Shown here in pieces: positions 1 through 64,000 of a stretch of DNA of 64,000 nucleotides (positions within the stretch are counted from its first letter, which is position 1; every line of letters starts with the position of its first letter). A program made the position numbers and the translations under genes. The stretch comes from Leifsonia sp. CL147 (GTDB lineage Bacteria > Actinomycetota > Actinomycetes > Actinomycetales > Microbacteriaceae): assembly GCF_900114565.1 (NCBI RefSeq), contig NZ_FOTM01000003.1, positions 94,674-158,673 on the forward strand. Direction: 5' to 3'. The notes beneath the pieces were generated by a model. That model saw nothing but the letters and a program-made list of their open reading frames with translations. It ran no database searches and was not told the DNA's origin.

Positions 1-19
1 GGCCGCGCCATCTGCCGAG

Positions 20-434
20 GTGCTCGTTGTTGCACCGCGCCACGGCGTGTCGCGTGCAACAACGAGCACTTCGCGGGCTTGGTCGCTCTGCGCGGGGCTG
101 GGCGCTCTCCGCGGGGGCTGCGCCATCTGCCGAGGTGCTCGTTGTTGCACCATGCCACGGCGTGTCGCGTGCACCTACGAGCACTTCGCCGGGCGGGCGC
201 GCTCCGCGAGGCCGCGCCAGCTGCCGAGGTGCTCGTTGTCGCACCGCGCCACGGCGTGTCGCGTGCATGTACGAGCACTTCGCGGGCTTGGTCGCTCTGC
301 GCGGGGGCTGCGCGCTTTCCCCGCGGGGCGGCGCGCTCTACGCAGGGGCTGGGAGCTCTGCGCGGGGGTGCGCCAGCTGCCGAGGTGCTCGTTGTTGCAC
401 CGCGCCACGGCGTGTCGCGTGCACCTACGAGCAC
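20..434. repeat. Cluster of four 50-bp hairpin repeats (family A)
   Basis: Four near-identical 50-bp units lie at 20-69, 135-184, 229-278 and 385-434. Each starts GTGCTCGT and ends ACGAGCAC, so 8-bp outer arms are conserved in every copy. Copy 1 is a perfect 15-bp inverted repeat with a 20-nt loop. The other copies have 3-4 mismatched inner positions and then pair again for 3-5 bp. The loop sequence (CACGGCGTGTCGCG) is nearly constant. The spacers are GC-rich and themselves partly repeated. The cluster lies just beyond the 3' end of mutY and no gene is credible in 1-490; long open frames here simply reflect GC content. Confidence 0.85.
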
Positions 435-491
435 TTCGCGGGCCTGGTCGCTCTGCGCGGGGCTGCGGGGGCCGGCCAGGCCGCGCGGAGG

Positions 492-1355
492 TCACGGGAG
501 GGTGTAGCCGCCGTCCGCGGGCACGGCCAGGCCGTCGGCGAGGAGGCCCGCGAGGGCTCGGTCGCGCTGGGCCGCATCCGGCCAGACGCCCTCGAGCTCG
601 GCGGCGGTCACCGGGAGGTGCGACGCCCGCAGTTCGGCGAGGATCCGGCCGCGCACCTGGCGATCGCTGCCTTCGTAGCGCTTCTGGATGGCCTTGCGCG
701 GCCCGTCGTACGGCGGGAACCCCGCCCGCCGCCACGCACAGCGGCCGGCGAGCGGGCACTCATCGCAGCGGGGGGAGCGGGCGACGCAGACGATCGCACC
801 GAGCTCCATCATCCCGGCGTTGAACGCTGCGGCGACCGGCCGGTCGTCGGGAAGCAGCGCCTCCATGGCCGCGAGGTCGCGCTTGCCCGGCGGTCCGGGC
901 TCGGCCTGGCCGTCGACGGCCCGGGCGATCACGCGGCGGATGTTCGTGTCCACGACCGGATGCCGGTTGCCGTAGGCGAACACCGCGACCGCCCGGGCCG
1001 TGTAATCGCCGATGCCGGGGAGCGCGAGCAGCGCATCCACGTCCTCCGGCACGATTCCGCCGTGTCGTTCGGTGATCGCCACCGCGGCCGCATGCAGCCA
1101 GAGCGCACGCCGCGGGTATCCGAGCGACTGCCAGGCGCGGACCGCCTCGCCGGGAGGGACGGCGGCCAGGTCCGCGGGTGTCGGCCAGCGGCTGAGCCAC
1201 TCCTCCAGGCGCGGGATGACGCGGCTCACGGGAGTCTGCTGCAGCATGAACTCGCTGACCAGCGTGCCCCAGGCGGTGAATCCGTCGCGGCGCCACGGCA
1301 GGTCCCGCCGGTTCGCGTGGTACCAGGCCACCACCGTCCCGGCGAAGTCGTGCAT
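492..1355 (-). CDS. mutY: A/G-specific adenine glycosylase MutY
   Basis: Base-excision repair glycosylase that removes adenine mispaired with 8-oxoguanine. The 287-residue protein has the catalytic glutamate in SEFMLQQT (Glu35), the helix-hairpin-helix LPGIGDYTA (about 112-120), the catalytic aspartate in VDTNI (Asp136) and the [4Fe-4S] ligands C-x6-C-x2-C-x5-C near residues 190-206. It is shorter than the E. coli enzyme because the C-terminal NUDIX-like 8-oxoG-recognition domain is reduced, which is common in actinobacteria. The gene diverges from the uridine-kinase-like gene across only 39 bp. Its 3' end faces the family A hairpin repeats. Confidence 0.95.
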   Translation of the reverse strand: MHDFAGTVVAWYHANRRDLPWRRDGFTAWGTLVSEFMLQQTPVSRVIPRLEEWLSRWPTPADLAAVPPGEAVRAWQSLGYPRRALWLHAAAVAITERHGGIVPEDVDALLALPGIGDYTARAVAVFAYGNRHPVVDTNIRRVIARAVDGQAEPGPPGKRDLAAMEALLPDDRPVAAAFNAGMMELGAIVCVARSPRCDECPLAGRCAWRRAGFPPYDGPRKAIQKRYEGSDRQVRGRILAELRASHLPVTAAELEGVWPDAAQRDRALAGLLADGLAVPADGGYTLP

Positions 1356-1394
1356 GCATCGAGGCTAACGGCTGCTGCGGCCTATGCTTCTCGC

Positions 1395-1967
1395 ATGATG
1401 CTTCCGCCGACGCCTCGCGTGCAGTTCCTGCGCGGACTGATCGGCGACCTCCGGCTGGTGTTCCCGGTGGGGAGGGTGGTCGTCGCCGTCGACGGAGGGC
1501 TGACGGGCTCGCCGTTCGCGGATGACCTCGCGGCCGTGTTCCGGGAGGCCGGCGCCGACACGTTCCGCGCCTCCCTCGGGGATTTCCACCACTCGCGCGC
1601 GTACCGGACGCGCCAAGGCCCCGAGACAGCGGAGAGCTACTACCGCGAGGGCTACGACTACGTGACCCTGCGGCGCGTGCTGCTCGACCCCTACCGGATG
1701 GGCGGCAGTACGGGCTTCCAGACGGCCGCTTTCGATGAGGAACGGGATCGGCCGGTGCAGGCGCGCTGGCTCACGGCCGGTCGGGACGCGGTGCTCGTCA
1801 TCGACGGCGAGTTCGCCCTCCGGCCGGAACTGCGGGAGATCTGGAACGCCTCCATCCTGCTCGTGAACGCCCCGCAGGACTCCGTGTATCTGGAGGATGC
1901 GCGGCCGCTGGAGAACGCGGACATCCTCGTGGACGACTCCGAGCCGGCGCTGCCGTTCCGCGTCTGA
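1395..1967 (+). CDS. Uridine kinase-like P-loop protein with degenerate Walker A
   Basis: A 190-residue protein resembling the actinobacterial uridine kinase-like family (beta strand VVVAVDGG at about 29-36, later the FHHSRAYR and GYDYVTLRRVLLDPY segments, and DAVLVIDGEF). Family members normally carry a G-x-x-G-x-GKT/S loop after VDG. Here the loop reads DGGLTGSPFADDL, about two residues shorter, and has no lysine, so phosphate binding is doubtful. Two ATG codons are adjacent (1395 and 1398); the first was taken. Upstream in-frame codons overlap mutY on the other strand and are not credible. Function is unproven; it may be a pseudo-kinase. Confidence 0.75.
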   Translation: MMLPPTPRVQFLRGLIGDLRLVFPVGRVVVAVDGGLTGSPFADDLAAVFREAGADTFRASLGDFHHSRAYRTRQGPETAESYYREGYDYVTLRRVLLDPYRMGGSTGFQTAAFDEERDRPVQARWLTAGRDAVLVIDGEFALRPELREIWNASILLVNAPQDSVYLEDARPLENADILVDDSEPALPFRV

Positions 1968-2044
1968 GGCCCCGTCTCGCCTCCTCCGGGCAGATCCGCG
2001 CCGCGCGGGGCCCCGCCGCGCCGCACTGTGGCTGTCGAAAGCCG

Positions 2045-2260
2045 ACATTCGTGACGAATCGCCGCTTACACCGCCTGGAAGTGCACATTCGTGACGAATC
2101 GCCGCTTACACCGCCTGGAAGTGCACATTCGTGACGAATCGCCGCTTACACGGCCTGGAAGTGCACATTCGTGACGAATCGCCGCTTATACGGCCTGGAA
2201 GTGCACATTCGTGACGAATCGCCGCTTACACGGCCTGGAAGTGCACATTCGTGACGAATG
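2045..2260. repeat. 40-bp tandem array with conserved palindrome (family B, array 1)
   Basis: Six copies of ACATTCGTGACGAAT start at 2045, 2085, 2125, 2165, 2205 and 2245, exactly 40 bp apart. The core ATTCGT-G-ACGAAT is a perfect inverted repeat around one base. The 25-bp linkers are nearly identical to each other (single C/G and C/T changes). The array lies between two convergent genes. The same palindrome at the same 40-bp period, but with a different linker, recurs at 37047-37221. Confidence 0.95.
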
Positions 2261-2340
2261 TTTGGGACAGGTGGGACAGGCAGGGCAGGTGGGGCAGGTG
2301 GGGCAGGGCGGGGGGCAGGTGGGGCAGGTGGGGCACGGCG
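2261..2340. repeat. G-rich 10-bp tandem tract
   Basis: Degenerate repeats of GTGGGGCAG run from the end of the palindrome array towards the stop codon of the next minus-strand gene. Many runs of three or more G give it G-quadruplex potential on the plus strand. On the minus-strand transcript it is a C-rich, G-poor stretch just after the stop codon, as expected of a Rho-loading site. It is not convincingly coding. Confidence 0.6.
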
Positions 2341-2365
2341 GGCGGATGGACAGGCCCGTGGGGGA

Positions 2366-3373
2366 TCAGGCGGCGAGGAGGGGGCGCATCCGTGCGGCGA
2401 CATCGTCCGGCGAGAGGAAGGTACGCGTGCGCTCCACCTCGTGGACCAGCGCGGTGATCGCCGCGTTGATCGGCGCGTCGATGCCGGCCGCTCGCGCCTC
2501 ATCCACGACGGCGCCGTTGAGGTAGTCGATCTCTGTGAGCTGACCGCGGCGGATGCTCTGCAGCGTCGATCCGGGGTTGGGCGTCGTGCCCATCCGCCGC
2601 TTCATCAGGAGGGGGACCGCCTGTGCGGCCCAGCGGGGCGCGTGCGCGACGATGCGGAGGAGTCGGTCGTCCAGTCCTTGGATGCTGCCGTAGCGGATGC
2701 CGCGCGCGTAACCGACCCGGGTGGCCTCCTGCAGGCTCGCGGTCATGATCGGCCGCAGCCGGCGGTCGCCGAGCACCTCTTGCGCGCTCCGTCCGGTGAT
2801 CGCGGGGAGCGCGTTGATCTGGTTGACGATGAGCTTGGTCCACTGCGCACCGGTGAAGTTGTCGATGGCGAAGGCGGGCATGGCGGCGTCGAGGATGCGC
2901 GCCGCCTCCACGGCTGCCGGCGGCGGCGGTCCGTCGCCGGCGCCGAGGTAGGTGTTGGCGGTGGTGGTCACAGAGACGTGCCCGGGGGAGAGGAAGCTCG
3001 CGGCGTAGAGCGCCAGGCCGCCCACACACGCGGAGCCGGGCAGGAGCTCATCGGCCTCGCGCACGCCGGCGAGGCCGTTCTGCACGATGACGACCGGGAT
3101 ACCGTCGAGCAGCGCCGCATTGGCACCGATCGCGGCAGGCGCATCCTGGGCCTTCGTGCACACGAACGCGAGTTCGGGGACGGCCTGCAGGGTCTCCGAG
3201 GCGGAGATCCGCGCGGTGTGGATGCCCCATCCACCGTCGAGCCGAAGCCCGGATCCGCGGATGGCCGCCAGCTGCTCGCCCCGGGCCGCCACCTCGACCA
3301 GGTGGCCGACGCGGTCGAGCAGCGCGGCGATCGTTCCGCCGATGGCTCCCGCTCCGATGACGCCGATACGCAC
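2366..3373 (-). CDS. Ketopantoate reductase family protein (PanE/ApbA-like)
   Basis: NADPH-dependent 2-oxo acid reductase family; the classical member reduces 2-dehydropantoate to pantoate in coenzyme A synthesis. The protein opens with the Rossmann strand VRIGVIGAGAIGG, then FVCTKAQD and VIVQNGLAG, and has the C-terminal-domain motif QWTKLIVNQINALPA carrying the expected catalytic lysine. The GTG at 3373 was chosen because it places the Rossmann strand at the N-terminus; an in-frame start at 3424 would add 17 unconserved residues. Length (335 residues) fits the family. Whether ketopantoate is the true substrate cannot be read from the sequence, as no other pan genes are adjacent. Confidence 0.8.
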   Translation of the reverse strand: MRIGVIGAGAIGGTIAALLDRVGHLVEVAARGEQLAAIRGSGLRLDGGWGIHTARISASETLQAVPELAFVCTKAQDAPAAIGANAALLDGIPVVIVQNGLAGVREADELLPGSACVGGLALYAASFLSPGHVSVTTTANTYLGAGDGPPPPAAVEAARILDAAMPAFAIDNFTGAQWTKLIVNQINALPAITGRSAQEVLGDRRLRPIMTASLQEATRVGYARGIRYGSIQGLDDRLLRIVAHAPRWAAQAVPLLMKRRMGTTPNPGSTLQSIRRGQLTEIDYLNGAVVDEARAAGIDAPINAAITALVHEVERTRTFLSPDDVAARMRPLLAA

Positions 3374-3489
3374 GCGGTCCAGCCTAACCGCGGCACGGTG
3401 TGGGGCGGCCCTGGTCGGGCTCACGGAAGGAGTTGAGGCGACACACCGCCGCGTGCGTGACGGCGTATCGCGTCAGCGGGATGGTGGGG

Positions 3490-5082
3490 TCAGTCCGCGA
3501 GGACGGGCATGGACTCGGCGGCCGCGGCGGCGGTGGCCGCGGTGGCGGTGGCCGCGGTGGCGGTGGCGGTGGTCGCGGTGGTGGCGGTGGCCGTCGCGGT
3601 GGTGGCCGTAGCGGCGGCGGTGGCCGGGGTGGACCCGGTCGCGACCTCCGCCGCGCGCCCCGCCCCCGCCCCGGCCCCAGCAGCAGCGGCCCGCGCCGCC
3701 GCCCGCCGGCCGGGCAGCGCCAGCGCGATCACGGCCGCGACGCCCAGCACGGCCGCTCCCACCCCGACCGCCGGGATGGCCGCGTGCACGTACCCGGTCG
3801 GCGTCAGCGTCCCGCCCGCGCCCGTGAAGACGGCGGTCAGCACGGCGATGCCGAGCGCGACGCCGACCTCACGCAGTGTGGAGTTCGTCCCGGACGCCTT
3901 CGCGTGGTCGGCCGGCCGCATGTTGGCGAGCACAGCGGTCGAGCTCGGCGCGAAGACGAGGCCCATGCCGATCCCGGCGAGGAGGAAGGGCGGCCACATC
4001 CGGGCGAAGGGCAGCGTCGCCGAGAGGGTCAGCGCGACCCAGGCCATCGCGACGGCCAGCAGCACGAGGCCGACGACGACCGGGAGGCGGGTTCCGGTCC
4101 GCGACGACGCCAGGCCGGTCAGCGGCGCGACGACCATCGGCGCGAGGGTCCACGGCATCGTCATGACGCCCGCCTCCACGGGGGTGTGCCCCTGAACGAC
4201 CTGCAGGAATTGGATGAGGATGAAGATCGCTCCGAAGATCCCGAAGCTGAAGGTCACGCCGACCAGGTTCGCAACGGTGAAGCTGCGGTCGCGGAACAGC
4301 CTCAAGGGGAGCAGTGGAGCGGCGGTCCGGGACTCCCAGAAGACGAACCCGATGAGCAGCGCCGAGCCGGCGATCAGCGGGATCAGCACCTCAGCGCTGC
4401 CCCATCCCGCGGGGTTGCCTCGCACGATGCCGTAGACCAGTCCGAGGACGCCGGGCGCCGCCAGCAGCAGGCCGACGACATCGGCCCGCACCCGGTCGCC
4501 GAAGCTGTTCGGCACCGCGAACAGCACCAGCGGGATGGCCACGACGCCGAGCGGGACGTTGAGCCAGAAGATCGCCTGCCAGTTCCATCCCTCGACCACT
4601 GCACCGCCGATCAGCGGGCCGAGGGCGACGCCGAGCCCGGAGATGCCGCCCCAGATCCCGATCGCCGCAGGCCGCAGGCGCTCGCTCACGCTTCCGGCGA
4701 GGAGGGTCAGGGAGAGCGGGAGGAGGGCCGCCGCTCCGGCGCCCTGGATCGCGCGGGCCGCGATGAGCTCCCACGGCTCGGTGGCGAGTGCGCTCGCCGC
4801 ACTCGCCAGGGTGAAGACGGCGATGCCTGCGAGGAACACGGAGCGCCGCCCGAGCCGGTCACCCAGCCCGACCGCCATGAGCATGAGGGTCGCGAAGCTC
4901 AGCGTGTACGCGTTGATGACCCATTGCAGCTCTTCGATGGAGGCGCCGAGGTCCTTCGCGATGACGGGCAGCGCACTGGTGACGACGAGGTTGTCGAGCG
5001 TCGCCATGAACATGGGCAGGGATGCGGCGACGATCGCCAGCCAGACCGGGATGCGCCGGCGGGACGCGAGAGGAGCGGACAT
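3490..5082 (-). CDS. DHA2-family MFS drug exporter (EmrB/QacA type)
   Basis: Proton-coupled multidrug exporter of the inner membrane, 530 residues. The DHA2 signature LDNLVVTSALPVIA is in the first helix (about 29-42), followed by LQWVINAYTL and the loop motif GDRLGRRSVF (about 73-82). The RAIQGAGAA segment and motif-C-like GPLIGGAVV follow, and about 14 hydrophobic helices are visible. The last 70 residues are low-complexity Ala/Thr/Gly encoded by a GGTGGC-type microsatellite at about 3510-3640. It diverges from a tetR gene, with a paired palindromic operator in the 76-bp gap, so TetR repression with drug induction is the likely control. Confidence 0.9.
   Translation of the reverse strand: MSAPLASRRRIPVWLAIVAASLPMFMATLDNLVVTSALPVIAKDLGASIEELQWVINAYTLSFATLMLMAVGLGDRLGRRSVFLAGIAVFTLASAASALATEPWELIAARAIQGAGAAALLPLSLTLLAGSVSERLRPAAIGIWGGISGLGVALGPLIGGAVVEGWNWQAIFWLNVPLGVVAIPLVLFAVPNSFGDRVRADVVGLLLAAPGVLGLVYGIVRGNPAGWGSAEVLIPLIAGSALLIGFVFWESRTAAPLLPLRLFRDRSFTVANLVGVTFSFGIFGAIFILIQFLQVVQGHTPVEAGVMTMPWTLAPMVVAPLTGLASSRTGTRLPVVVGLVLLAVAMAWVALTLSATLPFARMWPPFLLAGIGMGLVFAPSSTAVLANMRPADHAKASGTNSTLREVGVALGIAVLTAVFTGAGGTLTPTGYVHAAIPAVGVGAAVLGVAAVIALALPGRRAAARAAAAGAGAGAGRAAEVATGSTPATAAATATTATATATTATTATATAATATAATAAAAAESMPVLAD
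3510..3640. repeat. Coding microsatellite in exporter C-terminus
   Basis: A GGTGGC/GGTGGCC-type hexanucleotide-like repeat encodes the Ala/Thr-rich tail of the exporter on the minus strand. It lies after the last transmembrane helix, so length variation would not disturb the transport core. Confidence 0.7.
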
Positions 5083-5102
5083 GGACGCCTCCGAAGGAAT
5101 GT

Positions 5103-5150
5103 GGTTATCGAATGATTACAAGAGCAGACACTAGTAATCGACTGATAACC
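5103..5150. promoter_or_regulatory. Paired TetR operator between exporter and tetR
   Basis: Two 14-bp near-palindromes of form TWATC-N4-GATWA lie at 5105-5118 (TTATCGAATGATTA) and 5135-5148 (TAATCGACTGATAA). Together the region forms a larger inverted repeat: GGTTATC at 5103 pairs with GATAACC ending at 5150, and GATTAC pairs with GTAATC, 13 of 17 bp per arm. It fills the gap between divergent genes and sits just upstream of the tetR start codon, so a dimer bound here could control both directions. Confidence 0.75.
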
Positions 5151-5158
5151 TGTCAAGT

Positions 5159-5929
5159 GTGAGCGACAAGATCAGCGAGAGGATCCCCTCCACCGAACGC
5201 CGGGAGCAGATTCTCGACGCCGCCAGCCGGGTCTTCGGCGAGCGCGGCTACTTCGGGGCGACGACCGACCAGATCGCGAAGGCGGCCGGTATCAGCCAGC
5301 CCTACGTGGTGCGCATGTTCGGCGGCAAAGAGAACCTGTTCCTCGGCGTGCTGTCGCGGTGCCTCGACCGGCTGCTGGTCGCGTTCACCGAGACGCTGGA
5401 GCAGTGGAAGGCCGACGGGTCTCCCGCCGAGCCGCTCGCCGGCTACGCCACCGCCGCCGGGTCTCCCGCCGAGCCGCTCGCCGGCCACGCCACGGCCGCC
5501 GGGGCTCCCGCCGCTCCTCCCGGCGACCTCGCCGCGCCCACCTCGGCCGGAGGCCACGGCGAGATCGGTCGCCGCCTCGGCCTCGCGTACGTCAGCCTGG
5601 TCGAGGACCGGGGGCTTCTGCTGGTGCTGATGCAGGCGTTCAGCATGGGTCACGATCCGACCATCGGCGCCCAGGCGCGGGCCGGCTTCCTGACGATCTA
5701 CCGGCTCCTGCGCGCAGAGGCGGGCTTCACTCCCGAGCAGACGCGGGCCTTCCTCGCCGAGGGGATGCTGCTGAACACCCTGCTCGGTCTGCGGCTGCCG
5801 GACAGCTACGACGAGGACGAAGCCGCCAGGGAACTGCTGGAATGCACGTTCCGCACGAAGCTGGACCTCGTGCTGCACCTGGCCGCCGAGGCGGATCACG
5901 GCCGGGCGGCGGGGGCACAGCGCGCATGA
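5159..5929 (+). CDS. TetR/AcrR-family transcriptional regulator
   Basis: Predicted repressor of the divergent drug exporter. The N-terminal HTH is typical (RREQILDAASRVFGERGY, then TTDQIAKAAGISQPYVVRMF at about 39-58). At about residues 87-116 the ligand-binding half contains two direct 14-residue repeats, GSPAEPLAGYATAA and GSPAEPLAGHATAA, plus a partial third, encoded by a 42-bp tandem repeat. This insert lengthens the protein to 256 residues against about 200 for the family. The GTG start at 5159 directly abuts the operator and has no clear Shine-Dalgarno, so the mRNA may be nearly leaderless. Its TGA stop overlaps the truB ATG (ATGA). Confidence 0.9.
   Translation: MSDKISERIPSTERREQILDAASRVFGERGYFGATTDQIAKAAGISQPYVVRMFGGKENLFLGVLSRCLDRLLVAFTETLEQWKADGSPAEPLAGYATAAGSPAEPLAGHATAAGAPAAPPGDLAAPTSAGGHGEIGRRLGLAYVSLVEDRGLLLVLMQAFSMGHDPTIGAQARAGFLTIYRLLRAEAGFTPEQTRAFLAEGMLLNTLLGLRLPDSYDEDEAARELLECTFRTKLDLVLHLAAEADHGRAAGAQRA
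5417..5500 (+). repeat. In-frame 42-bp tandem duplication inside tetR
   Basis: Two 42-bp units start at 5417 and 5459, and a decayed third starts at 5501. Each unit encodes a 14-residue Pro/Ala-rich linker between the DNA-binding domain and the ligand-binding helices. Confidence 0.85.
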
Positions 5930-6861
5930 CCGGCAGCGGACTCATCCTCATCGACAAGCCCGCCGGCATCACCAGCCACGACGTCGTCGCGCGCGTGCGT
6001 AAAGCGGCGGGGACGCGCAAGGTCGGCCATGCCGGGACTCTCGATCCGATGGCGACAGGGCTTCTCATCCTCGGCATCAACTCCTCGACCCGGCTGCTGA
6101 CGTACATCGTCGGCGCCGACAAGGAGTATCTGGCGACCATCCGGCTCGGCGCTGCCTCGACGACGGACGACGCCGAAGGCGAGCTTCTGGCTCCCGCATC
6201 GCAGGAGGCTCTGGATGCGGTGACCGCCGAGGCGATCGTGGCCGGCATCGCAGAACTGACCGGCGAGATCGAGCAGGTTCCGAGCTCGGTCAGCGCGATC
6301 AAGGTGGACGGCAAGCGAGCGTATGCCCGGGTGCGCGCCGGCGAGCAGGTCGAATTGAAGGCGCGCGCCGTCACCATCTCCGAGTTCGAGCTGCTCGGGA
6401 CCCGCCGTGAGCCGGGGGCGATCGATCTGGAGGTGCGGGTCGTCTGCTCGTCCGGGACGTACATCCGCTCCCTCGCCCGCGACCTGGGAGCGGGGCTGGG
6501 CGTGGGCGCCGGCGTCGGCGGCCACCTCACCGCGCTCCGACGCACGCGCGTGGGCGCCTACGACGTGCGGGACGCGCACGACCTCGCTACGCTCGATGCG
6601 GAAGCGGCGCTGATCCCCGCGGTGGACGCCGCCGGCCGGCTGTTCGAGACGCTCGAGCTCACCGAGCAGCAGGCGATCGACCTGACGCACGGGCGCCGCA
6701 TCCACCTCGCCGACCGGGAGGGACCGGGCGGGGAACCGGTGGCCGCTATCGCGCCGACCGGAGCGCTTGTGGGACTGATCGAGTTCCGCGGAAAGGAAGC
6801 CAGGACACTCGTGAACTTCCCGACGGATGAGGCGGTCGGCCAGGCCGGCGGACGAGGATGA
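5926..6861 (+). CDS. truB: tRNA pseudouridine(55) synthase TruB
   Basis: Converts U55 of tRNA T-arms to pseudouridine. The 311-residue protein shows LILIDKPAGITSHDVV (about 6-21), KVGHAGTLDPMATGLL with the catalytic aspartate, YLATIRLGAAS, the VSAIKVDGKRAYARVRAGE segment and CSSGTYIRSLARDLG. The ATG at 5926 overlaps the tetR stop, and its own TGA overlaps the next ATG at 6858. The gene is therefore translationally coupled on both sides within a mixed operon. Actinobacterial truB is commonly close to ribF, as here. Confidence 0.95.
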   Translation: MTGSGLILIDKPAGITSHDVVARVRKAAGTRKVGHAGTLDPMATGLLILGINSSTRLLTYIVGADKEYLATIRLGAASTTDDAEGELLAPASQEALDAVTAEAIVAGIAELTGEIEQVPSSVSAIKVDGKRAYARVRAGEQVELKARAVTISEFELLGTRREPGAIDLEVRVVCSSGTYIRSLARDLGAGLGVGAGVGGHLTALRRTRVGAYDVRDAHDLATLDAEAALIPAVDAAGRLFETLELTEQQAIDLTHGRRIHLADREGPGGEPVAAIAPTGALVGLIEFRGKEARTLVNFPTDEAVGQAGGRG

Positions 6862-7226
6862 TCGACTGGTTCACCACGACGCAGGTCCTCGTGGCGTGCG
6901 CCGCGGGCATCCTGTGCCTCGTGCTCGGGCTCGTGGGGCGGCTCCCGGGGGATGTCTCGATGGGCGCGGTCGCCGTCGTCGAGCTGCTGCTGATCGCCCA
7001 GCTGGTCGTCGCGATCATCGCTCCACTCGTGGGCAACCCTCCGACGGGCAGCCTCGCGGAGTTCTACATCTACCTGATCTCCGCGCTCATCCTTCCGCTC
7101 GCCGGCGGGTTCTGGGCGCTGATCGAGCGCAACCGCTGGAGTACCGTCATCCTCGGCGGAGTCTGCCTCGCCATCGCCGTGATGGTGTACCGGATGGGCC
7201 AGATCTGGTTCGTGCAGGGCGCCTGA
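6858..7226 (+). CDS. Small four-helix membrane protein
   Basis: A 122-residue hydrophobic protein with about four transmembrane helices (starting near residues 9, 38, 66 and 97) and short polar loops; the only notable polar segments are GNPPTGSLAE and IERNRWST. No family is recognised with confidence. It begins with ATGA overlapping the truB stop, so it is co-translated with truB. Orthologue conservation next to truB/ribF would confirm it as a real gene; reading frame and coupling argue that it is. Confidence 0.75.
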   Translation: MIDWFTTTQVLVACAAGILCLVLGLVGRLPGDVSMGAVAVVELLLIAQLVVAIIAPLVGNPPTGSLAEFYIYLISALILPLAGGFWALIERNRWSTVILGGVCLAIAVMVYRMGQIWFVQGA

Positions 7227-7272
7227 CCCCTCCGCACCGGAACGCGGCGCGCGGGAAATAGAATCGTAGGCG

Positions 7273-7794
7273 ATGTCCCACCACACCCGGTCACCCCGCA
7301 CGAAGCCCTCGCAGTCGTCTCCCGGACGGCGGACGCCGGGCCGCCGCCTGACAGGTGTCGGCCGGGTGCTCGTCTTCGTCTACGGCGTGCTCGCGCTGGC
7401 GGCGACCGGTCGCAGCGTGTTCCAGATCATCGACCGCTTCCACGAGGCGCCGGTCGCGTTCACGCTCTCGGCGCTGTCCGCCGCCGTGTACATCCTGGCG
7501 ACCGTCGCGCTCATCGCGCCCGGGCGCGTCTGGTACCGCGTGGCGTGGGCGACGATCAGCTTCGAACTGGCCGGCGTGCTCATCGTCGGGACCCTCAGCG
7601 TGGCCGCCCCGGCCGTGCTGGGGCTCCACGACATCGATCCGTTCGGCCGCGACGCCACGGTGTGGTCGGTGTACGGGATGGGCTACCTCCTCATCCCGCT
7701 CGTGCTCCCGGTGCTCGGGATGCTGTGGTTGCGCGGCCACCCGCCGCTCGACGATTCCTCCTCCGTCGCCCCGGCCTCCGGGGTCGCATCGTGA
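7273..7794 (+). CDS. Conserved membrane protein, function unknown
   Basis: A 173-residue protein with a 30-residue Arg/Ser/Pro-rich cytoplasmic N-terminus (RSPRTKPSQSSPGRRTPGRR) followed by four hydrophobic segments at about 30-48, 60-80, 93-115 and 130-150. The pattern resembles small actinobacterial integral membrane proteins found upstream of ribF. No catalytic motif is visible. Its stop overlaps the ribF GTG (GTGA at 7791-7794), implying translational coupling. Confidence 0.75.
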   Translation: MSHHTRSPRTKPSQSSPGRRTPGRRLTGVGRVLVFVYGVLALAATGRSVFQIIDRFHEAPVAFTLSALSAAVYILATVALIAPGRVWYRVAWATISFELAGVLIVGTLSVAAPAVLGLHDIDPFGRDATVWSVYGMGYLLIPLVLPVLGMLWLRGHPPLDDSSSVAPASGVAS

Positions 7795-8804
7795 GGGTCT
7801 TCCACGCCGTCTCCCAGATCCCGGACGGGTGGGGACCGAGCGCGGTCACGATCGGCAAGTTCGACGGCGTCCACACCGGTCACCGCGCGGTGATCGCCCG
7901 GTTGCGCTCGGTGGCCGCCGAGCGCGGGCTGGTGTCGACCGTCATCACGTTCGACCGCAATCCGCTCGAGATCCTCGCGCCCGACAAATGCCCGCCATCG
8001 CTGGTCAGCAACGCGCAGAAGCTCGGCCTTCTGGCCTCCACGGGCATCGATGCGACGCTCCTGGTGGCCTTCGACCGTGGCCTCGCGAGCCTCTCGCCCG
8101 AGGAGTTCGTGCACCGCATCCTGGTGGAGCGGCTCCACGCGGCCGCTGTTCTGGTGGGCAGCGACTTCCGCTTCGGGGCCGGCGGTGCGGGCGACGTCGC
8201 ACTGCTGCGCCGGCTCGGCGAGACCTCCGGGTTCGAGGTGGTCCTGATCGACGACGTGCGGCCGGAACGGGGGCGGCGCGTCTCCTCCACCTGGATCCGC
8301 GAGCTCCTCGCCGGCGGCGACGTCCGGCACGCCGGCGAGCTTCTCGGTTCGGCTCCGACGGTCCGCGGCATCGTCGTGCACGGCGCCGCGCGCGGTCGCG
8401 AGCTGGGCTTCCCGACCGCCAACCTCTCACCGGAGTCGGAGGGCCTCATCCCCTCGGACGGCGTGTACGCGGGGTGGCTGACCGACGCGGGGGAGCGGTA
8501 CCCCGCGGCGATCTCCGTCGGCAACAACCCGACGTTCGAGGGCGTCCCGCAGAAGCAGGTGGAGGCGTACGTGCTCGACCGCGAGCTCGACCTCTACGAT
8601 CACACGGTCGAGGTGTCGTTCGTCGAGCGCATCCGGGGGATGGTCGCGTACACCGGGGTCGAGCCGCTGATCGCGCAGATCGCGGAGGACGTACGGGAGG
8701 CTCGGCGCATCCTCGGCGCCGTCCCGTCCGTCCCGTCGGTCCCGTCCGTCCCGTCGGTCCCGTCGGTCCCGTCCGTCCCGTCGGACTCCCGGGAGCTCGG
8801 CTGA
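7791..8804 (+). CDS. ribF: Bifunctional riboflavin kinase/FAD synthetase RibF
   Basis: Makes FMN and FAD from riboflavin and ATP. The N-terminal FMN adenylyltransferase domain shows AVTIGKFDGVHTGHRAVI (about 18-35, nucleotidyltransferase HxGH-type) and SDFRFGAGGAGD. Then come VSSTWIRELL and the kinase-domain motif RGRELGFPTANL with the PTAN metal/ATP site at about 208-211. The GTG at 7791 overlaps the upstream stop. The C-terminus carries an unusual tail of about seven VPS tripeptides encoded by a 9-bp microsatellite before the final DSRELG. That tail lies beyond the known domains. The stop overlaps the next ATG (TGATG). Confidence 0.93.
   Translation: MRVFHAVSQIPDGWGPSAVTIGKFDGVHTGHRAVIARLRSVAAERGLVSTVITFDRNPLEILAPDKCPPSLVSNAQKLGLLASTGIDATLLVAFDRGLASLSPEEFVHRILVERLHAAAVLVGSDFRFGAGGAGDVALLRRLGETSGFEVVLIDDVRPERGRRVSSTWIRELLAGGDVRHAGELLGSAPTVRGIVVHGAARGRELGFPTANLSPESEGLIPSDGVYAGWLTDAGERYPAAISVGNNPTFEGVPQKQVEAYVLDRELDLYDHTVEVSFVERIRGMVAYTGVEPLIAQIAEDVREARRILGAVPSVPSVPSVPSVPSVPSVPSDSRELG
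8720..8782 (+). repeat. 9-bp coding microsatellite, (Val-Pro-Ser)n tail of RibF
   Basis: GTCCCGTCC/GTCCCGTCG units are repeated about seven times in frame, giving a VPS tripeptide tail. The alternating C/G third positions suggest expansion of an 18-bp double unit. Confidence 0.85.
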
Positions 8805-10036
8805 TGGCGGGTGCGACCTCCGCCCCCGCCGCGGCCGCCGGTGTGCGGCCGCTCTGGCACGGGCGCGCGATCGCGCTGCTCGGCATCCTGCTCGTCGCGG
8901 CGAACCTCCGCACAGCGGTCGCCGCGCTCTCGCCGATCTTCGCCGAGATCCGGGGCGAGTTCCCCGTCTCCAGCATCGACGTGGGTCTGCTCGGGATGCT
9001 GCCCCCGGTCTGCTTCGCGCTGTTCGGTCTGATCGCGCCGTCCTTCACCCGCCGGCTCAGCCTCGAGAGCGTCGTGCTCATCGCGCTGGGGGTCATGCTG
9101 GGCGGGCACCTGATCCGCGCGTCCGCCTCGTCGTTCGTCGTCCTCGCGATCGGATCGGCGGTGACCTTCGCCGGGATGGGCGTCGGCAACGTGCTGCTGC
9201 CGCCGCTGGTGAAGCGGTACTTCCCCGACCGGATCGGGCTTGTGACCTCGCTGTATGCGACGGTCATGTCGGTCTCCACGCTCCTGCCGCCGCTGATCGC
9301 CGTGCCGGTCGCGGACGCCGCGGGCTGGCATGTCTCCGTCGGGATGTGGGGCGTGGTCGTCCTGCTGGCGATCCTGCCGTGGCTGCGCATCCTGATCACG
9401 CGGCGGCCCACGCACCCCGACCGGGATGCGGAGGTCGAGGCCGCCGAGCCGGCGATGGCCAAGCGTGTCTGGCGGTCGTCGCTGGCGTGGGCGATGATGG
9501 TGCTCTTCGCCGTCTCCAGCCTCAACGCCTACGCGATGTTCGCCTGGCTGCCGCAGATCCTGCACGATGTCGCCGGGGTGCCGCCGCTCGATGCCGGGGC
9601 GCTGCTGTCGGTATATGCCGGGATGGGCATACCGGCCGGGCTGCTCATCCCTCTGCTCGCCTCCCGGATGAAGAACGTCGCCCTGCTGATCTACGCCGGC
9701 ATCGCGTTCTTCATCCTCGGCTACCTCGGCCTCATCCTCGTCCCGGGCGTGGCGACGTGGCTGTGGGTGGCGTTCGCCGGTCTCGGCCCGCTCCTGTTCC
9801 CGCTGTGCCTCGTGCTCATCAACATGCGGACGAGGACCCACGCGGGCGCGGTCGCCCTCAGCGGCTTCACGCAGGGTCTCGGCTACACCCTCGGCGCGCT
9901 CGGACCGCTCGCCGTCGGCGTCCTCCACCAGCTCACAAGCTCGTGGACGCTCGCCCTCGTCGTCCTCACCGGCACCGTCCTCGCCGCGGCCCTGGCGGGC
10001 GCTCTCGCCGCCCGCCCCCGCTACCTCGAGGACTAA
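8804..10036 (+). CDS. MFS transporter, CynX/NimT-like
   Basis: A 410-residue twelve-helix major facilitator. Typical CynX/NimT features are LLVAANLRTAVAALSPIF in helix 1, FALFGLIAPSFTRRLSLE at the first cytoplasmic loop, GMGVGNVLLPPLVKRYFPDR, and AMFAWLPQILHDVAGV in the second half. Family members export or import small anions such as cyanate or 2-nitroimidazole, but specificity is unknown here. The ATG at 8804 overlaps the ribF stop, so it belongs to the same transcriptional run. It ends convergently with the ROK gene, separated by a strong hairpin. Confidence 0.85.
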   Translation: MAGATSAPAAAAGVRPLWHGRAIALLGILLVAANLRTAVAALSPIFAEIRGEFPVSSIDVGLLGMLPPVCFALFGLIAPSFTRRLSLESVVLIALGVMLGGHLIRASASSFVVLAIGSAVTFAGMGVGNVLLPPLVKRYFPDRIGLVTSLYATVMSVSTLLPPLIAVPVADAAGWHVSVGMWGVVVLLAILPWLRILITRRPTHPDRDAEVEAAEPAMAKRVWRSSLAWAMMVLFAVSSLNAYAMFAWLPQILHDVAGVPPLDAGALLSVYAGMGIPAGLLIPLLASRMKNVALLIYAGIAFFILGYLGLILVPGVATWLWVAFAGLGPLLFPLCLVLINMRTRTHAGAVALSGFTQGLGYTLGALGPLAVGVLHQLTSSWTLALVVLTGTVLAAALAGALAARPRYLED

Positions 10037-10065
10037 CCCCCGCCCCGCGCCCCACGCGCCCCGCG

Positions 10066-10140
10066 CCCCACCGTCGAGTCCGCAGAGACTGCACGTTTTC
10101 GAGCCGATTCTGTGCAATCTCTGCGGACTCGACGGTGGGG
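10066..10140. terminator. 29-bp-arm hairpin repeat (family C, copy 1)
   Basis: The left arm at 10066-10094 (CCCCACCGTCGAGTCCGCAG...) pairs with the right arm at 10112-10140 in 28 of 29 positions across a 17-nt loop. The only mismatch is A/C on the plus strand, which becomes a G-U pair on a minus-strand transcript. The element lies between convergent genes and is repeated at 20426-20501. Bidirectional termination is the simplest role; a protein-binding site is an alternative. Confidence 0.8.
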
Positions 10141-10181
10141 CGCAGGCGCAGGCGGAGGCGCAGGCGCAGGCGGAGGCGGGG
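10141..10181. repeat. GCGCAGGCGGAG low-complexity tract
   Basis: Degenerate 6/12-bp purine-rich repeats fill the space between the hairpin and the ROK stop codon. On the minus strand this is a CCTCCGC/CCTGCGC tract directly after the stop. Confidence 0.6.
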
Positions 10182-11156
10182 CTAGGGGAGGAGGTGGGCG
10201 CGATGGATGAGGGCGGCCGCGCCGATGAGGGGGCCCTCGGAGGAGAGGGCGGACGGCACGATGCGGACTTTGCGCACGAACGGGAAGTAGTGCTGCTCCA
10301 CGACCGAGCGCATGTGGTCGAAGAGGTCCGGAGTCGAGTGCGAGAACCCGCCGCCGATCGCCACCAGCTCCAGATCGAGGAGCGCGGTGGCCGAGGCGAT
10401 CGCCCGGCCGACCGCCTCGCCCGTGCGCGCGATGGCCGCACGGGCGACGGGGTCGCCCGCCGCGTAGGCGGCAGCCAGCTCCTCTCCCGTCCCGCCGGCG
10501 AAGCCGTGCTGACGCGCCCACGCGACGGTGTGCGGGCCCGACGCCATGGCCTCCAGCGCGTACGGATTGCCGAAGGTGTCCTCGCCGCGGAGCTCGCCGA
10601 CCTCCACGTGGCCGATGTGGCCCGCGTTGCCGGTCGGTCCCGTGATCACGCGACCGCCGACGATGAGCCCGCCGCCGATCCCGGTGGAGATGACCATGCC
10701 CATCACGTTGTCGACGCCCTGCGCCGCGCCCACCCAGTGCTCCGCCATGGTGATGGCCACGCCATCCATTTCGAGCGTCACCGGCACGTCGAGCCCCAGC
10801 TCCGCGGCGACGCGGGACACGAAGTCGCGCATCGGGTAGTCGCGCCAGTGCGGGACGTTCAGCGGGGACACGAGGCCCAGCCGGCGGTCGACGGGGCCGG
10901 CGCTGCCGATGCCGACGCCGACGATGCGGCCATCCGCCGGGAGGGATGCCGCGCTCGCGCGCACGACGCCGCCCACCGACTCCTCCAGCTCCGGCACGGT
11001 GGCCGTCCGTCCGGTGGGCCGGCGCTGGCGCGATCCGGCGACGAGGCGCCCGTCGGCATCCACCAGTGCCGCCTCCACCTTGGTGCCGCCGAAGTCGACG
11101 GCGAGGGCGTAGGGAGTAGCGCCGGTCGTGGCGGCAGGCGTGGGGTCTGAAGGCAC
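10182..11156 (-). CDS. ROK-family sugar kinase, zinc-cysteine motif lost
   Basis: ROK (repressor-ORF-kinase) fold protein of 324 residues without an N-terminal HTH, so a kinase rather than a repressor. The phosphate-1 motif DFGGTKVEAALVD is near the N-terminus, followed by EMDGVAITMAEHWVG, ISTGIGGGLIVGG and GPTGNAGHIGHVEV. ROK kinases normally continue with CxCGxxGCLE; here the same stretch is DTFGNPYALEAMASG, with the three zinc cysteines replaced by Asp, Phe and Ala. The GTG at 11156 was taken; an ATG at 11189 is an alternative. It diverges from a SorC/DeoR regulator of a deoxyribose operon. The substrate sugar is not known. Confidence 0.8.
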   Translation of the reverse strand: MPSDPTPAATTGATPYALAVDFGGTKVEAALVDADGRLVAGSRQRRPTGRTATVPELEESVGGVVRASAASLPADGRIVGVGIGSAGPVDRRLGLVSPLNVPHWRDYPMRDFVSRVAAELGLDVPVTLEMDGVAITMAEHWVGAAQGVDNVMGMVISTGIGGGLIVGGRVITGPTGNAGHIGHVEVGELRGEDTFGNPYALEAMASGPHTVAWARQHGFAGGTGEELAAAYAAGDPVARAAIARTGEAVGRAIASATALLDLELVAIGGGFSHSTPDLFDHMRSVVEQHYFPFVRKVRIVPSALSSEGPLIGAAALIHRAHLLP

Positions 11157-11182
11157 GACCCAACGATAAACGAATCGGTGGG

Positions 11183-11196
11183 TGCTCATTTGAGCA
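11183..11196. promoter_or_regulatory. Candidate SorC/DeoR operator
   Basis: TGCTCATTTGAGCA is a 6-bp-arm inverted repeat with a 2-bp centre, located in the gap between the ROK gene and the SorC-type regulator. Palindromes of this size are usual for SorC-family autoregulation, but binding is inferred only from position. A second half-site-like TGCTCC lies further downstream. Confidence 0.45.
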
Positions 11197-11247
11197 GTGA
11201 CCACGCACATGTTGCTCCGGCGCGCATCCCGTTCCTAAGCTGGGGAA

Positions 11248-12213
11248 GTGGCACTGAACGATACGGATGAGATCCTCGCCGTCAAAGCCGCGGAGCTCTA
11301 CTACGAAGCCGGCAAGACGCAGGATGAGATCGGCGTCGCCCTCAACGTCTCGCGCTGGAAGGTCGGCCGCCTGCTCGTCGCCGCCCGCGAGAACGGTTTC
11401 GTCCGCATCGAGATCGTGCACCCGAGCGCACGGCGGTTCTCGCTGGAGCGCGAGCTCTGCGCCTTCTACGGCCTCATGGATGCGGTGGTCGTGCCGGCCG
11501 CCGAGTCCGACTCCGAGGTGCAGGGGAGGGTCGCGCAAGCCGCCGCCGACTACCTGACCACCCTGCGCCCTGTCCCGCGGACCCTCGGTGTGAGCTGGGG
11601 CCGCACGCTGCACGCCGTCGCGGCGCGGCTGCGGCCCGGTTGGGCTGTCGGCGTGAACCCGGTCCAGATCAACGGGAGCGTCTCCTCCACCCGGCAGGCC
11701 ACCGCCGCGGCCGACACGGCGGTGGTCATCGCGCGCAAGGCCCAGGGCACCGCGACCCTGCTGCCGAGCCCGGCGATCTTCGAGCATGCCGCCACCCGCA
11801 GGGCGATCGAGGCCGACCGCTCGGTGCAGAGCGTCCTCGAGCTCGCCCGCGCCGCCAACGCGTACCTGTTCAGCGCGGGCGTCGTCGACACCAGCTCGGT
11901 CCACGTCGACTCCGGGTACCTCTCCGTCGAGGATGTCGCGGCGCTGGCCGAGAAGGGAGCGGTGGGCGACGTGGTCGGCCGCTTCATCACCGAGGACGGC
12001 CAGGTGGCCGATCCGGAGCTGAACTCCCGCACCCTCGGTCTCAGCCTGGACGAGCTGCGCGCGGCGCGCACGTCCATCGCGGTCATCGCCGGGGAGCCCA
12101 AGCACAGTGTCGCGCACGCCGTCGTCGCGAGCGGGCTCTGCAGCATCCTGATCACCGATGAATCGACCGCCAACGACCTGCTCGGGCGCACGGTCCCGAG
12201 CACCCCGGCCTGA
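11248..12213 (+). CDS. SorC/DeoR-type transcriptional regulator of the deo operon
   Basis: A 321-residue sugar-sensing regulator. Residues about 10-55 form a sigma-like HTH (AAELYYEAGKTQDEIGVAL, NVSRWKVGRLLVAA). The remainder is the SorC sugar-phosphate-binding domain, with TLGVSWGRTLHAVA and INGSVSSTRQATAAAD, and ending GEPKHSVAHAVVASGLCSI. The GTG at 11248 follows a GGGGAA sequence only a few bases upstream. The gene directly precedes deoC and two aldehyde dehydrogenase genes in the same direction, 31 bp from deoC. By analogy with Bacillus DeoR the effector is probably deoxyribose 5-phosphate; this is inference from context. Confidence 0.88.
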   Translation: MALNDTDEILAVKAAELYYEAGKTQDEIGVALNVSRWKVGRLLVAARENGFVRIEIVHPSARRFSLERELCAFYGLMDAVVVPAAESDSEVQGRVAQAAADYLTTLRPVPRTLGVSWGRTLHAVAARLRPGWAVGVNPVQINGSVSSTRQATAAADTAVVIARKAQGTATLLPSPAIFEHAATRRAIEADRSVQSVLELARAANAYLFSAGVVDTSSVHVDSGYLSVEDVAALAEKGAVGDVVGRFITEDGQVADPELNSRTLGLSLDELRAARTSIAVIAGEPKHSVAHAVVASGLCSILITDESTANDLLGRTVPSTPA

Positions 12214-12244
12214 TGGCCGGATTCAGCAGCACCTGGAGGACCAC

Positions 12245-13297
12245 GTGACCATCGAGACAACGCCGCCCGTGCGCACGCTCGCGCCGGCGGCCCGCGCCGT
12301 CGACGTGCTCGGCGGCGACCTGACCGAGGGGTCGTTGCGCCGCTACCTGGGCGGCATCCCGGGGGTGGATGCGGTGGGGCTCGAGCAGCGCGCCGCCGGC
12401 CTCGGCACCCGCTCGATCAAGACGAGCAGCAAGAAGCGCGCGCTCGACACGATCATCGAGCTCATCGACCTGACGACCCTCGAGGGCGCGGACACCCCGG
12501 GCAAGGTGCGCTCCCTCGTGGCGAAGGCGCTCACCCCCGACCCGTCGGACCTGACGACGCCGCGGCCCGCGGCCGTGTGCGTGTACGGCGACATGGTGCC
12601 GTACGCGGTGGAGGCGATGGGCGCAGCCCACGCGGGTGCGATCCGGCGCACAGGAGGCGACGGGAGCGGACCCGGCGGCGGCATCAACGTCGCCGCCGTC
12701 GCGACGGCGTTCCCGAGCGGACGCGCCTCCCTCAAGGTCAAGCTGGCCGACACTGCGGACGCGGTCGCCGCCGGCGCCGACGAGATCGACATGGTCATCG
12801 ACCGCGGCGCCTTCCTCTCCGGCCGCTACGGGCTGGTCTTCGACGAGATCGTGGCGGTGAAGGAGGCGTGCCGCCGCGACGACGGCACGTACGCGCACCT
12901 CAAGGTGATCCTGGAGACCGGCGAGCTGAACACCTACGACAACGTCCGTCGCGCGTCCTGGCTCAGCATCCTGGCCGGCGGCGACTTCATCAAGACCTCG
13001 ACCGGCAAAGTGTCGCCTGCGGCCACCCTCCCGGTCACCCTGCTGATGCTGGAGGTGGTGCGCGACTGGCACCGGCTCACCGGCGAGGAGATCGGCGTCA
13101 AGCCGGCGGGCGGCATCCGCTCGTCGAAGGACGCCATCCGGTACCTCGTGACCGTCGCCGAGACGGTCGGGGAGCGCTGGCTGCAGCCGAACCTGTTCCG
13201 GTTCGGCGCCTCCAGCCTCCTCAACGACGTGCTGCTGCAGCGGCAGAAGCTGGCGACCGGGCACTACTCCGGCGCCGACTACGTGACGATCGACTGA
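12245..13297 (+). CDS. deoC: Deoxyribose-phosphate aldolase DeoC
   Basis: Class I aldolase splitting 2-deoxy-D-ribose 5-phosphate to acetaldehyde and glyceraldehyde 3-phosphate. Key segments are LIDLTTL (catalytic Asp region), AVCVYGDMV, GADEIDMVIDRGAF, LKVILETGEL and the Schiff-base site DFIKTSTGKVSPAAT. Then comes the proton-relay lysine segment EEIGVKPAGGIRS. A GGAGG lies 8 bases before the GTG at 12245, which fixes the start. At 350 residues it has an N-terminal extension relative to the roughly 220-residue E. coli type, like other actinobacterial long forms. It is followed after 13 bp by an aldehyde dehydrogenase that could oxidise the acetaldehyde product. Confidence 0.95.
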   Translation: MTIETTPPVRTLAPAARAVDVLGGDLTEGSLRRYLGGIPGVDAVGLEQRAAGLGTRSIKTSSKKRALDTIIELIDLTTLEGADTPGKVRSLVAKALTPDPSDLTTPRPAAVCVYGDMVPYAVEAMGAAHAGAIRRTGGDGSGPGGGINVAAVATAFPSGRASLKVKLADTADAVAAGADEIDMVIDRGAFLSGRYGLVFDEIVAVKEACRRDDGTYAHLKVILETGELNTYDNVRRASWLSILAGGDFIKTSTGKVSPAATLPVTLLMLEVVRDWHRLTGEEIGVKPAGGIRSSKDAIRYLVTVAETVGERWLQPNLFRFGASSLLNDVLLQRQKLATGHYSGADYVTID

Positions 13298-13310
13298 AAG
13301 CGGACCTGAC

Positions 13311-14807
13311 ATGAGTTTCCTCGAATACGCCCCGGCTCCCGAGTCGCGGTCGATCCTGAACCTGCGGGACGAGTACGGGCTGTTCATCGACGGCGAGTTC
13401 GTCCCCGGCCGCGGCACGCCGTTCCAGACGATCTCGCCGGCCACGGAGGAGCGGATCGCGACCATCGCGACCGCCGACGCCTCCGATGTGGATGCAGCGG
13501 TCGCCGCCGCGCGCCGCGCCTACGACCGCGTGTGGTCGCGGATGAGCGGCAGCGACCGCGGGAAGTACCTGTTCCGCATCGCCCGTCTCCTCCAGGAGCG
13601 CTCCCGCGAACTGGCCGTCGCCGAGAGCCTCGACAACGGCAAGCCGATCAAGGAGAGCCGGGATGTGGACGTCCCGCTCGTCGCAGCCTGGTTCTTCTAC
13701 TACGCGGGATGGGCGGACAAACTCGAGCACGCCGGCCTCGGTCCCGCCCCCCGCGCCCTCGGAGTCGCCGCGCAGGTCATCCCGTGGAACTTCCCGCTGC
13801 TGATGCTGGCCTGGAAGATCGCCCCGGCACTCGCGGCCGGGAACACGGTCGTGCTGAAGCCCGCCGAGACGACCCCGCTCACCGCGCTGCTCTTCGCGGA
13901 GATCGTGCAGCAGGCCGGCCTGCCGGCCGGTGTGGTCAACATCGTGACGGGTGCGGGCGAGACCGGCCGCGAGCTCGTCGCGCACCCCGACGTGAACAAG
14001 GTCGCCTTCACCGGCTCGACCGCTGTCGGACGGGAGATCGCACGCTCGGTCGCCGGGAGCTCCAAGAAGCTGACCCTGGAACTCGGCGGCAAGGCCGCGA
14101 ACATCGTGTTCGACGACGCGCCCATCGACCAGGCGGTCGAGGGGATCGTGAACGGCATCTTCTTCAACCAGGGTCATGTCTGCTGCGCCGGCAGCCGGCT
14201 CCTCGTCCAGGAGTCGATCCACGACGAGGTCGTCGACCGGCTGAAGCGGCGTCTCTCCACGCTGCGCCTCGGCGATCCGCTCGACAAGAACACCGATATC
14301 GGTGCGATCAACTCGGCCGAACAGCTCCAGCGCATCCGGGAGCTCTCGGACATCGGCGAGGCGGAGGGCGCGGAGCGCTGGACGGCGGAGTGCGCCATCC
14401 CGGAGAACGGCTTCTGGTTCGCGCCGACGATCTTCGACAACGTCTCCACCAGCCACCGGATCGCCCGCGAGGAGATCTTCGGTCCGGTGCTGTCGGTCCT
14501 GACGTTCCGGACGCCGGCGGAGGCGATCGCCAAGGCCAACAACACGCCGTACGGACTCTCGGCCGGCATCTGGTCGGAGAAGGGCAGCCGCATCCTGGCC
14601 GTCGCCGACAAGCTGCGCGCCGGTGTCGTCTGGGCGAACACCTTCAACCGCTTCGACCCGGCCAGCCCGTTCGGCGGCTACAAGGAGTCCGGCTACGGGC
14701 GCGAAGGCGGCCGGCACGGCCTGGGCGCCTACCTGGTGCCCGGGCGGTCGTTGCCGGCCGCCGCATCCATCCCCGCCCGTCTCGCTCGCAAGGGAGCCGC
14801 ACGATGA
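13311..14807 (+). CDS. Aldehyde dehydrogenase of the deo operon
   Basis: A complete NAD(P)-dependent aldehyde dehydrogenase of 498 residues. It has PWNFPLLMLAWKIAPALAAG (about 159-178), the glycine motif FTGSTAVGREI, the general-base glutamate in LTLELGGKAAN (about 254-264) and the nucleophile in NQGHVCCAGSRL (about 286-297), ending GGYKESGYGREGG. Lying immediately after deoC, it most likely oxidises acetaldehyde to acetate, so deoxyribose carbon enters acetyl-CoA metabolism. Its last four bases overlap the next gene (ATGA). Confidence 0.93.
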   Translation: MSFLEYAPAPESRSILNLRDEYGLFIDGEFVPGRGTPFQTISPATEERIATIATADASDVDAAVAAARRAYDRVWSRMSGSDRGKYLFRIARLLQERSRELAVAESLDNGKPIKESRDVDVPLVAAWFFYYAGWADKLEHAGLGPAPRALGVAAQVIPWNFPLLMLAWKIAPALAAGNTVVLKPAETTPLTALLFAEIVQQAGLPAGVVNIVTGAGETGRELVAHPDVNKVAFTGSTAVGREIARSVAGSSKKLTLELGGKAANIVFDDAPIDQAVEGIVNGIFFNQGHVCCAGSRLLVQESIHDEVVDRLKRRLSTLRLGDPLDKNTDIGAINSAEQLQRIRELSDIGEAEGAERWTAECAIPENGFWFAPTIFDNVSTSHRIAREEIFGPVLSVLTFRTPAEAIAKANNTPYGLSAGIWSEKGSRILAVADKLRAGVVWANTFNRFDPASPFGGYKESGYGREGGRHGLGAYLVPGRSLPAAASIPARLARKGAAR

Positions 14808-15664
14808 CCCGCCTGGCCGTACCGAAGACCTACAAGCTCTACATCGGCGGCGCGTTCCCGCGCAGCGAGTCCGGCCGCACGTACGAGGTGGTGACCGCGA
14901 AGGGCGCGTTCCTGGCCAACGCGGCCAAAGCCTCCCGCAAGGACGCCCGGGATGCGGTGGTCGCCGCCCGCGGCGCCGTCTCCGGCTGGTCGGGCGCGAC
15001 GGCCTACAACCGGGGCCAGGTGCTCTACCGCATCGCCGAGCTGATGGAAGGCCGCCGGGCGCAGTTCGTCGACGAGATCCAGAAGGCCGAGGGCGCCTCG
15101 GCGTCCGCCGCCGCTGCGCAGGTCGACGAGGCGATCGACCGGTGGGTCTGGTACGCGGGATGGGCGGACAAGTTCGCCCAGGTCGCGGGCAACGCCAACC
15201 CGGTCGCCGGCCCGTACTTCAACATCTCGGTGCCGGAGCCGACCGGTGTCGTCGCGATCATCGCGCCGCAGGACTCCGGCCTGCTCGGGTTCGTCAGTGC
15301 GATCGCACCGGCGCTCGTGGCCGGGAACACCGTCGTGGTCATCGCCAGCGAGCGCTTCCCGCTCTCGGCCATCAGCCTGAGCGAGGTGCTCGCGACGAGC
15401 GATGTGCCGGGCGGCGTCGTCAACATCCTCACCGGCTCGCCGGCCGAGATCGCGCCCTGGCTGGCCTCGCACGCCGACGTCAACGCGCTGGACCTGGTCG
15501 GCGCGGGCGACCTCGACTGGGTGGACCTGCAGATCGCGGCAGCCGACACGCTGAAGCGCGTGCTCCCGCCCGAGAACGGTGCCGATGCAGCCGCTCCGTC
15601 GCTCGACCGGATCGCGTTCTTCACCGAGACGAAGACCGTCTGGCACACCAAGTCGTTGCTGTAG
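14804..15664 (+). CDS. Half-length aldehyde dehydrogenase paralogue lacking the catalytic domain
   Basis: A 286-residue relative of the preceding enzyme; both share a YAGWADKF/YAGWADKL segment and the YKLYIGGAFPRSESG-type opening. The usual PWNFPL is changed to PQDSGL. The glycine motif is replaced by LDLVGAGDLD, and no LELGGK glutamate or GQxC cysteine follows. The chain ends with an unrelated tail (LDRIAFFTETKTVWHTKSLL). It therefore has most of the NAD-binding domain but no nucleophile. It overlaps the upstream gene by ATGA and is open throughout, so it is a maintained gene rather than a fresh pseudogene. A subunit or scaffold for the full enzyme is one possibility. Confidence 0.8.
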   Translation: MTRLAVPKTYKLYIGGAFPRSESGRTYEVVTAKGAFLANAAKASRKDARDAVVAARGAVSGWSGATAYNRGQVLYRIAELMEGRRAQFVDEIQKAEGASASAAAAQVDEAIDRWVWYAGWADKFAQVAGNANPVAGPYFNISVPEPTGVVAIIAPQDSGLLGFVSAIAPALVAGNTVVVIASERFPLSAISLSEVLATSDVPGGVVNILTGSPAEIAPWLASHADVNALDLVGAGDLDWVDLQIAAADTLKRVLPPENGADAAAPSLDRIAFFTETKTVWHTKSLL

Positions 15665-15754
15665 GACGGCTGTGGGGGCGTCCCGTTTCCGCGCCCGTTC
15701 CTTCCTCTGTCCGCAGTAGTGGGGGAGGATGGGGTACGACGAGGGGAGCGCGGG

Positions 15755-16366
15755 ATGCCGGAGGACTGGAGACCGGAGCAGGGGTGGAGTCCGCAGCGCG
15801 GCGAGCTGGCCCTCGTCGGGGACAGCCTGACCCAGGGCGGCGACTGGGGTGCGCTCCTCCCCGGAGAGGTCGTCCGCAACTTCGGGGCGGCGGGGGACAC
15901 CACCGACGACGTGCTCGCCCGCCTCGACGATGTGATCGACGCCCGCCCGGCGACCATCGCCCTGCTGATCGGCACCAACGACCTCGCCTGGCGCCGATCG
16001 GTGGAGCACGTCGTCCGCAACATCGAGACCATGCTCGTGACCCTGCGGAAGGACCTGCCGGAGACGCGCATCCTCGTGCAGTCCGTGATGCCGCGCGGGC
16101 ACGAGTTCGCCGACCAGATCCGCGACATCAACCGCCACTTGTGGCAATTCGCGCCGACCGTGCACGCCGGCTGGCTCGACCTCTGGCCCGCGATGGCGCT
16201 GGAGGACGGCGAGCTCAACCCCGCCTACACGGAGGACCGCCTCCACCTGAACCCCGAGGGCTACCGCGTCTGGGCGGCCGAGCTCGCCCCCGCACTCGAG
16301 CGCCTCCGTGATCTCCCCCCGAACAGCCGCGCCATCACCCTCCCCGACCTCGGCGGCGCCGCCTGA
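15755..16366 (+). CDS. SGNH/GDSL-type hydrolase
   Basis: A 203-residue esterase-fold protein. Block I is ELALVGDSLTQGGDW with the nucleophile serine (about 16-30), block II the glycine in NFGAAGDT, block III LIGTNDLAW, and block V DRLHLNPEGYRVW with the Asp-His pair. There is no signal peptide, so it is probably cytoplasmic. The ATG at 15755 was preferred over a GTG at 15719 because of the GAGGGGAG sequence upstream and because family members begin close to block I. The substrate is unknown. It is the last gene of normal composition before the lower-GC operon. Confidence 0.85.
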   Translation: MPEDWRPEQGWSPQRGELALVGDSLTQGGDWGALLPGEVVRNFGAAGDTTDDVLARLDDVIDARPATIALLIGTNDLAWRRSVEHVVRNIETMLVTLRKDLPETRILVQSVMPRGHEFADQIRDINRHLWQFAPTVHAGWLDLWPAMALEDGELNPAYTEDRLHLNPEGYRVWAAELAPALERLRDLPPNSRAITLPDLGGAA

Positions 16367-16419
16367 CCCGCAGACCGACGACGACTGCTGGCTTTCAGGA
16401 GTTTCGGTCGGTGGCGTAG

Positions 16420-16491
16420 CGAGTCGCGTAAACATTGCATCAATTGTCAGAATTCGCGTCATGATGTGGGGCGCTCGTTCGTCCACAGGGT
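16420..16491 (+). promoter_or_regulatory. AT-rich pocket upstream of the ThDP/anthranilate operon
   Basis: The base composition drops sharply around 16425-16465. TTGCAT (16435-16440) and CATGAT (16460-16465) could be a weak sigma-70-like pair with a 19-bp spacer, and CAATTG lies between them. This is the only AT-rich pocket upstream of the three-gene operon, so its promoter is probably here, but the exact boxes are uncertain. Confidence 0.3.
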
Positions 16492-18210
16492 ATGGCTACT
16501 GCTGAAGGACGAGCTCCGCTTGCTCCCGAGATGACCGTCCTCGATCATGTGTTCGCGCGACTGGTCGAACTCGGCGTTGACCACATCTTCGGAGTCCCCG
16601 GCGACTTCTCGCTTGCAATCATGGACAGGCTCGAGTCCACCTCGACCGTTGACTGGGTCGGTACGAGCGGAGAACTGGGTGCTGCGTACGCCGCAGACGG
16701 ATATGCGCGAAATCGGGGCTATGGCGCGCTTCTGACGGCCTTCGGAGTCGGTGAGCTGTCCGCCGCGACGGGCGTCGCCGGTGCAACAGCTGAGGATGTA
16801 GCGGTGCTGCACATCGTCGTCGGTCCCGCGACGCGCGCGGTAAACGCTCGCAGCCCGTTGCATCACACCTTTCACGACGGCGACTTCGACCGATTCCGGC
16901 GTGCTGCGGCCAATCTCACCGAGACAAACTTCTCGGTGGGCTTGGATGCGCCAACGGCGACAATCGACAGGGCTTTTGTTGCCCTGCGTTCGACGAAGCG
17001 ACCCGTTTATCTGTTGCTTCCTCAGGACGTTGCAGAGATTGCCGCCGCTACACCGGCGCCACTATCACTCCCTCGCGTCGCACCAACGGCTATCAAGAAT
17101 GCCAGCGACCTCCTCTCGCGCTTCTTCACAGAGGTCCCAGATGCTGTTGCCGTTCTCGGGCATCTCATCTGGCGGCGCGAGTGCGGTGATGTCGGCACCG
17201 CGCTGGCGCGCCGGGGGGCGCGCATAGCAGAACTGCCGAACGCGCTCGGATCAGCTCCTCGGTCGGAACCTACCTACGTGGGCGTCTATAACGGGAAGCT
17301 CTCGAGCCCACCAGTGCGAGATGAGGTCGAGGGCTCCCACGGGCGAGTCTTGATCGGCTGCGTCCTCTCGGACACGACGACGGGCGGACTGAGTCATCGG
17401 TTCGAAGAAGAGTCGACCTTGGCGGTCGGCCGGGATGCGATCGTCTGGCGCGACCAACGCGTCGATCTTCCTTTCGAATCCGCGTGTCGGCTTCTGTTGG
17501 AGTACTGGCCGCCGAGGAACGAGCGATTCGAGAGCGCGGCTCCTGGGCCGTCTCGGCGAGCTCCTGTCGAGGGCGACGAGAGCGTGATATCTCTCAGAGC
17601 GGTGTGGGCCGCGCTCTTGCCGCGCCTTTCTCCCGGCACGCGGCTCTTCGTTGACACGGGGAGCAGCTTCTACGGGCTGCTTGATTCCCGAATACCAGAG
17701 GGCATACGGGTAGAGAGCGCGACGCTGTGGGCGGCTATCGGATGGTCGCTCCCAGCAGGTATCGGTTCCGCGATTGCCGCCCGCTCCGAGCATGTCGTGG
17801 TGGTCATCGGCGACGGAGCCTTTCAGCAGGTGGCATCGGAACTGGCTCTGGTGTGCACGATGGGGCTTACGCCTGTGATCGTCATCATCGACAACGGCGG
17901 GTACACGGTGGAGCGCGCTATTCGCGGCGAGCACGCGCGTTATAACGATGTCCCGGCCTGGGATTATGTCGCGTTCAGTCGTGCGCTCGGGCTCGGGAAC
18001 TCGGTGGCGTCGCTGGCGCACGTCACAACACCGGAGGATCTCGAGCGGGCTGTACGAACGCTGTCTGACGACACGCGCGCACACGTTGTCGTTGTGCAAA
18101 CGCATCCGCTGGACGTCAGCGGGACGCTCGCCCAGATGTCCACTGTCTTGCGTGCGAAAGCAGGGCTCGCCTCTCTCAGCGACACTCTGGTGAGCACGAC
18201 CAATGCGTAG
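16492..18210 (+). CDS. ThDP-dependent 2-oxo acid decarboxylase (indolepyruvate/pyruvate decarboxylase-like)
   Basis: Decarboxylates a 2-oxo acid to an aldehyde, or ligates aldehydes. The full catalytic set of the PDC/IPDC family is visible: Asp in FGVPGDFSL (about 33-41), the ThDP-activating Glu in TSGELGAAYAADGYAR, and the His-His dyad in SPLHHTFHDGDF (about 121-132). The cofactor motif GDGAFQ ends about 25 residues later in IDNGGYTVE with its catalytic Glu. Length is 572 residues. It is the first gene of a coupled operon with anthranilate-synthase-like subunits and overlaps the next ATG by 8 bp. GC content is visibly lower than its neighbours. The substrate could be indolepyruvate, phenylpyruvate or an amino-derivative; the sequence does not decide. 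Confidence 0.85.
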   Translation: MATAEGRAPLAPEMTVLDHVFARLVELGVDHIFGVPGDFSLAIMDRLESTSTVDWVGTSGELGAAYAADGYARNRGYGALLTAFGVGELSAATGVAGATAEDVAVLHIVVGPATRAVNARSPLHHTFHDGDFDRFRRAAANLTETNFSVGLDAPTATIDRAFVALRSTKRPVYLLLPQDVAEIAAATPAPLSLPRVAPTAIKNASDLLSRFFTEVPDAVAVLGHLIWRRECGDVGTALARRGARIAELPNALGSAPRSEPTYVGVYNGKLSSPPVRDEVEGSHGRVLIGCVLSDTTTGGLSHRFEEESTLAVGRDAIVWRDQRVDLPFESACRLLLEYWPPRNERFESAAPGPSRRAPVEGDESVISLRAVWAALLPRLSPGTRLFVDTGSSFYGLLDSRIPEGIRVESATLWAAIGWSLPAGIGSAIAARSEHVVVVIGDGAFQQVASELALVCTMGLTPVIVIIDNGGYTVERAIRGEHARYNDVPAWDYVAFSRALGLGNSVASLAHVTTPEDLERAVRTLSDDTRAHVVVVQTHPLDVSGTLAQMSTVLRAKAGLASLSDTLVSTTNA

Positions 18211-19678
18211 CCGCGGTTTCGATCTGAACATTGACCGTCGCCTGATCCGAGCTCCAGACATATTGGACGCTGCCGACGCACTGGTGAATCGACTGGGAGC
18301 GGACTCGGTGGTTGTGCTGGAGTCGGCGTCAGGTCCTCTGCGCGATGCTCGCCACTCGATGGTGGCCATAACAGGCCTTCTCGACGTGGCCGTCTACAGC
18401 CACCGGGTTGAGATCAGTGGTCTCCCGCGCGTCACTCGTGAGGCCGAATCGGTCCTCCTTCGGTCCGGCGTGCTGGTTCGGGATGACGCGGGCCTGGCGC
18501 TACGGCAGCCCGGCGCGCTATGGGAGCTCACCGACGTCCTTGAGACCCTTTTCGCCGTCGATGACGAGTCGATCGGCAGCGACTTCGGTGGCGGGTTCTT
18601 CGCCTGCTTCGGCTACGACACAGCTCAGTACGTTGAGGAGCTACCCCGCCTGATCCCTGCGGCCGACTCGGCACCACCGGATGCCTTCTTTTCCCTTGTC
18701 CATGCCCTCATTCGAACCGAACCCGCATCGACTGAGGCTGAGTTGATGATCGCCCGGTGCGAACTCTGGCCGGACATCGACGAAACCGCTCTGCACAGGG
18801 ATCTGAGCATGAGGAACCCTCGCCGAGGTACGCACGTACCTCGCCCACGTTCCGTCCGCTTTGAAGTCACGCCTGAGGAGTATGCCGGTCGGGTTGAGGT
18901 AGCGCTCGACCACATCGCCGACGGCGATATCTACCAGATACAGCTCGGTCATCAGATTGAGATAGAGACGTCAGTGCTTCCGTTCGATGTGTACCGCCGG
19001 CTCCGGGAACGCAACCCTTCGCCGTACATGAGCTTCGCGAAGATCGCAGGTACGTCCTTGGTGGGTGCGAGCCCTGAACTGTTCGTACGTCTCGAGAGGG
19101 GCGTCGTCACGATGCGCCCCATCGCCGGCACTGCTCCGCGAAGCGGCGATGAAGCGAGAGACCTCGACGCGCGTGACGCCTTGCTCGCTGACGAGAAAGA
19201 GAGGGCAGAACACCTCATGCTGGTGGATCTGTGCCGCAACGACTTCGGCCGAGTCTGCAGGCCCGCATCGATCAGTGTCCACGAGCTCATGGTCGTCGAA
19301 GAGTATTCACACGTCATGCACTTGGTATCGGATGTGGCGGGCGCAGCACGTGAAAGCGTCGGAGCCATGGAATTGGTTCGCGCAACGTTTCCCGCCGGAA
19401 CGATGACGGGTGCGCCCAAGATTCGAGCCATGGAGTTGATCGAGACTTTGGAAAGCTCCCGCCGAGGACTCTATGCGGGGGCGCACGGTCTCATCGGATT
19501 CGGAGGATGGTGCGTGCTCGGACTCGGCATTCGGATGACGACACACCACGAGGGGAAGTACACCGTCCGCGCGTCCGCAGGGGTCGTCGCGGACTCGTCC
19601 GCCGACGGCGAGTGGAACGAGACGCTGTCGAAAATGGCGGCTGCTTTCTGGGCCGTCTCGAACGAGGAGTTGGTATGA
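18203..19678 (+). CDS. Anthranilate synthase component I-like chorismate-binding enzyme
   Basis: Chorismate-utilising (TrpE/PabB) family, 491 residues. The N-terminal half has VVLESASGPLRDARHSMVA, matching the LLES...RYS region of TrpE. The catalytic half has ALDHIADGDIYQIQLG, GASPELFVRLE, PIAGTAPRSG, and LMLVDLCRNDFGRV, then FPAGTMTGAPKIRAMELI. The alanine in PIAGT marks the anthranilate/ADIC group; PabB enzymes that form a covalent intermediate have lysine there. It is translationally coupled to a ThDP decarboxylase upstream and a glutaminase subunit downstream (ATGA). Because no other trp gene is near, a dedicated role in a secondary or signalling pathway is more likely than tryptophan supply; this is inference. 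Confidence 0.85.
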   Translation: MRSRGFDLNIDRRLIRAPDILDAADALVNRLGADSVVVLESASGPLRDARHSMVAITGLLDVAVYSHRVEISGLPRVTREAESVLLRSGVLVRDDAGLALRQPGALWELTDVLETLFAVDDESIGSDFGGGFFACFGYDTAQYVEELPRLIPAADSAPPDAFFSLVHALIRTEPASTEAELMIARCELWPDIDETALHRDLSMRNPRRGTHVPRPRSVRFEVTPEEYAGRVEVALDHIADGDIYQIQLGHQIEIETSVLPFDVYRRLRERNPSPYMSFAKIAGTSLVGASPELFVRLERGVVTMRPIAGTAPRSGDEARDLDARDALLADEKERAEHLMLVDLCRNDFGRVCRPASISVHELMVVEEYSHVMHLVSDVAGAARESVGAMELVRATFPAGTMTGAPKIRAMELIETLESSRRGLYAGAHGLIGFGGWCVLGLGIRMTTHHEGKYTVRASAGVVADSSADGEWNETLSKMAAAFWAVSNEELV

Positions 19679-20259
19679 AGGTCGCGGTCATCGACGCATT
19701 CGACAGTTTCGTGTGGATCATCAAGCAGTACCTCGACGAAGCAGGCGCCGAGACGACCATGCTCCGAAGCCACGCGGAGAATCCCGCCCGACTCGCTGAA
19801 CTCGAGCCTGACTGCATCGTCCTGGGGCCGGGGCCCGGCACGCCCGCTGCGTCCGGTCACATCGAGATCCTGGAGGCCCATTCCCAGCACATCCCGGTGC
19901 TCGGGATCTGCCTGGGCCACCAGGCGATTGCCGAATTCTTCGGCGCAACAGTCCGGCCGGCAGAACATCTGATGCATGGCAAGACGAGTCTCGTGGACCA
20001 CGACGGCCACGGCGTCTTCCGGGGCTTACCGCGACCAGCGACTGTCACCCGATATCACTCGCTGGTCGTAGACGAGGCGACCATTCCAGAGTGCTTGGTT
20101 GTCACCGCACGCTCCTCAGACGACAACTACGTGATGGGACTGCGCCACAAGGATCGGCGGATCGAGGCCGTGCAGTTTCACCCGGAAAGTATCGGTACTC
20201 AGGTCGGACATCGATACTTTGAAAACTATCTGAAGAGTCTCGTAGTAGTCGATGGGTGA
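19675..20259 (+). CDS. Class I glutamine amidotransferase, TrpG/PabA-like
   Basis: Glutaminase subunit (194 residues) that delivers ammonia to the chorismate-binding enzyme encoded just upstream. The nucleophile is in LGICLGHQAI (Cys about 79), and the His-Glu pair in VQFHPESIG (about 168-176). The oxyanion region LGPGPGTPAASG is present. The ATG at 19675 overlaps the preceding stop. Operon order synthase then glutaminase supports a stoichiometric complex. Composition matches the two upstream genes rather than the chromosome average. Confidence 0.9.
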   Translation: MKVAVIDAFDSFVWIIKQYLDEAGAETTMLRSHAENPARLAELEPDCIVLGPGPGTPAASGHIEILEAHSQHIPVLGICLGHQAIAEFFGATVRPAEHLMHGKTSLVDHDGHGVFRGLPRPATVTRYHSLVVDEATIPECLVVTARSSDDNYVMGLRHKDRRIEAVQFHPESIGTQVGHRYFENYLKSLVVVDG

Positions 20260-20425
20260 GCCGGCGCGGATCGAGGACCTTCGGTTTGCGATAGTGCAGG
20301 GATCGTCCCGGCCCAACGGCCGAATTCGCGACCAGGGACAGACATGGTGTGGATGATGTTCGAACGAGCCGGAGAAGCCGAGCCGTCGGGCAACCCGCAT
20401 GGTGATTGGCGTACGTGATCTCCCG

Positions 20426-20501
20426 CCCCACCATCGAGTCCGCAAAGACTGCACGCGAAACGCCGCGCGGCCGTGCAATCTCTGCGGACTCGACGGTGGG
20501 G
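20426..20501. terminator. 29-bp-arm hairpin repeat (family C, copy 2)
   Basis: The left arm at 20426-20454 pairs with the right arm at 20473-20501 in 26 of 29 positions around an 18-nt loop. All three mismatches are A/C on the plus strand, hence G-U on a minus-strand transcript. The right arm is identical to that of copy 1 at 10112-10140. It again lies between two convergent genes. Confidence 0.8.
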
Positions 20502-20528
20502 GGTGGGGGTGGGGGTGGGGTGGGGGCG
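20502..20528. repeat. G-run tract after the hairpin
   Basis: Runs of four to six G separated by single T fill the space up to the macrodomain gene's stop codon. It is a G-quadruplex candidate on the plus strand and an uninterrupted C-rich tract on the minus-strand transcript. Confidence 0.6.
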
Positions 20529-21059
20529 TCAGGCGGCGGCCGCGGTGCGGAAGGCGTCGAAGGCCGCGTCCGAGAACAGGACGAAGCGCACGTGCTCGAC
20601 CGATCCGACCCCGGAGGAGAGCACGGCACGCACGGTGCTGATCGCGATCCGCGCGGCGTCGTCCATCGGCCAGCCGTAGATCCCGGCGGAGATCGCCGGG
20701 AAGGCGACCGTCCGGGCGCCCAGCTCCCGGGCGACCCGCAGCGAGGACCGATACGCGTTCTGCAGCAGCGGAGTGCGGTCCTCGTGCGCCGACCACACCG
20801 GTCCGACCGTGTGGATGACCCAACTCGCTGCGAGGTCGCCCGCCGTGGTGGCCACCGCTTGGCCCGTGGGCAACCCGTCCGGCAGCGTGGTGGCACGCAG
20901 CTGCCTGGTCGCGGCGAGGATGGCCGGCCCGCCTCGCCGGTGGATGGCGCCGTCCACCCCTCCACCGCCCAGCAGCGAGCTGTTGGCGGCGTTGACGATC
21001 GCATCCACGGTCTCGTCGGTGATGTCTCCGCGGACGATGCGGATGAGCTCCTCAGCCAT
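20529..21059 (-). CDS. Macrodomain ADP-ribose hydrolase (O-acetyl-ADP-ribose deacetylase type)
   Basis: A 176-residue single macrodomain protein, with IVRGDITDETVDAIVNAANSS matching the classical GDIT...IVNAAN ADP-ribose-binding strand. GGGGVDGAIHRRGG holds the catalytic-loop residues, and VIHTVGPVW and FPAISAGIYGWP form the phosphate loop. The layout matches bacterial YmdB/MacroD-like enzymes that hydrolyse O-acetyl-ADP-ribose or mono-ADP-ribose from proteins. It lies 10 bp downstream of the CsoR-like gene in the same direction and is probably co-transcribed with it. Confidence 0.92.
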   Translation of the reverse strand: MAEELIRIVRGDITDETVDAIVNAANSSLLGGGGVDGAIHRRGGPAILAATRQLRATTLPDGLPTGQAVATTAGDLAASWVIHTVGPVWSAHEDRTPLLQNAYRSSLRVARELGARTVAFPAISAGIYGWPMDDAARIAISTVRAVLSSGVGSVEHVRFVLFSDAAFDAFRTAAAA

Positions 21060-21069
21060 GGTCGCCGGG

Positions 21070-21348
21070 TCAGCCGCGGTTGTTGGAGAGCTCGTAGACC
21101 TTGAGCAGTTCGAGGATGGCGTCGTCGCGTGCGCTTCCGCCTTCCTCGAACATCTCCGACACGTGCGTGCGGAGGTGGTTCTCGACCAGCAGCTTGTTGA
21201 GCGAGCCGAGCGACTTCTGGATGGCGAGGGACTGCGTGATGATGTCCACGCAGTAGTCCTCGTTCTCGATCATCTTCTCCAGGCCCCGGAGCTGGCCCTC
21301 GAGGATGCGCGTGCGGTGCAGTGCACGCTTCTTGATGTCTGCGATCAC
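21070..21348 (-). CDS. CsoR/RcnR-family metal-sensing repressor
   Basis: A DUF156 all-helical regulator with the core RILEGQLRGLEKMIENEDYC and then ENHLRTHV. The cysteine of EDYC and both histidines of NHLRTH fall at the C-H-(C/H) ligand positions, giving x-Cys-His-His instead of the Cys-His-Cys of copper sensors. A Ni/Co- or aldehyde-type effector is therefore as likely as copper. The GTG at 21348 gives 92 residues, normal for the family. A longer in-frame start at 21432 would make the upstream G/C-box palindromes coding and is less likely. The rbsD-like gene diverges from it. Confidence 0.8.
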   Translation of the reverse strand: MIADIKKRALHRTRILEGQLRGLEKMIENEDYCVDIITQSLAIQKSLGSLNKLLVENHLRTHVSEMFEEGGSARDDAILELLKVYELSNNRG

Positions 21349-21376
21349 CCCCTCAGGATAATGCCGGAGCCGCCCA

Positions 21377-21456
21377 TACCCGGAGGGGGTAAATGGCGTC
21401 GCCCCGGGGGTCCAAGCCGACGAGGAGTTCACCCGGGCTATCCCCTCAATGGGGGG
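21377..21456. promoter_or_regulatory. G/C-box inverted repeats typical of CsoR-family operators
   Basis: TACCCGGAGGGGGTA at 21377-21391 and TATCCCCTCAATGGGGGG at 21439-21456 are C-run/G-run inverted repeats of the kind bound by DUF156 regulators. A further CCTCC-AG-GGAGG lies at about 21484-21495. They fill the divergent intergenic region between the CsoR-like gene and the RbsD-like gene, suggesting autoregulation plus control of the neighbour. Confidence 0.55.
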
Positions 21457-21532
21457 TGTGGGTGGACATACCGATGGGTCTATCCTCCAGGGAGGGGTTG
21501 AGAAATATTCGTTTAACAGGAAAGGCCCGACT

Positions 21533-21961
21533 TTGCTGAAGAACCTCAGCCCGCTGCTGTCCGGTGCGCTCTTGAGCGCGCTCGACGCGATGCACGATGG
21601 CCAAACGCTTACCCTCGTCGGCAGCGGCTACCCGGAAGATCAGATCACCGCCCCCGTCGTCCACTTGGGCGACGACGTCACGACAGAGGCCGCCGCCGAA
21701 GCGATCCTCTCCGTGTTCCCGCTCGACCAGCAGGATGCCTCGCCGATCGTGTTCCTCGATCTCGCCGAAGAGCCCTACGACGTCCCCGACGTCGCGTTCG
21801 CGGTGAACGGGATCGCGTCCGACGCCGAACTGCGCCGAGTACCCATGACCCGCCTCGAGCTCGACCCGTTCCTCGAGCTCGCCCGAACCGCCGCCGTCAC
21901 GGTACGTGTCGGCTCCGACGCACCGCCCTGCGCGTTCCTGTTCCGTCGTGGCACGCTGTAA
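21533..21961 (+). CDS. RbsD/FucU-like sugar mutarotase family protein
   Basis: A 142-residue protein opening with LLKNLSPLLSGALLSALDAM, then DGQTLTLVGSGYP, the position where RbsD/FucU proteins have the H/D-containing loop of the pyranase active site. It ends VRVGSDAPPCAFLFRRGTL, similar to RbsD C-termini. A TTG start at 21533 is preferred because AGGAAAGG lies 8 bp upstream; upstream in-frame codons run through operator-like DNA. The family interconverts ring forms of ribose or fucose, but no sugar transporter is adjacent. Its divergence from a CsoR-like regulator is unusual. Confidence 0.75.
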   Translation: MLKNLSPLLSGALLSALDAMHDGQTLTLVGSGYPEDQITAPVVHLGDDVTTEAAAEAILSVFPLDQQDASPIVFLDLAEEPYDVPDVAFAVNGIASDAELRRVPMTRLELDPFLELARTAAVTVRVGSDAPPCAFLFRRGTL

Positions 21962-22079
21962 CCCGCCGCGTCCCGCATCCCGCAATCACACAGCCCGCCC
22001 GCCCGGCCGGAGACCGAGAGTCCTCCGCACCGGGCGGGCGTATTTCTGCCACCGCGCCGCCGCGTAGAGTTGACTCCCG

Positions 22080-22427
22080 ATGCCTGGACCACACACGCCG
22101 CAGCAGCCCGCCTTCAGCCGCGCCGCCCTCGCACCGGGGCTCCTCGGGGCCATCGTGCTGCTGGCCGGCCTGGCGCTGGTGTCGAGCGACTGGTACCTCT
22201 ACGTCCGGTACGCCGTCAGCATCCTTGCGCTCATCCTCTGCGTGTTCGCCGGCCAGGCGCGGCTGTGGTGGTGGCTCGCCGGTCTCATCCCGGTCGCCGT
22301 GGTCTGGAATCCGGTGTGGCCGCTGCCGCTCGGCGACCTGGTGCTGCAGGGCCTGGCGATCGCGGGAGCCATCGTGTTCGTCGCCGCGGCGGTCACGATC
22401 AAGATCCCTGCAGACACGCGTCGCTGA
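22080..22427 (+). CDS. Small integral membrane protein (DUF6804-like)
   Basis: A 115-residue protein with about four closely spaced transmembrane helices (from about 18, 43, 62 and 86) and tryptophan-rich loops (SSDWYLYVRY, QARLWWWLAG, VVWNPVWPLPLG). The WNPVWPLPL segment resembles small actinobacterial DUF6804 proteins, an assignment made from memory and tentative. It is monocistronic by spacing: about 120 bp after the rbsD-like stop and 170 bp before the SNF2 gene. No function can be assigned. Confidence 0.7.
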   Translation: MPGPHTPQQPAFSRAALAPGLLGAIVLLAGLALVSSDWYLYVRYAVSILALILCVFAGQARLWWWLAGLIPVAVVWNPVWPLPLGDLVLQGLAIAGAIVFVAAAVTIKIPADTRR

Positions 22428-22596
22428 ACCGCGTTCCGTGCCGTAAAATGGATGCTGCGCGGCCATCCTGTGCCGCGCACTCCCGGCGTCACCCGCGTCG
22501 AGCCCGGTCCACTCGGTACCGTGCTCCTCGCCCCGCCGGCCTCACGCCCAAACGGCGTCGCACCCTTCGACAGCGCGACGCCTCCACTGGAGGACC

Positions 22597-24756
22597 ATGT
22601 CTCGTTCCGGTCAGCGCACCAGCCCGACCAGGCCGCAGCAGCGGAAGAACCGGCACGCCAACAACGACGGGCTGATCCCCATCCTCGCCCGCAAGGTGCG
22701 CGAGGTGGAGGCGAAGGCCGCCGACGGCAAGAAGCTCGGGCCGACGAACCGCACCAAGTTCCAGGTGATCGCCTTCCTGATGCGCGAGGAGCGCGCCCGC
22801 GCGAAGACGGATCCGGAGCTCAGCGACGCCGCCCGTGCCGAGCAGCTCAAGCGGCTCGACGGCATCGCCACCATCCTGGCGAAGACGGCGGCTCGCGACA
22901 CATCGCTGATCTCGCTGCTGGAAAGCGAGTCGGCGTCCACGGCGACCGCGCAGAAGATGCGCCGCGATTGGCTGCTGGAGTCGGGGACCGCCCTCTCGCC
23001 GGACGACCTGATCATCACCATCGAGCGCCCGGTCGCCAAGCAGGAGAGCGTCATTCCGCCGGAGCTGGCGGAGAAGCAAGTCGTGCCGCAGTCGGTGAAA
23101 GCCCGGCAGCTGTCGAATCCGTTCCTCGCTCCCGACTTCTCGCGGGCGGCGCCCGCTGCGCCGACTCCGCGCCGGCGGCTCGACTCGTGGGAGCTGCTGG
23201 GGCCGCTGTTCAAGTCGTTCGAGTACGGCGCAGGCGGCCAGGCGGCGAGCATGGACCTTCCGCCCGCCCCGCTGATCGACCGGTACTCGCCGCAGGGCCT
23301 GGAGCTCATGCACCACCAGTCGCGCTTCATCGAGAGCGTGCGCCTCGGCCACCGCAGCTTCCTGCTCGCGGACGAGCCGGGCCTCGGCAAGACCGCGCAG
23401 TCGCTGCTCGCGGCCTCCGTCGCCGGCGCGTATCCCCTCCTGGCGGTCGTTCCCAACGTGGTCAAGATGAACTGGGCGCGCGAGGTCGAGCGCTGGACGC
23501 CGCACCGCCGCGCGACCGTGATCCACGGTGACGGAGAGGGGCTCGACGCCTTCGCCGACGTGGTCATCGTCAACTACGAGGTGCTCGACCGGCACCTGTC
23601 CTGGCTGAGCACGCTGGGTTTCCAGGGCATGGTCGTGGATGAGGCCCACTTCATCAAGAACCTGCACTCCCAGCGGTCCCGGCTGGTCCTCGGGCTGGCC
23701 GACGCCATCCGGCAGTCGACCCCCGACCCGCTGATGGTCGCGCTGACCGGTACGCCGCTGATCAACGACATCGACGACTTCAAGGCGATCTGGCAGTTCC
23801 TCGGCTGGATCGACGGCAGCAAGCCGACCGCGCAGCTGATGGAGCACCTGGAGGAGACCGGCCTCACGCCTGCCGACTTCGGGTTCTATGCAGCGGCCCG
23901 CGAGGCCGTCATCGACATGGGCATCGTGCGCCGCCGCAAGATCGACGTCGCCGCCGACCTGCCCAGCCGGCGCGTCGTCGACCTGCCGGTCGAGCTGGAC
24001 GACGAGCTCGGGCGCTCCATCCGCCAGGCTGAGAAGGACCTGGCCGCGCGCCTCGTCGCCCGCTTCCACCGCGCCGCTGCTGCGGGACGGCCCGACTCGT
24101 TCGAGGGCGACGACGACGCCCACCGCCGGCACCTCATCCGCCTGGTCGCCCAGTCGGAGCTGGAGGAGGCCAAGTCGGCGAAGTCCGGGGACAACGTCTT
24201 CACCATGGTCCGGAAGATCGGCCAGGCGAAGGCCGGGCTGGCCTCGGACTACACGGCCCAGCTGGCCCGTTCGGTCGGCAAGGTGGTCTTCTTCGCCAAG
24301 CACATCGACGTGATGGATGCGGCGGAGGAGGCGTTCGCCGCCCGCGACCTGAAGACGATCTCGATCCGCGGCGACCAGTCCGCGCTGGCGCGCCAGAAGG
24401 AGATCGACGCGTTCAACAACGATCCGGAGGTCGCGGTCGCGGTGTGCTCGCTGACCGCGGCGGGCGTCGGCCTCAACCTGCAGGCCGCATCCAACGTGGT
24501 GCTCGCCGAGCTCTCGTGGACGGCGGCCGAGCAGACGCAGGCCATCGACCGCGTCCACCGCATCGGGCAGGAGGAGCCGGTCACGGCGTGGCGGATCATC
24601 GCGGCGCAGACCATCGACTCCAAGATCGCCGAGCTGATCGACGCCAAGCAGGGCCTCGCGGCCCGCGCCTTGGACGGCAGCGACGTCGAGGCCGGCTCGA
24701 CCGACTCCGTCCAGCTCGACGCGCTCATCCACCTGCTCTCCGACGCCCTCGCGTAA
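22597..24756 (+). CDS. SNF2-family DNA-dependent ATPase/helicase
   Basis: A 719-residue SWI2/SNF2 translocase. An N-terminal, partly helical 220-residue region precedes the two RecA-like lobes. Motif I is ADEPGLGKTAQS, motif II MVVDEAHFIKN, motif III VALTGTPLIND, motif V SLTAAGVGLNLQAASNVV and motif VI QAIDRVHRIGQEEPV. The compact layout resembles SMARCAL1/HARP-like annealing helicases and bacterial stand-alone SNF2 proteins. The ATG at 22597 has GGAGG 5 bp upstream. There is no methyltransferase or nuclease neighbour, so a phage-defence role is not suggested; a role in DNA repair or remodelling of nucleoprotein is likely. Confidence 0.9.
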   Translation: MSRSGQRTSPTRPQQRKNRHANNDGLIPILARKVREVEAKAADGKKLGPTNRTKFQVIAFLMREERARAKTDPELSDAARAEQLKRLDGIATILAKTAARDTSLISLLESESASTATAQKMRRDWLLESGTALSPDDLIITIERPVAKQESVIPPELAEKQVVPQSVKARQLSNPFLAPDFSRAAPAAPTPRRRLDSWELLGPLFKSFEYGAGGQAASMDLPPAPLIDRYSPQGLELMHHQSRFIESVRLGHRSFLLADEPGLGKTAQSLLAASVAGAYPLLAVVPNVVKMNWAREVERWTPHRRATVIHGDGEGLDAFADVVIVNYEVLDRHLSWLSTLGFQGMVVDEAHFIKNLHSQRSRLVLGLADAIRQSTPDPLMVALTGTPLINDIDDFKAIWQFLGWIDGSKPTAQLMEHLEETGLTPADFGFYAAAREAVIDMGIVRRRKIDVAADLPSRRVVDLPVELDDELGRSIRQAEKDLAARLVARFHRAAAAGRPDSFEGDDDAHRRHLIRLVAQSELEEAKSAKSGDNVFTMVRKIGQAKAGLASDYTAQLARSVGKVVFFAKHIDVMDAAEEAFAARDLKTISIRGDQSALARQKEIDAFNNDPEVAVAVCSLTAAGVGLNLQAASNVVLAELSWTAAEQTQAIDRVHRIGQEEPVTAWRIIAAQTIDSKIAELIDAKQGLAARALDGSDVEAGSTDSVQLDALIHLLSDALA

Positions 24757-24774
24757 CGTCCCGGGCCGAGCGGG

Positions 24775-24825
24775 CGCAGGTCAGGTCGGCGCAGGTCGGG
24801 TCGGCGCAGCTCGGGTCGGCGCGCG
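24775..24825. repeat. 15-bp tandem repeats at a convergent junction
   Basis: Three to four degenerate copies of a GCGCAGGTCGGGTCG unit fill the short gap between the SNF2 gene and the convergent acidic-protein gene. No coding potential is evident. Confidence 0.65.
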
Positions 24826-25011
24826 TCAGGCGATCTCGGCGTCGTCCGGGTCCAGCGGGACGGGACGGTCGTCGTCGGGGAGCAGTTCGTCGTCCTCGTC
24901 GTCGACCGCGGGGAGGTCGTCGGGGTCGCGCACGACGGGCTCCGGCTCGTAGTCGGCCTCCTGCGCCTCGCGGAAGTCGTCCAGGTCGTCGTCTTCTCTC
25001 GGGTCGCTCAT
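24826..25011 (-). CDS. Small highly acidic protein
   Basis: A 61-residue protein in which nearly half the residues are Asp or Glu (segments REDDDLDDFREAQEADYEPE and DDEDDELLPDDDRPVPLDPD). No hydrophobic or structured segment is visible, so it is probably disordered and cytoplasmic. It is 43 bp downstream of the DUF3224 gene on the same strand and is flanked downstream by tandem repeats. Similar short acidic proteins occur in actinobacteria, but no function is known. It could be a DNA-mimic-like protein, purely from composition. Confidence 0.55.
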   Translation of the reverse strand: MSDPREDDDLDDFREAQEADYEPEPVVRDPDDLPAVDDEDDELLPDDDRPVPLDPDDAEIA

Positions 25012-25054
25012 GCCCTGAGAGTACCGCCGGGCGACGCGGTCGTGAAGGCCGGGT

Positions 25055-25447
25055 TCAGACCAGTTCGAAGACGAAGAACGGGCCGCGGTCGTCGTGCACG
25101 ATCCGTGCGCGTCCCTGGAATCCCGCGAAGTCGCCGGTGCCGGTCCCCGGGACGATGTAGCCGAAGGCGGAGTCGTCGTCGGGATGCTGCAGCGCGCCGT
25201 GATGCACCGTCACCGATCCGGCGCGGCCGTCGTCCAGCTGCCCGGTGATGCGCTCGGCGGCGAGGTAGCCGCGGCCGTCCTCCTCGGTGCCGGACGAGAC
25301 GAAATGCGCGACGGACTCGCCCACGAGACCGTCGGTGTACGTCTTCCGCATGACGATCGCGCCGACCCAGTCGCCCTCGATCCCGGTGAGCGGAGCCGGC
25401 TCCCAGCCGGTCACGTCGAAGCGGGCGGTGATCGTCTCTGTCGTCAT
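25055..25447 (-). CDS. DUF3224-family protein
   Basis: A 130-residue beta-rich protein matching the DUF3224 pattern: TARFDVTGWEPAPL, MRKTYTDGLVGESVAHFVSS, GYLAAERITGQLDDGRAGSV, HHGALQHP and FGYIVPGTGTGDFAG. The family has an allene-oxide-cyclase-like barrel; its biochemical role is unknown. The ATG at 25447 was chosen over an upstream in-frame start at 25504 because DUF3224 proteins begin just before the first strand. It diverges from the CYTH gene across 76 bp. Confidence 0.85.
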   Translation of the reverse strand: MTTETITARFDVTGWEPAPLTGIEGDWVGAIVMRKTYTDGLVGESVAHFVSSGTEEDGRGYLAAERITGQLDDGRAGSVTVHHGALQHPDDDSAFGYIVPGTGTGDFAGFQGRARIVHDDRGPFFVFELV

Positions 25448-25523
25448 ACGCTCACCGTAAGGGGTGCCGGCCGCACGACTCTTGAAATTTCGCGACACGG
25501 GCAATCTGGGCTAGACAGGGGAT

Positions 25524-26138
25524 GTGCACCATCACTCCCAGACCGAGATCGAACGAAAGTACGATGTGGATGCCGAGGCCCGGCATCCACTGCTCGTCGG
25601 CGTCGGCGCGGTCGCGGTGCAGGGCGAACCGGAGCGCCACGAACTCGTGGCCACGTACTTCGACACCGCCGGCCTCACGCTGGCCCGCCACGCGACCGCC
25701 CTGCGGATGCGAACCGGAGGGCACGATGCCGGCTGGCACGTCAAGCTCCCGGCGGAGGAGGGCCGCACCGAGCTGCACTGGGAGCCGAGCGACGGCGAGG
25801 AGCCGCCTGCCGCCCTCCGCGAGCACCTCCGCGACCTCATCGGCGACGAGCCGCTCGTCCCCATCGCCCGCATCACCAACCACCGCGACAGCGTGCTCCT
25901 GCAGGACGCGGCGGGCTTCGAGGTGGCAGAGCTCACCGACGACCACGTGCGCAGTGAGGATCTCCGCACCGGCGGCACGCAGGAGTGGCGGGAGTGGGAG
26001 GTCGAACTGCTCGCCGGAGCACCGGACACCCGGGAGCGCCGCACCGCTCTGCTGGACGGGATCGAGGAGCGCCTGCTCGGCGCGGGAGCGCGTCCCTCCG
26101 CCAGTTCGTCGAAGCTGCAGCGCGCCCTCGGCCTCTGA
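25524..26138 (+). CDS. CYTH-domain protein (triphosphate tunnel enzyme)
   Basis: A 204-residue triphosphate tunnel metalloenzyme. The defining ExExK motif is TEIERKYDV (about 7-15). Further charged strands, ATYFDTAGLTLARHATALRMR and AGWHVKLPAE, and EWREWEVEL supply the tunnel Arg/Lys/Glu residues. No CHAD domain is attached. Relatives hydrolyse inorganic triphosphate or thiamine triphosphate; the substrate here is open. The GTG at 25524 follows AGGGGAT. The next gene, pfkA, starts 98 bp further downstream. Confidence 0.85.
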   Translation: MHHHSQTEIERKYDVDAEARHPLLVGVGAVAVQGEPERHELVATYFDTAGLTLARHATALRMRTGGHDAGWHVKLPAEEGRTELHWEPSDGEEPPAALREHLRDLIGDEPLVPIARITNHRDSVLLQDAAGFEVAELTDDHVRSEDLRTGGTQEWREWEVELLAGAPDTRERRTALLDGIEERLLGAGARPSASSSKLQRALGL

Positions 26139-26236
26139 TCCGCCTACCACCGGTCGGTGCCCTTCGTCCAGTGCGATTTTGTGCAGCCGTCCGCGTCCGG
26201 GCATGATTCAGGGGACGTCTTGAGAAACGGAGCAGC

Positions 26237-27265
26237 ATGAAGATCGGCATCCTCACCAGCGGCGGCGACTGCCCGGGCCTGAACGCGGTCATCCGCGGCG
26301 CGGTCCTGAAGGGCGACCGCGTGTACCGCTCCGAGTTCGCCGGCTTCCGCTACGGCTGGCGCGGCGTGGTCGACGGCGACATCATGCCGCTCGACCGGCA
26401 CAGCGTCCGCGGCCTCTCCCGCCAGGGCGGCACCATCCTCGGCTCCAGCCGCACCAACCCCTTCGAGGGCGATGCCGGAGGCCCCGAGAACATCCAGCGG
26501 ACGATGGATGCGCACGGCATCGACTCCATCATCGCCATCGGCGGCGAGGGCACGCTGACCGCCGCCCGGCGCCTGACCGACGCCGGCGTCCGCATCGTCG
26601 GCGTTCCGAAGACGATCGACAACGACCTGGCCGCGACCGACTACTCCTTCGGCTTCGACACCGCGGTCGAGATCGCGACCGAGGCGATCGACCGGCTCCG
26701 CACCACCGCCGAGTCGCACCAGCGCTGCATGGTCGTCGAGGTGATGGGCCGTCACGTCGGCTGGATCGCGCTCCACTCGGGTATGGCGGGCGGCGCTCAC
26801 GCCATCCTCATCCCCGAGCAGCCGCAGTCCATCGAGCAGATCTGCGAGTGGGTGGAGTCGGTGCGGGACCGCGGCCGCGCCCCCGTCATCGTCGTGTCGG
26901 AGGGTTTCCACCTGGACACGATGGAGGAGGCGCACTCGCACAAGGGACTGGATGCGTTCAACCGTCCGCGCCTCGGCGGCATCGGCGAGATGCTCGCGCC
27001 GATGATCGAGGAGCGCACCGGAATCGAGTCGCGTGCGACCGTCCTCGGCCACATGCAGCGCGGGGGAGTCCCCAGCGCCTACGACCGTGTGCTCGCCACG
27101 CGCCTGGGCATGGCTGCGGTCGACGCCGTCTACGAGGGACGCTGGGGCTCGATGGTGTCGCTCCGCGGCACGGACGTGGTCAATGTCTCCATCGCGGATG
27201 CCACCGGGGGTCTCAAGACGGTCCCGCCCGCACGGTACGAAGAGGCCGCACTGCTGTTCGGCTGA
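26237..27265 (+). CDS. pfkA: ATP-dependent 6-phosphofructokinase, actinobacterial group III
   Basis: Catalyses the committed glycolytic phosphorylation of fructose 6-phosphate. The 342-residue protein has TSGGDCPGLNAVIRG at the N-terminus, IAIGGEGTLTAARR, PKTIDNDLAATD (catalytic Asp), VVEVMGRHVGWIA and GHMQRGGVPSAYDR. The glycine in GGEGT is the residue associated with ATP use, while pyrophosphate enzymes have Asp there. The lysine in PKTIDND is the other discriminating position and is PPi-like. This mixed pattern is that of Streptomyces-type ATP-PFKs. A GGAG lies 5 bases before the ATG. It appears monocistronic. Confidence 0.95.
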   Translation: MKIGILTSGGDCPGLNAVIRGAVLKGDRVYRSEFAGFRYGWRGVVDGDIMPLDRHSVRGLSRQGGTILGSSRTNPFEGDAGGPENIQRTMDAHGIDSIIAIGGEGTLTAARRLTDAGVRIVGVPKTIDNDLAATDYSFGFDTAVEIATEAIDRLRTTAESHQRCMVVEVMGRHVGWIALHSGMAGGAHAILIPEQPQSIEQICEWVESVRDRGRAPVIVVSEGFHLDTMEEAHSHKGLDAFNRPRLGGIGEMLAPMIEERTGIESRATVLGHMQRGGVPSAYDRVLATRLGMAAVDAVYEGRWGSMVSLRGTDVVNVSIADATGGLKTVPPARYEEAALLFG

Positions 27266-27373
27266 GGATGACGCTGGGCACGCGGAGCCGCCGCGCGCTG
27301 CTCTCAGCTGTTCCGGGCCATTTGCGGGGCTTCCGGGGCTAGGCTCCCTCGTACGAGAGGGAAGGAGCCGTCC

Positions 27374-28297
27374 GTGCCGCGTTTCGTCCAGTTCGATGAG
27401 TTCGGTTCGCGTGACTACCTGCATGTCGTGGAGCGGGAGCGGCCGTGGCCGGGGCCGGGCCAGCTGCTGGTGCGGGTGATGGCCGCCGGTCTCAATCCGA
27501 TGGACTACAAGGCGTACCGCGACGAAGCCGCGGCGGCGCGTATGGGCGTCACGCTCCCCAGCGGCATCGGACAGGACTTCTCGGGATTCGTCGAGGAGCT
27601 CGGCGAGGGCGTGACCCGGTTCGAGCTCGGTCAGGCGGTGCTGGGCACCGTGCCGTTCGCCGCGATCGCGGACTTCGTCGTCGTGCCCGAGGACGGCCAG
27701 GTCGTCGCCAAGCCCGACGCCCTCACCTTCGAGGCGGCCGGTTCGCTGGGCGTGGTGGGGCGTACGGCCATGGCCTCGTTCCGCTCGCTCGGGATCGGCG
27801 AGCACGACACGGTCCTGGTGAGCGCGGCGGCCGGCGGCGTCGGGGTGCTCGCAGCCCAACTGGCGGTGCGCTCCGGCGCGACGGTCATCGGGACGGCGAG
27901 CGAGGAGAACCACGAGTTCCTCGAGTCGCTCGGCGTCATCCCCGTCGAGTACGGCCACGGGCTGGCGGAGCGGATCCGGGATGCGCTGGACGACGACCGG
28001 GTGACCGCGGTCCTGGACAACCACGGGGCGGACACCATCGAGGCGGCGCTCGAGCTCGGCGTCCCGATGGACCGGGTGAACTCGATCACGACTTTCGGGC
28101 CGGCGGCGCACGGTGCGCGCAACGTCGGCGGGCGAGCGGCGGGCAACGCCGAGCTCTCCGAGCTGGCCGAACTGCTCGCCGAGAACGAGCTGGTGCTGCC
28201 CATCGACTCCATCTACCCGATCGAGCGCACCGTGGAGGCGTTCGCGCGGCTCGAGCCGGGACACGTGCGCGGCAAGGTCGTGGTCGTCACGGACTGA
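27374..28297 (+). CDS. Zinc-independent MDR-family NADPH:quinone oxidoreductase
   Basis: A 307-residue medium-chain dehydrogenase/reductase of the quinone-oxidoreductase branch. The N-terminal GroES-like domain contains GQLLVRVMAAGLNPMDYKAY and PSGIGQDFSGFVEELGEGV. The nucleotide domain contains VLVSAAAGGVGVLAAQLAVRSG, an AAxGGVG-type NADPH motif. Catalytic-zinc cysteines are absent, as expected for this branch. The GTG at 27374 follows GAAGGAG. It is probably cytoplasmic and acts on quinones or enones; no operon partner indicates a pathway. A small hypothetical gene follows after 59 bp. Confidence 0.88.
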   Translation: MPRFVQFDEFGSRDYLHVVERERPWPGPGQLLVRVMAAGLNPMDYKAYRDEAAAARMGVTLPSGIGQDFSGFVEELGEGVTRFELGQAVLGTVPFAAIADFVVVPEDGQVVAKPDALTFEAAGSLGVVGRTAMASFRSLGIGEHDTVLVSAAAGGVGVLAAQLAVRSGATVIGTASEENHEFLESLGVIPVEYGHGLAERIRDALDDDRVTAVLDNHGADTIEAALELGVPMDRVNSITTFGPAAHGARNVGGRAAGNAELSELAELLAENELVLPIDSIYPIERTVEAFARLEPGHVRGKVVVVTD

Positions 28298-28356
28298 GCG
28301 GCGACCGGCCCGTGGGCACGACGACGGGCCATCGACTTCCGACGAGAGGAGCATCC

Positions 28357-28764
28357 ATGATCACCGAGGACATCGCGCGGCAGCTGCGCGCGGCGGGCCT
28401 GCGCTGGCAGCCGGCGTCGGGGGACACGTTCGCCATCGACCGGCCGGACATGGGAGGGGAGCGGTTCACGGTCAGCGACATGACCATCGAGCCGCATCAC
28501 TTCGACACCGGCACGATCCTGGGCTTCAACGGCACCACCGAGTGGGCCCTCGACTCGCTCGCCGTCGAGGACGCCCTGTGGATCCCGCGCGAGGACCAGT
28601 TGCGCGAACTGCTGGGCGGAACGTTCCGCGACCTGGCGCGCACCGCCGACGGCTACCGGGTGACGGTGCTGATCGGGAGCGAGGAGCGCTTCTTCGAGGA
28701 CGAGGACGCGGCCACCGCGTATGCGGAGGCGCTGCTCTCCCTGATCGGGGCCTCCGTCTCGTAA
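28357..28764 (+). CDS. Conserved hypothetical protein
   Basis: A 135-residue soluble protein of unknown family. It alternates charged helices and strands (ITEDIARQLRAAGLRWQPAS, DRPDMGGERFTVSDMTIE, STEDAATAYAEALL-like C-terminus) and has several conserved-looking tryptophans (LRWQPASGD, TTEWALDS, DALWIPRED). A Shine-Dalgarno AGAGGA precedes the ATG at 28357. It lies 59 bp after the oxidoreductase gene in the same direction. It converges with the LysR-like gene, the two stops 25 bp apart. Confidence 0.75.
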   Translation: MITEDIARQLRAAGLRWQPASGDTFAIDRPDMGGERFTVSDMTIEPHHFDTGTILGFNGTTEWALDSLAVEDALWIPREDQLRELLGGTFRDLARTADGYRVTVLIGSEERFFEDEDAATAYAEALLSLIGASVS

Positions 28765-28789
28765 GCGCTGCGCTCGCACTCTCCGGCCG

Positions 28790-29443
28790 TCAGCTGCGGG
28801 GACGCTTCCGGCTGCCGCCGGCCTTGCGTGCGCCAGTGGCCTTGCGTGCGCCGGTGGCCTTGCGCGCGCCGGTGGCCTTGCGTGCGCCGGCGGCCTCCCG
28901 CGCGGCGACGCCGGGGTCGCGGGAGCTGTGCGCGGTCCGGCCGCGCACGATCCCGATGAAATCGTCGACCAGGGGATGCTGCCCCTCGCGCGGCCAGGTC
29001 AGCCCGATGCTGCTCTGCGGGCCGTCCTCGAGGTGCAGGGCCACCACGTCCTTCCTCCGCAGCGCTTTGGCCACGGAGGCGGGGAGCAGCGCGATGCCGT
29101 CGTCCGCGGCCACACGGCGCATCAGCGCCTCCGACGGCGCGCCGGCCACCCGCGGCTCGTCGGCGAGGTCGGCGAGGTGCAGCTCCTCCTCGAGCGTCAG
29201 CAGATGCTCGTGATGCACGACCGCTACGACGTCCTCGGTGTACAGCGGGATGAGATGGCGGTCGTCGTCGGCGTGCGCATCCCGCACGAACACCATGTCC
29301 GCGTCGCCGGCCGCCAGGACGGCCAGCGGGTCCTCGCTCGGCCGGACCACCAGCTCCACGCGGGGGAAGCGCTGTTCGAACGCGCGCGTCCACTTGCCCG
29401 GGGTCACACCGAGAGGGAAGGCGATGGCGAAGCGGGAGGACAC
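28790..29443 (-). CDS. LysR substrate-binding-domain protein without HTH, basic repetitive tail
   Basis: A 217-residue protein consisting of the type 2 periplasmic-binding fold of LysR regulators (SRFAIAFPLGVTPGKWTRAF, VVRPSEDPLAVLAAGDADMV, DVVAVVHHEH, ADDGIALLPASVAKALRRKD). No winged HTH precedes it: the GTG at 29443 begins directly with the first strand, and the divergent gene starts 34 bp away. The C-terminal 35 residues are a Lys/Arg/Ala repeat (GARKATGARKATGARKA) ending GSRKRPRS, encoded by 24-bp tandem repeats. Such a basic tail could bind DNA non-specifically. Paired with a DUF5997 gene, it may form a split regulator. Confidence 0.8.
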   Translation of the reverse strand: MSSRFAIAFPLGVTPGKWTRAFEQRFPRVELVVRPSEDPLAVLAAGDADMVFVRDAHADDDRHLIPLYTEDVVAVVHHEHLLTLEEELHLADLADEPRVAGAPSEALMRRVAADDGIALLPASVAKALRRKDVVALHLEDGPQSSIGLTWPREGQHPLVDDFIGIVRGRTAHSSRDPGVAAREAAGARKATGARKATGARKATGARKAGGSRKRPRS

Positions 29444-29476
29444 CTGTCGAGGGTAGCGAACGGTAGCCTGGAGCAC

Positions 29477-29863
29477 ATGAAGGCGCAGACCATGAAACCG
29501 GCCACAGCGGCCAAGAAGCTCGGCATCTACCTGCCGGCGGCGCCGGACGACTTCCGCGACCGCGAGATCAGCCGCACCGAGCTGGATGCGCTGACCGCCG
29601 ATCCGCCCCAGTGGCTGCAGACCCTGCGCACCGAGGGTCCGCATCCCCGCGACGTCGTGGCGCGCAAGCTGGGCGTCTCCAACTCCGGGCTCGCCCGGGG
29701 CGGCATCACGGAGGCACTGACGACCGCTGAGATCAAGGCGCTGCTGGCCGATCCGCCGCGCTGGCTGGTGGACGAGCGGGCGACGCAGGCGGCGGTCCGT
29801 GCCGAGAACGCGCGCGTCAAGCAGCGGGATGCGGAGCGCGCCGCGAAGCACGCGGGCGAGTGA
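29477..29863 (+). CDS. DUF5997-family protein, possible DNA-binding partner
   Basis: A 128-residue basic protein: KPATAAKKLGIYLPAAPDDF, RTELDALTADPPQWLQTLR, then DVVARKLGVSNSGLARGGI and a helical C-terminus rich in Arg/Ala (NARVKQRDAERAAKHAGE). The DVVARKLGVSNSGLARGGI stretch has the spacing of a helix-turn-helix. As far as I recall, DUF5997 genes in actinobacteria lie divergent to an HTH-less LysR effector-domain gene, exactly as here. The ATG at 29477 is only 34 bp from the partner's GTG, so both promoters overlap. Function is unknown. Confidence 0.8.
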   Translation: MKAQTMKPATAAKKLGIYLPAAPDDFRDREISRTELDALTADPPQWLQTLRTEGPHPRDVVARKLGVSNSGLARGGITEALTTAEIKALLADPPRWLVDERATQAAVRAENARVKQRDAERAAKHAGE

Positions 29864-29885
29864 CCGGCGAGCTTGCGGAGCCGGT
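29863..29885. terminator. Compact stem-loop between convergent stops
   Basis: ACCGGC at 29863-29868 pairs with GCCGGT at 29880-29885 around an 11-nt loop. The stem spans the 21-bp gap and touches both stop codons (DUF5997 and DUF1622 genes). It could act as a short bidirectional terminator, although no T-tract is present. Confidence 0.4.
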
Positions 29886-30298
29886 TAGTGCGCTTCGCCC
29901 TCCGGCGCCCGGGCGGCTGACCGCGCAGCCCGGGTGAGCACCTCGGGACCGGTGACCAGCGCCCGTCTCCACGGAGCCACGCCGTCGATCTCGATCTGGA
30001 GCGAGAAGCTGAGGATGGTGCGGATCAGGACGATGATGCCGAGCACGAAGGCATCGGTGAGCGACGGAGCCGAGGTAACGGTCCTCACCAGGTCCGCGGC
30101 GACGAGGATCTCGAGCCCGAGCAGGATGACCCCGCCGAAGCTCTCGCGCAGCGTCCGGAATGCCGCGCGCCCGCTCCGCTGACGTCGCCAGGCGTACAGG
30201 GCCAGCCCGATCGCGACCAGGAAGCCGATCGCCATCGCGGCCACCCCGGCGAACTCGAAGGCGATCGCGGTCGTCTCGAACAGAGCATGCGCATCCAT
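29885..30298 (-). CDS. DUF1622 membrane protein
   Basis: A 137-residue inner-membrane protein with three hydrophobic segments (about 10-34, 53-72 and 84-102). It carries the DUF1622-type central signature FRESFGGVILLGLEIL-like (TLRESFGGVILLGLEILVA) followed by DLVRTVT and IVLIRTILSFSLQIEIDG. The family is of unknown function. The gene diverges from the SDR gene, the two starts 29 bp apart, and converges with the DUF5997 gene. Confidence 0.88.
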   Translation of the reverse strand: MDAHALFETTAIAFEFAGVAAMAIGFLVAIGLALYAWRRQRSGRAAFRTLRESFGGVILLGLEILVAADLVRTVTSAPSLTDAFVLGIIVLIRTILSFSLQIEIDGVAPWRRALVTGPEVLTRAARSAARAPEGEAH

Positions 30299-30327
30299 GG
30301 GCTCATGGTGCCACGTAGAATTCTCCG

Positions 30328-31830
30328 GTGCCTCCCCAATCTCCGGCCACTCCGGGCCTCGACCCCGACGATCTCGCCGCCACCCTCCGGGTCCTCGCGC
30401 AGCTCCACGAGCTCGACAAGGAGCACCCCGACTACGTCGCCGTGCGACGAGCGACCGCGCACATGTTCAAAGCGTCGAAGGTGGCGAGACGACGGGAGCT
30501 GCGCGAGCAGGTGCAGGAGGCCGACCGCGCGGTGATCGCCGCGACCGCGACCGGCGCACCCGACCGCATCGACGACGAGACCCGCGGGCGCGAGCTCACC
30601 TCCGGCACGACGGGATCGCACACCGCCGGCACCCTCCTCACCTCGCGCCCCTGCTACATCTGCAAGCAGCACTACACCGAGGTGGACTGGTTCTACCACC
30701 AGCTCTGCCCGTCCTGCGCCGCGTTCAGTCACGCCAAGCGGACCGCGAGCACGGACCTGACCGGCAAGCGCGCCCTGCTCACCGGAGGACGCGCGAAGAT
30801 CGGCATGCACATCGCCCTCCGCCTCCTCCGCGACGGCGCGCACCTGACCATCACGACGCGATTCCCGCGTGACGCCGTCCGCCGCTTCTCGCAGCTGCCC
30901 GACGCCGGCCGCTGGATCGACCGCCTGCGCGTCGTCGGCATCGACCTCCGCGACCCGGCCCAGGTGATCGCCCTCGCCGACTCGGTCGCGGAGCGGGGCG
31001 CGCTCGACATCCTGATCAACAACGCCGCGCAGACGGTCCGCCGCTCGCCCGGCTCCTACTCGCTCCTCGCGGAGGCGGAGACGCAGCCGCTCCCCGACGG
31101 TCCGCTGCCGGAGCTGGAGACGTTCGGCCACACGGCGGACCCGCATCCTCTCGCCCTGGAGCGGTCGGTCGCCGCCCATCCACTGCTCTCGGCCGCCGAT
31201 GTGCGGGGAACGATCGCCGAGCTCACGGGACCTTCGGCGCTCACGGCGGACGACCTGGCCACGGCGGCGATGACCGCAGGGTCCTCCTCCCTCGCACGGC
31301 ACGCCGACGGGACGGCGATCGACGCCGGCGGGCTCGTGCCGGATGTCGCCCACGTCAACAGCTGGACCCAGGCCATCGGCAGCATCGACGCGCTCGAGCT
31401 GCTCGAAGTCCAGCTCTGCAACCAGACCGCGCCCTTCATCCTGATCGACCGGCTGCGGCCGTCGCTCGCCGCCGCCGGGCGCTCGTACATCGTCAACGTG
31501 TCCGCTATGGAGGGGGTGTTCGGCCGCCGCTACAAGGGCGCAGGGCATCCGCACACCAACATGTCCAAGGCGGCGCTGAACATGCTGACGCGCACCAGCG
31601 CCGGCGAGCTGTTCGAGAGCGACGGCATCCTGATGACCAGCGTCGACACCGGCTGGATCACCGACGAGCGACCGCACCACACGAAGGTGCGGCTCGCGGA
31701 GGAGGGCTTCCACGCGCCTCTCGACCTGGTCGACGGCGCAGCGCGCGTGTACGACCCGATCGTCCGCGGCGAGGCCGGCGAGGACCTGCACGGCGTCTTC
31801 CTGAAGGACTACCGTGCCTCGGCCTGGTGA
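30328..31830 (+). CDS. SDR-fold oxidoreductase with N-terminal zinc-ribbon and altered catalytic Tyr
   Basis: A 500-residue protein. Residues 1-100 are helical; residues about 109-131 contain [19 protein letters not shown] followed by PSC, a CxxC...CxxC zinc-ribbon. The SDR domain begins at about 146 with [20 protein letters not shown] (TGxxxxIG cofactor motif) and contains [13 protein letters not shown]. The usual S-x(n)-YxxxK is NVSAMEG followed by [13 protein letters not shown], so the catalytic Tyr position is Thr. A 100-residue insert separates the NNA and serine motifs. The GTG at 30328 was taken. The next gene's start region overlaps or follows closely. The substrate is unknown. Confidence 0.82.
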
Positions 31831-31930
31831 CCGCTACGCTCAGGACCGAGACGCTGAGGATCGAGCGGCCGGGGATCAAGCGGCCGGGGATCCGGCGGCC
31901 GAGGACCCGGACGCCGGCGAAGGGACGCGA

Positions 31931-33946
31931 ATGTCGAGCACTCCAGGCCAGGAGGGGCACCGGGTGATGCCGGGCAGCACCATCCCGGAGCCCGGCCAGA
32001 CCCATCCCGCGCCCCGGGCCGCGAAGGGCGGCCGAGTGCGCCGCTGGCTCCTGACCGGCCTCGTGGACGAGCGGGGCACTCAGCAGGGACCGCACGGACA
32101 GAACCCCCAGCACACGCACAACTGGTGGCAGGTCATGTGCCTCACCGGTGTCGACTACTTCTCGACCCTCGGCTACCAGCCCGCCATCGCGGCGCTCGCC
32201 GCCGGCCTCGTGTCGCCGTTCGCCACCATCGTGCTGGTCGCGCTGACCCTGCTCGGCGCACTGCCCGTCTACCGCCGGGTCGCGCGCGAGAGCTTCCAGG
32301 GCTCGGGGTCGATCGCGATGCTCGAGCGTCTGCTGCCCTGGTGGGCAGGCAAGCTGCTCGTTCTCGTCCTGCTCGGCTTCGCCGCGACCGACTTCATGAT
32401 CACCATCACGCTGTCGGCGGCGGACGCCTCGGCACACGCCATCGAGAACCCCTTCGCCCCGGCCTGGTTCCACGGCAACAACGTGCTCATCACCCTGTTC
32501 CTGCTCGCCCTGCTGGGCGCCGTGTTCCTCAAGGGGTTCAAGGAGGCGATCGGCATCGCGGTGGTGCTGGTCGCCGTGTACCTGGCGCTCAACGTGGTCG
32601 TCGTGGGCTCGTCCATCGTGGAGGTGTTCCAGCGTCCGACCCTCGTCGGCGACTGGTGGGACGCGCTGTTCCGGGGGAACGGCAATCCACTGCTCGTCAT
32701 CGGAGTCGCCCTGATCGTCTTCCCGCGTCTCGCGCTCGGGCTCTCCGGATTCGAGACCGGCGTCGCGGTGATGCCGCAGATCAAGGGACGGCCGGACGAC
32801 GATCCCGCGCGTCCCGCCGGACGGATCCGCGGGGCGGGCCGGCTGCTCACCACCGCCGCGATCATCATGAGCGTGTTCCTCATCACGTCGAGCTTCACCA
32901 CGACGCTGCTCATCCCGCACGCGGCCTTCGAGCCGGGGGGACCGGCGAATGGACGCGCGCTCGCCTACCTGGCGCACGAATACCTCGGCAATGGCTTCGG
33001 CACGGTCTACGACGTCAGCACCATCCTCATCCTCTGGTTCGCCGGCGCGTCCGCCATGGCCGGCCTGCTCAACCTGGTGCCGCGGTACCTGCCGCGCTAC
33101 GGCATGGCACCGCAGTGGGCACGCGCGGTGCGGCCGCTGGTGCTGGTGTTCACGGCGATCGCGTTCCTCATCACCCTGATCTTCGAAGCGAGCGTGGATG
33201 CGCAGGGCGGCGCCTACGCGACCGGCGTGCTGGTCCTCATCACCTCGGCGTCCCTCGCCGTGACCCTGTCCGCGCGGCGCAAACGGCAGCCGCGGCGGAT
33301 GGCGGCCTTCGGGATCATCACCGCGATCTTCGTCTACACCACGGTCGACAACATCATCGAGCGGCCCGACGGCCTGCGGATCGCGACCCTGTTCATCCTC
33401 GCCATCCTGATCGTGTCGATCGTGTCGCGGATCGGCCGGTCCTTCCAGTTGCGCGCGACCTCCGTGACGTTCGACGTGACGGCGCTCGACTACATCCTGG
33501 AGGATGCGGAGGAGGGCGAGATCCGCATCATCTCGCACGAGCCGGACGTCGACACCATCACCGAGTACGAGCAGAAGAACAGGGACGAGCGGAAGTTCAG
33601 CCACATCCCGCAGCGCTCGCGCACGATCTTCCTCGAGGTGCTGCCGTCCGACTCCTCCGACTTCGAAGAGGACCTCGTGGTGCACGGCGTCGTCAAGCAC
33701 GGCTTCCGGGTGCTGCAGGTGAAGAGCGGCAACGTCCCCAACACGATCGCCGCGGTGCTGATCGAGACGCGCGACATCACCGGGGTGGTGCCGACCATCT
33801 ATTTCCAGTGGACCGAGGGCAACCCGATCTCGAACATGTTCCGGTTCCTGATCACCGGGGTGGGAGAGGTGGCCCCCGTCACCCGTGAGGTGCTGCGCGA
33901 GTCCGAGAAGGATGTCAAGCGCCGCCCCGCGGTGCACGTCTCGTGA
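31931..33946 (+). CDS. APC-superfamily permease with C-terminal cytosolic domain
   Basis: A 671-residue secondary transporter. After a polar N-terminus, about 12 transmembrane helices run from roughly residue 65 ([20 protein letters not shown], a conserved APC helix-1 break) to about 505. About 160 cytosolic residues follow, rich in charged strands ([40 protein letters not shown]). It resembles large actinobacterial amino-acid/polyamine or KimA-like potassium permeases; the substrate is unproven. The ATG at 31931 follows AAGGGA. An in-frame GTG at 31814 inside the SDR gene would add a 39-residue Asp/Ala repeat and is less likely. Confidence 0.85.
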
Positions 33947-34002
33947 CGGCCTGGCCTGACGGCCGGACGCCCTGACGGCCGGACGGCCTGACGGCCTGAC
34001 GG
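33947..34002. repeat. CTGACGGCC-type tandem repeats at a convergent junction
   Basis: Five to six degenerate 9-10 bp GACGGCCTG/GACGGCCGG units occupy the whole gap between the permease and the convergent DUF6510 gene. CGGCC/GGCCG self-complementarity allows several small hairpins. Confidence 0.65.
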
Positions 34003-34269
34003 CTACTCGACGGCGAACTCCAGCCAGGCGAGCCCGCGCAGGTCGAGGCAGAGCCGGCCGGCGTGCTCGGCGGCCACCGCGAGTACGTCGCCGCAGACCG
34101 AGCAGCGCATGACCAGGCCGTGCTGGTCGACGTAGACCCGGCCGCGGGCGACCACCGACTGGTCGCCGCAGTTGGCGCAGCAGCCGATCGCCGTGGTGAC
34201 GTCGGCCGCGAAGACCTCCGACAGCATCCCGGCGGCCGCGTTGCCGTCGAGGTAGTCCTGATCCGTCAT
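34003..34269 (-). CDS. DUF6510 zinc-ribbon-like protein
   Basis: An 88-residue protein with two CxxC knuckles: IGCCANCGDQSVVARGRVYV (about 28-47) and MRCSVCGDVL (about 54-63). It looks like a rubredoxin- or zinc-ribbon-type metal site. The start ATG overlaps the stop of the flavin reductase gene (ATGA), so it is the last member of the Mo-enzyme/reductase operon. It may bind iron or zinc and help electron transfer or assembly; this is inference from coupling. The DUF6510 assignment is from memory. Confidence 0.75.
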   Translation of the reverse strand: MTDQDYLDGNAAAGMLSEVFAADVTTAIGCCANCGDQSVVARGRVYVDQHGLVMRCSVCGDVLAVAAEHAGRLCLDLRGLAWLEFAVE

Positions 34270-35036
34270 GGCGTTCCTCCGATGCCTCCGTAGCGCTCGG
34301 TGCGGATGCGAGCCGCGTCGTGGCCGGCGTCGACCAGCCAGCCGGCGACGGCCTCGACGAAGGGCGTCGACCCGCAGACGAAGAAGGTGGGGGCGTCCGA
34401 TGCCGGGAGCACCCGTCGCATCAGTCCCTCCGCGGTGAGCCGGCCGGCCGGTGTGCTCGTGCCCGGGGGAGCCTGGCGGGTGTAGACGTAGTCGAGCTGC
34501 AGGGGCGCCTCGGCCTCGGCGGCGAGGGTGTGGAGCTCGTCCGTGTAGTAGCCGGAGAAGGGGCTGCGCAGCGAGTACAGCATCCGGAACGGCGCGCTGC
34601 TGCCCGAGGCCGCATGAGCGCGTGCCATCGACATGAGCGGAACGATGCCGGAGCCGCCCGCGATGAGCTGGACCGGTCCCGCATCGCCGTCATGCCAGAC
34701 GAACCAGCCGCCCACGGGACCGCGCAGCTCCAGCTGGTCGCCGATCTGCAGGCCGCGCACGAGGTAGGGGGACACCTCGCCGTCGGCGAGCTCCTCCACC
34801 GTCAGCTCCAGCTCGTCCTCCGCGAGCCCGTGCGGCTCCAGCGCCCCGCGGCCGCCGCCGGAGGCGATCGAGTACGACCGGACCGCCTGATACCCGTCCG
34901 GGGCCGTCAGCCGGATGTCGACGTGCTGGCCCGCGAGGTGACCGTGCAGCCCTGGGATGCGCAATCGCAGCGTGCGTGCCGTCGGCGTCTCCATCCGCGT
35001 GCCGACCACGTCGGCCACCCGCCATACGCTGCTCAC
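34266..35036 (-). CDS. Ferredoxin-NADP reductase-type FAD/NAD(P)H oxidoreductase
   Basis: A 256-residue FNR-fold reductase. The FAD-binding segment is VRSYSIAS (RxYS), preceded by the barrel strands [11 protein letters not shown] and [13 protein letters not shown]. The NAD(P)H-binding Rossmann part begins [17 protein letters not shown] and ends [17 protein letters not shown]. No ferredoxin domain is fused. The GTG at 35036 overlaps the stop of the molybdopterin-binding protein (GTGA), so it likely supplies or accepts electrons for that enzyme. This mirrors nitrate-reductase architecture, with domains split over separate genes. Confidence 0.9.
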
Positions 35037-35626
35037 CAGTAGCGCTGTTCCTTCCACGGGTCTCCGTACATGTTGTAGCCGTTCTGCTCCCAGAAGCCGG
35101 GCTGGTCCTGGGGGAGCATCTGCAGCCCGTCGACCCATTTCGCGCTCTTCCAGAAGTAGAGGTGGGGAACCAGCAGGCGGGCGGGGCCGCCGTGCTCAGG
35201 CTCCAGGTCCTTTCCGTCGAAGCTGTGGGCGATCCAGGCCTTGCCGCCGAGCAGGTCGGCGAGCGGGACGTTCGTCGTGTAGCCGCCGTAGGAGTGCGCC
35301 ATCGTGTACTCGAACGAGGTGTCGACATCCCGGAACAGGGTATCGAGCGAGACCCCTCGCCAGGACGTTCCGAGCTTGGACCAGCTGGTGACGCAGTGGA
35401 TGTCGGTGCTCACGTCCTCCTGCGGGAGGGCGAGGAACTCGTCCCAGTTCCACCGGTGCACGTCGCCCTTCTCCGTGGTGATGGTGAAGGTCCAGTCGTC
35501 CCGGGAGATGCGGGGCGTCGGCCCCGCGGAGAGTACCGGGAAGCCCTCGGTGAGGTACTGCCCCGGTGGGAGGCGCGGGTCGTCCGCCCTGCGACGGCCG
35601 AGGAAGCCGGAGGAGATGATTGGCAT
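35033..35626 (-). CDS. Sulfite oxidase-like molybdopterin-binding oxidoreductase
   Basis: A 197-residue soluble Mo enzyme domain of the sulfite oxidase/YedY-YuiH type. The Mo-ligating cysteine is in [10 protein letters not shown] (about 76-85); the pterin-contact segments [10 protein letters not shown] and [19 protein letters not shown] follow, then [19 protein letters not shown]. The protein stays cytosolic: no Tat signal is present. It forms a coupled unit with the FAD reductase and DUF6510 gene and diverges from moaA across 78 bp. The natural substrate is unknown; methionine sulfoxide, sulfite and nitrate reduction all occur in relatives. Confidence 0.9.
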
Positions 35627-35704
35627 GACGGCAGCATATTGCGGTGCGCGTCGCCGGGTCTACGGCGGACTCGGTCTCCCGCCCCGGCCGGGTTAGGGTG
35701 GAGC

Positions 35705-36799
35705 ATGACCGCTGTCAACCTGGGACTCCCGCTGCGCGCGCCCGCGCCCGCGGTGGTGCCGGGTGCGGCGCCGGAGCTGGCTGGGCGGCCGGCGCATCCC
35801 GGCCTGATCGACCGCTTCGGGAGGGTCGCTCGCGACCTCCGGGTCTCGGTGACCGAGAAGTGCTCCCTGCGCTGCACGTACTGCATGCCGGCCGAGGGTC
35901 TGCCGGCGATCCCGCGCGACGACCTGCTGAACGCGGCGGAGATCGCCCGCCTGGTCGGGATCGGCGTGCGCTCGCTGGGGGTTCGGGAGGTGCGGTTCAC
36001 CGGCGGCGAGCCGCTGATGCGAGCCGACCTGGCCGAGATCGTGGGCCGCTCGGCCGCGGTGGCTCCCGGCGTGGACCTCTCGATCACGACCAACGGGATC
36101 GGACTGGACCACCGCATCCAGGCTCTCGTCGAGGCGGGACTGACCCGCGTCAACGTCTCGCTCGACACGGTCGACCGCGAGCACTTCGCCCGGTTGACCC
36201 GCCGCGACCGGCTGCCGGCCGTTCTCGCCGGCATCCGCGCCGCCCACGACGCCGGCCTGACCCCGCTGAAGCTCAACGCCGTGATGATGCGCGAGACACT
36301 GCACGACGCGCCGTCGCTGCTGGCCTGGGCGCTGGAGAACGGGTGCCGGCTGCGGTTCATCGAGCAGATGCCGCTCGACGCCGACCGCTCGTGGCTGCGC
36401 GAGAACATGGTGCCGGCCGAGGAGCTCCTGTCCGTTCTCAGTGAGCGGTTCACCCTGATCGAGGCCGGCCGCGATGATCCGCACGCGCCGGCCGAGGAGT
36501 GGCTGGTCGACGGGTGGATGCTGGACGGCGCGCCCGCGACGGTCGGGATCATCGCCTCCGTCACCCGCTCGTTCTGCTCCGCCTGCGACCGCACCCGGAT
36601 CACCGCGGAGGGCACTGTGCGCTCCTGCCTGTTCGGCGACGACGAGACCGACCTACGGGGCCTCCTCCGCGGCGGAGCCGACGACGACGAGATCGCCCAG
36701 TGGTGGCGTGCGGCGATGTGGGGCAAGCAGGCCGGGCACGGGATGGACGCGGCCGGGTTCGCCCCGCCGCTGCGCAGCATGGGGGCGATCGGTGGCTGA
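35705..36799 (+). CDS. moaA: GTP 3',8-cyclase MoaA
   Basis: Radical-SAM enzyme for the first step of molybdenum cofactor synthesis (GTP to cyclic pyranopterin precursor, with MoaC). The N-terminal cluster site is CSLRCTYC (CxxxCxxC, about 55-62) and the C-terminal cluster ligands are FCSACDRTR and CLFG (about 288-313). FTGGEPLMR is the SAM motif. The chain ends with the activating Gly-Gly (GAIGG). Length is 364 residues. Its last 8 bp overlap the moaD GTG. It is transcribed away from the Mo-enzyme/FNR operon. Confidence 0.96.
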
Positions 36800-37037
36800 G
36801 GTGCTGGTGCGATACTTCGCCGCGGCAGAGGATGCGGCCGGGCGCCCGGAGGAGCGCGTCGAGCTGGCGGACGCCACGGTCGGCGGGCTGCAGGCGGAAC
36901 TCGTCGCCCGTTACGGCGAGCCGATGGAGCGGGTGGTCCGATCGGGGTCGTTCCTCATCGGCGGGGTCGTCTCGCGCGACCCGTCGCGTGAGCTGTCCGG
37001 CACCGTCGACGTCCTGCCGCCCTTCGCCGGCGGCTGA
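36792..37037 (+). CDS. moaD: Molybdopterin synthase sulfur-carrier subunit MoaD
   Basis: An 81-residue ubiquitin-like sulfur carrier ([20 protein letters not shown], then [10 protein letters not shown]) with the C-terminal Gly-Gly that becomes thiocarboxylated by MoeB and donates sulfur in MoaE. The GTG at 36792 lies inside the end of moaA, so the two are translationally coupled. Its partner moaE is about 3.5 kb away on the opposite strand. The gene is followed by the second palindrome array. Confidence 0.92.
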
Positions 37038-37046
37038 GCGCAGCCG

Positions 37047-37221
37047 ACATTCGTGACGAATGTGCATTCTGACGCTGCGTATGTGCACATTCGTCACGAA
37101 TGTGGGTTCTGACGCTGCGTAGGTGCACATTTGTGACGAATGTGGGTTCTGACGCTGCGTAGGTGCACATTCGTGACGAATGTGGGTTCTGACGCTGCGT
37201 AGGTGCACATTCGTGACGAAT
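37047..37221. repeat. 40-bp tandem array with conserved palindrome (family B, array 2)
   Basis: Five copies start at 37047, 37087, 37127, 37167 and 37207, exactly 40 bp apart as in array 1. The palindrome is extended to CACATTCGTGACGAATGTG (19 bp) in the later copies. The linker GGTTCTGACGCTGCGTAGGTG differs wholly from that of array 1. Copy 2 has the central base changed and copy 3 one arm base changed (C to T). In both arrays the first copy is preceded by AGCCG. The array lies between convergent moaD and modC. Confidence 0.95.
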
Positions 37222-37231
37222 GTGGGTTTGC

Positions 37232-38317
37232 TCAGGCGGGGTAGATGGCGACGGCGTCCGCGGGCACGTGGAGGGTGACCGGGTCGCCGACTCGCAGGCG
37301 GAGAGCGGCGAGGACGCCGGGAGGGACGAGGGCGTTCAGGCGGTCTGTCCGCACCCGCACGAGGTCGGCCTGCGGCTCGAGCGACGTGATCCTCGCTCGG
37401 ATGCGGGCGCCATCCTCCGGCGGGTAGGCGGGATGAGCGTCCGAACTGAGGGCACTGCCACCCACCGACTCGTCAGCCGGCACGAGGCGCACGGCCGACG
37501 GACGGATCGCCGCGAGGGCGGGCGTGCCGACGACGAGTCCCTCGTCCGCCTCGCCCGGCAGGTGCATCCCGTCGCTGGTATGGAGGCCGTCGCGCGTCCG
37601 CACACCGTGCAGGAGCGTCAGCCCCGAGAGTTCCGCGGTGAACGGATGCCGTGGCCGCTCCAGCACCTGACGGGTCGGGCCCTGCTCCACGATTCTGCCG
37701 TCGTGCATGACCGCGACGCGGTCGGCGAGGAGGTACGCGTCGAGCGCGTCGTGGGTGACGAGGACGGTCGTGCGGCCGCGCAGGACCTCCGCCAGCGTGC
37801 CGCGGACCTCCGCGGCGATGGCCACGTCCAGCGCCGACAGCGGCTCGTCCAGGAGCAGGAGGCTCGGCTCGGCCGCGAGGGCGCGGGCGATGGCGACGCG
37901 CTGCGCCTGCCCGCCGGACAGTTCCCCGGGCCGACGATCGGCGAACGCGGTCGTGCCGGTGCGTCGCATCCACTCGTCGGCCCGCTCAGCCGCCTCGGCT
38001 CGCGAGGCGCCCGTCGCCCGCGGACCGAAGGCGATGTTGCTGCGAACGCTGAGGTGGGGGAAGAGCAGGGCGTCCTGGGCGAGCAGGGCGACGCCGCGGC
38101 GGTGCGGCGGCCGCCACTCGGCGGGCAGGTCGAACAGGATGTCGTCGCCGAGGGTGGCGCGGCCCCTGTCTGGGCGGAGGAGGCCGGCGAGCATCCCCAG
38201 CACCGTGGACTTGCCTGCGCCGTTCGGGCCGAGCACGGCGAGGGTCTCACCGCGGGCGACCGTCAGCTCGACGTCGACGTCACGGGAGGCGAGGGCGGCG
38301 GCGATCCGCAGGGTCAC
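37232..38317 (-). CDS. modC: Molybdate ABC transporter ATP-binding protein ModC
   Basis: ATPase of the molybdate importer, 361 residues. Walker A is GPNGAGKST (about 30-38), the Q-loop [11 protein letters not shown], the signature [15 protein letters not shown] (about 133-147) and Walker [13 protein letters not shown], with the switch His in VTHDALDA. The C-terminal 90 residues form a Mop/TOBE oxyanion-binding domain ([37 protein letters not shown]), which marks it as ModC rather than a generic ABC ATPase. It overlaps modB by 4 bp (GTGA-type junction) and is the last gene of the minus-strand Mo operon. Confidence 0.94.
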
Positions 38318-39219
38318 GCGGCACTCCGAGCGGCCACCCGGACGCGCGACCCGGGACGTGCGCGGAGCCCCTCGCCGGCCCCATGGGCGACGGCGACGAC
38401 GACGATCGCGACTGCGACGAGCACGAGCGAGAGGGCGGTCGCCGCCTGCGGGTCGTTCTCGCGTTGCAGATAGATCTCCAGCGGGAGGGTCCGCGTCACT
38501 CCCTGCAGGCTGCCGGCGAAGGTGAGCGTCGCGCCGAACTCGCCCAGCGCCCGGGCGAACGACAGGATGGCGCCTGAGACCACGGCGGGGAGCACCAGCG
38601 GCAGAGTCACGCGGAACAGCACGGTCGAGGGACGCGCGCCGAGCGTCGCGGCGACCGCCTCGTATCGCTCGCCCGCCGACCGCAGCGCGCCCTCCAGGCT
38701 CAGGACGAGGAAGGGCAGCGCGACGAACGTCTGCGCGATCACCACCGCCGGCGTCGAGAACGCGACGTCGAGCGTCCCGCCGAGGAGCCCGCGCCGGCCG
38801 TACAGGGCGAGCAGGGCCAGACCGGCGACGACCGGAGGCAGCACGAGCGGGAGGAGCACGATCGCGCGCACCACCCGACGCCCGGCGAAGGGGACGCGCG
38901 CCAGCACGATGGCCATCGGCACGCCCAGCACCAGGCAGCCGACTGTGGCGAGCAGCGACGTGCGCAGACTGAGCAGCAGCGCATCCACCGAGGATGCCGA
39001 GGTGATCAGCGGGATGAAGTGCAGCCAGTCGACGTGGGCGGCGATCGCCACGAGCGGCAGCAGCACGAAGAGGCCGCCGACGGCTGCGACGGCGACGATC
39101 CAGCGCGGGACTCCGAGACCCAGTGCGCCCAGCCCCCGCCGGCCCAGCCCGCGCCCGCCGAGCCCGCGCTCACCCAGCCCGCGGCCGCCCAGCCCGCGGC
39201 CGCCGGGCTCCGTGCTCAC
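38314..39219 (-). CDS. modB: Molybdate ABC transporter permease ModB
   Basis: Inner-membrane permease, 301 residues, with about six helices after a 35-residue N-terminal tail. The EAA loop is seen in [24 protein letters not shown], and the segment [18 protein letters not shown] is typical of ModB/CysT-like permeases. The N-terminus is a low-complexity [16 protein letters not shown] repeat encoded by 15-bp tandem units. That repeat is not part of the family and precedes the first helix ([18 protein letters not shown]). The GTG at 39219 overlaps the modA stop (GTGA). Confidence 0.92.
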
Positions 39220-40010
39220 GGGGCGCCGAACCCGGCGGCGGCGAGCGCCTTCCGCCCGGCTGGACCGGCGACGTAGGCGATGAACGCCGCAGCTCCGCCC
39301 GCGTTGGATGCGTGGGCGACGGCGGCGATCGGGTAGACGTTCACCGTCTTCGCGGCCTCGGGGAACGGGATGGACTCCACCCGCGAGCCGGCGCCCTCCG
39401 CATCCGTCCGGTAGACGATGCCCGCGTCCGCTTCGCCCGAGCTGACCTTGCCGAGCACATCCGTGACCGAGGACTCCTCGCTGACCGCATGCACGGACAC
39501 TCCCGTCGACTTTTCGACGGTCGCAGTCGCAGCGCCGCACGGCACCTGCGGTGCGCAGATCACCGTCTTGATGGAGGGGGAGGCGAGGTCGGCGAAGCGT
39601 GTCACGTGCGCGGGGTTCCCGGGTGGCACGACGATCGCGAGGACGTTCGTGGCGAAATCCACGGGCGAGCCTTCGACGACCCCGCCCGCGATGGCCTTGC
39701 GCATGTTGGCCTGATCCGCCGAGGCGAAGACGTCGGCGGGCGCGCCCGCGGTCAGCTGGGATACCAGGTCGGAGGACCCCGCGAACGAGAAGGTGACCTC
39801 GGCGCCCGGATGCGCGGCCTCGAACGCTGTGCCGAGCGCCGTGAACGTCTTCGTGAGGGAGGCGGCGGCGAAGACGGTGACGGTCCCGGTGACTTTGGTG
39901 CTGGACGTCGCCGGCAGGGGCGCTCCGGCGGAGGCGGCGCTGCAGCCGGCGAGCGCGACCGCGGCGGCGGCGAGGAGCGCGGCCGTGGAGGCGAAGCGTG
40001 TGCGCATCAT
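39216..40010 (-). CDS. modA: Molybdate-binding lipoprotein ModA
   Basis: Solute receptor of the molybdate importer, 264 residues. A signal peptide with lipobox LAGC (about 17-20) anchors it outside the membrane. [16 protein letters not shown] and [27 protein letters not shown] are the canonical ModA oxyanion-binding strands, and [18 protein letters not shown] follows. The ATG at 40010 overlaps the stop of the upstream regulator (ATGA); a second ATG lies at 40007. An apparent longer frame upstream is antisense noise. Confidence 0.94.
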
Positions 40011-40417
40011 CGCGTGGCCGCCGTGCCGGGAGCCTCCACGATCACATTGGTCGCCTTCACGACGGCCACCGCGACCGATCCCAATTCGAGGCCCAGCTCG
40101 CGGACCGCCTCGCTGCTGATGAGGGACACCACACGGTGCGGACCGCACTGGAGCTCGACCTGCGCCATCACCCGGTCCATGACGATGTCGGTCACCAGGC
40201 CGACGAAGCGGTTCCTCGCCGAACCGCCGGCGGCGGACGGATCGTCGGGCAGCACGGCGTTCTGCTTCGCGAGGCGGGCGAGCTCCAGGCCGTCGACCAC
40301 GGTGCGGCCTGTGGCGTCGCGCTCGCTCGCGAGCACGCCTCCCTCGATCCAGCGGCGGACGGTGTCGTCGCTCACGCCGAGATAGAGAGCGGCATCCCGG
40401 ATCCGTATCTGCGGCAT
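40007..40417 (-). CDS. MerR/excisionase-type HTH plus TOBE (Mop) domain regulator
   Basis: A 136-residue molybdate-responsive regulator candidate. The N-terminal winged helix [20 protein letters not shown], then RRWIEGGVL, is of the MerR/excisionase type. The C-terminal 70 residues are a single Mop domain ([53 protein letters not shown]). It sits directly upstream of modABC with ATGA overlap, suggesting feedback control of uptake by molybdate. It is built differently from E. coli ModE (LysR-type HTH, two Mop domains) but resembles the short TOBE regulators of other actinobacteria. The ATG at 40417 was chosen at the HTH boundary. Confidence 0.85.
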
Positions 40418-40472
40418 GAGAACAATCGTAGGGCCGCGGATGCGGATCGAGAAACGAAGGTGCGAGCCAGGG

Positions 40473-40886
40473 TCAGAGTCCGACCCACTCCGACTCGCCA
40501 TCGGTGAAGTGCTGTCGCTTCCAGATCGGGACGCGCGCCTTGATGATCTCCACCAGCTCGGCGCAGGCAGCGAACGCCTCGGCTCGATGGGGAGCCGCGA
40601 CTGCGGCGATCAGAGCGAGGTCGCCGATCGTCAACGAGCCGACGCGGTGCTGGGCGGCGACCCGCAGCCCTGTCGTCCGCGCCACCTCCTCGCAGCACTC
40701 GCGGAGGAACTCCTCGGCCTCGGGATGCGCGCGGTAGTCGAGCGACACCACCCCCTTGCCGCCGTCGTGGTCGCGCACGACACCGCGGAACGAGACGACC
40801 GCTCCGGCCTCCGCCTCCCAGACGAACTCATCGACCGTGGAGGGGTCGAGCGGGTCTCCGGTGACGGTCGCCAGTACGATGCTCAC
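40473..40886 (-). CDS. moaE: Molybdopterin synthase catalytic subunit MoaE
   Basis: A 137-residue subunit that converts precursor Z to molybdopterin using MoaD thiocarboxylate. FRGVVRDHDGGKGVVSLDY, AAQHRVGSLTIGDLALIAAV and KARVPIWKRQHFTDGESEWV contain the conserved active-site Arg, His and the lysine pair near the C-terminus. The ATG at 40886 overlaps the stop of moaC-mogA (ATGA). MoaD is encoded elsewhere in the island on the plus strand. Confidence 0.95.
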   Translation of the reverse strand: MSIVLATVTGDPLDPSTVDEFVWEAEAGAVVSFRGVVRDHDGGKGVVSLDYRAHPEAEEFLRECCEEVARTTGLRVAAQHRVGSLTIGDLALIAAVAAPHRAEAFAACAELVEIIKARVPIWKRQHFTDGESEWVGL

Positions 40887-41896
40887 GAGTGATCGCCTCC
40901 CCGCAGCTGGTCCAGCAGGTGCGGGAGGAGCTCGTCCAGTACGGCGAGGCCGTCCACGACGCCGCCGCGCGAACCCGGCAGATTCACGACGAGCGTCGAG
41001 CCGGCCACCCCGACCAGGCCGCGGCTCAGGGCCGCCAGCGGCGTGGCTGCTGCACCCCGGGCGCGCAACGCCTCGGCGACGCCGGGGAGCTGCCGGTCGA
41101 GGACCGCGGCGGTCGCCTCCGGCGTGCGATCGGTGGGGGAGACGCCGGTGCCGCCCGTGCTGATGAGTACCCGGGGACGTTCGGCGACCGCTTGGCGGAG
41201 GGCCGCATCCACGTCGGCGTCCGCGACGACGCGCACCTCGGCCGGGAGGCGCCGCTCGGCGAGCCAGTCGGCGATGACCGGACCGGTCACGTCCTCGTAG
41301 ACGCCGGAGGCGGCGCGCGTGGAGGCGACGAGGACGATGGCGGGGACGGTGGCGCTCGTCGACGGGTCGGCGCTACGCCCGCGCTCCGCGGTCCCACCGC
41401 TGTCCGCGGACGCGCTCTCGGCATCTCTCCGCCAGTCGCCGCGCTTGCCGCCGCTCTTGGCGACGAGCCGCACATCCGTCAGGCTCGCGGCCGGGTCGAC
41501 CGCCTTCACCATGTCGTGGAGGGTGAGCCCGGCGACCGCGACGGCCGTGAGCGCCTCCATCTCGACACCCGTGCGCCCGTGGGTGCGTGCCACCACCTCG
41601 ATCTCGATGACGCCCGCCTCCGCATCCAGCTCGAAGTCGACACGGACGCCGTTCAGCGGCAGGGGATGGCAGAGCGGGATGAGCTCGCTCGTCCGCTTGG
41701 CGCCGCCGATCCCCGCGATGCGCGCGGTGGCCAGCACGTCGGCCTTGGGGAGGTCGTCGGCCGCCACGAGACGGATGACCTCGGGCGTCGTCACGAACCG
41801 CCCGCGCGCTACGGCCTCGCGGTCGGTCTCCGGCTTGCCTCCGACATCGACCATGCGGGCGCGGCCGTCGGCGTCCAGGTGGGTGAGCTGCGTCAT
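40883..41896 (-). CDS. MoaC-MogA (MoaB) fusion protein
   Basis: A 337-residue bifunctional cofactor enzyme. Residues 1-155 are MoaC, cyclic pyranopterin monophosphate synthase (MVDVGGKPETDREAVARG, IAGIGGAKRTSELIPLCHPL, HGRTGVEMEALTAV, DMVKAVDPA). After a 30-residue Ser/Ala/Gly linker, residues about 185-335 are a MogA/MoaB molybdopterin adenylyltransferase domain (VLVASTRAASGVYEDVTGPV, VLISTGGTGVSPTDRTPEA, ALSRGLVGVAGSTLVVNLPG). The fusion joins an early and a late step. It overlaps moeA upstream and moaE downstream by ATGA, so the whole set is tightly coupled. Confidence 0.93.
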   Translation of the reverse strand: MTQLTHLDADGRARMVDVGGKPETDREAVARGRFVTTPEVIRLVAADDLPKADVLATARIAGIGGAKRTSELIPLCHPLPLNGVRVDFELDAEAGVIEIEVVARTHGRTGVEMEALTAVAVAGLTLHDMVKAVDPAASLTDVRLVAKSGGKRGDWRRDAESASADSGGTAERGRSADPSTSATVPAIVLVASTRAASGVYEDVTGPVIADWLAERRLPAEVRVVADADVDAALRQAVAERPRVLISTGGTGVSPTDRTPEATAAVLDRQLPGVAEALRARGAAATPLAALSRGLVGVAGSTLVVNLPGSRGGVVDGLAVLDELLPHLLDQLRGGDHS

Positions 41897-43122
41897 AGCG
41901 TCCAGACTGTCACGACCGAGCCCGCGTCGAGGGACTCCGTCTCGGTGGGCAGGTCGATGAGCACGTCGGCCTTGGCCATCCCGGCGACCAGATGCGACGA
42001 CGGACCCGACACGGGAGCGACGCCCCCCGCGTCGTCCAGTCGCCCGCGGAGGAACTGGCGCCGGCCGGCCACCGACCGAACCGGCTCGCTCAGCGCAGCC
42101 TGCCGCGGAGCCACCGCGGGCAGCCCGGCCGCTTCGCGCAGCGGCCCGCGCAGGAACACGACGAACGACACCTGCGTGCTCACCGGATTGCCGGGGAAGG
42201 CGAGGACCGGCACCCCGTCCACCACGGCGGTCGCCTGGGGGCCGCCGGGCTGCATGGCGACCGTGGCGACGTCTGCGCCGCGCGGGAGCAGCACCTCCCG
42301 GACGACCTCGTAGGCGCCCTTCGAGATCCCGCCGGAGGTGATCACGAGGTCGCTCTGCCGGAGCGCACCGTCGAGGACGCGCTCGAAGGACTCCGGGGCG
42401 TCGTCGCTGCTGGCGCGCACCGAGACGACGGCGCCGGCCTCCTCCACGAGCGCCGCGAGGGCGATGCTGTTCGCGTCGTAGACCTGGCCGAAGCCGGGCG
42501 CACCGCTCCCGACGAGCTCCGATCCGGTGGTCAGGATGCCGACCCGCAGCCGCGCGCGTACCGCCACGTTCTCGACCCCGGTCGCGGCGAGCGCAGCCAG
42601 GTGATGCGGACCCAGCCGCGTGCCTGCCGGGACCAGGACGTCGCCGCGGCGGACGTCGCTGCCGCGCTCGCGCACGTACTCGCCGGGAGCGCGCGAACGG
42701 CGGACCTCGACCACCGCCCCGGCGAGGTCGTCGTCGCGGCCCAGCACCAGCTCCGTGTCCTCGACGGGCACGATCGCGTCGGCCCCGCTGGGCACCGGCG
42801 CACCCGTCATGATGCGGAGAGCCGTGCCGGGGACGAGCGTCACCGGGACCGTGTGACCGGCCGGGATGTCGCCGCTCACCTCGAGGGCGACAGGCACCGA
42901 GAGGATGTCGGCCGCGCGCACGGCGTAGCCGTCCATCTGGGAGTTGCGGAACAGCGGCAGGTCGACCTCCGACCGCAGCTCGTCCACGGTCACCCGGCCG
43001 ACGGCGCGGTCGAGCGGGACGGTCTCGGCTGCGGGTTCCTCGGAGAGCGGCTCGAGCATCCGCGCCACGATCCCGGCATGCTCCTCGACGGTGCGCGGCG
43101 GCGCGGACAGGTCGCGTGTCAT
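41893..43122 (-). CDS. moeA: Molybdopterin molybdotransferase MoeA
   Basis: Inserts molybdenum into adenylylated molybdopterin. The 409-residue protein shows LPLFRNSQMDGYAVRAAD (catalytic region), IMTGAPVPSGADAIVPVEDT, VGILTTGSELVG, QVYDANSIALAALVEEAG, DLVITSGGISKGAYEVV and VLAFPGNPVSTQVSF, all typical MoeA blocks. The ATG at 43122 was chosen because it directly precedes the conserved N-terminal helix; longer frames upstream are weak. It is coupled to moaC-mogA by ATGA overlap and lies 31 bp after moeB. Confidence 0.95.
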   Translation of the reverse strand: MTRDLSAPPRTVEEHAGIVARMLEPLSEEPAAETVPLDRAVGRVTVDELRSEVDLPLFRNSQMDGYAVRAADILSVPVALEVSGDIPAGHTVPVTLVPGTALRIMTGAPVPSGADAIVPVEDTELVLGRDDDLAGAVVEVRRSRAPGEYVRERGSDVRRGDVLVPAGTRLGPHHLAALAATGVENVAVRARLRVGILTTGSELVGSGAPGFGQVYDANSIALAALVEEAGAVVSVRASSDDAPESFERVLDGALRQSDLVITSGGISKGAYEVVREVLLPRGADVATVAMQPGGPQATAVVDGVPVLAFPGNPVSTQVSFVVFLRGPLREAAGLPAVAPRQAALSEPVRSVAGRRQFLRGRLDDAGGVAPVSGPSSHLVAGMAKADVLIDLPTETESLDAGSVVTVWTL

Positions 43123-43153
43123 ACGCTCAGTATCCCGCGAAGGGGCGTGCCGG

Positions 43154-44284
43154 TCAGTACCGGGGGACCTCCGGGTCGACGTCCCGGGACCAGGCGTCGA
43201 TCCCACCCGCGAGGACGACGCCGCGCGTCCCCACCGCGGCGAGCAGCCGCCGGGCGGTCTCCGCCCGGATCCCGAGGTGGCAGACGATCACCAGCGGATC
43301 CGCCGGCAGCCGCACCGCGACGCCCGCCGGGTCGGCCTGCACCACCCGCAAGGGAACCAGCAGCGACCCGGGGAGCGACGCGACGTCCGCCTCCCACGGC
43401 TCCCGCACATCCAGCAGTGTGTGCGGCTCACCCGCGAGCAGGCGTGCGTGGAGCTCCGCCGGCGACATCGTGTCCGTGACGCCGCAGAACAGGTCGTAGT
43501 CGATCAGCTCCGTCACCGGCGCCGCCTGCGGATCGCGTTCGTACGCGAGCTCGCGGAACGTCCCGCGCAGCGCATCGTGCACGACGACGCGGCCGAGGAG
43601 CGGTTCGCCTGTCCCGGTCACCAGCTTGATCGCCTCGCCCACCAGGAGGCTCCCGATCACGCCGCACACCGAGGGCAGCGCCCCGGCCTCTGCGCAACTG
43701 GCGACGGTGCCGGGAGCCGGCGGGACCGGGAACAGATCGCGGTATGTCGGTCCCTGCGCCGCCCAGCTCAGCCCCGCTTGTCCACCCGTCTGGTGGACGG
43801 CACCCCATACGACCGGGATGCGGGCGAGTGTCGCCGCGTCGTCCACCAGGTACCGGGTGGGGAAGTTGTCGCTGCCGTCGAGCACCAGGTCGAAGCCCGC
43901 GAGGATCCCTGGCGCGTTCTCCGCGGTCAGCCGCTCGGCGAAGATCCGCACCTCGGTCTCGGCGTCGAGCGCGTGCACGGCTGCCGCGGCGGACTCCACC
44001 TTGGATCGCCCGACGGCCCTCGGCGTGTGGATGCTCTGCCGCGGCAGGTTGCTCAGCTCGACCCGGTCGTCGTCCACGATGCCGATCGTCCCGAATCCGG
44101 CCGACGCCAGCAGCGGGAGCACGGCGGATCCGAGTCCGCCAGCGCCGACGACGAGCACCCGCGCGTTGCGCAGCCGGCGCTGGGCGAGCGGTCCGAATCC
44201 CGGCAGCTGCGTCGTGCGCGCGTACCGCGCCGCGCGCTCAGCGGTCAGCTCGGGGCCGGGTTCGACCAGAGGCGGAAGGGACAT
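43154..44284 (-). CDS. MoeB/MoeZ adenylyltransferase-rhodanese (MoaD/ThiS activating)
   Basis: E1-like enzyme that adenylates the C-terminus of MoaD and, through its rhodanese domain, can pass sulfur to it. The E1 domain (residues about 10-250) shows RVLVVGAGGLGSAVLPLLAS, DDDRVELSNLPRQSIH and DGSDNFPTRYLVDDA. The C-terminal rhodanese (about 275-376) has TLLDVREPWE and the active-site loop VIVCHLGIRAE with Cys. The first CxxC of MoeB zinc sites is replaced by TYRDLFP, as in mycobacterial MoeZ. The ATG at 44284 was preferred over an upstream TTG because GAGGA precedes it. Confidence 0.92.
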   Translation of the reverse strand: MSLPPLVEPGPELTAERAARYARTTQLPGFGPLAQRRLRNARVLVVGAGGLGSAVLPLLASAGFGTIGIVDDDRVELSNLPRQSIHTPRAVGRSKVESAAAAVHALDAETEVRIFAERLTAENAPGILAGFDLVLDGSDNFPTRYLVDDAATLARIPVVWGAVHQTGGQAGLSWAAQGPTYRDLFPVPPAPGTVASCAEAGALPSVCGVIGSLLVGEAIKLVTGTGEPLLGRVVVHDALRGTFRELAYERDPQAAPVTELIDYDLFCGVTDTMSPAELHARLLAGEPHTLLDVREPWEADVASLPGSLLVPLRVVQADPAGVAVRLPADPLVIVCHLGIRAETARRLLAAVGTRGVVLAGGIDAWSRDVDPEVPRY

Positions 44285-44313
44285 GTCCTCAGCCAATCAC
44301 ACTGCGCCGGCGC

Positions 44314-45840
44314 TCACGCCACCGTCACCTGGATGCTGTGCAGCCCCGTCGCGCCGTCGGGAACGACGTCGCGGACCGTCGAGGTCTGCACCATCCCCTT
44401 CGCATCGGTCGCCCGCACCCGCAGCGTGTGCGTGCCGGGAGTCGCCTGCCACGCGTACCGCCACTGGCGCCAGGTGTCGGGGGAGATCGCGTCGGCGAGC
44501 GTCGCCTCCTGCCATTCGCCCTCGTCCACGCGCACGTGCACAGCGCTCACCCCCACGTGCTGCGACCAGGCGACTCCGGCGACGGTGACCGTCCCCGCGT
44601 TCACCTGTCGTCCCGACGCGGGCACGTCGATTCGCGATGACAGCTTCACCGGTCCGCGCTCCGACCAGCCGCGGTCGGTCCAGTACGCCGTGTGCTGGTC
44701 GAAGCGGGTGACCTCCAGCGAGACGACCCACTTGGTCGCGGAGACGTAGCCGTACAGCCCGGGCACGACCATCCGGACCGGGTAGCCGTGCTCGAGCGGA
44801 AGCGGCTGCCCGTTCATCCCGACCGCGAGGATGGCGTTGCGCCCGTCGGTGAGGGCTTCGATCGGGGTGCCGGCGGTCCAGCCGTCCTGGCTCGTCGAGA
44901 GGACCATATCGGCCTCCGGCTTGGGCTTCGCGCGGGCGAGGAGATGCCGGATGGGGTAGCCGAGCCAGGTGGCGTTGCCGATGAGGTCGCCGCCCACCTC
45001 ATTGGAGACGCAGGTGAGGGTCGTCGTGGACTCTTCCAGCGGGAGCGCCAGCAGTTCGGCGAAGGTCAGCTCCACCTCGTGCTCGACCATCCCGGTGATC
45101 TTCAAGCGCCAGTCCTCCGGCGCGATACCGGGGATCTGCAACGCCGTATCGATGCGGTAGAAGTCGGCGTTCGGCGTGATGAGCGGCGAAAGGCCCGGGA
45201 TGTCGAACGACGCGCCCGGCGGAATCGGCGGCGCCGTGCGCGCGGGCCGCGGCAGGTGGAACGCCGCTCGGGCGGCCGACGCCGCGCGGAAACCGCCGGC
45301 GACCGCCTGGCCGACCACGAGCGCGACCGCCCCGGCCGTGGCGGTCGCCGCCGAGGTGGTGAGGAAGCGCCGCCGGCTCACGCGCCCGAGCGGAGCCACG
45401 CGCGTCGGCTGCGTGTCGCGCAGCATCCCGATGAGCCAGCCGAGCAGCAGGATGCCGACCAGCGCTGCAAGGGCCGAGGGCACCGCATCCACGATGCCGT
45501 TGCCGGAACGCGTGACGGCCGCCAGCACGCCGACAGCGCCCCCGGCCCCGATCAGGATGCGGCCCACCGGCGGCCGCACGCGTTCCAGCCAGCCGGCCAG
45601 CCCGGCGCCGATGATGACGACGACGGCCAGCGACACGATGAGGAAGGCCTTGTCGCCCGTGCCGAACAGGCCGATCACGGCCTCCTTCACCCATCCGGGC
45701 GCGAGATCGATCAGCAGGGCGCCCACGGTGAGGACGGGACTGCCGTTCTGCACGACGAACGCGCTCACGAGTTCGGCGGCACCCACGCCCGCGAGTACGC
45801 TCGCGACGCCCGCGCCTGCTGGCCGCCAGAAGTCCGTCAT
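44314..45840 (-). CDS. Membrane-anchored sulfite oxidase-family molybdoenzyme
   Basis: A 508-residue protein. The first 125 residues hold three to four transmembrane helices. A Tat-like RRRFLTTSAATATAGAVALV stretch with a further hydrophobic helix at about 149-175 follows. The extracytoplasmic Mo domain then has TTLTCVSNEVGG with the Mo-ligand cysteine, and a C-terminal Mo-co dimerisation domain (GTVTVAGVAWSQHVGVSAVH, GTHTLRVRATDAKGMVQTST). This is the likely main client of the cofactor operon that it heads, 29 bp before moeB. The electron acceptor is not encoded nearby. The substrate (sulfite or another small oxidisable compound) is unproven. Confidence 0.9.
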   Translation of the reverse strand: MTDFWRPAGAGVASVLAGVGAAELVSAFVVQNGSPVLTVGALLIDLAPGWVKEAVIGLFGTGDKAFLIVSLAVVVIIGAGLAGWLERVRPPVGRILIGAGGAVGVLAAVTRSGNGIVDAVPSALAALVGILLLGWLIGMLRDTQPTRVAPLGRVSRRRFLTTSAATATAGAVALVVGQAVAGGFRAASAARAAFHLPRPARTAPPIPPGASFDIPGLSPLITPNADFYRIDTALQIPGIAPEDWRLKITGMVEHEVELTFAELLALPLEESTTTLTCVSNEVGGDLIGNATWLGYPIRHLLARAKPKPEADMVLSTSQDGWTAGTPIEALTDGRNAILAVGMNGQPLPLEHGYPVRMVVPGLYGYVSATKWVVSLEVTRFDQHTAYWTDRGWSERGPVKLSSRIDVPASGRQVNAGTVTVAGVAWSQHVGVSAVHVRVDEGEWQEATLADAISPDTWRQWRYAWQATPGTHTLRVRATDAKGMVQTSTVRDVVPDGATGLHSIQVTVA

Positions 45841-46063
45841 GGGGTAAACCTAAGCCGAATGTCTTCGAGAACGGTGATCATTGCGGTCAATGCGGCCGGG
45901 CCGGGTGATGTCTGCCGAGGGATGAGCCGCTGTTGCGTGGTCAGTCCTCTTGCGTGCATTCGCTGTCCACCCCCAGTAGCTGCGCACCTTCTCGCTCAGG
46001 GACGCCGGATCGAACTCCGTCGAGGGGTCCGCGCGTCGCCTTCACGTTCACCGTGTTACGCAA
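45841..46063. other. Intergenic gap without recognised gene
   Basis: Between the Mo enzyme start and the lipoprotein stop, both on the minus strand. The composition is more mixed than the surroundings. No conserved frame, hairpin of note or RNA gene was seen. The promoter of the minus-strand Mo operon should lie at its left end (about 45845-45900). Confidence 0.4.
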
Positions 46064-46618
46064 TCAGTCCCATTTCCCGCATTCGCTGTAGGCGGAGATG
46101 CCCAACACTTCGGTGCTCGCGAAGAACGAAAGGCCGGCCTTGCGCGGCAGGTCGACGATGATCGAGTGACCTTTCGTGACGTCTTGGGACGGGGGGCCGA
46201 TCTGACGGATGGTGTAGCCGAGCTTTTCCCAGTAGGCGCGCACCTTCGCCACCGGCGGATACGGATCGATGGGACTTCCCGGGGCCGCGTCCTGCCACAC
46301 TGTGATCGAATACTGTTCGGAGGTGGCGGGCATATCACATGCTTGGAGGGCCCACCCAGCGCGGTTGATGGGGTCGAAGACCCTCGGTGGCACCCCGTCG
46401 TCCAGCCATTCGCCGCCCATGAGCTGGACCAGGTCGTTGACTTGTTCGAGGGTGTCGTCGAGCAGTTGGTCCTGGGTCTTGGTGGATAGTCCGTTGGGCG
46501 GTGACAGGACGTCATCTCCGGGGTTGGTCATGGTTCCTCCTGGGTAGAAACAGCCGGTCATCACGATGAGCGCCGCAATCATGATGAGGGCGGCACGAAT
46601 GCTGCGGGTGGGGGTCAT
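46064..46618 (-). CDS. Lipoprotein of the WXG100/DUF1023 module
   Basis: A 184-residue predicted lipoprotein. A short signal peptide IRAALIMIAALIVMTGC ends in lipobox MTGC (Cys about 23). The mature part contains KTQDQLLDDTLEQVNDLVQ, GGEWLDDGVPPRVFDPINRA, DMPATSEQYSITVWQDAA and ends AYSECGKWD, with paired cysteines likely forming a disulfide. The ATG at 46618 immediately follows the stop of the large hydrolase gene, so the two are co-translated. Single-domain lipoproteins in this position could be immunity or surface partners of the large protein. That is a hypothesis; composition is less GC-rich than the chromosome average. Confidence 0.8.
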   Translation of the reverse strand: MTPTRSIRAALIMIAALIVMTGCFYPGGTMTNPGDDVLSPPNGLSTKTQDQLLDDTLEQVNDLVQLMGGEWLDDGVPPRVFDPINRAGWALQACDMPATSEQYSITVWQDAAPGSPIDPYPPVAKVRAYWEKLGYTIRQIGPPSQDVTKGHSIIVDLPRKAGLSFFASTEVLGISAYSECGKWD

Positions 46619-48667
46619 CTACTTCTTGCCTGCTCCGGGCTTGCTGGCGCCGCCGTTGATCTTGCCGTCCAGGCCCAGAGCTGCTGCGGCAGCGTTGTGA
46701 AGGGCTTCTGTGTCCTTGTCGAGGTAACCGTGTCCTTTGCTCGCGTGGTCATCCATCGGGTTGAACCAATTACCGGTGTCATTCCCGTGCCCGATGACAT
46801 CATGCCCGTCGACAGGTTGAAGCTTGTGGGCCGGATCGCCCTCGGAGGAGAACCCCCGTGCACCGAAGTCGCGGTCTCTCGGGTCCAGCCGTCCGGAGAT
46901 GCCCCGGCCGGTGTCCGCCCAATGGTCCTGTGAGGACTGGCTGGCATAGACGTGTTGGCCGCCACCGTCTACGTGCAGGGACTTCACGTTGTGGAGGTCC
47001 TGCTCGACCCCAGCGGAAGCCAGCAGCACGACCGACTGCACGTTGTGGGCCAGGTCACTGACTGCATTACCGATCACCGTGGTGCCATAGGAGTGGCCCA
47101 TCACTGAGGTAAACGGTGTGGGGTTATCACCCAGGATGGAGTCTGCGGCCCACTGCCCATCCAGCTCCCGCGACAACCGGGCGGCTCCCGCGCGTGCCCG
47201 GTCGCCCTGCCCCACGCTGTCATTCCCGGGCGGTTCGTACCCGATCCACGCCACCACCATGTGCGCAACACCGCGCTCGAGCCCCTGCTGCTCCTTGTAG
47301 ACATCGAGCGTGACACCCGCCCAGCCTTCAAGCCGTCCGGGTTCGCCGAGTTTGCTGTTCATCCCGGGGACCATCCAGGTGACTTTCCCGGACTTCTCGG
47401 CGTTGGTGTCTCCGATCGCGACCGCGGCCAGGGGTGGGTCGTGGCGGAGGTTGTAGGAGAGCAGTCCACGCGGTGGCTTCTGCGCTTTGGCGAGTTTCTC
47501 GTAGTCGAGGGCGGTGCCGCCCTCGATCTTGTGGATGCCGAGCGCCTTGAGGATGTCGGTGAGGGTCTTGCCCTGGGCGGAGGTGGGACTGATGGTGGAG
47601 TCGTTCAGGTCGCGCTGCAGCTGGATCGCGTTGGCGTGGATGCGGGTGTCCGCGTCGAGGCCAGGCAGGTTGCCGATGACCGCCGGCGCGGACTGGCACC
47701 ACTGTTCGCGGAGCTCGGGGGAGAGGTTCTTCCACCAGGTCGCCGCGGTCTCTGCCCGAGGCGGCTTGTCCCACAACTTCTGGACCAGCTGCGGGTCTCG
47801 GGCGAGCATCCTCGACAGCTCGCGCGGGGTCAAGGTCAGCAGGCCCATCTCGGCCGGGGCCGGGACAGAAGAGGTCGCAGCCGCAGTGACCGTGGAGGTG
47901 GTGGGTGGGCCGACGCGCGCGAAGGCGCTGACCGTTGTGACGAAATCGCTCAGCTCGCCCGGTGCCACCGCCGGCATCGCACCGTGCAGGGTGGCCTCCA
48001 GCGCACGGACGAAGACCGTTTCGTCCGCGTCGTACTGCTCCTCTGCGTCGCGCGCCGCGATTCTGGCCCGCTCCAGACGCTCCTGCGCATCCTCGAGCCG
48101 GCTCTGCGCGAAGCGGAGCTCGAGGTTCGCGTCATCGGCGTGGCGGCGCGCCGCCGCGACGTCCGAACCGGTGGGAACGTGCGTGCCCGGGGGCGGCGGG
48201 GTGGCGGCGTACTGCTTCTGCGTCCTCTCCAGCAGCGCCAGCGCCGCCAGCACAGCGGCGTGTTCGGCGGACAGGGCGCTCAGCGAGGCCTCGGCGCTTG
48301 CGATGTCCTCCAGCGCCTCCTCGGCCGCCTGCAACGCCGCATCGGCTGCACCCTGACTGCCCCACATCGCCGAGGCCCACCTGTGCGACGCATCGCGGGC
48401 CTCCGAGAACCGTTTCGACGTCGCCCGGCACGCCAGGCTCACCGAACCCAACCGCTCGCCGAAGACAGTCGCCGCCTCCCCGGACCAATACGGTTCACCG
48501 ACTCGTTCCACCACCTCAGCGAGCCGGTCCGCACGGTGCCACAACCACTCCGCCACCGAGTTGAACTCCTGAGACCGCCAACCGACGGCGTCCACGTCTC
48601 CCGGTGTCGGGTCATCGTCCAACCCGACCGGCGACCAATCCGTCGATTCAGACCGCACGAAGCGCAC
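46619..48667 (-). CDS. Large WXG-like/coiled-coil protein with C-terminal DUF1023 alpha/beta hydrolase
   Basis: About 682 residues. The N-terminal about 90 residues resemble a WXG100-type helical hairpin (AEWLWHRADRLAEVVERVGE, PYWSGEAATVFGERLGSVS). A long Ala/Glu coiled coil follows (about 120-230), then a linker with ELSRMLARDPQLVQKLWDKP. The last about 300 residues are a DUF1023 hydrolase (VTWMVPGMNSKLGEPGRLEG, HMVVAWIGYEPPG, and nucleophile elbow VMGHSYGTTVIGNAV), ending GHGYLDKDTEALHNAAAAAL. The start was set at GTG 48667; GTG 48658 is equally possible. The layout fits a type VII secretion substrate with an enzymatic C-terminus. Confidence 0.8.
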   Translation of the reverse strand: MRFVRSESTDWSPVGLDDDPTPGDVDAVGWRSQEFNSVAEWLWHRADRLAEVVERVGEPYWSGEAATVFGERLGSVSLACRATSKRFSEARDASHRWASAMWGSQGAADAALQAAEEALEDIASAEASLSALSAEHAAVLAALALLERTQKQYAATPPPPGTHVPTGSDVAAARRHADDANLELRFAQSRLEDAQERLERARIAARDAEEQYDADETVFVRALEATLHGAMPAVAPGELSDFVTTVSAFARVGPPTTSTVTAAATSSVPAPAEMGLLTLTPRELSRMLARDPQLVQKLWDKPPRAETAATWWKNLSPELREQWCQSAPAVIGNLPGLDADTRIHANAIQLQRDLNDSTISPTSAQGKTLTDILKALGIHKIEGGTALDYEKLAKAQKPPRGLLSYNLRHDPPLAAVAIGDTNAEKSGKVTWMVPGMNSKLGEPGRLEGWAGVTLDVYKEQQGLERGVAHMVVAWIGYEPPGNDSVGQGDRARAGAARLSRELDGQWAADSILGDNPTPFTSVMGHSYGTTVIGNAVSDLAHNVQSVVLLASAGVEQDLHNVKSLHVDGGGQHVYASQSSQDHWADTGRGISGRLDPRDRDFGARGFSSEGDPAHKLQPVDGHDVIGHGNDTGNWFNPMDDHASKGHGYLDKDTEALHNAAAAALGLDGKINGGASKPGAGKK

Positions 48668-48938
48668 CCCCGGCGAAACCCTCGGCACTCTTCGCATCAC
48701 GCTGCTCATACACATCAGCCGCGGTGCCCAGCGCCTCGCTCAACGCGTCGATGCTCTCCGTCATCGTCGCAAGGGCCGGATGCCAGTACCCGTCGAACTG
48801 CTCGAAGGCACCCGTCGACCGGCGGGCGCCGAGACGGCCCGCGACAGGAGAGGACCTCCTGCGCTCCGCGTTCGCTTCGTGCAGCGACTGCGCGTTCGCC
48901 CGCAACTGCTCGGTATCGACTTCGACCTTTGTGCCCAC
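48648..48938 (-). CDS. WXG100-superfamily-like small protein
   Basis: A 96-residue helical protein, VDTEQLRANAQSLHEANAER, then FDGYWHPALATMTESIDALS, followed by AADVYEQRDAKSAEGFAGG. It has two amphipathic helices with a central W-x-P instead of W-x-G and a C-terminal Y/E segment reminiscent of the YxxxD/E secretion signal (YEQRD). It directly precedes and overlaps the DUF1023 gene, the typical order of an ESX-type chaperone partner and its cargo. No ESX membrane-machinery gene (EccC) is in the window. Confidence 0.75.
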   Translation of the reverse strand: MGTKVEVDTEQLRANAQSLHEANAERRRSSPVAGRLGARRSTGAFEQFDGYWHPALATMTESIDALSEALGTAADVYEQRDAKSAEGFAGGALRAV

Positions 48939-49079
48939 TGCTCTCCACCACGTCTCGGAAGGAATCCATCGGCGCCGGAGCGGGAGCTCACAGTGCGTCT
49001 ACCCTCGAAGACGTGACACCGGGCGGTTCATGACGGGCGTCCATGGCACGGACCCCGGCTGTGACAGGCTGGGGGCATC

Positions 49080-51686
49080 ATGTCCGACACCACCACGTCC
49101 ACCGCCCGACGCCTGCGCCTGGAGGACATCCCCGGCTGGACGGGCCCGGGCTCGGTGTCGGAGGACGCCGTCTACGACACGTTCGTCGAGTGGGTGGAGG
49201 CGGGCGGCATCCGGCTGTACCCGGCACAGGACGAGTCGGTGATCGAGGTCGTCGGCGGAGCGAACGTCATCCTGAGCACGCCCACCGGGACGGGGAAGTC
49301 GCTGGTCGCCGTCGGCGCGCACTTCGCAGCGCTGGCCCGCGGGGAGCGCACGTACTACACGGCGCCGATCAAGGCACTGGTCTCCGAGAAGTTCTTCGCG
49401 CTGGTCGAGATCTTCGGTGCCGAGAACGTCGGCATGACCACCGGCGACTCCTCCGTCAACGCCGACGCGCCGATCATGTGCGCGACCGCGGAGATCCTCG
49501 CCAACCTCGCGCTGCGCCACGGAGACGAGACGCCGGTGGGGCAGGCCGTCATGGACGAGTTCCACTTCTACTCCGACCCCGAACGCGGCTGGGCCTGGCA
49601 GGTGCCCCTCCTCACGCTGCCGCGCACGCAGTTCGTGCTCATGTCCGCCACGCTGGGGGACGTCACGGCGCTCGCCGCCGACCTGGAGCGCCGCACAGGG
49701 CGCGCCACGGCGACGGTGACCGGCGTCGAACGTCCCGTTCCGCTGCACTACTACTACGAAGTCACCCCGGTGCACGAGACGATCGAGGACCTCCTGAGCA
49801 CCGGTCAGGCGCCTGTCTACGTCGTGCACTTCTCGCAGCTGGCGGCGCTGGAGCGGGCCCAGTCGCTGTCGAGCGCCAAGATCGCCAGCCGGGAGCAGCG
49901 GGATGCGATCGCCGCGGCCATCGGCGAGTTCCGGTTCACGACGAGTTTCGGCAAGACGCTCTCGCGGCTGCTGCGCCAGGGCATCGGCGTGCACCACGCG
50001 GGGATGCTGCCCAAGTACCGGCGTCTGGTCGAGCAACTGGCCCAGCGCGGGATGCTGCGGGTCATCTGCGGGACCGACACCTTGGGCGTCGGCATCAACG
50101 TCCCCATCCGGACCGTGCTCCTGACCGCCCTCACGAAGTTCGACGGGACACGGATGCGGCAGCTCAACGCCCGCGAGTTCCACCAGATCGCCGGCCGGGC
50201 CGGGCGCGCCGGCTACGACACGGCCGGAACGGTCGTCGCGCAGGCTCCCGAGCACGAGTCCGAGAACCTGAAGGCCATCGAGAAGGCCGGAGACGACCCC
50301 AAGAAGCGCCGCAAGATCGTACGGAAGAAGGCACCGGAAGGCTTCGTCTCCTGGGGCGAGCCGTCCTTCCGCCGGCTCGTCGAGGCCGAGTCGGAGACGC
50401 TCACCTCCTCGATGCAGATCACCAGCGCGATGCTCATCAACGTGATCGGGCGCGGCGGCGACGTCTTCCGGCATGTGCGCGACCTCGTCTTCGACAACCA
50501 CGAACCCCGGAAGCGGCAACTCGCCCTCGCCCGGCGCGCGATCGAGCTGTACCGGTCGCTGCTCACCGCCGGCGTCGTGGAGGCGGTCCGCGAGGGAGAC
50601 GAGGTGCGGATCCGGCTGACGGTCGACCTCCAGCCCAACTTCGCCCTCAACCAGCCGCTGTCGCCGTTCGCGCTCGCCGCCTTCGAGCTGTTCGACGCCG
50701 AGTCGCCGGTGTTCGCCCTCGACATCGTCTCGGTCGTCGAAGCGACCCTCGACGACCCCCGGCCGGTGCTCTCGGCGCAGCAGTTCAACGCGCGCGGCGA
50801 GGCCATCGCCGCGATGAAGGCGGACGGCGTGGAGTACGAGGAGCGGATGGAGGCGCTCGAGGAGGTCACGCATCCGAAACCCCACGACGTGCTGCTGCAC
50901 GAGGCGTTCGCCACCTACGCGTCCAGCCAGCCCTGGGTCGCCGATTTCGAGCTGAGTCCCAAGTCGGTCGTGCGCGACCTGTACGAGCGGGCCATGACGT
51001 TCGGCGAGTTCATCGCGTTCTACAAGCTCGCGCGCTCGGAGGGCGTGGTCCTGCGCTACCTGTCCGACGCGTACCGGGCGCTCAACCAGACCGTTCCGCT
51101 CGATCTCCGCACCGAAGAACTGCGCGACATCATCGAGTGGCTGGGCGAGCTGGTCCGGCAGGTCGACTCCAGCCTGCTCGACGAGTGGGAGGAGCTGGTC
51201 CATCCGGATCTCGCCCGGCACGCCGCAGAGACGGCGGAGCTCAGCCCCCCGGCGCCTCGCAACGTCACCACCAACCGCCGTGCGTTCTTCGTGCTGGTGC
51301 GCAACGAGCTGTTCCGCCGCATCCAACTGGCCGCGCTCGACCGCGTCGCCGACCTCGGGATGCTGGAGGCGGAGGCGGCGGCGCTGGCTGCCGCCGAGGG
51401 GCCGGGTGCCGCGGCGCCCGCGTTCACCGAAGCACAGTGGGATGCGGCCCTCGAGGCGTACTACGCCGAGCACGACGAGATCCTCACCGATGCGTCCGCG
51501 CGGTCCGCCGCCATGCTCCTCGTCGACGAGAAACCAGACGGGCAGGAAGGCCTCTGGCGGGTGCGCCAGATCATCGCAGACCCCGAGGGCGATCACGATT
51601 GGGGGATAACGGCCGATGTCTTTCTCGAAGACTCGGCACGTGAGAGTGTCGCCGTGGTGAGAGTCGTCTCCGTCGGCCCGCTCTGA
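49080..51686 (+). CDS. Ski2/Mtr4-like DEAD/DEAH-box RNA helicase with DUF3516
   Basis: An 868-residue superfamily 2 helicase of the actinobacterial DUF3516 class. Motif I is STPTGTGKSLVAV (about 66-78), motif Ia YYTAPIKALVSEKFF, motif II DEFHFYSD (a DEVH variant), motif III MSATLGD, motif V CGTDTLGVGINVPIR and motif VI QIAGRAGRAGYDTAG. The C-terminal 450 residues form DUF3516 with a helical bundle. Likely role in RNA processing or decay. The ATG at 49080 lies about 140 bp from the divergent WXG gene. A 154-bp gap then leads to the phosphate transporter. Confidence 0.92.
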   Translation: MSDTTTSTARRLRLEDIPGWTGPGSVSEDAVYDTFVEWVEAGGIRLYPAQDESVIEVVGGANVILSTPTGTGKSLVAVGAHFAALARGERTYYTAPIKALVSEKFFALVEIFGAENVGMTTGDSSVNADAPIMCATAEILANLALRHGDETPVGQAVMDEFHFYSDPERGWAWQVPLLTLPRTQFVLMSATLGDVTALAADLERRTGRATATVTGVERPVPLHYYYEVTPVHETIEDLLSTGQAPVYVVHFSQLAALERAQSLSSAKIASREQRDAIAAAIGEFRFTTSFGKTLSRLLRQGIGVHHAGMLPKYRRLVEQLAQRGMLRVICGTDTLGVGINVPIRTVLLTALTKFDGTRMRQLNAREFHQIAGRAGRAGYDTAGTVVAQAPEHESENLKAIEKAGDDPKKRRKIVRKKAPEGFVSWGEPSFRRLVEAESETLTSSMQITSAMLINVIGRGGDVFRHVRDLVFDNHEPRKRQLALARRAIELYRSLLTAGVVEAVREGDEVRIRLTVDLQPNFALNQPLSPFALAAFELFDAESPVFALDIVSVVEATLDDPRPVLSAQQFNARGEAIAAMKADGVEYEERMEALEEVTHPKPHDVLLHEAFATYASSQPWVADFELSPKSVVRDLYERAMTFGEFIAFYKLARSEGVVLRYLSDAYRALNQTVPLDLRTEELRDIIEWLGELVRQVDSSLLDEWEELVHPDLARHAAETAELSPPAPRNVTTNRRAFFVLVRNELFRRIQLAALDRVADLGMLEAEAAALAAAEGPGAAAPAFTEAQWDAALEAYYAEHDEILTDASARSAAMLLVDEKPDGQEGLWRVRQIIADPEGDHDWGITADVFLEDSARESVAVVRVVSVGPL

Positions 51687-51840
51687 TCCGTCGGCAGCCC
51701 GGGTTTGACCTCGCCAGGAGGTCGTGCGAGCATCGGATCGGCGTTCAAACGGCGCCAGGCAATGTGCATGAACTTCCGATGAATCCCTCGCGAGGGACGG
51801 CATCCGACAACGAGGCAGCGTCAACGCGGGAAAGGGAACG

Positions 51841-53055
51841 GTGGACCTCACCCTCATCGTCGTGCTGGTCATCGCGCTGGCGCTCTTCTTCGACTTCACG
51901 AACGGCTTCCACGACACGGCCAACGCGATGGCGACCCCCATCGCGACCGGGGCGATGCGGCCCCGCGTGGCCGTCGCGCTCGCCGCAGTGCTCAACCTGA
52001 TCGGCGCCTTCCTGTCGACGGAGGTCGCCAAGACGATCTCGGGCGGAATCATCCGGGAGGGAAGCGGCGGTGTGCAGATCACGCCGGTCCTGATCTTCGC
52101 CGGGCTCGTCGGAGCCATCGTCTGGAACATGGTGACCTGGCTGTACGGACTCCCGTCGTCCTCCAGCCACGCCCTCTTCGGCGGGCTGATCGGCGCGGCC
52201 ATCGTCGGCACCGGCCTCCAAGCCATCGACTTCATCGTGGTGCTCGACAAGGTCATCCTGCCGGCGCTCATCGCCCCGTTCACGGCCGGGGTGGTCGCCT
52301 GGGGCGCCACCAAGCTCGCGTACTGGATCACCCGGCGCTACGACGGCCGCCCGGACGGCCGCGGCGGCTTCCGGTACGGGCAGATCTTCTCGTCGTCGCT
52401 CGTTGCGCTCTCGCACGGCACCAACGACGCGCAGAAGACTATGGGCGTCATCACCCTCACCCTCATCGCCGCCGGGATCCAAGAGCCCGGCTCGGGCCCG
52501 CAGATCTGGGTCGTGGTCGCCTGCGCGATGGCCATCGCCTTGGGGACCTACTCCGGCGGCTGGCGCATCATCCGCACCCTCGGCCGCGGCCTCACCGAAA
52601 TCAAGCCCGCGCAGGGCTTCGCCGCCGAGACCAGCACAGCCGCCACGATCCTCGCCTCCAGCCACCTGGGCTTCGCTCTCTCGACCACGCAGGTGGCCTC
52701 CGGGTCGGTGGTCGGGTCGGGCCTCGGCCGCCGTGGCTCCTCCGTGCGCTGGGGGACCGCCGGCCGAATCGGTCTCGGCTGGCTCCTCACGCTGCCGTCC
52801 GCGGCGATCGTGGGCGCGGCCGCGGGGCTGCTCGCGAACGTGGGACCGGTCGGCGTCGCCATCGACCTCGTGCTCGGCGTGGCCATCGTGGTCTACATCT
52901 TCTGGCGGGCGAGCCGCAATCGCGTCAGCAGCGCGAACGCGGTGGCACCGCTGCCGGTCCAGGGGAGGAGCGACGTCGCTGCTTCCGGGAAGGTCGTCAA
53001 GATCGAGAAGGTGAAGCCGCTCAAGAGGCAGCGGCCGAAGAAGGAGTCCGCATGA
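51841..53055 (+). CDS. PiT-family low-affinity inorganic phosphate transporter
   Basis: A 404-residue membrane symporter with inverted-repeat halves. The two signatures are FDFTNGFHDTANAMATPIAT (about 16-35) and VALSHGTNDAQKTMGVITL (about 188-206). YGLPSSSSHALFGGLIGAA and a second SSSH-like block further on are also family features. The C-terminus is lysine-rich (EKVKPLKRQRPKKESA). The GTG at 51841 has GGGAAAGGGA just upstream. The stop overlaps the next ATG (53052), and the gene pair is a recurrent actinobacterial unit. Confidence 0.93.
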   Translation: MDLTLIVVLVIALALFFDFTNGFHDTANAMATPIATGAMRPRVAVALAAVLNLIGAFLSTEVAKTISGGIIREGSGGVQITPVLIFAGLVGAIVWNMVTWLYGLPSSSSHALFGGLIGAAIVGTGLQAIDFIVVLDKVILPALIAPFTAGVVAWGATKLAYWITRRYDGRPDGRGGFRYGQIFSSSLVALSHGTNDAQKTMGVITLTLIAAGIQEPGSGPQIWVVVACAMAIALGTYSGGWRIIRTLGRGLTEIKPAQGFAAETSTAATILASSHLGFALSTTQVASGSVVGSGLGRRGSSVRWGTAGRIGLGWLLTLPSAAIVGAAAGLLANVGPVGVAIDLVLGVAIVVYIFWRASRNRVSSANAVAPLPVQGRSDVAASGKVVKIEKVKPLKRQRPKKESA

Positions 53056-53384
53056 TCGACTGGGCCGCCTTCGTCGTCGTCTTCGCCGCTTCGCTCATCG
53101 GCGGGTGCGTGGTCGTGGCGCTCTACGCGCTCGGGACACGGCTGCTCGCCGTCGCCGGCCGGGCGCTGTTCGTGGAGCCGGTCGAGTTCACCGACGCGAT
53201 CACCGTGCTGACGCCCGAGAAGGCCGCGAAGCTGCAGCGCAAGGCGGAGAAGGCGCAGCGGAAGAACCCGCTGAGCGCCGGTCAGAAGCGGCTGGCTCTC
53301 GCCGCCGCCTGCGTCTGCTTCACCCTGTGCGGCCTCGCGGTGCTCTATGGGCTCTACCTGATCATCCCGTTCTTCCACCAGTAG
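53052..53384 (+). CDS. Small two-helix membrane protein coupled to the phosphate transporter
   Basis: A 110-residue protein with an N-terminal helix (AAFVVVFAASLIGGCVVVAL), a charged central region (TPEKAAKLQRKAEKAQRKN) and a C-terminal helix (AAACVCFTLCGLAVLYGLYL). ATGA overlap with the transporter stop indicates strict co-expression. A PiT accessory or peptidase-like function has not been shown; the protein is best called unknown. It ends convergently with uraA after only 14 bp, leaving no room for a separate terminator. Confidence 0.8.
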   Translation: MIDWAAFVVVFAASLIGGCVVVALYALGTRLLAVAGRALFVEPVEFTDAITVLTPEKAAKLQRKAEKAQRKNPLSAGQKRLALAAACVCFTLCGLAVLYGLYLIIPFFHQ

Positions 53385-53398
53385 GCGGGCGCTTCGGC

Positions 53399-54676
53399 TC
53401 AGTCGGTCCCGCGGGCGCGGGAGACGGCCGCCATCACGTGGTAGACGACGATCGCGGCGATGGCGCCCAGTGCGATCCCGTTGAAGGTGAGCCGGCCCAG
53501 GTCGAGAGTGAAGTCCCCGATGCCGATGACGAGTGCGGTCGCGGCGGTGAACTGGTTCGTCGGCTTCGAGAAGTCGACCTTGTTGTCCAGCCAGATCTTG
53601 ACGCCGATGACGCCGATCAGGCCGTAGAGCGCCGTCGTGACCCCGCCGAGCACGCCGGGAGGGATGGTGGCGATCACCGCTCCGACCTTCGGCGACAGGC
53701 CGAGCAGCACGGCCACGATGCCCGCGACCCAGTACGCCGCAGTCGAGTAGACGCGCGTCGCCGCCATCACACCGATGTTCTCGCCGTACGTCGTGGTGCC
53801 GGAGCCGCCGAAGAACCCGGCGATCGTGGTCGCGACGCCATCGGCGAGGAGCGCCCGTCCCGTCATCCGGTTGACGGACGGGTCGGTGAGCTGCGCGACG
53901 CCGCGGATGTGCCCGACGTTCTCCGCGATCAGCACGAGCACCACCGGCAGGAAAGCGGGCAGGATGCCCCACGTCGACGCCGGAGCTGTGAAGGGGTTCG
54001 CGGGCAGCGTGAACTGCGGGAGACCGATCCACGCGGCCTTCGCGACGTTGCTGAAGTCGACCTGGCCGGCGAGGACGGCGAAGACATAGCCGACGGCGAC
54101 GCCGAGGAAGATGGACAGCCTCCCGAGCATTCCCCGGAAGAGCACCGTGCAGAGGATGACCGCGGCCAGCGTGACGAGAGCCGTCACCGGCGCCTTGGCG
54201 AAGTTCGCGCCGGCGGCCGGTGCGAGGTTGAACCCGATCAGGGCGACGATCGCTCCGGCCACCACCGGGGGCATCAGCGCGTCGATCCAGCGCGTCCCCG
54301 TCAGCACGACGATGAGGCCGACCAGGGCGAGGAGCACGCCGGTGACCACGATCCCGAAGAGAGCCGACGGCATCCCGTGCGCCTTCGTCGCCGCGATGAT
54401 CGGCACGATGAACGCGAAGGACGACCCCAGGTAGCTCGGGAGCCGGTTTCCGGTGATCACGAGGAACAGCAGCGTCCCGACGCCTGAGAACAGCAGGGTG
54501 GTCGCCGGCGGGAATCCGGTCAGCAGCGGCACGAGGAAGGTGGCTCCGAACATCGCCACGACATGCTGGGCGCCGAGTCCGATGGTGCGCGGCCAGGTCA
54601 GCCGCTCACCGGGGAGCACGATCTCGTGCGCTCCCACCTTCGTGCCGTCGTTGTGCAGGGTCCAGGGCAGTGCCAT
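53399..54676 (-). CDS. NCS2-family uracil/xanthine permease
   Basis: A 425-residue nucleobase:cation symporter. Family blocks include GLGAQHVVAMFGATFLVPLL (helix 1), PSYLGSSFAFIVPIIAA (the QH and SSFAF region), VVLVLIAENVGHIRGVAQL (substrate glutamate), and FFGGSGTTTYGENIGVMAAT. This is the UraA-type rather than the AzgA-type pattern. The start ATG is 113 bp from the divergent purine permease gene, so the two nucleobase permeases share a regulatory region. Confidence 0.9.
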   Translation of the reverse strand: MALPWTLHNDGTKVGAHEIVLPGERLTWPRTIGLGAQHVVAMFGATFLVPLLTGFPPATTLLFSGVGTLLFLVITGNRLPSYLGSSFAFIVPIIAATKAHGMPSALFGIVVTGVLLALVGLIVVLTGTRWIDALMPPVVAGAIVALIGFNLAPAAGANFAKAPVTALVTLAAVILCTVLFRGMLGRLSIFLGVAVGYVFAVLAGQVDFSNVAKAAWIGLPQFTLPANPFTAPASTWGILPAFLPVVLVLIAENVGHIRGVAQLTDPSVNRMTGRALLADGVATTIAGFFGGSGTTTYGENIGVMAATRVYSTAAYWVAGIVAVLLGLSPKVGAVIATIPPGVLGGVTTALYGLIGVIGVKIWLDNKVDFSKPTNQFTAATALVIGIGDFTLDLGRLTFNGIALGAIAAIVVYHVMAAVSRARGTD

Positions 54677-54788
54677 GCGTGTCCTTCGTCAGGTGGGAGT
54701 CGGAATAGGCTGGTGCTGCGCAACTCGCGCATACTCGACCGACCTGAGTCTTCGCCGGGCACCGCCCACCGATCCTACGGGAGTCACC

Positions 54789-56237
54789 ATTTCCGCTACG
54801 ACCAGCGCGCCCACGAGAACCACGGGGCGCTTCGACCGCTTCTTCGAGATCACCGCACGGGGCACCACCTGGGGCACCGAGGTGCGCGGCGGCGTCCTCA
54901 CGTTCGTCACGATGGCCTACATCGTCATCCTCAACCCGCTCATCCTGGGCGGGACGAAGGATGTGCTGGGCCATACGCTCGGCACCTCGCAGGTCGCCGC
55001 CGTGACGGCCCTGAGCGCCGGCGTGATGACCGTGCTGTTCGGCCTGGTCGCGCGACTGCCGTTCGCGTTCGCCGCGGGACTGGGGATCAACTCGTTCCTG
55101 GCCGTCAACGTGGTGAAGATCCTGAGCTGGCAGGAGGCGATGGGCCTCGTCGTCATCAACGGGATCATCATCGTGCTGCTGTCCGCCACCGGGCTCCGCA
55201 AGCTGATCTTCAACGCCGTGCCGGCACCACTGAAGACGGCGATCACCGTCGGCATCGGTCTGTTCATCGCGTTCATCGGACTGGTCGACAGCGGATTCGT
55301 GCGCACGACCGGTTTCTCGTCTCCTCCTGTGCAGCTGGGCGACGCCGGATCCATCGCCACCCTGCCGACGATCACCTTCCTGATCGCCCTGGCGATCATG
55401 GGCGTGCTGATGGCGCGCAAGGTCAAGGGCGCGCTGCTCATCGGCATCGTCGCGGCGACGGTGGTCGCGATCATCGCCGAGGCGATCTGGCACGTCGGAC
55501 CGTCGATGGGCAAGAACCCCGCCGGATGGAATCTCACCGTCCCGCAGCTGCCCACCTCGCTCGTTTCCCTGCCCGATCTGAGCCTCGTGGGCCACGTCGA
55601 CCTGTTCGGCGCCTTCGGCCGCATCGGCGCCCTGGCCGCGACCATGCTCATCTTCACGCTCGTCTTCACCAACTTCTTCGACGCCATGGGCTCGATGACC
55701 GGCCTGGCGCGCAGTGCCGGCCTGGCGAACGAGGACGGCACCTTCCCGCGTCTGCAGTCCGCGCTGATCGTGGAGGGTGTCGGCGCGATCGTCGGCGGTG
55801 GCACCTCCTCCTCGTCCAACACGGTGTTCATCGAGTCGGCGTCGGGGATCGGCGAGGGAGCCAAGACCGGCTTCGCCAGCGTGGTCACCGGCGCGCTGTT
55901 CCTGCTCGCCATGTTCTTCACCCCGCTCACCCAGGTCGTGCCGCTGGAGGTGGCTGCCGCGGCCCTGGTGATCGTCGGAGCCCTGATGGTCGTCCAGATC
56001 CGTCACATCGATCTGAGCGAGTTCTCGGTCGTGCTGCCGGTGTTCCTGACGATCATCGTGATGCCGCTCACCTACTCCATCGCCAACGGCATCGGTGCAG
56101 GCTTCATCAGCTGGGTGGTCATCCGCTCGCTCGCCGGGAAGGGCCGCCAGATCAGCCCGCTGCTGTGGGTGGTGGCGATCGGATTCCTGGTCTACTTCGC
56201 CCGCGGGCCGATCGAGGGCCTGCTCGGGCACATGTAG
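54789..56237 (+). CDS. AzgA-type adenine/guanine/hypoxanthine permease, probable ATT start
   Basis: A 482-residue NCS2-like purine permease. Conserved AzgA blocks: RFDRFFEITARGTTWGTEVR, GGVLTFVTMAYIVILNPLI, FAAGLGINSFLAVNVV, TNFFDAMGSMTGLARSAG, TSSSSNTVFIESASGIGEGA. No ATG, GTG or TTG lies near the expected N-terminus; an ATT at 54789 (Ile-Ser-Ala-Thr-Thr) is 5 nt after CGGGAG, and starting there gives the usual family N-terminus. The alternative is an in-frame GTG at about 54690 that adds 33 residues. It diverges from the NCS2 uracil permease and is followed by trmB. Confidence 0.85.
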   Translation: MSATTSAPTRTTGRFDRFFEITARGTTWGTEVRGGVLTFVTMAYIVILNPLILGGTKDVLGHTLGTSQVAAVTALSAGVMTVLFGLVARLPFAFAAGLGINSFLAVNVVKILSWQEAMGLVVINGIIIVLLSATGLRKLIFNAVPAPLKTAITVGIGLFIAFIGLVDSGFVRTTGFSSPPVQLGDAGSIATLPTITFLIALAIMGVLMARKVKGALLIGIVAATVVAIIAEAIWHVGPSMGKNPAGWNLTVPQLPTSLVSLPDLSLVGHVDLFGAFGRIGALAATMLIFTLVFTNFFDAMGSMTGLARSAGLANEDGTFPRLQSALIVEGVGAIVGGGTSSSSNTVFIESASGIGEGAKTGFASVVTGALFLLAMFFTPLTQVVPLEVAAAALVIVGALMVVQIRHIDLSEFSVVLPVFLTIIVMPLTYSIANGIGAGFISWVVIRSLAGKGRQISPLLWVVAIGFLVYFARGPIEGLLGHM

Positions 56238-56271
56238 CAGCACCCTCCCTGGGCGCTGCGACAATGGAGGG

Positions 56272-56955
56272 ATGGAACCGACCCCCGCCGTCCGCCCGCG
56301 CAGCTTCGTCGTCCGCGGCCGTAAGACCGAGGCGCAGCGCCGTGCGATCGACGACCTGTGGCCGGCCTTCGGCCTGGACTTCGACGGCTCGCCGCTCGAC
56401 CTGGATGCGGTCTTCGGCCGCCGTGCGCCCCGGATCGTGGAGATCGGCTTCGGCAACGGCGAGAACCTGCTGACGCTCGCCGAACGGCATCCCGATCGCG
56501 ACGTCCTCGGGATCGAGGTCCACGGCGCCGGTGTGGGCCGTGTGCTGGGCGCTATGCGGGATCGGGATGTGCGCAACATCCGCATCGTCCGGCACGACGC
56601 CGTGGAGGTGTTCGAGCACGGGCTCGCCCCCGGGACCATCGACGAGATCCTGATCTTCTTCCCCGACCCGTGGCCGAAGGCGCGGCACCACCGGCGGCGG
56701 ATCGTCCAGCCGGAGTTCGCCCGGCTGCTCGTGCGCGCGCTCGCGCCGGAGGGCGTCCTGCGGCTGGCCACGGACTGGGAGCCGTACGCGGAGCACATGA
56801 TCGAGGTGCTCGACGCGGAGCCGGGCCTCACCAACCTCGCCGGCGACGCCCGCTTCGTCCCGCGTCCCGACGATCGGCCCGTGACCAAGTTCGAACGGCG
56901 GGGCGAACGTCTCGGCCACGCGATCTTCGACCTCGCCTACCGCCCCACCCGCTGA
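56272..56955 (+). CDS. trmB: tRNA (guanine-N7-)-methyltransferase TrmB
   Basis: Class I SAM methyltransferase making m7G46 in tRNA. Residues: RSFVVRGRKTEAQRRAIDDL at the N-terminus, SAM motif RIVEIGFGNGENLL (about 53-66), GIEVHGAGVGRVLG, then the family signature IFFPDPWPKARHHRRR (about 127-142) and a C-terminal TKFERRGERLGHAIFDL. The ATG at 56272 has a perfect GGAGG 6 bp upstream. It is 34 bp after the purine permease stop, hence likely co-transcribed. Confidence 0.95.
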   Translation: MEPTPAVRPRSFVVRGRKTEAQRRAIDDLWPAFGLDFDGSPLDLDAVFGRRAPRIVEIGFGNGENLLTLAERHPDRDVLGIEVHGAGVGRVLGAMRDRDVRNIRIVRHDAVEVFEHGLAPGTIDEILIFFPDPWPKARHHRRRIVQPEFARLLVRALAPEGVLRLATDWEPYAEHMIEVLDAEPGLTNLAGDARFVPRPDDRPVTKFERRGERLGHAIFDLAYRPTR

Positions 56956-57051
56956 GCGGCCGCTGCGGGGCCGCCGCCCGCCGAGCCGAGACCCGCCGAG
57001 CCGAGAGCGGGCCGTAGCGGATCGGCGCAGCCCCGTTCGTATGATGGGCGC

Positions 57052-58434
57052 ATGACGCATGCGCGCACGGTCGAGGAGCTCCGGTCCGGCTTCGAGCGGG
57101 GGATCACCAAGCCGCTCGCGTGGCGGCTGGGGCAGCTGAAGGCACTGCGGCGGATGCTCACTGAGCGCTCCGCCGACTTCGAGGACGCCCTGCTGGCCGA
57201 CCTCGCCAAGAACCCGACCGAGTCGCAGATCGCCGAGCTCGGCTTCGTCGTCGGCGAGATCGACCACACGCTGAAGCACCTCCGCCGCTGGCTGCGTCCC
57301 CGGCGGGTCCCGGTGCCCGGCGCCCTGCTCCCGGCCCGCGCCTCCACCATCCTGGAGCCGGTCGGCGTCGTGCTCGTCATCGCGCCGTGGAACTACCCCG
57401 TGCAGTTGCTGCTCGCACCGCTCGTCGGGGCACTCGCCGCCGGCGACGCCGTCGTGCTGAAGCCGAGCGAGCTGGCACCGGCGACGTCCGCGACGATGGC
57501 CCGCCTCATCCCGGAGTATCTGGATGCGCGAGCCGTCGCGGTCGTCGAGGGCGGGGTGGAGGACACCACCGCGCTCCTGAGCCAGCGCTTCGACCACATC
57601 TTCTACACGGGCAACGGCCGCGTCGGACGCATCGTGGCGGCCGCCGCCGTCGAGCACCTCACCCCGGTCACCCTGGAGCTCGGAGGCAAGTCGCCGGTCT
57701 ACGTCGACGACACCGTCGACCTGGCAGCTGCGGCACGCCGCATCGCCTGGGGCAAGTTCATGAACGCCGGCCAGACCTGCGTCGCCCCGGACTACGTCCT
57801 CGCTGATCGCGGGGTCGTTCCGCGGCTCGCCGACGCCCTGCGCGACGCGGTGCATGAGCTCTACGGCGACGACCCCGAGCAGAGCCCCGACTACGGTCGC
57901 ATCGTCAACGACCGTCAGTTCGACAGGCTGACCGGGATGCTGGGCTCGGGCACAGCGGCCGTCGGCGGCGACCACGACGCCGCGACCCGGTACCTCGCAC
58001 CGACCGTGCTCGTCGACGTCGCCGCCGATGCGCCCGCGATGGCCGAGGAGATCTTCGGCCCGATCCTCCCCATCCTCCCGGTCGACGGGCTGGACGATGC
58101 CATCCGCGTCATCCGCGCCGGCGACAGGCCGCTCGCCCTGTACGTCTTCACCGCCAGCGCGAAGGCGCGCCGCCGCATCCTGACCGAGACGAGCTCGGGT
58201 GCCGTCGGCTTCGGCATCCCCGCCGCGCACCTCGCCGTGGCCGGCCTTCCCTTCGGCGGGGTGGGGGAGAGCGGATCGGGCGCCTATCACGGCGAGCGCT
58301 CCCTGCGGACGTTCAGCCACGAGAAGGCCGTGCTCAGCAAGCCCCTCGGCCCCGACGCGATGCAGTTGGTCTATCCGCCGTACACCGAGGCGAAGGACCG
58401 CTTCGCGCGCGGTCTGCTCCGGAAGCTCGGCTGA
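57052..58434 (+). CDS. Aldehyde dehydrogenase, class 3-like
   Basis: A complete ALDH of 460 residues, shorter than class 1/2 enzymes and resembling fatty-aldehyde (class 3) dehydrogenases: [20 protein letters not shown] at the start, then [19 protein letters not shown] (about 107-125), [18 protein letters not shown] (glycine motif), [14 protein letters not shown] (base Glu) and [13 protein letters not shown] (nucleophile Cys). There is no C-terminal membrane anchor. The ATG at 57052 starts after a 96-bp gap. A typical role is detoxification of medium/long-chain or aromatic aldehydes. The downstream aspA start lies 150 bp beyond the stop. Confidence 0.92.
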
Positions 58435-58583
58435 TGGACACGACGTCCAGTGGACAGCCTGATCGTCATACGCGGCGTCCCAGGGGCGCCGAAGGGTCAG
58501 GAGTAGGCTCGTCCCTGCCGGAGGCCACGAACTCCCGGTCAGATATGCACGCCAACGCACGACGAGAGGCAACGGAGCCAACC

Positions 58584-60143
58584 GTGAACCCGATAGCGAC
58601 AGTGAACGACTCGAAGACATCCCCCATCCCCGTCATCGACGCGTCGGAGAACGTGTCCGACGTCCCCACCGCGAGTCCCGACGGGCGACCCACCCGCACG
58701 GAGACCGACTCCCTCGGCAGTCGTGAGATCCCCGCCGACGCCTACTGGGGGGTCCACACCTCGCGTGCGCTGGAGAACTTCCCGATCGCCAAGCGGCCCA
58801 TCTCCGTCTACCCGGACCTCATCGTCGCGCTCGCGAGCGTCAAGCAGGCGGCCGCCCGCGCCAACCTGGAGATCGGCGTGCTGGAGCAGCACAAAGCCGA
58901 ACTCATCGACCGGGCCTGCCAGCTCATCATCGACGGCGGCTACCACGACCAGTTCGTCGTGGGAGTGATGCAGGGAGGCGCCGGCACCTCGACGAACATG
59001 AACGCCAACGAGGTGATCGCCAACCTCGCGCTCGAGCTCGACGGGCGCGAGAAGGGCGACTACGCCCACATGCACCCGATCGACGACGTCAACCGCAGCC
59101 AGAGCACGAACGACACCTACCCGACGGCCATCAAGATCGGCCTCACGTTCTCCCTCGCTCACCTCCTCGACGAGCTCGCACTCCTCCGCGACTCGTTCGC
59201 GCGCAAGGCCGAGGAGTTCCGCAACATCCTCAAGGTCGGGCGCACGCAGCTGCAGGATGCGGTGCCGATGACGCTCGGGCAGGAGTTCCACGGCTTCGCG
59301 ACGACCCTGACCGAGGACCACGCCCGGCTCACCGAGACCAAGTGGCTGCTCGCCGAGGTCAACCTCGGCGCGACCGCCATCGGCACCGGGATCACGGCGG
59401 ACCCGGGCTATGCGGCGTCGGTCGTGCGCCACCTCAACGCCATCACCGGCCTCAATCTGGAGACGGCTCCGGACCTGATCGAGTCGACCAGCGACGCCGG
59501 CGCGTTCATGTCCTTCTCCGGCTCCTTGAAGCGCAGCGCCATCAAGCTCTCGAAGATCTGCAACGACCTCCGCCTGCTCTCCTCCGGCCCGCAGGCCGGA
59601 CTCGGCGAGATCAACCTCCCGCCGCGTCAGGCGGGCTCCAGCATCATGCCCGGCAAGGTCAACCCGGTCATCCCGGAGGTCGTCAACCAGGTCGCGTTCT
59701 CCGTCGCCGGGGCGGATGTCACGGTCACCATGGCGGCTGAGGGCGGCCAGCTCCAGCTCAACGCCTTCGAGCCGGTGATCGCCCACTCCCTGATGCAGAG
59801 CGTCACGTGGATGACGCAGGCGTTCCACACGCTGCGTGTGAACTGCGTCGAGGGAATCAGTGCCAACGAGGAACGTCTGGGCGCCATGGTCGGCTCCTCG
59901 GTCGGCGTCATCACGGCGCTGACGCCGCACATCGGCTACGCCGCGGCCGCCGCCCTCGCGAAGTCCGCCCTGCTGACCGGCCGTAACGTCGCCGATCTGG
60001 TGGTCGAGGCCAAACTGATGAGCCGCGACGAGGTCACCCGCCTGCTGTCGCCCGCCCGGCTCAGCGGCCTCGAGGTCATCACGACCGCGATTCCGGTCGT
60101 CGAGGCGGACGCCATTGCGAAGGCGCATGCCGAGCGCACGTGA
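58584..60143 (+). CDS. aspA: Aspartate ammonia-lyase (aspartase)
   Basis: Reversibly deaminates L-aspartate to fumarate. The 519-residue protein carries IPADAYWGVHTSRALENF, MQGGAGTSTNMNANEVIANL, the HMHPIDDVNRSQSTNDTYPT segment, VGRTQLQDAVPMTLGQEF and the fumarase/aspartase signature GSSIMPGKVNPV, followed by VEGISANEERL. Aspartase rather than fumarase is supported by the GGAGTSTNMN and NDTYPT context. The GTG at 58584 follows CGGAG by 8 bases. It gives about 40 polar residues before the conserved core; earlier in-frame ATGs exist at 58434 and 58545. Confidence 0.93.
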   Translation: MNPIATVNDSKTSPIPVIDASENVSDVPTASPDGRPTRTETDSLGSREIPADAYWGVHTSRALENFPIAKRPISVYPDLIVALASVKQAAARANLEIGVLEQHKAELIDRACQLIIDGGYHDQFVVGVMQGGAGTSTNMNANEVIANLALELDGREKGDYAHMHPIDDVNRSQSTNDTYPTAIKIGLTFSLAHLLDELALLRDSFARKAEEFRNILKVGRTQLQDAVPMTLGQEFHGFATTLTEDHARLTETKWLLAEVNLGATAIGTGITADPGYAASVVRHLNAITGLNLETAPDLIESTSDAGAFMSFSGSLKRSAIKLSKICNDLRLLSSGPQAGLGEINLPPRQAGSSIMPGKVNPVIPEVVNQVAFSVAGADVTVTMAAEGGQLQLNAFEPVIAHSLMQSVTWMTQAFHTLRVNCVEGISANEERLGAMVGSSVGVITALTPHIGYAAAAALAKSALLTGRNVADLVVEAKLMSRDEVTRLLSPARLSGLEVITTAIPVVEADAIAKAHAERT

Positions 60144-60441
60144 GCCTTCGAAAATGAACATGTTTGGGAGCGCTCTCTAGGCAGAGCAAGTCGTCTACTG
60201 GCACTCTGGTAGGAGTCGTCGTGCCCGGCATGGCGATCAGGGCGCCGACGCCGTGACTCTCGCTGCTCCGGGCGTCGGCGCCCGTCGACGGAGCTCCCGC
60301 CTCCCAAAGTCTTCCGGACGGAAGCCGACGTGCCCGCACTCTACGGGAAAGCCCGTGGGCGCCGCGATCCCTTGCCCGGTGCGGCAGGAGAGCGTACTCT
60401 GCTCGTCCTGCAGCCCGGTGCCCTCGCGTTCAGGCGGGCCC
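60144..60441. other. 298-bp convergent gap with an orphan operator
   Basis: Between aspA and a small minus-strand gene. It opens with an AT-richer stretch and the operator-like TGGGAGCGCTCTCT (60165-60178). The rest (60185-60441) has no recognisable conserved frame on either strand and no strong terminator hairpin; it may contain remnants of a lost gene. Confidence 0.4.
60165..60178. promoter_or_regulatory. Orphan LacI/CebR-type operator-like palindrome
   Basis: TGGGAGCGCTCTCT differs at two positions from the 14-bp palindrome TGGGAGCGCTCCCA used by actinobacterial CebR-like LacI regulators of sugar operons. No sugar-uptake gene or LacI regulator is adjacent, so the site is orphaned or coincidental. 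Confidence 0.4.
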
Positions 60442-60654
60442 TCACTGGAAGGGCGCCCACTCCTCGAGGTCGTACTCGAGTTCGATGCCCGAGTAGAGCC
60501 GCACGCGCCACACGCGGCTATCGCCTCCCACGAACTGGCCTCGCGCGGTCTCCATCGACCATTCGCCGTCCCCGACACGTTGCCATCGGATCATTCCCAC
60601 GTGTTCTTGCAGGCGCGGCGCGTGCGGCGGGTGAATGAAGTCGTCCTCAGACAT
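60442..60654 (-). CDS. Small hypothetical protein
   Basis: A 70-residue polar protein (SEDDFIHPPHAPRLQEHVGM, IRWQRVGDGEWSMETARGQF, then WRVRLYSGIELEYDLEEWAP). The frame has Trp-rich beta-strand alternation and good codon composition, but no recognised family. The ATG at 60654 was chosen from its position after a GAGG stretch; a longer in-frame start exists at 60726. It lies 80 bp downstream of the alpha/beta hydrolase gene in the same direction. Confidence 0.5.
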   Translation of the reverse strand: MSEDDFIHPPHAPRLQEHVGMIRWQRVGDGEWSMETARGQFVGGDSRVWRVRLYSGIELEYDLEEWAPFQ

Positions 60655-60733
60655 CGACGCATCCTCAACCTCCCTCGCTGCGGGGCCTAAAGTGCGCCCT
60701 GGGTGGACTACCGCGCTATCCCCCAAACGGGTG

Positions 60734-61660
60734 TCACGGGCGCGGTGCGCCGCCGTCCCGGGATCCGGCCTCGCGGAACAGCGCGATCATGTCCCGTCCG
60801 AGCTGGTGCGGCGCCGTCTCGCACGGGCTGTGCCCGGTCCGGTAGACAGCGAGTCGCGCGTTGAGGGCCTGGGCGTTCGCGGCATGAAGGTGCGTCGGCC
60901 AGAGATCGTGATCCCCGGTCGCCACCAGCACCGGGATGCCGGACGCCGCGACACGGTCGCGCACATCCGGCACGTGCTTCATCAGCCCGACGATGTCGTC
61001 GACGCTGGAGCGGCGGGTGAGGGCGAAACGGGAGCGCACGAAGGCGAGGCGGCTGTCGGACACCTTGTTCTTGTTCGTCGTGATGCCCCAGATCATCAGG
61101 GCGGCACCGCCGCGCGCAGTCACGAACCAGCTCAGCCAGCCGATGATGCGCACGCCGCGGAACGACTGCCCGGGCTCCGGTGGCGCCGTGAGCAGGGTCA
61201 GGGAGCGGAACAGCCCGGGATGCTCCACGAGCGCGAGCTCGGAAAGGATGCCTGCGAACGAATACCCGAGGACGTGCGCCGGGCCGCCCTTCTTCAGGAA
61301 CGCAACGATGTCGGCGACCAGGAGTCCGTACGTGTAATGCCCGCCGGGAACCGGACCGGCGTCCGCCGACTCGTACTGCCCGGCCAGATCGAAGCTCTGC
61401 ACGTAGTATCCGGCGGCGACGAGGATCGGAGCCAGCAGAAAGAAGTCCTCCTTGGACCCGGTCACTCCCGGGATGAGCACCACTCGTGGATCGGCCGGGT
61501 CGCCGAGCGAGGCGACGGCCAGTTCGCCGCTGGGTGCCCGGAATCGGGAGAACACCGTTCCGACGGGTGCGATGGACCAGTCGACGTCGGGCAGGGCGGC
61601 GTCGAGGCGCTCGGCCTCGTCATCGCCGCCCGTGACCGGACGCGTCTCTCCGATGGACAC
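60734..61660 (-). CDS. Alpha/beta-fold hydrolase
   Basis: A 308-residue serine hydrolase. The oxyanion strand is VVLIPGVTGSKEDFFLLAPI, the nucleophile elbow VLGYSFAGILSELAL (about 128-142, Ser in GYSFAG), the acid segment GIPVLVATGDHDLWP and the His in YRTGHSPCETAPHQ. There is no signal peptide. The substrate is unknown. It starts 43 bp downstream of the FAH-family gene's end, on the same strand, and may be co-transcribed with it. Confidence 0.87.
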   Translation of the reverse strand: MSIGETRPVTGGDDEAERLDAALPDVDWSIAPVGTVFSRFRAPSGELAVASLGDPADPRVVLIPGVTGSKEDFFLLAPILVAAGYYVQSFDLAGQYESADAGPVPGGHYTYGLLVADIVAFLKKGGPAHVLGYSFAGILSELALVEHPGLFRSLTLLTAPPEPGQSFRGVRIIGWLSWFVTARGGAALMIWGITTNKNKVSDSRLAFVRSRFALTRRSSVDDIVGLMKHVPDVRDRVAASGIPVLVATGDHDLWPTHLHAANAQALNARLAVYRTGHSPCETAPHQLGRDMIALFREAGSRDGGAPRP

Positions 61661-61703
61661 AGCAATAAGCTAACCCACCGCGGCGCGGTGCTGCAGAGCA
61701 GCG

Positions 61704-62579
61704 TCAGGTGACCCGGCAATACGTGGTGAGGTAGCCGATCCCGCCGATGGACACGGTGACGGTGGACCGGTCGCGCAGGAACACCGGCGGGGTGCGCGAG
61801 TAGCCCGCTCCGCCCGGGCTGCCCGTCGAGATGAGGGTGCCCGGCGGGATCGTCGCGGAGCGCGAGAGGAACTCGATCAGCTCGGCGACCGAGCGCACCA
61901 TGTCGGCAGTGGACGCATCCTGGAGGATCGCGCCGTCGACGTTCGTCGTCAGCCACAGATCCTGAGGGTCGGCGATCTCGTCGGCCGTGACGACGACCGG
62001 GCCGGTCGGGGTGAAGCCGTCGAACGACTTGCAGCGCGACCACTGCGCCTCGGAGAACTGGAGGTCGCGCGCCGTGATGTCGTTGACGACGGTGTAGCCC
62101 CAGACGTAGTCGAGCGCATCGCGGACGGGGACGTTCCGGGCGGGCTTGCCGATGATGACGCCGAGCTCCGCTTCGTAGTCGACCTGCGTGGAGAGATCGG
62201 CGGGCCAGCTGGTGGTGCCCCCGTGGCCGGTGAGCGAGTTCGGCCACAGGTTGAAGACGGTCGCCGCCTTCTCGCTGCGCAGCTTCAGCTCGGACGCGTG
62301 AGCGGCGTAGTTGGCCCCGATGGCGATGACGTGCGGCGGTCGCAGCACAGCGGACGCGTGACGCAGCTCGTGCACAGGAGGCAGCTCGTGCGCCGAGGCT
62401 TCCGCCTCGGTGACGACGCCGCGGACCTCGGCGAGCCCCTCGTCACCCCGCTCGATCAGCTCCTGCAGGTCCTGCGGCGCGTCGCTCATCAGGTCGTCGA
62501 GGAAGAGTGCCCCGTCTCCGATGACGGCGGCCAGGCGGGGCCGGGAATCCGCGGCATTGCTGAGGTGCGAGAATCTCAC
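61704..62579 (-). CDS. Fumarylacetoacetate hydrolase-family enzyme
   Basis: A 291-residue FAH-fold metalloenzyme. The catalytic loop IAIGANYAAHASELK and the metal-binding DYEAELGVIIGKPARNV (Asp/Glu ligands), plus VWGYTVVNDITARDLQ and SFDGFTPTGPVVVTADE are canonical. GTLISTGSPGGAG closes the fold. Family members hydrolyse acylpyruvates, decarboxylate oxaloacetate or isomerise 2-hydroxymuconate-type acids, and the substrate here is open. The gene begins 35 bp after the glycosyltransferase stop, in the same direction. Confidence 0.9.
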   Translation of the reverse strand: MRFSHLSNAADSRPRLAAVIGDGALFLDDLMSDAPQDLQELIERGDEGLAEVRGVVTEAEASAHELPPVHELRHASAVLRPPHVIAIGANYAAHASELKLRSEKAATVFNLWPNSLTGHGGTTSWPADLSTQVDYEAELGVIIGKPARNVPVRDALDYVWGYTVVNDITARDLQFSEAQWSRCKSFDGFTPTGPVVVTADEIADPQDLWLTTNVDGAILQDASTADMVRSVAELIEFLSRSATIPPGTLISTGSPGGAGYSRTPPVFLRDRSTVTVSIGGIGYLTTYCRVT

Positions 62580-62614
62580 CGGTCCAGGCTATCGGGCCGA
62601 GGCACCTCCGCCAC

Positions 62615-63376
62615 TCACGCTACGGCGCCCGGAGCGTCGGGACCGTGTTCCCGCGCGCGGCGCCGCTCCACCCTCCGCCGCCACGGCGACTGCTCGGGGA
62701 GGTGCATGCTCAGCGTCGTGTACGCCCAGCGCAGGCGGCGGCCGAAGCCCCGCCAGGTCGCGAACGGGCGGGCCGAGATGCCGACCGTGAGCCGTTCGTC
62801 GTAGCGCACCGTGGTCTCCAGGTCGAGGTGCAGGGAGAGGTCCAGATCGTCGTGGATGTCGCCGCGGTCCCGGTGCACCCGGTCGCGGACGTCCTGCCAC
62901 ACCTCGCGGCGCATGGCGAAGTTGGAGCCGAAGACCGGCGGGTTCCCGAGCCAGAGCCCGATGGCCCAGAAGTAGCCGCCGATGTAGAGCACCTGACCGA
63001 GGCCCGCGACCACGGTGCTCCCGTCGTAGAACACCCCGCGCCCGGTGAGGACGCCGACCTCCGGCGCGTCGACGAGTTCGGCCTCGATGTGCAGCAGCCA
63101 GTCGGCCGGCGGCCGGGAGTCGGCGTCCAGCCGGGCGATGATGTCGCCGGTCGCGGAGTCGTAGCCGGTGGATGCGGCCGGCCAGATCCCGCGCAGTGGC
63201 TGCTCGATCACACGCGCGCCTCCCGCCCGGGCCACGGCGGCGGTGTCGTCGGTGCTGCCGTTGTCCACGACGATGATCTCGTCCGCCGGCCGCAGTTGCG
63301 CAGCCAGATCGGTCAGGCAGTGTGCGAGCATCGCCGCGTCGTCGAGCGCGGGGATGACGACCGAGATGGAGGGCAC
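62615..63376 (-). CDS. Family 2 glycosyltransferase
   Basis: A 253-residue GT-A fold transferase: SISVVIPALDDAAMLAHCLT (strand 1), EIIVVDNGSTDDTAAVARAG (nucleotide-binding DxSxDxT), then the metal site ARLDADSRPPADWL (DxD at about 78-80) and FGSNFAMRREVWQDVRDRV. No transmembrane helix is obvious; it is likely peripheral. It is isolated from sugar-nucleotide genes, so the acceptor (cell wall polymer or lipid) cannot be named. The ATG at 63376 lies about 40 bp from the 64-bp repeat array. Confidence 0.9.
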   Translation of the reverse strand: MPSISVVIPALDDAAMLAHCLTDLAAQLRPADEIIVVDNGSTDDTAAVARAGGARVIEQPLRGIWPAASTGYDSATGDIIARLDADSRPPADWLLHIEAELVDAPEVGVLTGRGVFYDGSTVVAGLGQVLYIGGYFWAIGLWLGNPPVFGSNFAMRREVWQDVRDRVHRDRGDIHDDLDLSLHLDLETTVRYDERLTVGISARPFATWRGFGRRLRWAYTTLSMHLPEQSPWRRRVERRRAREHGPDAPGAVA

Positions 63377-63420
63377 GGTGAGACTTTACGCTCCGCCAGG
63401 CGTCGAAGCTGTTACCTCGG

Positions 63421-63676
63421 TCGCAGGCTCCCTCGGCGCTGGGGTCGCGCACCGCTCCGCGGCGCCCCTAGCTCCACCGCGCGGTCGCAGGCTCCCTCGG
63501 CGCTGGGGTCGCGCACCGCTCCGCGGCGCCCCTAGCTCCACCGCGCGGTCGCAGGCTCCCTCGGCGCTGGGGTCGCGCACCGCTCCGCGGCGCCCCTAGC
63601 TCCACCGCGCGGTCGCAGGCTCCCTCGGCGCTGGGGTCGCGCACCGCTCCGCGGCGCCCCTAGCTCCACCGCGCGG
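63421..63676. repeat. Four perfect 64-bp tandem repeats (family D)
   Basis: Units begin at 63421, 63485, 63549 and 63613 (TCGCAGGCTCCCTCGGCGCT...) with an exact 64-bp period and essentially no divergence. The array overlaps the 3' end of the minus-strand alkA-like gene. Because 64 is not a multiple of three, each unit is read in a different frame, until a TAG (CTA on the plus strand at 63532) ends translation in the third unit crossed. Confidence 0.95.
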
Positions 63677-64000
63677 TTCCACAGATGCATGCCGGCGTAG
63701 CTCCGCCAGGGCGCCCAGGCCTCGGCGTGGGCCGACAGCGCTCGCGGCTCGGCCGGCAGCCCCAGCCGCGCGGCGCCCTGCCGGAGGGCCAGGTCGCCGG
63801 TGAGGAGCACATCCGGGCTGCCGAGGACCCGCAGCGCGACGTACCCGGCCGTCCACGGCCCGATCCCCGGCAGCGCGAGCAGCCGCTCTTCGAGGTCGTC
63901 CCGCGATTCGCCGATGTCGATCGTCAGGCGACCCTCGGCCAGCGCCTCCGCGACCCCGACGATCGCGTCGATCCGGCGACCCGGCCCGCGCAGCACCTCG
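63532..64000 (-). CDS. DNA-3-methyladenine glycosylase (AlkA type), partial, with repeat-encoded tail
   Basis: C-terminal part of an AlkA/HhH-GPD DNA glycosylase; the 5' end lies beyond the window. The helix-hairpin-helix LLALPGIGPWTAGYVALRVL and catalytic Asp in LLTGDLALRQGAARL are followed by AWAPWRSYAGMHLWN, where family members normally end within a few residues. Instead about 43 residues follow (RAVELGAPRSGARPQRRGSL and more), read from 64-bp tandem repeats in successive frames up to TAG. Catalytic features are intact, so the enzyme is probably active with an unusual basic tail. Confidence 0.85.
   Translation of the reverse strand, partial: EVLRGPGRRIDAIVGVAEALAEGRLTIDIGESRDDLEERLLALPGIGPWTAGYVALRVLGSPDVLLTGDLALRQGAARLGLPAEPRALSAHAEAWAPWRSYAGMHLWNRAVELGAPRSGARPQRRGSLRPRGGARGAAERCATPAPREPATARWS

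Follow-up and report, generated by a model that had tools for sequence, protein, structure and literature searches.

Why a ThDP-dependent decarboxylase should be coupled to a TrpE/TrpG-like pair, and whether the three proteins serve one pathway, is the question raised by a small operon in Leifsonia sp. CL147. It lies within a stretch of 64,000 nucleotides, here called the window. The identity of each enzyme, the origin of the locus and its occurrence in other genomes are considered below.

Layout and origin of the locus

Reading of the open reading frames revealed three plus-strand genes, each overlapping the next, and all three frames are intact. The extent of 16492 to 20259 and the coupling of three genes, both proposed in an earlier sequence-only reading, were therefore correct. 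The features of the locus are as follows.

16367..20425, no strand: inserted block, from just past the SGNH-hydrolase stop codon to the palindrome; a few bases stand in its place in relatives L066 and L067
16367..16491, plus strand: leader, 125 bp, 57.6% GC, without an Rfam match or, in the promoter scan, a sigma-70-type match
16492..18210, plus strand: ThDP-dependent 2-oxo-acid decarboxylase of the PDC/IPDC/KDC family, 572 aa, assigned from Pfam, NCBIfam and PDB matches and catalytic residues
18203..19678, plus strand: SgcD-subfamily chorismate-amination subunit (TrpE homologue), 491 aa, its ATG overlapping the decarboxylase stop
19675..20259, plus strand: glutamine amidotransferase subunit (TrpG homologue), 194 aa, its start overlapping the stop of the TrpE-like gene
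20426..20501, no strand: palindrome with 30-nt arms and a 16-nt loop, a member of a dispersed repeat family of the same genome

At the last gene junction, the likely start of the glutaminase gene is 19675, with GAGGAG upstream, and not 19507, where the longest open reading frame begins. The terminator scan of the locus found terminator-like sites only within genes. An RNA leader or riboswitch was ruled out, as no Rfam match was obtained at E 0.5 or better over 15500-21600. No mutase or aminotransferase gene was found among the neighbouring genes scanned (part of the window's genes), as the sequence-only reading had noted, and the NBC_00053 trpD probe had no match in the window.

GC content in the window is lowest at the trio (62.7% against a mean of 70.1%), the minimum for 3768-base stretches beginning at 16482. 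Its third-position GC is 0.68-0.71, compared with 0.80-0.95 in the Pfam-supported neighbours scanned. The base counts first cited for a foreign composition, 33 G+C of 60 at 16981-17040 against 45 of 60 at 12301-12360, are exact. A single such count is little proof, because 60-mers with 33 G+C or fewer recur in the window, making up 1.7% of its consecutive 60-mers and 6.5% of those of the trio. The claim of an odd composition itself holds, since the GC minimum and third-position GC agree. The insert measures about 4.06 kb, and related genomes have the same site without the trio. Of 19 short relative loci (L063-L081), 11 contain a match to the SGNH gene end, which is separated from the macro-domain gene by about 1.4 kb lacking the trio; the other eight have no such match. 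The junction could be read base by base in L066 and L067, and the palindrome occupies the same place in both, so it belongs to the native flank outside the insert. Synteny at the site varies, since no SGNH match was obtained in L095-L097, the three macro-gene loci for which 13 kb was covered. The decarboxylase was missing from the 27 other genomes of the genus (best match E 6.9e-18). The empty site establishes the foreign origin of the trio, which these genome comparisons identify as a horizontally acquired block between the SGNH hydrolase gene and the downstream palindrome.

Identity of the enzymes

The decarboxylase has TPP_enzyme_N and TPP_enzyme_C domains above the Pfam cut-offs, with TPP_enzyme_M slightly under (27.5 against 30.4 bits), and its top PDB matches are indolepyruvate and keto-acid decarboxylases. 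The equivalog cut-offs for indolepyruvate decarboxylase were missed (TIGR03393, 345.2 against 946; TIGR03394, 136.1 against 554.5). The motifs of PDC/IPDC-type enzymes, as described in PMC3534367, are a catalytic Glu, His-His and GDG(x24-27)N, and the protein passed this motif test with E61, H124-H125 and GDG440-442 with N468. The residue alignment comprised 45 rows, of which 44 are distinct since one locus appears twice (L046, L059), and included L126-L140. In it D38, E61, H124-H125, GDG(x25)N and E474 are all kept, which bears out the earlier statement that the full PDC/IPDC catalytic set, including the His-His dyad, is present. Identity to the relatives found does not exceed 39%, and at 18 columns the protein differs where at least 43 of the 45 rows agree, including the residue that precedes the catalytic Glu. 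A pattern-seeded contig scan recovered two relatives of 35-37% identity, but it is weak evidence of absence because exact 8-residue patterns were required. A tblastn search of plasmids yielded 23 records, the best among the 20 listed having 36.7% identity. By homology and residue conservation, the protein is a PDC-family enzyme with its catalytic residues in place.

The TrpE-like protein consists of Anth_synt_I_N and Chorismate_bind domains. It missed the curated NCBIfam cut-offs for TrpE (TIGR00564, 363.2 against 517.7; PRK13571, 308 against 693), whereas a separate TrpE of the same genome passes both (527 and, against the cut-off of 693, 769.4). The gene for the latter (769 bits) lies with trpC, trpB and trpA apart from the trio, and the genome also has pabB-like and isochorismate-synthase genes. 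The trio's enzyme is thus an extra one, and a role as the primary tryptophan-pathway enzyme was ruled out, as was the idea, raised earlier, that it might be the genome's only anthranilate synthase. The protein carries PIAGT and lacks the lysine of PabB, as had been noted when it was assigned to the amine-transfer type. The Lys of PIKGT is catalytic in PabB, and PIKGT is found in the PabB-like protein of this genome; an identity as aminodeoxychorismate synthase was excluded by this difference. The His of YSHVMHLVS, which matters for the loss of pyruvate, is kept. The glutaminase was recognised by Pfam GATase (184 bits) and by TIGR00566 (189.7 bits, above the cut-off of 121), and carries the GICLGHQ and QFHPE motifs.

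The best named matches of the TrpE-like protein are SgcD proteins (47.4-47.8% identity). SgcD has been reported to make ADIC, in which the enolpyruvyl group is retained; enzymes of this type begin the synthesis of certain antibiotics. The tree placed the protein within the wider SgcD subfamily; long branches were flagged in three outgroup rows and the Pseudomonas amygdali row. In clade tests whose groups were named by gene neighbours after inspection of the tree, membership of the trpD-linked clade was rejected (AU p 2.2e-7), and so was membership of the four-row SgcD clade (p 0.039). Residues were compared in 27 selected rows, and three further rows (L141-L143), near-copies of included ones, agree. 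Arg456 of the protein is found in all seven SgcG-linked and all seven orphan-pair rows, and Gln in 6/6 trpD-linked rows, 2/2 ligase-linked rows and the genome's own TrpE; since the groups split by this residue are also clades, it counts as one evolutionary event. Among 18 columns separating SgcG-linked from trpD-linked rows, the protein is SgcG-type at 10, neither at six, and trpD-type at two (columns 200 and 436). The tree and residue 456 thus side with SgcG-linked over trpD-linked relatives, which is no proof of the product. With its own glutaminase, the protein is by sequence a chorismate-amination enzyme of the wider SgcD subfamily, and ADIC is a likelier first product for it than anthranilate. 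Since a canonical trpE exists separately, the TrpE cut-offs were missed and the protein belongs to the SgcD subfamily, the name "anthranilate synthase" has to be revised; of the "anthranilate-synthase pair" described earlier, the pairing of a TrpE-like protein with a glutaminase stands, and the product is put in doubt.

The pair may still act as an additional anthranilate synthase with a specialised role. Its anthranilate would then feed the decarboxylase, either directly or by way of raised tryptophan and indolepyruvate, giving indole-acetaldehyde, tryptophol, an auxin-type route, or a product of anthranilate and an aldehyde. This would agree with the nearest curated models being TrpE (363 bits) and IPDC (345 bits), with the conserved His, with the two trpD-like columns, and with members of the same subfamily that adjoin trpD, whose product needs anthranilate. 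However, both cut-offs were missed, that for IPDC by far, the trpD-linked clade was rejected and residue 456 differs, and the trio is accompanied by neither trpD, C, B and A nor an aminotransferase gene. We regard this route as doubtful.

Partner genes and the search for a second trio

The probe for SgcG had no match in the same genome, a weak result as that search had no positive control; the probe did match 7/7 SgcG-linked loci by tblastn, a different program. SgcG-associated acyl-AMP ligases were not matched in the window, its two 20-kb flanks or four other stretches of this genome. Four isochorismatase-family proteins were dropped as stand-ins for PhzD, since none reached a model pointing to it in a library that may not include PhzD. 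As these searches were all empty, no known ADIC user was seen, and an intact benzoxazolinate cassette was ruled out for the stretches searched. A degraded or simplified cassette would fit membership of the wider SgcD subfamily, nine examined members of which adjoin an SgcG-like gene. But a PDC-type gene stands beside none of these nine, and neither of the other two cassette genes was found (SgcG in the genome, the ligases in the stretches searched), which makes such a remnant highly improbable.

No second trio was found in the samples searched, in which relatives were counted only past set E-values and which overlap one another. A PDC-type decarboxylase occurred beside TrpE-like relatives in 0/26 neighbourhoods (three are near-copies and some are cut by contig ends), and a TrpE-like gene beside decarboxylase relatives in 0/30 loci (flanks were 1.5 kb or shorter in 27 of these, and L126-L140 were left out of the count). 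In a family sample of 299 genomes, the TrpE-like protein was detected in six others and the decarboxylase in 19 others, with no overlap. In the literature, no such trio was recognised at the level of titles and abstract openings, which is not proof of its absence from print. The pieces are of known kinds, and by sequence comparison their combination is not found elsewhere in these samples. The possibility that the trio occurs only here had been named as one that would count against a pathway, and this is what was observed in the samples searched.

The genes may accordingly share an insertion and no pathway: an Ehrlich-type decarboxylase next to an unrelated orphan ADIC or anthranilate synthase pair, or the remnant of a larger cluster, either product of the TrpE-like enzyme being compatible with this. 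Besides the lack of a second trio, there are relatives in which no decarboxylase adjoins the TrpE-like gene, either in orphan pairs or where that gene stands alone; the nearest relative of all is the lone gene, in genome G141 (49-51% identity), which is not among the decarboxylase-positive genomes. Against this stand the translational overlaps, the common odd composition, the single insert and the intact frames. Chance association is a possible account, though not a probable one. The undescribed pathway proposed earlier is weakened by the lone occurrence and by the failure of relatives of the two enzymes to co-occur in the family sample, but the gene overlaps and the shared insert still point to a joint function.

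Proposed route and comparison with known systems

The reading we favour, with a probability of roughly 0.6, is that of an acquired specialised-metabolism operon combining conversion of chorismate to ADIC (or anthranilate) with a 2-oxo-acid decarboxylase; the confidences given to the readings overlap and do not sum to 1. In the step held with most confidence, the glutaminase would supply ammonia to the TrpE-like subunit for amination of chorismate at C2. The enzyme would then, at odds of about two to one, halt at ADIC like SgcD, with pyruvate not expelled and no anthranilate formed. With less confidence again, the decarboxylase would convert a 2-oxo acid, aromatic or branched and not predictable, to an aldehyde. 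As a guess from operon structure alone, both products might end up in a single compound, joined spontaneously or by host enzymes encoded elsewhere. A very unlikely variant follows the analogy of isochorismate, which gives isoprephenate and 3-carboxyphenylpyruvate. Claisen rearrangement of ADIC would provide a carboxy- or amino-carboxy-phenylpyruvate as the true substrate of the diverged decarboxylase, yielding an aryl-acetaldehyde in an undescribed branch from ADIC. Such a branch would parallel, with a 2-amino group, the 4-amino route to obafluorin, and it would account for these two activities, and no others, being carried together.

If both activities serve one compound, ADIC-type amination of chorismate would be tied to a ThDP-dependent 2-oxo-acid decarboxylase, a pairing not met in the genomes, plasmids and literature (titles and abstract openings) searched, and the locus would offer a small route, simple to test, towards new amino-aryl products. 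Even with no joint product, it enlarges the set of SgcD-subfamily genes that lie outside clusters for enediynes and benzoxazolinate; for such genes, annotation as "anthranilate synthase" is not to be trusted as it stands.

The decarboxylase shares its family, catalytic residues and His-His dyad with indolepyruvate, pyruvate and branched-chain keto-acid decarboxylases, but is set apart from them by the low identity and the 18 deviating columns. TrpE/TrpG-like pairs linked to trpD, on Streptomyces plasmids and in other genomes, belong to the same wider subfamily (43-45% identity), but form a separate clade, have Gln in place of Arg at residue 456 and have trpD nearby. In the ADIC and benzoxazolinate branch of C-1027, with SgcD and SgcG, and of the benzobactins, the resemblance lies in two subunits: the TrpE-like enzyme is 47% identical to SgcD and has the RASAG motif in common with it, and the glutaminase is 56% identical to the one adjoining SgcD. 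That branch differs in its SgcG-type dehydrogenase and acyl-AMP ligase, neither found here, whereas the trio has a PDC-family decarboxylase, and its TrpE-like enzyme falls outside the four-row SgcD clade. The obafluorin cluster of Pseudomonas contains ObaD-F and the ThDP-dependent arylpyruvate decarboxylase ObaH, according to PMC5490192. Its route is a 4-amino one with a 4-aminochorismate mutase, whereas the trio has a 2-amino-type enzyme and no adjoining mutase; in outline the two are alike, each combining a chorismate-derived amino-aryl precursor with a ThDP-dependent decarboxylase.

The three-gene operon and its insertion site

Three genes of known enzyme kinds overlap head to tail on the forward strand, and they constitute an acquired, intact operon.

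Genes of the operon and its flanks (window positions)
15719-16366, + strand: SGNH hydrolase, upstream of the operon
16492-18210, + strand: ThDP enzyme (decarboxylase), 572 aa; Pfam and NCBIfam family support
18203-19678, + strand: TrpE homologue, 491 aa; Pfam and NCBIfam family support
19675-20259, + strand: glutaminase, 194 aa; Pfam and NCBIfam family support
20529-21059, opposite strand: macro-domain gene, downstream of the operon
downstream, opposite strand: metal-sensing repressor gene

The middle ThDP domain of the decarboxylase scores slightly under the Pfam cut-off. The glutaminase probably starts at 19675, where GAGGAG lies just upstream; a longer reading frame for it opens at 19507, still inside the TrpE-like gene. 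Both 60-base G+C counts by which the sequence-only reading had described a lower-GC operon were exact on recount. Over all 3768-base segments of the 64 kb, G+C averages 70.1% (sd 2.2) and is lowest, at 62.7%, in the one beginning at 16482, ten bases away from the operon's first start codon; third-position GC is 0.68-0.71 in the three genes versus 0.80-0.95 in Pfam-supported neighbours (0.93 in the SGNH gene).

The macro-domain gene was found in 28/28 genomes of the genus sample, and the decarboxylase is absent from the 27 other than Leifsonia sp. CL147 (best E 6.9e-18). The end of the SGNH gene was matched in 11 of 19 short relative loci (L063-L081). In each of these 11, some 1.4 kb separates that end from the macro gene, and the three genes are absent from the interval; no match was found in the other eight or in the 13-kb stretches L095-L097. 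Since the SGNH stop codon and a palindrome lie within a few bases of each other in the relative loci L066 and L067, and the palindrome stands at this site of the window only at 20426, about 4.06 kb were inserted here. The palindrome is absent from the corresponding site in L068, and an M20-family peptidase gene, located between palindrome and macro gene in L066, is missing from the window.

This palindromic element (30-nt arms, 16-nt loop) occupies 20426-20501 and about 10066-10140. Its exact 22-base arm pattern, which misses diverged copies, has 47 matches in the genome, both arms counted, and 1-13 matches each in only 5 of the 27 other genus genomes; the element resembles a REP-type sequence and seems to have expanded in this lineage. 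The canonical trpE is closely flanked by five arm matches (C30:89617-89936).

The TrpE-like enzyme and its predicted product

Four chorismate-binding proteins are encoded in the genome: the canonical TrpE (PRK13571, 769 bits vs cut-off 693), on the same stretch as trpC, trpB and trpA; a protein scoring best with PabB (327.2 bits vs cut-off 328.4); an isochorismate synthase; and the TrpE homologue of the operon. The last falls under the curated cut-off in all 25 NCBIfam families among the matches listed, and its best named relatives in plasmid records, at 47.4-47.8% identity, are the SgcD protein of C-1027, an enediyne, and near-copies of it. SgcD reportedly forms ADIC from chorismate with no loss of pyruvate; SgcG and an acyl-AMP ligase then take ADIC on to benzoxazolinate (PMC10098953).

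In a tree of 27 rows, with relatives named by their neighbouring genes and deeper forks not settled, the homologue groups with a lone gene of another genome, G141, to which it is 49% identical (support 87/81, not starred). Neither the SgcD clade nor the trpD-linked clade includes it, nor does the orphan-pair clade containing SgcG-linked members. Forced membership of the trpD-linked clade was rejected (AU p 2.2e-7), as was a home with trpD-linked plus ligase-linked rows (AU p 0.030) and, more weakly, the four-row SgcD clade (p 0.039).

Residue 456, just before ASAG, is Arg in the homologue, in G141, and in 7/7 SgcG-linked and 7/7 orphan-pair rows, and Gln in 6/6 trpD-linked rows, 2/2 ligase-linked rows and the canonical TrpE. 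At the 18 columns separating SgcG-linked from trpD-linked rows, the homologue is SgcG-type at 10, trpD-type at 2 (200, 436) and neither at 6. These residues support rather than prove ADIC as the product; because the residue groups coincide with clades, they count as one event, short of proof. Product prediction from sequence is uncertain in the light of published accounts of PhzE: only three first-shell residues distinguish it from anthranilate synthase (PMC5906492), and the sequences do not betray the differing outcome (PMC5958127). One ADIC synthase, Lim6, is described as making mostly ADIC together with a small amount of anthranilate (PMC5958127). The genes had been read as an anthranilate-synthase pair; the TrpE-like and glutaminase families hold, and the product label "anthranilate" is more probably wrong than right.

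SgcG had no match in the genome, in a search without its own positive control; by tblastn the same probe matched 7/7 SgcG-linked loci and none of the own-genome stretches examined. For none of the four isochorismatase-family proteins in the genome does a model among those listed point to PhzD. The next enzyme after ADIC, if ADIC is made, is therefore not evident.

Several relatives have features of their own. The lone G141 gene (L089:7735-9204) has a third-position GC of 0.70 (called neighbours at least 0.80), and the 19 kb around it holds no match to the glutaminase. In four loci (L115, L116, L121, L125) an SgcD-subfamily gene is clustered with a phenylacetate-CoA-ligase-type gene. Reading by eye alone adds genes that resemble prephenate dehydratase and amidohydrolase, and an MFS-like gene in all except L115; these are possibly another specialised pathway. 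Two conjugative plasmids of Pseudomonas amygdali (L100, L143) carry an SgcD-subfamily pair near PA-CoA-ligase-family, iron-containing redox enzyme and flavodoxin-family (SgcG-like) genes, the last annotated in L100 and found in L143 by tblastn only, which would make a benzoxazolinate-like cassette on mobile DNA.

The decarboxylase

Aligned with its relatives, the decarboxylase conserves D38, E61, H124-H125, GDG440-442 to N468, and E474. Among solved structures it matches indolepyruvate, ketoisovalerate and branched-chain keto-acid decarboxylases best, at nearly equal scores, so that no particular substrate is indicated. The His-His motif is described as a mark of PDC, IPDC and phenylpyruvate decarboxylases (PMC3534367). 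In three overlapping genome samples, relatives past the set E-values occur, besides this genome, in 19 of the family sample (299 genomes), 4 of the phylum sample (396) and 13 of the order sample (396), and none exceeds 39% identity. Of the 45 relative rows (44 distinct), 43 or more share a residue at each of 18 columns where this protein has a different one; the position preceding the catalytic Glu is among them. It is thus active-looking, yet diverged.

A second PDC-type decarboxylase of the genome (L059:311-2635) is 36% identical to that of the operon and is directly followed by an acetolactate-synthase small-subunit-like gene (ALS_ss_C, ACT_5), a neighbour seen at this one locus (L046 = L059) among 45 decarboxylase loci probed, with flanks mostly of 1.5 kb.

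The genes as a possible unit and the proposed pathway

The sequence-only reading had proposed a search for the same three-gene set elsewhere, and none appeared. A PDC-type gene was found in 0/26 TrpE-like neighbourhoods (L089-L094, L098-L103, L115-L125, L141-L143; three are near-copies of others and some end at contig ends), and a TrpE-like gene in 0/30 decarboxylase loci (L027-L055, L144; the second copy included, 27 with flanks of at most 1.5 kb). In the 299-genome family sample, the same in both searches by totals and handles, the TrpE-like protein (E 1e-80) occurs in six other genomes and the decarboxylase (E 1e-60) in nineteen, and both together only in Leifsonia sp. CL147. The combination thus has no second case in the samples searched; a unit is favoured solely by the facts that the genes overlap, are alike in composition and lie in one insert.

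In the most probable scheme, predicted from gene content, the glutaminase would release ammonia, the TrpE-like subunit would convert chorismate to ADIC (or anthranilate), the decarboxylase would turn a 2-oxo acid into an aldehyde, and the products might then be joined by unlinked enzymes or spontaneously. In the boldest reading, which we consider very improbable, ADIC would rearrange to an arylpyruvate serving as the decarboxylase substrate. According to one report, isochorismate gives 3-carboxyphenylpyruvate non-enzymatically at 100 deg C, presumably via isoprephenate, and an enzyme has been proposed for isochorismate rearrangement in plants (PMC11416591). A known system of related design is obafluorin biosynthesis, in which a 4-amino-chorismate route supplies the arylpyruvate on which a ThDP decarboxylase acts (PMC5490192).
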